A DNA stretch of 10,278 nucleotides from the NCBI GenBank assembly GCA_013115135.1, contig JABANP010000962.1, forward strand, positions 1 through 10,278, written 5' to 3'. Source of the DNA: Perkinsus olseni (Eukaryota > Perkinsozoa > Perkinsida > Perkinsidae). The translations under genes were made by a program, and so were the position numbers. Numbering within the stretch: the stretch's first letter is position 1; the number at the start of each line of letters is the position of its first letter. Below, piece after piece: positions 1-10,278 of the stretch. The notes beneath the pieces were generated by a model, which was not told where the DNA came from, did no database searches, and worked only from the letters and a program-made list of their open reading frames with translations.

Positions 1-161
1 AAGTATGGGCTTCGGCTTTTCAAGGCACAAGTGTACCTTCCACCACAATGGCAACTTCATCGGTTATAGTATTGATACCATATTTCAAACAGACTCTACT
101 CACTTCAAGGTTTGGATTCCCACCTATGGCTCTTGTAATTTTGTAATACAAAGGACATGGA

Positions 162-181
162 TAGGTGGCACCTATTAGGTG
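162..181. repeat. tripartite alternating palindrome module 1 (perfect)
   Basis: Arms TAGGTG-g-CACCTA-t-TAGGTG, a perfect 6-1-6-1-6 structure. Outer bases a161 and c182 are complementary to the spacers t175 and g168, so two overlapping 15-bp palindromes are formed (161-175 and 168-182). Implied 8-bp target: ATAGGTGC. Confidence 0.9.
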
Positions 182-201
182 CGGAGCGGCTCCACCGGAG
201 C
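182..201. repeat. tripartite module 2 (one mismatch), abutting module 1
   Basis: Arms CGGAGC-g-GCTCCA-c-CGGAGC. The two outer hexamers are identical at a 14-bp offset and the middle arm has one mismatch. It starts on the base after module 1 ends, so the two footprints are contiguous. Outer bases g181 and c202 complement the spacers c195 and g188. Confidence 0.85.
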
Positions 202-438
202 CACGGTACAAAGTTTGTATGCTTTCCAGCGGGTCCTCTCTACGAGACGGAACACTACTTGCTACTTGCTGAGACGGCATCGATAGGAGTTGCTACCAGC
301 TGTAACAACTATACGCAGTGGAGCGGGATAGGAAGAATATTAATCTAGTCTAGTTTTATGTATGGAATATAGCTACATAGATAATCGATTACTTAAGCGG
401 AAATAAATGGGTAACACAATGGATGTCTCCAAGGATTA

Positions 439-1130
439 TTGGGGACACGGGATACAGCAGACACAGAGAGGGTTCATATTGTGGACTGCGGTTTCTCCCA
501 CAGACGAGGCCGGCTCATCAACGGTATCCAACTTATATTTTCCTTCTCCCTCGTACTGCAGTGGTGGCTGACGACCATATCTTCCCGCCTATCGACGTCT
601 ATCCGACCTCGCGTACCTCCTGTCATCTATGATGTCTTGGTCTCCGACGCCAGCGTGTCTGCCCTCGCCGCGGTGGTCCTCACGCACTCTTCCGAGGCCT
701 TCCTCTCCCGGCTACCTGTCACAGCCCTTCGTCAAGAGTGGTCGAACATCTTCCCACACTCCCCCCCCCATGCGCCAGCACAGTCTTCTTGGAGATGACT
801 GCCATTGCGCTAGCATTATTTCTACGTACCCAGCTGTGCCCCGTTCTTGAAACCATTCCTGCAATTTGCATTTTCAGCGGAAGCCAAAGTTCTATTGATG
901 TGCTGCATAAAGGTTTCACGACTCATGCAGTACTTGGCCCCCTCTCACATGTGGTCTTAACATCAACAGAATCTACAACTTTGTTCTATCATTTACCTTC
1001 TGCAGCCAACTATTTAGCCTCCCGTCTCTCTTGTCTCTCCCGTGATCATTCGTTCTTTCCCAGCGGTGTTTGTCAAGTTGTCATGAATCCTGCCGACTTC
1101 CATCGGTGGTGTATCCAACATACTTACTAA
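439..1130 (+). pseudogene. RNase H domain remnant of the retroelement
   Basis: The first part (frame of position 439, to about 798) has LQWWLTTISS then VSDASVSALAAVVLT, the first strand of an RNase H fold with its aspartate. Near 765-770 a run of C residues coincides with a frame change. The second part (frame of 738-1130) carries FLEMTAIALAL with the catalytic glutamate, then IFSGSQSSIDVL, where the usual aspartate of the DS motif is glycine. It ends with HLPSAANYLASRLSCLSRD, matching the H-P-x-x-x-N-x-x-A-D-x-L-S-R signature but with serine in place of the last aspartate. Two of the four metal-binding acids are therefore lost. These identifications rest on motif reading only. Confidence 0.6.
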
Positions 1131-1228
1131 CACATTTCCCATATACCGTTACATCTCCCAAGTTCAACTAAAGTATTTGAAAGCTCTCGTATAAGTTACC
1201 TGCAGGTATCTTCTCCTCTCTTATGCCC

Positions 1229-1248
1229 CACCCAGTGGGTGGTACCCA
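1229..1248. repeat. tripartite module 3 (one mismatch)
   Basis: Arms CACCCA-g-TGGGTG-g-TACCCA, one mismatch in the last arm. It includes the 15-bp perfect palindrome 1228-1242. It lies in the linker between the RNase H and recombinase frames of the dead retroelement. Confidence 0.75.
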
Positions 1249-1946
1249 GGAGACATCCATCAAACTTTATGTCAATGGAAAGCTACTCAACCTCCCAGTG
1301 GCTCAGCCGGCGAGATATCAGGCAAGCAGCGACTACAGCAGGCTTCTCTCCGACCTTCTTCTCAGCGACAATATGCGGTCTCTGTCAAATACTACCTCAC
1401 CATCACGACCTTCCCCGCAACTGCAGACCGCCTTCAAACATATATGAGATATCTCCGCGATCCAGGCTTCCCCGCCAAGACCATTCGGAAGTACATCTCG
1501 GCAATACACTCAAGACATAGTTTACGTGGTTTCGCCAAGCTTTGTGTTACTGAATAAGATTCTGTGCGGCGAGCTCTACATGGTATCGACAAGACAGCTA
1601 AACGAGACGGCGGCCCCAAACAAGCTACACCAATATCTCATGCCGCCCTCCAAGCTCTGATAGCTTTACACGCTGTCCCTAAGTCGACAAAGGCTTCCCT
1701 CCGCGGTATAACTCTCTGTATGACGGGCTTGGTCGCCCGCCTTTGCGAAGTCATCAACTTGAAGGCTGACCACATCTCTCCTCTTGAAGCTACTGATTCC
1801 TGCAACTTCGTCACCCGCGTCGAGCTACATGACACCAAAACGACTGATTTGGTTGTCAAGGAAGTCGCCTGCCCGTACATCAGGAGTCCCAAGTCTGAGA
1901 CCAAGTCAAGACTTGAAGCCTTGTCCCGCTCCCTTCTGTGTCGCAC

Positions 1947-1992
1947 AGCTGTCCCAACGCTCACTGCTATCGAGCAACCGAGCACAGCAACG
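1947..1992 (+). repeat. 46-bp direct repeat, copy 1
   Basis: Matches 2285-2330 at 42 of 46 positions with no gap, in the same orientation. It lies in the tail of the recombinase remnant. DIRS-type elements have split or internal repeats, but I cannot show that this is one. Confidence 0.8.
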
Positions 1993-2284
1993 ATAATCGT
2001 TCAATTTATTGGACTTCGTCAAACAGGGCGCGCGCAGGTTGCAAGTGTGCACACGTACAGACTACCACAACATTAGCTAAACCCAAAAACGAGCCGTTAC
2101 TGTACACGATCAATGGTAGGGGTCAGCAAAGGGGGTGATGTGGTTCAGTAATACAGCTCGAACCCACCCTCGCCGCCGTACTACGCCAGATTCGTGTTGC
2201 TCCACAGGCATTCCTTTCCGGACTGCGACACCTAGGGGAGGGGGACATCCCTTCAATACACAGACGCCGTTGTCCCTCGACATT

Positions 2285-2330
2285 AGCTGTCCCAACGCCC
2301 ACTACTGTCGAGCAACCGAGCACAGCGACG
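2285..2330 (+). repeat. 46-bp direct repeat, copy 2
   Basis: Second copy of the repeat at 1947-1992, 338 bp downstream, differing by four substitutions. It may mark the 3' edge of the retroelement. Confidence 0.8.
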
Positions 2331-2389
2331 TTTGACGGGCAGTTACACGACAGTCATTCGAGAACTAATTGAGTTCAACGAGGCTGTGA

Positions 2390-2409
2390 TCGTAACTTAC
2401 GACTCGTAA
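2390..2409. repeat. tripartite module 4 (perfect)
   Basis: Arms TCGTAA-c-TTACGA-c-TCGTAA. It contains the 19-bp perfect palindrome 2394-2412. Its third arm overlaps the first unit of the 17-bp tandem array, so the module lies exactly at the array boundary. Confidence 0.9.
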
Positions 2410-2506
2410 GTTCCAGCCTTTCGTAAGTTCCAGCCTTTCGTAAGTTTCAGTCTATCGTAAGTTCTAGCCTAGCGTAAGTTCTAGCCTAGCGTAGGTTCTG
2501 GCCTAG
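2405..2506 (+). repeat. 17-bp tandem array, six units
   Basis: Six consecutive 17-bp units beginning CGTAAGTT, at 2405, 2422, 2439, 2456, 2473 and 2490. Units 1 and 2 are identical and units 4 and 5 are identical; the others diverge gradually, and a degraded CGTAG follows at 2507. Each unit has the form CGTAAGTTCYAGCCTWK. Minisatellite-like; no coding or regulatory role is evident. Confidence 0.95.
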
Positions 2507-2934
2507 CGTAGTGCCTCTAGTACTGAACTGGTTGGCGGCTGTCGCGTAGCGTGTACTCGTCTTTAGTGCAGGCATCTGCACTATAGAGACAACATAGTGA
2601 CGACTGTAGTATACGCTATGTAACAGCTACAGCCAGGTTGAGTACTATTCAGCGGTCAGACTATCACCGCTACACTTACCTTCACTGCTGCTGCGTATCA
2701 CTAGCCTCAGATAACCATCTGACCTTACTATGCGCTTTGCACTCGCACGCATGAATATACGTGCTACACTAAGCTTAGCTCAGTGATCTGCCAATCACAT
2801 TATTGCATAGCTCCCATCCAGTCCAATTTTACCTCTCTTTGAGCCCCGTCTCAAATGACCACACTGTACCGAGTTATAGTGCACATCGTGCACTCGCGTG
2901 CAAGAGTATACGTGCTATCTAACGCCACACATGA
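2507..2934. other. intergenic DNA with short repeats, no gene
   Basis: No open frame with protein-like composition. It holds an 8-bp-arm, 4-base-loop hairpin at 2564-2583, a 7-bp-arm hairpin at 2878-2894 (3-base loop), and two 30-bp related segments at 2737-2766 and 2888-2917 (25 of 30 identical, core GTATACGTGCTA or ATATACGTGCTA). It lies upstream of the secreted-protein gene and may include its promoter, but I see no recognisable core element. Confidence 0.6.
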
Positions 2935-2969
2935 CGCTATACAGTATAGCGAAGTATAGCCTATACTTC
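2935..2969. repeat. two joined single-base-centre palindromes
   Basis: A perfect 17-bp palindrome (2935-2951, centre a2943) shares its last base with a perfect 19-bp palindrome (2951-2969, centre c2960). Both are built on the same hexamer: CTATAC-a-GTATAG, four bases CGAA, then GTATAG-c-CTATAC. The whole is mirror-symmetric. It lies about 100 bp before the start codon of the secreted-protein gene. It could be a regulatory inverted repeat or a variant of the footprint family described for this window. Confidence 0.9.
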
Positions 2970-3069
2970 ACATTATCCCTTAGCGCTGTACTCAGTTATG
3001 AGGTGTATTATCGCTAGCCAGCGAAGAGATTCTCAGTTACCCCTTTAAGGTTTCCACGAATCCTCAAAG

Positions 3070-3969
3070 ATGCTCGTCGGTTGGTCCGTCGTCCTTCTAG
3101 CTCTCCTTCCGCTCGCCGGAGCAATCGTAAACAGCCTCGATAACTTCCCGGGGCGCCTCCCGTCTGCTAATATCAATGATTGGGAGGTGACACCAGAGCT
3201 GATCAATGCCTTGAAGACGCTAGAAGCCTACTTTGTTAAAATGGATGAGAAGCGAGTTGCCTCGTTCAGCGCTGGCCCCCAGCTAGCATCGATCTCGGCT
3301 GATGGAGGCTTCGCATTCCCACCCAATTGTACCCCACTGGAGAGGCCGGCGAACTACTCCTACTGTTTCCACGGCAATCGCACTCAAAATGGCAAGGACA
3401 AGACTGTTGTCGCCGTAGTCGACTTCTTCGATATCAACGACCCCAAGGACAACACCGTTATCGGCCTCACAGCTGAGTTCGAGGGGAACGACGCTCAAGA
3501 CCTAGAGGCTCACGCGGGCGGCGAAGCAGAGCTGATGATGGTTGGCAACAAGTCGTACGCCGGGGCAGCCGTCTATCTGAAGACCTACGACGTCGACGAG
3601 CCGCGTAAACCCGGTATGCTTGGTACCTTGCAGAACAGCTTTGTGGCCGAGCCTCACATAAAGTTCTACGCCTTCAATTATGAGATCTTGGACATAGAGA
3701 ATGGTCCAGTGGAAACTAGCTACGTTTATGCCAAGAAACCTGTGGATGTCGGCTTCAACGTAGCGGCGGAAATCTCGAGACCTGTGCAGTTCGGAAGCGT
3801 TGCTGCTTCTCTACAGTTAACTCTGAATAGCGTCAAGGGCAACGACAGCAGATGGTCTCTCAGAGGAGGTGGCAAGGTGACTTTCGGCATCCCTCCCTTG
3901 CTCAACTTGAACATCCCCATTAACTACATAAAGGAGGACATAGAGATCCCCCAAGGTCCTACCATGTAA
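3070..3969 (+). CDS. secreted protein of unknown function, 299 aa
   Basis: One uninterrupted exon with an even, coding-like codon pattern. Residues 1-18 are a classic signal peptide: a short N-terminus, a hydrophobic core VVLLALLPLAGA, and likely cleavage after AGA. The mature part has no other membrane segment, so it is probably exported or soluble in the secretory pathway. Sequons for N-glycosylation lie at N86 (followed by CTP, so weak), N95, N103, N160 and N258. Only two cysteines are present (C87 and C99), close enough to form one disulfide. The C-terminal third (about 215-290) is rich in alternating hydrophobic residues, suggesting beta strands. The ATG at 3070 is chosen because the signal peptide starts there. 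I do not recognise the family. No footprint module lies inside it, unlike the dead elements on either side. Confidence 0.85.
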   Translation: MLVGWSVVLLALLPLAGAIVNSLDNFPGRLPSANINDWEVTPELINALKTLEAYFVKMDEKRVASFSAGPQLASISADGGFAFPPNCTPLERPANYSYCFHGNRTQNGKDKTVVAVVDFFDINDPKDNTVIGLTAEFEGNDAQDLEAHAGGEAELMMVGNKSYAGAAVYLKTYDVDEPRKPGMLGTLQNSFVAEPHIKFYAFNYEILDIENGPVETSYVYAKKPVDVGFNVAAEISRPVQFGSVAASLQLTLNSVKGNDSRWSLRGGGKVTFGIPPLLNLNIPINYIKEDIEIPQGPTM

Positions 3970-4399
3970 CTATTCATTATGAACAGTGGGGAGTATCAAC
4001 GAGGATTTGTATCACCCTCAGCGGTTCGCACGGGTCGAGCGACTAGTGTAAACGCTGATTCATACATCATCGGGTGTCACGATCCGGGATGCGACTATGG
4101 TTTGATGGATGCTCGATGAAGTGCTGAGCATCACCTGTGTACCCGTTCATCTCGTTGTACTAACTACTCTTGTGTGCATTAATGGCACGCGTGATTCGCT
4201 CGGGCCGAGCTATGGCCAGTCTCGCATCCGTACGTATACCAGTTTTTAGTAAAAGTAGTCCTAGTAATCGTCGTGCCTGGTAGTTAGGCATTTTCAGATA
4301 CGCAGCGTCTTCTGGGAGTCGCGTTCAGGCGGGGCCAGATCAAACAGTGAGCATTCTAGTAGTATGTCGTTGCACGCATCGAATCCACCAACCAATTTT
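3970..4399. other. intergenic DNA downstream of the secreted-protein gene
   Basis: No coding signal seen on either strand. It contains a 7-bp-arm hairpin with an 11-base loop (4108-4132) and a 13-bp single-base-centre palindrome GCTCGG-g-CCGAGC at 4198-4210. No clear polyadenylation signal was found after the TAA at 3967-3969. Confidence 0.5.
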
Positions 4400-4419
4400 T
4401 CGCATTATGTGACTCGCAT
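4400..4419. repeat. tripartite module 19 (one mismatch)
   Basis: Arms TCGCAT-t-ATGTGA-c-TCGCAT. The outer hexamers are identical at 14-bp offset and the middle arm has one mismatch. It is intergenic. Confidence 0.75.
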
Positions 4420-4560
4420 AACTTGCCCGTTCGAGACGATGCAAGTCGGTCACTCTCACAGGTTGTCTTGCACTCATCGAGCACACAGAGTGTGGGGTCA
4501 CCGAGACTAGGCGAGCACTCCTTTTCTGCTCAGCCCTGTTGTGTCGAGAAATCGTGAGCT

Positions 4561-4580
4561 TGCGGACTCCGCAATGCGGA
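4561..4580. repeat. tripartite module 5 (perfect)
   Basis: Arms TGCGGA-c-TCCGCA-a-TGCGGA. Both outer bases (t4560, g4581) complement the spacers. Implied 8-bp target: TTGCGGAG. Confidence 0.9.
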
Positions 4581-4599
4581 GCTCGCCTTACCCGCAGCG

Positions 4600-4619
4600 A
4601 CTAGGTTCTAGTCACTAGG
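4600..4619. repeat. tripartite module 6 (one mismatch)
   Basis: Arms ACTAGG-t-TCTAGT-c-ACTAGG. The outer hexamers are identical and the middle arm differs at one base. It lies 19 bp after module 5. Confidence 0.8.
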
Positions 4620-4667
4620 GCAAGCGTATAAGGCAGCGAATAAGCTCTGTGAACTCGTGTGAAACAT

Positions 4668-4684
4668 AGTTATCAATGATAACT
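4668..4684. repeat. 17-bp perfect palindrome abutting module 7
   Basis: AGTTATCA-a-TGATAACT, 8-bp arms and a one-base centre. It is followed directly by the 19-bp palindrome 4685-4703 (9-bp arms, centre c4694), which is part of module 7. Confidence 0.9.
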
Positions 4685-4687
4685 GGG

Positions 4688-4707
4688 CCACGGCCCGTGG
4701 CCCACGG
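4688..4707. repeat. tripartite module 7 (perfect)
   Basis: Arms CCACGG-c-CCGTGG-c-CCACGG. The left-hand palindrome extends to 4685-4703. Outer base g4687 complements spacer c4701. Confidence 0.9.
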
Positions 4708-4822
4708 CACGTTCCGCCGGCAAACTTTCCCCGCCACTTTCGACGGGATTCCAACCCTGGCCACAGGGTGGAGAGTAGATCTGGCAACCGGTCAGCCAAG
4801 ATTTCCATCGCGGAAAGGGTGG

Positions 4823-4842
4823 GTTGTTAAACAACCGCTGTT
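4823..4842. repeat. tripartite module 8 (one mismatch)
   Basis: Arms GTTGTT-a-AACAAC-c-GCTGTT. It contains the 15-bp perfect palindrome 4822-4836. Both outer bases complement the spacers. Confidence 0.8.
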
Positions 4843-4926
4843 TCAAACTTGTTTGCTCGCACAGCTTCCACAGGAGAGCCATGTGTATCTAACTGTACTT
4901 GCCCATGAATACACGTCTACAGGAAC

Positions 4927-4946
4927 TCGTGGTCCACAAATTGTGG
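4927..4946. repeat. tripartite module 9 (one mismatch)
   Basis: Arms TCGTGG-t-CCACAA-a-TTGTGG. It contains the 15-bp perfect palindrome 4933-4947. Confidence 0.75.
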
Positions 4947-5186
4947 AGCCCCAAGTTATGATTTCTCTTACGCGGCTCCCTTTCTCCCCGGCGTTGGGGC
5001 GTGGGCCGGAGGACCGCGCGAGGCGCGCCATGTCTTCGGCCAATATGATGGAGCAGCTCCGGCATCACAGAGAGGAACCACACGACGTCGCCAGGGTGGG
5101 CGGGAGGTTATTTAGAGAATAAAACAAACTGACTCTTGATGATGACACGTCCTACTCACTCCAACTCTCCAACCGAATCACTCACT

Positions 5187-5490
5187 AGCTCTATCACAAA
5201 GCCAATGTCCCATCGCGCGCCGGGCGTCTTCCCGAGTAAACTGGCCCAACGAGTTGACCTCAATCGGTTCGGGGAATCGTATGGTTGAGCTGGACGGAGT
5301 CCCACTGTGCAGAATGAAACTGTAACAATTGAAGCTGTACGCCTCAGACTTTGAGGCTCAAAGTCGTACTGACTAGTACTGCACGGAATGGAGATGTTCG
5401 AATTGACTCGAGACGAAACTGTACGACTCCACGTGAGACCAAAGTAGTCTAAGCACGTATAAGTTGGGTACCAGATTGGTGCCGTATGAG
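5187..5490 (-). pseudogene. possible continuation of LINE ORF2 after the EEP domain
   Basis: Dropping 14 bp at module 11 (5484-5503) removes the TGA that ends the preceding frame and joins it to APIWYPTYTCLDYFGLTWS. Dropping 14 bp at module 10 (5343-5362) then gives YDFEAYSFNCYSFILHSG and IEVNSLGQFTREDARRAMG, ending at a TGA near 5187. Composition is protein-like, but no LINE linker or reverse transcriptase motif is identifiable, so assignment to ORF2 is by position only. Confidence 0.4.
5343..5362. repeat. tripartite module 10 (one mismatch)
   Basis: Arms CTCAGA-c-TTTGAG-g-CTCAAA. It contains the 19-bp perfect palindrome 5347-5365. Both outer bases complement the spacers. Confidence 0.8.
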
Positions 5491-5503
5491 TCATACGGTA
5501 TGA
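5484..5503. repeat. tripartite module 11 (perfect)
   Basis: Arms GTATGA-g-TCATAC-g-GTATGA. Two overlapping perfect palindromes (5482-5498 and 5490-5504). Both outer bases complement the spacers; implied 8-bp target CGTATGAC. It creates the TGA that closes the minus-strand LINE frame. Confidence 0.9.
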
Positions 5504-5622
5504 CAACCACCCCGCCTGACACGGCATCGGCCATCCCGCGTGACCGCAGTTCTTGAGGAGTAACACTCCAGTTCTTGGTCGCAGGCTGACTCAGATGGAC
5601 CACACTGCCTTGCGAGTCCTAT

Positions 5623-5642
5623 GCTCACAGTGAACAGTTCAA
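5623..5642. repeat. tripartite module 16 (degenerate)
   Basis: Arms GCTCAC-a-GTGAAC-a-GTTCAA. Each outer arm has one mismatch to the middle arm. It lies directly before the 57-bp inverted repeat, which has the related core GTTCACTGTGAAC. Confidence 0.5.
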
Positions 5643-5644
5643 GA

Positions 5645-5701
5645 GGGTGTAACCGAAACACAATCAGTTCACTGTGAACTGGTTGTGCTTCAGTTACACC
5701 C
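5645..5701. repeat. 57-bp inverted repeat, 27-bp arms
   Basis: Arms 5645-5671 and 5675-5701 pair at 24 of 27 positions around the three-base centre CTG. All three differences are transitions. It sits in the ORF2 remnant and could form a long hairpin. It is not the 6-1-6-1-6 type; it may be a longer fold-back duplication that has begun to diverge. Confidence 0.9.
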
Positions 5702-5909
5702 ATGCATGGCTGAATACCTTCCTGGGTGAGGGAAATTGAGCGAGCAGACTCAATAGAACTCAGACTCAGTGGAGCCCAGACGTTCTCCAGGACCGGCTTA
5801 TCGCCGAAGCAAAGTCAAAATTGAGGTCCTCCTTCCACACGAAAACGGCGAAACCTGTATCGAGTCACTGCCCTCCACCTCAGCAAATGAAGGTTTATTA
5901 TGAAACCCT

Positions 5910-5929
5910 CTCTAAATAAGAGACTCTAA
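5910..5929. repeat. tripartite module 18 (one mismatch)
   Basis: Arms CTCTAA-a-TAAGAG-a-CTCTAA. The outer hexamers are identical, and both outer bases complement the spacers. Without its 14 bp the EEP frame reads FFIREGFIINLH. Confidence 0.8.
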
Positions 5930-6109
5930 TAAAGAATGTCTCGACTATTCTCCCCAATCTCCTTGAACAAGGGCTCGAGCGCTGCGCGTAACGAGGGTCC
6001 CATAGAGGGTGTGAGCCGTTGCTATCCCCAACAGCGAGCACAGAGTGTTCTCTCAGTGCAGCTAACTGCTCGAGGATGGCCCCGTTTTCAGACTCATGCC
6101 TCGCCAGGG

Positions 6110-6129
6110 CTAGATGATCTAGCTTAGAT
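6110..6129. repeat. tripartite module 12 (one mismatch)
   Basis: Arms CTAGAT-g-ATCTAG-c-TTAGAT. It contains the 15-bp perfect palindrome 6109-6123. Both outer bases complement the spacers. It places a TAG in the EEP frame. Confidence 0.85.
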
Positions 6130-6569
6130 CTGTGTCGTACACTACTACAGTAAGATTGCTATGGGATCATCTACTCAAATAGACTCAATTCCTATGGTCC
6201 CTACGTACAAGTAAACATGTGTCACAATCCTCCTGATTGAATCTGATCCGTAGTCCATCAGGTCCATCCGATGGTCCATCAGGCTGATTCCGTAATGTGT
6301 CATATCCAGACACGGTACACGACCTCGGAGGTTCTGATATCATTATAAAATCGGGATGCCTGTAAACAGACATGATATGACTCATCATAATCTCATTGGA
6401 CTTTCTACAATTCAACTGCAGAAAAGACAGGGTCATAGCTCGTCAAAGACTCCACCAACAGGTGGAACACTCCCATCACCATAGTCTGTCATGTTACAAT
6501 TCTGCCTCAGAACTATGCGTTTTTCCTCGCACACAGCGCCCAAGAAGGCGTTGTGGCCAACTGTCTTGC

Positions 6570-6589
6570 ATAACGTCGTTATGATAACG
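6570..6589. repeat. tripartite module 13 (perfect)
   Basis: Arms ATAACG-t-CGTTAT-g-ATAACG. Overlapping perfect palindromes 6569-6583 and 6576-6590. Both outer bases complement the spacers; implied 8-bp target CATAACGA. It creates the TAA in LINE ORF1. Confidence 0.92.
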
Positions 6590-6647
6590 AGCATCTGCAG
6601 CCTCCGATATCAAGTCGACTTCCCTTATGAGGACAGTTCCTCATGAT

Positions 6648-6667
6648 GTGATTGAATCACAGTGGTT
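6648..6667. repeat. tripartite module 14 (one mismatch)
   Basis: Arms GTGATT-g-AATCAC-a-GTGGTT. It contains the 15-bp perfect palindrome 6647-6661; both outer bases complement the spacers. It is three bases from module 15. Confidence 0.85.
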
Positions 6668-6670
6668 CTC

Positions 6671-6690
6671 TCCACATTGTGGAGTCCACA
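6671..6690. repeat. tripartite module 15 (perfect)
   Basis: Arms TCCACA-t-TGTGGA-g-TCCACA. It interrupts a zinc knuckle of LINE ORF1 just after CFLCG. Confidence 0.9.
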
Positions 6691-6844
6691 CAGAAAGCAG
6701 CACGCCTTGGAGGCATCGACCTTTGCCTGGCAAGAGAGGTTGCTCGAATAGGGTTGTCCACAATCATAGCAACAGTGCACCGTCGGATGGTCTTTGGCCT
6801 TAAGTCTCATACTCTTAACATAAAGACCTTTCTTGACAGCATGA

Positions 6845-6875
6845 TTCCTGTCCCCGGGGACCCCGGGGACAGGAA
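6845..6875. repeat. 31-bp perfect palindrome, one-base centre
   Basis: 15-bp arms around a6860, with no mismatch. The inner part is a twofold CCCCGGGGA. On the minus strand it separates HRTVSCP from HAVKKGLYVKSM in LINE ORF1; leaving out 16 bp (the centre plus one arm) joins these two frames. Confidence 0.95.
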
Positions 6876-6906
6876 ACTGTTCTATGCCCCTCTATCCCCC
6901 GGACCG

Positions 6907-6921
6907 TCATGCGACGCATGA
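6907..6921. repeat. 15-bp perfect palindrome
   Basis: TCATGCG-a-CGCATGA. It codes FMRRM in the ORF1 remnant without breaking the frame, so it may be an original coding coincidence. Confidence 0.6.
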
Positions 6922-6944
6922 ACTCGACACCTGTTGAGAGAACT

Positions 6945-6964
6945 TGAAAGACTCTCAATGAAAG
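6945..6964. repeat. tripartite module 20 (one mismatch)
   Basis: Arms TGAAAG-a-CTCTCA-a-TGAAAG. The outer hexamers are identical and both outer bases complement the spacers. Without its 14 bp the frames on either side in LINE ORF1 join, apart from one TGA upstream. Confidence 0.8.
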
Positions 6965-7506
6965 TTCGGTATTGGGAAACGTCGCTTCCTTCACGGTTTG
7001 TCATAGTTCCCGACTCGAGAATTTGGATCTCTCTCGCATGCCAGGGCTATCCGGGAAAGTAGGAGGTTGTCCTCGTCATCCCAAGCTGGCTTTCCTGAGT
7101 CCGCATTGATAATTTCCCCGATCTCATCATCAACTCTGTCCGCCAAGCGCAAACGCTGCTCCTGAGGAGCGGAACTCCGGCTCTAGCTCGCCAGTCAACA
7201 CAGATAGAACTCACTGCCTTGTCAATCACATGCTTGGAGCGAACAGAACGGGCCTCGGCAACGGCCTCTTCCAAACCCATCGTGAGCCATTCAGAGAAGT
7301 CCCATGGCATGCCTGAGGGTTTGAACTTCAAGCCCTTCAAGGAGCTTGCAAGGTAGCAGCGACCTTCCCATAGCGTTGATTCACCCACGGATGGGACTGG
7401 GAGTCAACAACAACCGGGATCGTAACGCATCGATCATTGACAGCCCATCCTAGAGCAAATCAGCGAGGTCACTCGAAACTCATGCATGGTTGAACCCCCA
7501 ATCAAT

Positions 7507-7547
7507 AAATCAATTTTGAAACCGTGGATAGATTTCAGAATTGATTT
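7507..7547. repeat. inverted repeat, 15-bp arms and 11-base loop
   Basis: Arms 7507-7521 and 7533-7547 pair at 14 of 15 positions, AT-rich. It is located between the AIG2-like gene and the LINE; it may lie in the gene's 3' flank. Confidence 0.85.
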
Positions 7548-7631
7548 CCACACGTAAAATGCGGTTGGTTTATTGAACACGCCCAGACTCTCTAGTGGGG
7601 AACCCGAATTAGCCAACCTTTTCCACACGTT

Positions 7632-8529
7632 CTATGAGGTCGACTTACCCTTGTGGCCCAACCGAGAGCGTAGGTCTTCCTTCCATAAAAAAACTGCAGC
7701 TTCGACTTCTACCGACTCACTGCCCATCACCTTAAGCGTCGAAACGAAGTACCTGTCCGCAAAACGAAGGAACCAAGTTTCAGCCGAGTCGTGGCGATGA
7801 GGAAGGTCTGAACGTGTACTGGAGAGTAGGACTGTAACACAAGAGGGGGAGCTTATAAAAAAGGTAATGCGATGAGATCGTCCCAGAGTCTACCGGGAAG
7901 GTTCCTAGCTGTTTCCGACGGAAACAGCTAGCGGAAGCATCCGAAGAGTCGTTCAAGTAGGGGCTTACTCGTCGCCTTCGTACTCGACGATAAGCTTCAA
8001 ATCGTCTGCGGTGAGAGCACTCAGTAACTGTCCGACTATTGCCTGCCCTTCGCCTTGCGTTTCCCTGATCAATGCCGGATAACCCTCTCCGTTGACAGTT
8101 AATCTGATCGTGAGAAGAAGTGTAGTACGCGAGAAGACTGTAAGACCCAAAAACAATCTGATAATGGATGGTCGATCATATGATCGTGATATAGAACCCG
8201 GCGTAATAAGGATGAACCTTCACGATCTTTCACGTAGTGATATATCCATTTCTCACAGCGCGGAATTCAGTTGCAGCAACTCACGAGAAAATGTTTAGCG
8301 TGGCAGCGGCTACAATGTCTCAAAAACTGACAATGACAATGACTGACCTCCGATAGCCCGCAGAGGCTGGAAGTACCGCTGTGCAACAAGGGGCTTCGCG
8401 GCCAAGTAACGCCGAACGCAGCTGAAACACCACAGACGATGAAGTGGCGGTGGCTAGACTCGACCGGACCTCCGCCGACATGAGCGTTCCGTAAACGAAG
8501 ATTGGACGAATGCTGAGATCCATCCTCAC
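7632..8529 (-). CDS. AIG2 / gamma-glutamylcyclotransferase-like protein, four exons, 129 aa
   Basis: Predicted exons: 8529-8470, 8421-8348, 8103-7969 and 7752-7632. Introns have GT-AG ends: 48 nt (in frame, so least certain), 244 nt (gtcagt...cag) and 216 nt (gtaagc...acag). The spliced product has the family landmarks in order: RPIFVYGTLM at residues 8-17 (substrate-binding loop), LLGREAP (25-31), AGYRRLTVNGEGYPALI (41-57), VGQLLSALTADDLKL (68-82), IVEYEGDEYF (83-92), where E87 matches the catalytic glutamate, and VEVEAAVFLWKEDL (104-117), ending in TAG. About 130-170 residues is usual for the family. These proteins fold as a small beta barrel; members cleave gamma-glutamyl or related amide bonds, but the substrate cannot be told. 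ATG 8529 precedes the motif by ten codons; ATG 8523 is an alternative. An AATAAA lies 60 nt beyond the stop. Confidence 0.8.
7905..7931. repeat. 27-bp perfect palindrome inside an intron
   Basis: 13-bp arms around a7918. It lies in the 216-nt second large intron (7968-7753) of the AIG2-like gene, where it could form a hairpin in the pre-mRNA without affecting the product. Confidence 0.92.
8173..8186. repeat. 14-bp even palindrome in an intron
   Basis: CGATCATATGATCG, no central base. It lies in the 244-nt intron of the AIG2-like gene. It is the only even palindrome of this length that I noticed, against about 25 with a one-base centre. Confidence 0.8.
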
Positions 8530-8565
8530 TTAACTCGGAGATAAACTGGGAATAAAACTCGACAC

Positions 8566-8585
8566 CGGAACTCTTCCGGCGGAAC
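8566..8585. repeat. tripartite module 17 (one mismatch)
   Basis: Arms CGGAAC-t-CTTCCG-g-CGGAAC. The outer hexamers are identical. It lies just upstream of the AIG2-like start codon, in its likely 5' untranslated region or promoter. Confidence 0.75.
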
Positions 8586-8732
8586 CGGCGTCGCTCATGC
8601 CGTAGCAACATTATCCTTCCAGACACTTGAAGCTCAAACGATGATTCGTGCAGGGAAGCAACATCACAAATGCTTTCACCACAATACAATCCTACTGCGA
8701 TCTGCAGAAAGGTGATCATCTATGTGTTGAGG

Positions 8733-8778
8733 CCTCAGAGACTCTGAGGTCACTCAGATCACCACTCTGAGTCAGAGT
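8733..8778. repeat. two palindromes with shared hexamer at the end of the PA14-like gene
   Basis: CCTCAGAG-a-CTCTGAGG (8733-8749) and ACTCTGA-g-TCAGAGT (8764-8778), perfect with one-base centres, sharing TCAGAG/CTCTGA in mirror order as at 2935-2969. The second contains the TGA stop (8774-8772) of the minus-strand gene. A role as terminator or 3' processing hairpin is possible but unproven. Confidence 0.85.
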
Positions 8779-10278
8779 ATCGTAACTATCGGAATGATGT
8801 CAGCCGGAGACGCTGCCGCTGTAGATGCTGCAACGTTTGTGGGGTAGAAGACGTATAGTGAGGGAATCGGCTGCCACGATGACGAATCCGTGCAGTTTGA
8901 TGTACTTGTGCACCACAGTATCATCAGACGGTCATCATCAGCGACCTCGGAAGGAGCCTCAGTCCAGTACTCAAGCACTATATCAAGCATGTAGCCAGAG
9001 TATGCGGTCAGATCGGGCGCCGACACCGACGGCTGGTCACCAGCGTTAGTTTGCAACGTACTCAAAACATCATAAGTGATGATACCTTCGAATCTTCCAT
9101 CATCGTCAGCGCCCACGTCGTCCGAGTTTATCAGTGTTATCAGGGAACTGTCGCAGCGAGAAGAGTTCCCAGTAGACGGAGTGAGGCCCGTCTTCATCAG
9201 GAGTGTACTTCCAAGTGGTCCGACTTTCACTCTCACTCCGAAGCCATCGGGGTGGGCCCGTTGCACTCTCATCTCGACAGGTGAAGTCGAATCTAGCCGA
9301 AGCTCCACAGAGCCTATCATTCTGACACTCCTGGCTTTCGTCGCTTCCGGGACGTCGCTGAGGCTGACACTCGAAGTACCGTAGGGGTCGTTGTATGCTA
9401 CAGTCGTGTACGGTATAGGTGTGAAGGTTCTGTGCCGTACGAGTGACCGATGATGCACTAAGGAGGTGAAATCAGGGTTGCGAAAGTACCTGATGAAACA
9501 GAGTGATGGCCGGAGATGAAGATGGGAGAACAACACATGCCGAGTTTTACTGAGCAAGCAGACCTCCTCTTTGGCGAAGCCACACCGCAACGCAATAGTT
9601 GCCGTTCTGCGTGAACTTGGGCGTGAAGAGGAACTCCCCGTCTGAGTGGACCCCTGTTCGACAGGGGTTCGCCTGTTCGCCAGCACAACAGGGCCTGTTG
9701 TTGAGATGCCGAAGGAATCAAGCCGGCCTTCCGTGCACCTATCGAAGACATACCACTCTACGTCAAGACAGTATCTCCTGATAGAGGCGTTGCTGCTGTT
9801 ATTGTACTGTAACGGTAAGAACTGTGAGTGCAGCATCGCTCTCATATGAAGAGGCGCATCGATAACCGTACCCATGGCTCGACCAACCAGGGTGTCTCGA
9901 CCGATAGGATTGCCGTAGGAATCTCTCATCGTGCAAGTCCAGTTGTATTGGGTGTTCGACGACCAAGCCGAGCCGCCCGGAGCAGGAGCGCACCCGGTCG
10001 TCAGCCTGTCCACTGTTGATGGGGTGATCGGGAATGGGGTGATGCTGCTGACATCAATATGCTGGCCATTGATGATGACCTCGAGTTGTGCGCTCGAAGA
10101 GGCGGTGGTGCAACCGAGGTAGATGGTAAATGAGAACGTCGAGGGATTGCTTTTATCGTTGGGAATTGAGCAGGAGAAACCCTCCTGCAGCTGCAGGTAG
10201 ACCGATATACTGTTCACCGCACTGGCATCTTCGTGTCGATTGTCGCATGCGTCGGATAAATCGACGATAACGAACTTT
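8772..10278 (-). CDS. PA14-like domain glycoprotein, 3' part (5' end outside the window)
   Basis: The minus-strand frame is open from the window edge (KFVIVDLSDACDNR) so the start lies beyond 10278. It runs through QEGFSCSIP, TYLG-type beta-rich sequence, WSSNTQYNWTCTMRD and DVEWYVFDR, then changes frame near 9740-9690 to GEFLFTPKFTQNGNYCVAVW, and again near 9550-9490 to PYTTVAYNDPYG. The last 170 residues contain GSVELRLDST, GFGVRVKV, YSGYMLDIVLEYW, LMILW and WQPIPSLYVFYP, a pattern like the end of PA14 carbohydrate-binding domains, then TGA at 8774-8772. Several sequons (YNNSSNAS, NCT, NSS) and paired cysteines suggest an extracellular protein. The second frame change fits a 61-nt intron (9550-9490) or a 106-nt one (9563-9458). 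The first fits a 44-nt intron (9738-9695) or an 8-bp palindromic insertion. The domain call is by pattern only. Confidence 0.6.
   Translation of the reverse strand, partial: KFVIVDLSDACDNRHEDASAVNSISVYLQLQEGFSCSIPNDKSNPSTFSFTIYLGCTTASSSAQLEVIINGQHIDVSSITPFPITPSTVDRLTTGCAPAPGGSAWSSNTQYNWTCTMRDSYGNPIGRDTLVGRAMGTVIDAPLHMRAMLHSQFLPLQYNNSSNASIRRYCLDVEWYVFDRCTEGRLDSFGISTTGPVVLANRRTPVEQGSTQTGSSSSRPSSRRTATIALRCGFAKEEVCLLSKTRHVLFSHLHLRPSLCFIRYFRNPDFTSLVHHRSLVRHRTFTPIPYTTVAYNDPYGTSSVSLSDVPEATKARSVRMIGSVELRLDSTSPVEMRVQRAHPDGFGVRVKVGPLGSTLLMKTGLTPSTGNSSRCDSSLITLINSDDVGADDDGRFEGIITYDVLSTLQTNAGDQPSVSAPDLTAYSGYMLDIVLEYWTEAPSEVADDDRLMILWCTSTSNCTDSSSWQPIPSLYVFYPTNVAASTAAASPADIIPIVTIL
9650..9668. repeat. 19-bp hairpin in coding sequence
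   Basis: ACCCCTGT-tcg-ACAGGGGT, 8-bp arms. With the 9685-9701 palindrome it forms a cluster of CCTGTT/AACAGG hexamers in the exon of the PA14-like gene. Confidence 0.75.
9685..9701. repeat. 17-bp perfect palindrome at a frame change
   Basis: ACAACAGG-g-CCTGTTGT, 8-bp arms with a one-base centre. It lies exactly where the PA14-like gene switches frame; leaving out 8 bp here would also join the frames, reading GISTTGAGEQANPC. Confidence 0.9.

What the first reader, a model, noticed from the sequence alone, without database searches (positions are those of the whole stretch)
161..8585. A family of 20-bp tripartite palindromes (W-n-W'-n-W) with no shared sequence
At 20 sites a hexamer, its reverse complement and the hexamer again are spaced by exactly one base (6-1-6-1-6): 162, 182, 1229, 2390, 4400, 4561, 4600, 4688, 4823, 4927, 5343, 5484, 5623, 5910, 6110, 6570, 6648, 6671, 6945 and 8566 (start positions). 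Seven are perfect; most others have one mismatch. Under equal base use a perfect one is expected about 10278/4^12, or 0.0006 times. The fixed geometry with unrelated sequence means the structure is made by a process that copies whatever DNA is there, rather than being a conserved binding site. None falls in the intact secreted-protein gene. I know of no described repeat class with this form.
Basis: seen in the sequence. Interest (0 to 1): 0.97.

Follow-up and report, generated by a model that had tools for sequence, protein, structure and literature searches.

The report
Stereotyped scars of excised hAT transposons
A genome closest to the shellfish parasite Perkinsus carries short palindromic marks of one fixed shape, about one per 1.5 kilobases in the stretches sampled, and each is likely the scar left where a jumping gene of the hAT kind cut itself out and the break was healed in one stereotyped way.

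Summary
19 of the 20 sites fit at 0 or 1 mismatch. In 170 kb of the same genome, arm 6 spacer 1 gives 55 perfect plus 44 one-mismatch, against 0 shuffled. The true unit is 22 bp: t1-t7, then the reverse complement of t1-t8, then t2-t8, where T is an 8-bp site.

In four alignments of homologous copies, all 13 indels of exactly 14 bp are this unit facing a single T, so it arises at an 8-bp site with a net gain of 14 bp. T is enriched for nTnnnnAn, the published Hermes (hAT) target. Non-autonomous elements with hAT-like ends and 8-bp duplications are present; some copies are flanked by the same odd palindromes.

Best reading: hAT excision leaves hairpin-capped flanks; the opened hairpins share reverse-complement T as 8-nt microhomology, and annealing there gives one product. 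Longer scars with longer or unequal palindrome arms are the minority (25 of 108 distinct). No locus was caught both filled and scarred, and hairpins were not observed. The chemistry is known; the uniform genome-wide record, extrapolated to about 40,000 scars, I found described nowhere in my searches.

The parts
161..182 (.). 22-bp scar, 0 mismatches: ATAGGTG GCACCTAT TAGGTGC
181..202 (.). 22-bp scar, 1 mismatch, abutting the previous one
1228..1249 (.). 22-bp scar, 2 mismatches
1322..1329 (.). Empty site T (GCAAGCAG); the C384 copy has GCAAACA CTGTTTGC CAAACAG here (+14 bp)
2389..2410 (.). 22-bp scar, 1 mismatch
2936..2967 (.). Long-form scar (distance 24 between the two copies of t2-t7)
4399..4420 (.). 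22-bp scar, 2 mismatches
4560..4581 (.). 22-bp scar, 0 mismatches
4599..4620 (.). 22-bp scar, 2 mismatches
4687..4708 (.). 22-bp scar, 1 mismatch
4822..4843 (.). 22-bp scar, 1 mismatch
4840..4847 (.). Empty site T (GTTTCAAA), overlapping the scar before it; the C384 copy has a scar here (+17 bp by alignment, 22-mer at 0 mismatches)
4926..4947 (.). 22-bp scar, 2 mismatches
5342..5363 (.). 22-bp scar, 1 mismatch
5483..5504 (.). 22-bp scar, 0 mismatches; an 11-bp indel against the C384 copy falls here
5629..5680 (.).
5909..5930 (.). 22-bp scar, 1 mismatch
6109..6130 (.). 22-bp scar, 1 mismatch
6232..6290 (.). Long-form scar with filler; 51 bp absent from the C384 copy
6569..6590 (.). 22-bp scar, 0 mismatches
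6647..6668 (.). 22-bp scar, 1 mismatch
6670..6691 (.). 22-bp scar, 1 mismatch
6944..6965 (.). 22-bp scar, 1 mismatch
7027..7034 (.). Empty site T (ATCTCTCT); the second C384 copy has ATCTCTC AGAGAGAT TCTCTCT (+14 bp)
8565..8586 (.). 22-bp scar, 2 mismatches
8734..8778 (.). Long-form scar; 37 bp absent from the C384 copy

Best explanation
Each 22-bp unit stands where a homologous copy can carry one 8-bp site T, reads t1-t7, reverse-complement T, t2-t8, and is likely the repaired scar of a hAT-type DNA transposon that had inserted at T and then cut itself out. Shown: the 22-bp form, its spread over the genome, empty sites with T alone, the nTnnnnAn bias of T, and hAT-like elements with 8-bp duplications, some of whose flanks are the same odd palindromes. 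Inferred: the transposase nicks one base inside the duplicated T on each side and seals each flank as a hairpin, so that the base next to the element becomes the unpaired centre of an odd palindrome. Inferred: the hairpins are opened away from the tip, so that both ends bear 3' tails containing reverse-complement T. These tails are complementary over 8 nt, anneal, are trimmed and sealed, and this gives one product whatever the exact opening point. When they do not anneal, longer scars with filler form, or the element is caught again in the gap.
For: Geometry: among direct 6-mers at distances 7-27 with both outer bases complementary, distance 14 stands out (82 against 16 expected; next best distance 23, 15 against 6). 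Empty sites: 13 of 13 indels of exactly 14 bp in four alignments (21,140 columns, 52 indels of 3 bp or more) fit the 22-bp model against the shorter copy's T at 4 mismatches or fewer, 8 of them at 0; 14 bp is the commonest size. T: over 166 distinct T, t2 = T or t7 = A in 144 of 332 positions (43%, background 24%, p = 2e-14); Hermes prefers 8-bp nTnnnnAn (PMC10368747, passages). Elements: a 576-bp family with CAGGGTGGCTGAA ends, 39 matches; identical 8-bp duplications at 8 of 14 copies with both ends readable, and an empty site with one T for 5 of 7 copies queried. Link: 8 of 35 of its ends abut an odd palindrome with arms of 6 or more, background 3.1%, p = 1e-5 (7 of 33 without the C339 duplicate, p = 6e-5; 6 of 31 without C339 at all, p = 3e-4). 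C146 and C576 read t1-t7, reverse-complement T, end-trimmed element, reverse-complement T, t2-t8 (by eye). Transposase: 21 matches to hAT domain PF05699. Mechanism: Ac/Ds footprints hold palindromes centred on the complement of the base next to the element, with arms up to 20 nt in budding yeast, and putative microhomology at most joins in yeast and Arabidopsis (51% in Candida; PMC5873905, passages).
Against: No locus was found filled in one copy and scarred in a homologous copy. The hairpin and the annealing are not observed. The short plant-type footprint (distance 8) is not in excess (1 both-complementary of 42, 4.7 expected), so this is not the usual footprint spectrum. Arms of long-form scars peak at 7-8 nt (16 of 50), which would also fit opening at the edge of T instead of random opening. 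No autonomous partner of the 576-bp family was shown: the 6.2-kb stretch C268:33406-39601 has related ends and a hAT reading frame, but its flanking 8-mers do not match. The C339 case, with reverse-complement T duplicated around an intact element, may be ordinary re-insertion into an old scar. C102 and C92 show no duplication and no T readable on both sides. The scars are far more numerous than the elements I saw.
Confidence: 0.87

Rival explanations
1. The scar is a hAT excision product, but the constant length comes from hairpin opening exactly at the outer edge of T (by the transposase or a bound nuclease) followed by pairing, not from opening at many points plus annealing.
For: Arm lengths in long-form scars peak at 7-8 nt, the edge of T, in 16 of 50 arms. 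At L010:872 two whole reverse-complement T stand in a row, as if both ends were opened at that edge and joined.
Against: Arms in the same set range up to 26 nt (the lower limit of 2 was set by the filter) and some pass well beyond T (54-bp and 101-bp insertions).
Confidence: 0.3
2. A one-step event without any element: a transposase-like or domesticated nuclease makes an 8-bp staggered, hairpin-capped break directly at T and the break is repaired to 22 bp.
For: Only T, never the departed element, is visible at a scar. A domesticated hAT transposase that makes hairpin-capped breaks is known (Kat1, PMC4763223, passages).
Against: Elements with 8-bp duplications exist, and some of their copies sit between the same palindromes, two of them with trimmed ends on both sides. 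Kat1 itself cuts at the ends of an element remnant, not at free target sites.
Confidence: 0.07
3. A replication or repair error such as template switching, or correction of imperfect palindromes, makes the repeats without a transposon.
For: The product is templated by local DNA.
Against: Such errors should vary in arm and spacer length, while the excess is confined to arm 6, spacer 1 and outer pairing. They also predict no nTnnnnAn bias.
Confidence: 0.03
4. A selected DNA or RNA signal, such as a binding site or hairpin.
For: Dyad symmetry with fixed 7-bp spacing of centres.
Against: No shared sequence beyond the T bias. Presence or absence at homologous places is common, sites with 0, 1 and 2 mismatches number 45, 36 and 34, as in decay, and a one-base loop cannot fold as drawn.
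Confidence: 0.02

Closest known systems
Excision footprints of hAT transposons (Ac/Ds in yeast, Arabidopsis, Candida; Hermes; hobo and Tam3 recalled)
   Same: 8-bp target and nTnnnnAn preference (Hermes); odd palindromes centred on the complement of the base next to the element and microhomology at joins (Ac/Ds). PMC10368747, PMC5873905 and PMC1978519, passages.
   Different: The set I saw described is mixed: 28 different footprints in 128 Candida clones. Here one 22-bp product makes up 83 of 108 distinct recognised scars (95 before collapsing like ones), and it is a record spread over a genome rather than a reporter assay.
V(D)J recombination P nucleotides
   Same: Hairpin-capped ends opened off-centre give short palindromes (recalled; the likeness to hAT excision is drawn in PMC1978519, passages).
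   Different: No 8-bp duplicated target, variable short additions, different enzymes (recalled).
Kat1 of Kluyveromyces lactis
   Same: A hAT transposase that makes hairpin-capped breaks (PMC4763223, passages).
   Different: One programmed site used for mating-type switching; no genome-wide scars in the passages read.
Amoebophrya introners
   Same: In another alveolate: direct and inverted repeats likened by their authors to DNA transposons (PMC7789003, passages).
   Different: Introns with 8-20-nt inverted repeats and 3-5-nt direct repeats; not 22-bp scars.

Membership tests
hAT excision footprint | Arises at an 8-bp target | tested here: met
   13 of 13 indels of 14 bp fit one T of 8 bp
hAT excision footprint | Target bias nTnnnnAn | tested here: met
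   t2 = T or t7 = A in 144 of 332 positions, background 24%
[quoted passage not shown]
   Outer bases complementary to spacer bases in 67 and 73 of 80
hAT excision footprint | hAT transposase and elements with 8-bp duplications in the genome | tested here: met
   21 PF05699 matches; 8 of 14 copies of the 576-bp family with both ends readable
hAT excision footprint | A site seen filled and then emptied with this scar | tested here: inconclusive
   Joined flanks of 7 copies searched, 40 of 189 candidates scored; empty sites found, no filled/scarred pair. Four copies whose flanks give one T on both sides through an odd palindrome are indirect support
hAT excision footprint | Hairpin-capped flanks as intermediate | not testable with these tools
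   Needs DNA from cells
Short plant-type footprint (t1-t7, c8, c1, t2-t8; recalled) | Two half-sites with only the adjoining bases changed (distance 8) | tested here: not met
   1 both-complementary of 42 at distance 8, 4.7 expected
Amoebophrya introner | Intron with terminal inverted repeats | not tested
   No transcript data on hand; the 22-bp units look too short to hold an intron

The most novel reading that the evidence does not exclude
Excision of hAT transposons is a leading source of insertions in this genome, and the cell closes hairpin-capped breaks by a dedicated, nearly uniform route that anneals reverse-complement target copies, so that nearly every jump leaves the same 14-bp gain. 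The roughly 40,000 scars then form a readable register of where vanished transposons once sat, and the 22-bp form is a new, sequence-independent class of genomic repeat by which past hAT activity can be counted in any genome.
Probability: 0.45. Interest if true: 0.8.

Novelty: new variant of a known kind. Interest (0 to 1): 0.66.

Why it matters
Transposon excisions normally leave traces too varied to recognise once the element is gone. Here one product has a fixed shape that needs no shared sequence to be found, so past jumps could be counted, dated by decay and mapped to their 8-bp targets in a wild eukaryote. It would also make the handling of hairpin-capped breaks, studied in yeast and plants with reporters and akin to V(D)J joining, testable from genome sequence alone. 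In the four alignments 14 bp was the commonest size among indels of 3 bp or more (13 of 52), so the process visibly shapes this genome. Scars are scarce in long open frames (4 of 115, where such frames hold 24% of the bases), as expected for a frame-shifting insertion.

Tried and rejected
Conserved binding site or repeat family: rejected, no shared sequence beyond the T bias. Palindromic flanks beyond 22 bp: I thought I saw them by eye at a few window sites; over 80 perfect sites the flanks pair at about the chance quarter (10 to 27 of 80 per position), so there is no general effect. Short plant-type footprints: looked for and not in excess. Elements interrupting a scar within the sequence held by then: 11 rows, of which two come from a tandem duplication and two are long-form scars by eye; the other seven, at 1-2 mismatches, I took for chance pairs; no element was recognised. 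Autonomous partner at C268: related ends and a hAT frame, but no matching duplication; left open. A 1,431-bp element with a hAT domain (L027, ends TAGAGATGGGCA, 12 matches) has an 8-bp duplication inside a local tandem repeat and was not used as evidence. Searching the window itself for more empty sites listed mostly a 300-bp repeat (38 of 320 candidates scored). The first form of the junction test read one of its 35 ends (C205) in the wrong direction; rerun with that mended, the count is unchanged (8 of 35). Literature: 10 searches in the open-access library; among the titles and abstracts listed I saw none on such scars in Perkinsus or on a dominant 22-bp hAT product. I read passages of PMC10368747, PMC5873905, PMC4763223, PMC7789003 and PMC1978519, and the outline with abstract of PMC4561436. 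The key yeast paper (Yu et al. 2004) is not held, so a prior report of this product cannot be ruled out.
Full report
What was checked. All 20 listed places were tested: 7 perfect, 12 with one mismatch, one (5623) with two. One hundred first-order Markov sequences made from the window gave on average 0.0 perfect and 0.02 one-mismatch. In 17 stretches of 10 kb that I picked over the same genome (two of them adjoining, on contig C1), arm 6 spacer 1 gave 55 perfect and 44 one-mismatch, against none in one shuffled set; no other cell of arms 6-8 gave a perfect case (one shuffled cell, arm 6 spacer 4, gave 1). Arm 5 spacer 1, which lies inside the 6-1 form, gave 3 perfect and 32 one-mismatch. I left out of this 170-kb sample the window, the two C384 stretches and the C674 stretch, which had been chosen for similarity to the window.

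The real unit. In 80 perfect sites from 210 kb (the window and the C384 and C674 stretches included) the outer bases pair with the spacer bases in 67 and 73. The unit is therefore 22 bp: t1-t7, then c8-c1 (reverse complement of T), then t2-t8. Among direct 6-mers with both outer bases complementary, distance 14 stands out (82 against 16 expected); the next highest are distance 23 (15 against 6) and 18 (11 against 6). The 22-bp model at up to 2 mismatches finds 115 in 170 kb, against 1 in one shuffled set and 8 in four more. This is 0.68 per kb; if the sample is fair, about 41,600 in 61.5 Mb. Density is very uneven: 0 to 31 per 10-kb stretch. Only 4 of 115 lie in open frames of 200 codons or more, which make up 24% of the bases (p = 4e-9).

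How it arises. The window is a whole contig (C959) with related copies in C384. I compared the window with C384 (the two longest alignments; four shorter ones were not used), L006 with 4.5 kb of C940 and L010 with 4.8 kb of C866 (the longest alignment each). These gave 52 indels of 3 bp or more; a few in the two C384 alignments recur. Thirteen are exactly 14 bp and all 13 fit the model with the T of the shorter copy, 8 of them without mismatch and five at 3 or 4; one 17-bp indel fits too. The same limit (4 of 22 mismatches) was also reached by five other indels (9, 11, 23, 45 and 101 bp), which I read by eye as decayed or long-form scars; the other 33 did not reach it. Whether the paired copies are alleles or duplicates is not known.

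The transposon link. T has the hAT target signature: with T and its reverse complement pooled, t2 = T and t7 = A in 43% and t1 = G, t8 = C in 38%. Hermes prefers 8-bp nTnnnnAn sites (PMC10368747, passages). A scan for duplication plus inverted ends at duplication lengths 6, 7, 8, 9 and 10 gave 0, 1, 2, 0 and 0 elements: a 593-bp element in L005 at length 7, and at length 8 a 576-bp element in L010 and a 1,431-bp element in L027. The 576-bp family has 39 matches, some 99% identical over the full length. I read flanks of 21 copies. Of the 14 with both ends readable, 8 have identical 8-bp duplications (two of the 8 are one duplicated stretch), 4 have flanks from which one T can be read on both sides through an odd palindrome (C146, C576, C24:125435, C202; by eye), and 2 (C102, C92) have neither. 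Of 7 copies whose joined flanks were searched (40 of 189 candidates scored), 5 have an empty site with one T among the 11 places that I fetched of 58 listed; one (C339) turned out to sit in a 22-bp scar that is absent from another copy (C604); one had no match but itself in the list. By machine, 8 of 35 ends abut an odd palindrome of arm 6 or more, against 623 of 20,000 random places (p = 1e-5). The two C339 copies are one event, so 7 of 33 is the fair count (p = 6e-5), and 6 of 31 remain if C339 is dropped (p = 3e-4). In the 593-bp family 6 of 8 copies with both ends seen have 8-bp duplications, one (C384) a 7-bp one and one (C202) none (by eye). hAT transposase domains are present: 21 matches to PF05699, and the L030 frame also carries DUF4371. 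Which transposase moves these families is not shown.

Mechanism. Published Ac/Ds work explains odd palindromes centred on the complement of the base next to the element by hairpins, off-centre opening and microhomology joining (PMC5873905 and PMC1978519, passages). Apply that to an 8-bp duplication with both hairpins opened at or beyond the outer edge of T: the left 3' tail ends in c8-c1 or runs past it, and the right 3' tail is complementary to c8-c1. Annealing gives L, t1-t7, c8-c1, t2-t8, R, which is exactly the scar. This is derivation, not observation. It predicts one product from many opening points, and a minority of unannealed joins with long arms. In 284 kb, 25 distinct non-canonical scars were found (arms counted from 2 nt up, the longest 26) beside 95 canonical ones, 83 when like ones are collapsed in the same way. 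The peak of arms at 7-8 nt (16 of 50) leaves room for preferred opening at the edge of T.

Identity of the genome. The nearest named relatives of the intact 299-aa protein are from Perkinsus olseni (87% and lower) and P. marinus (8 proteins listed); the genome itself is unnamed here.

Verdict. The reading as scars of hAT-type excision is well supported though not closed. The chemistry is known; the uniform record over the genome is the new part.

Noticed in passing
window 2389-2515: A 17-bp tandem repeat (CGTAAGTTCCAGCCTTT-like) begins at a scar; C384 differs from the window by two 17-bp units.
   Followed up: no
window 2573-2886: A dispersed repeat of about 300 bp; the capped list shows some tens of matches, most at 80-84% identity, some in inverted pairs.
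   Followed up: no
C384 43.9-kb contig, L004 and L005: Parts of the window's region occur at least twice in C384 in rearranged order; alleles and duplicates are not resolved.
   Followed up: partly
window 3070-3969: Intact gene for a predicted 299-aa protein with a hydrophobic start; all 8 relatives listed are from Perkinsus, with a weak match to DUF6740 below its cut-off.
   Followed up: no
L010:3141 and the C384 copy at window 1509: Scars with very long palindrome arms (26 nt at L010; a 101-bp insertion at 1509 whose ends invert both flanks), so hairpins would have been opened far from the tip.
   Followed up: partly
L030 (C941:2476-5664): A 581-aa hAT-type frame with DUF4371 and Dimer_Tnp_hAT on the minus strand, next to a plus-strand frame that looks to me like part of a reverse transcriptase (by eye, not searched).
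   Followed up: no
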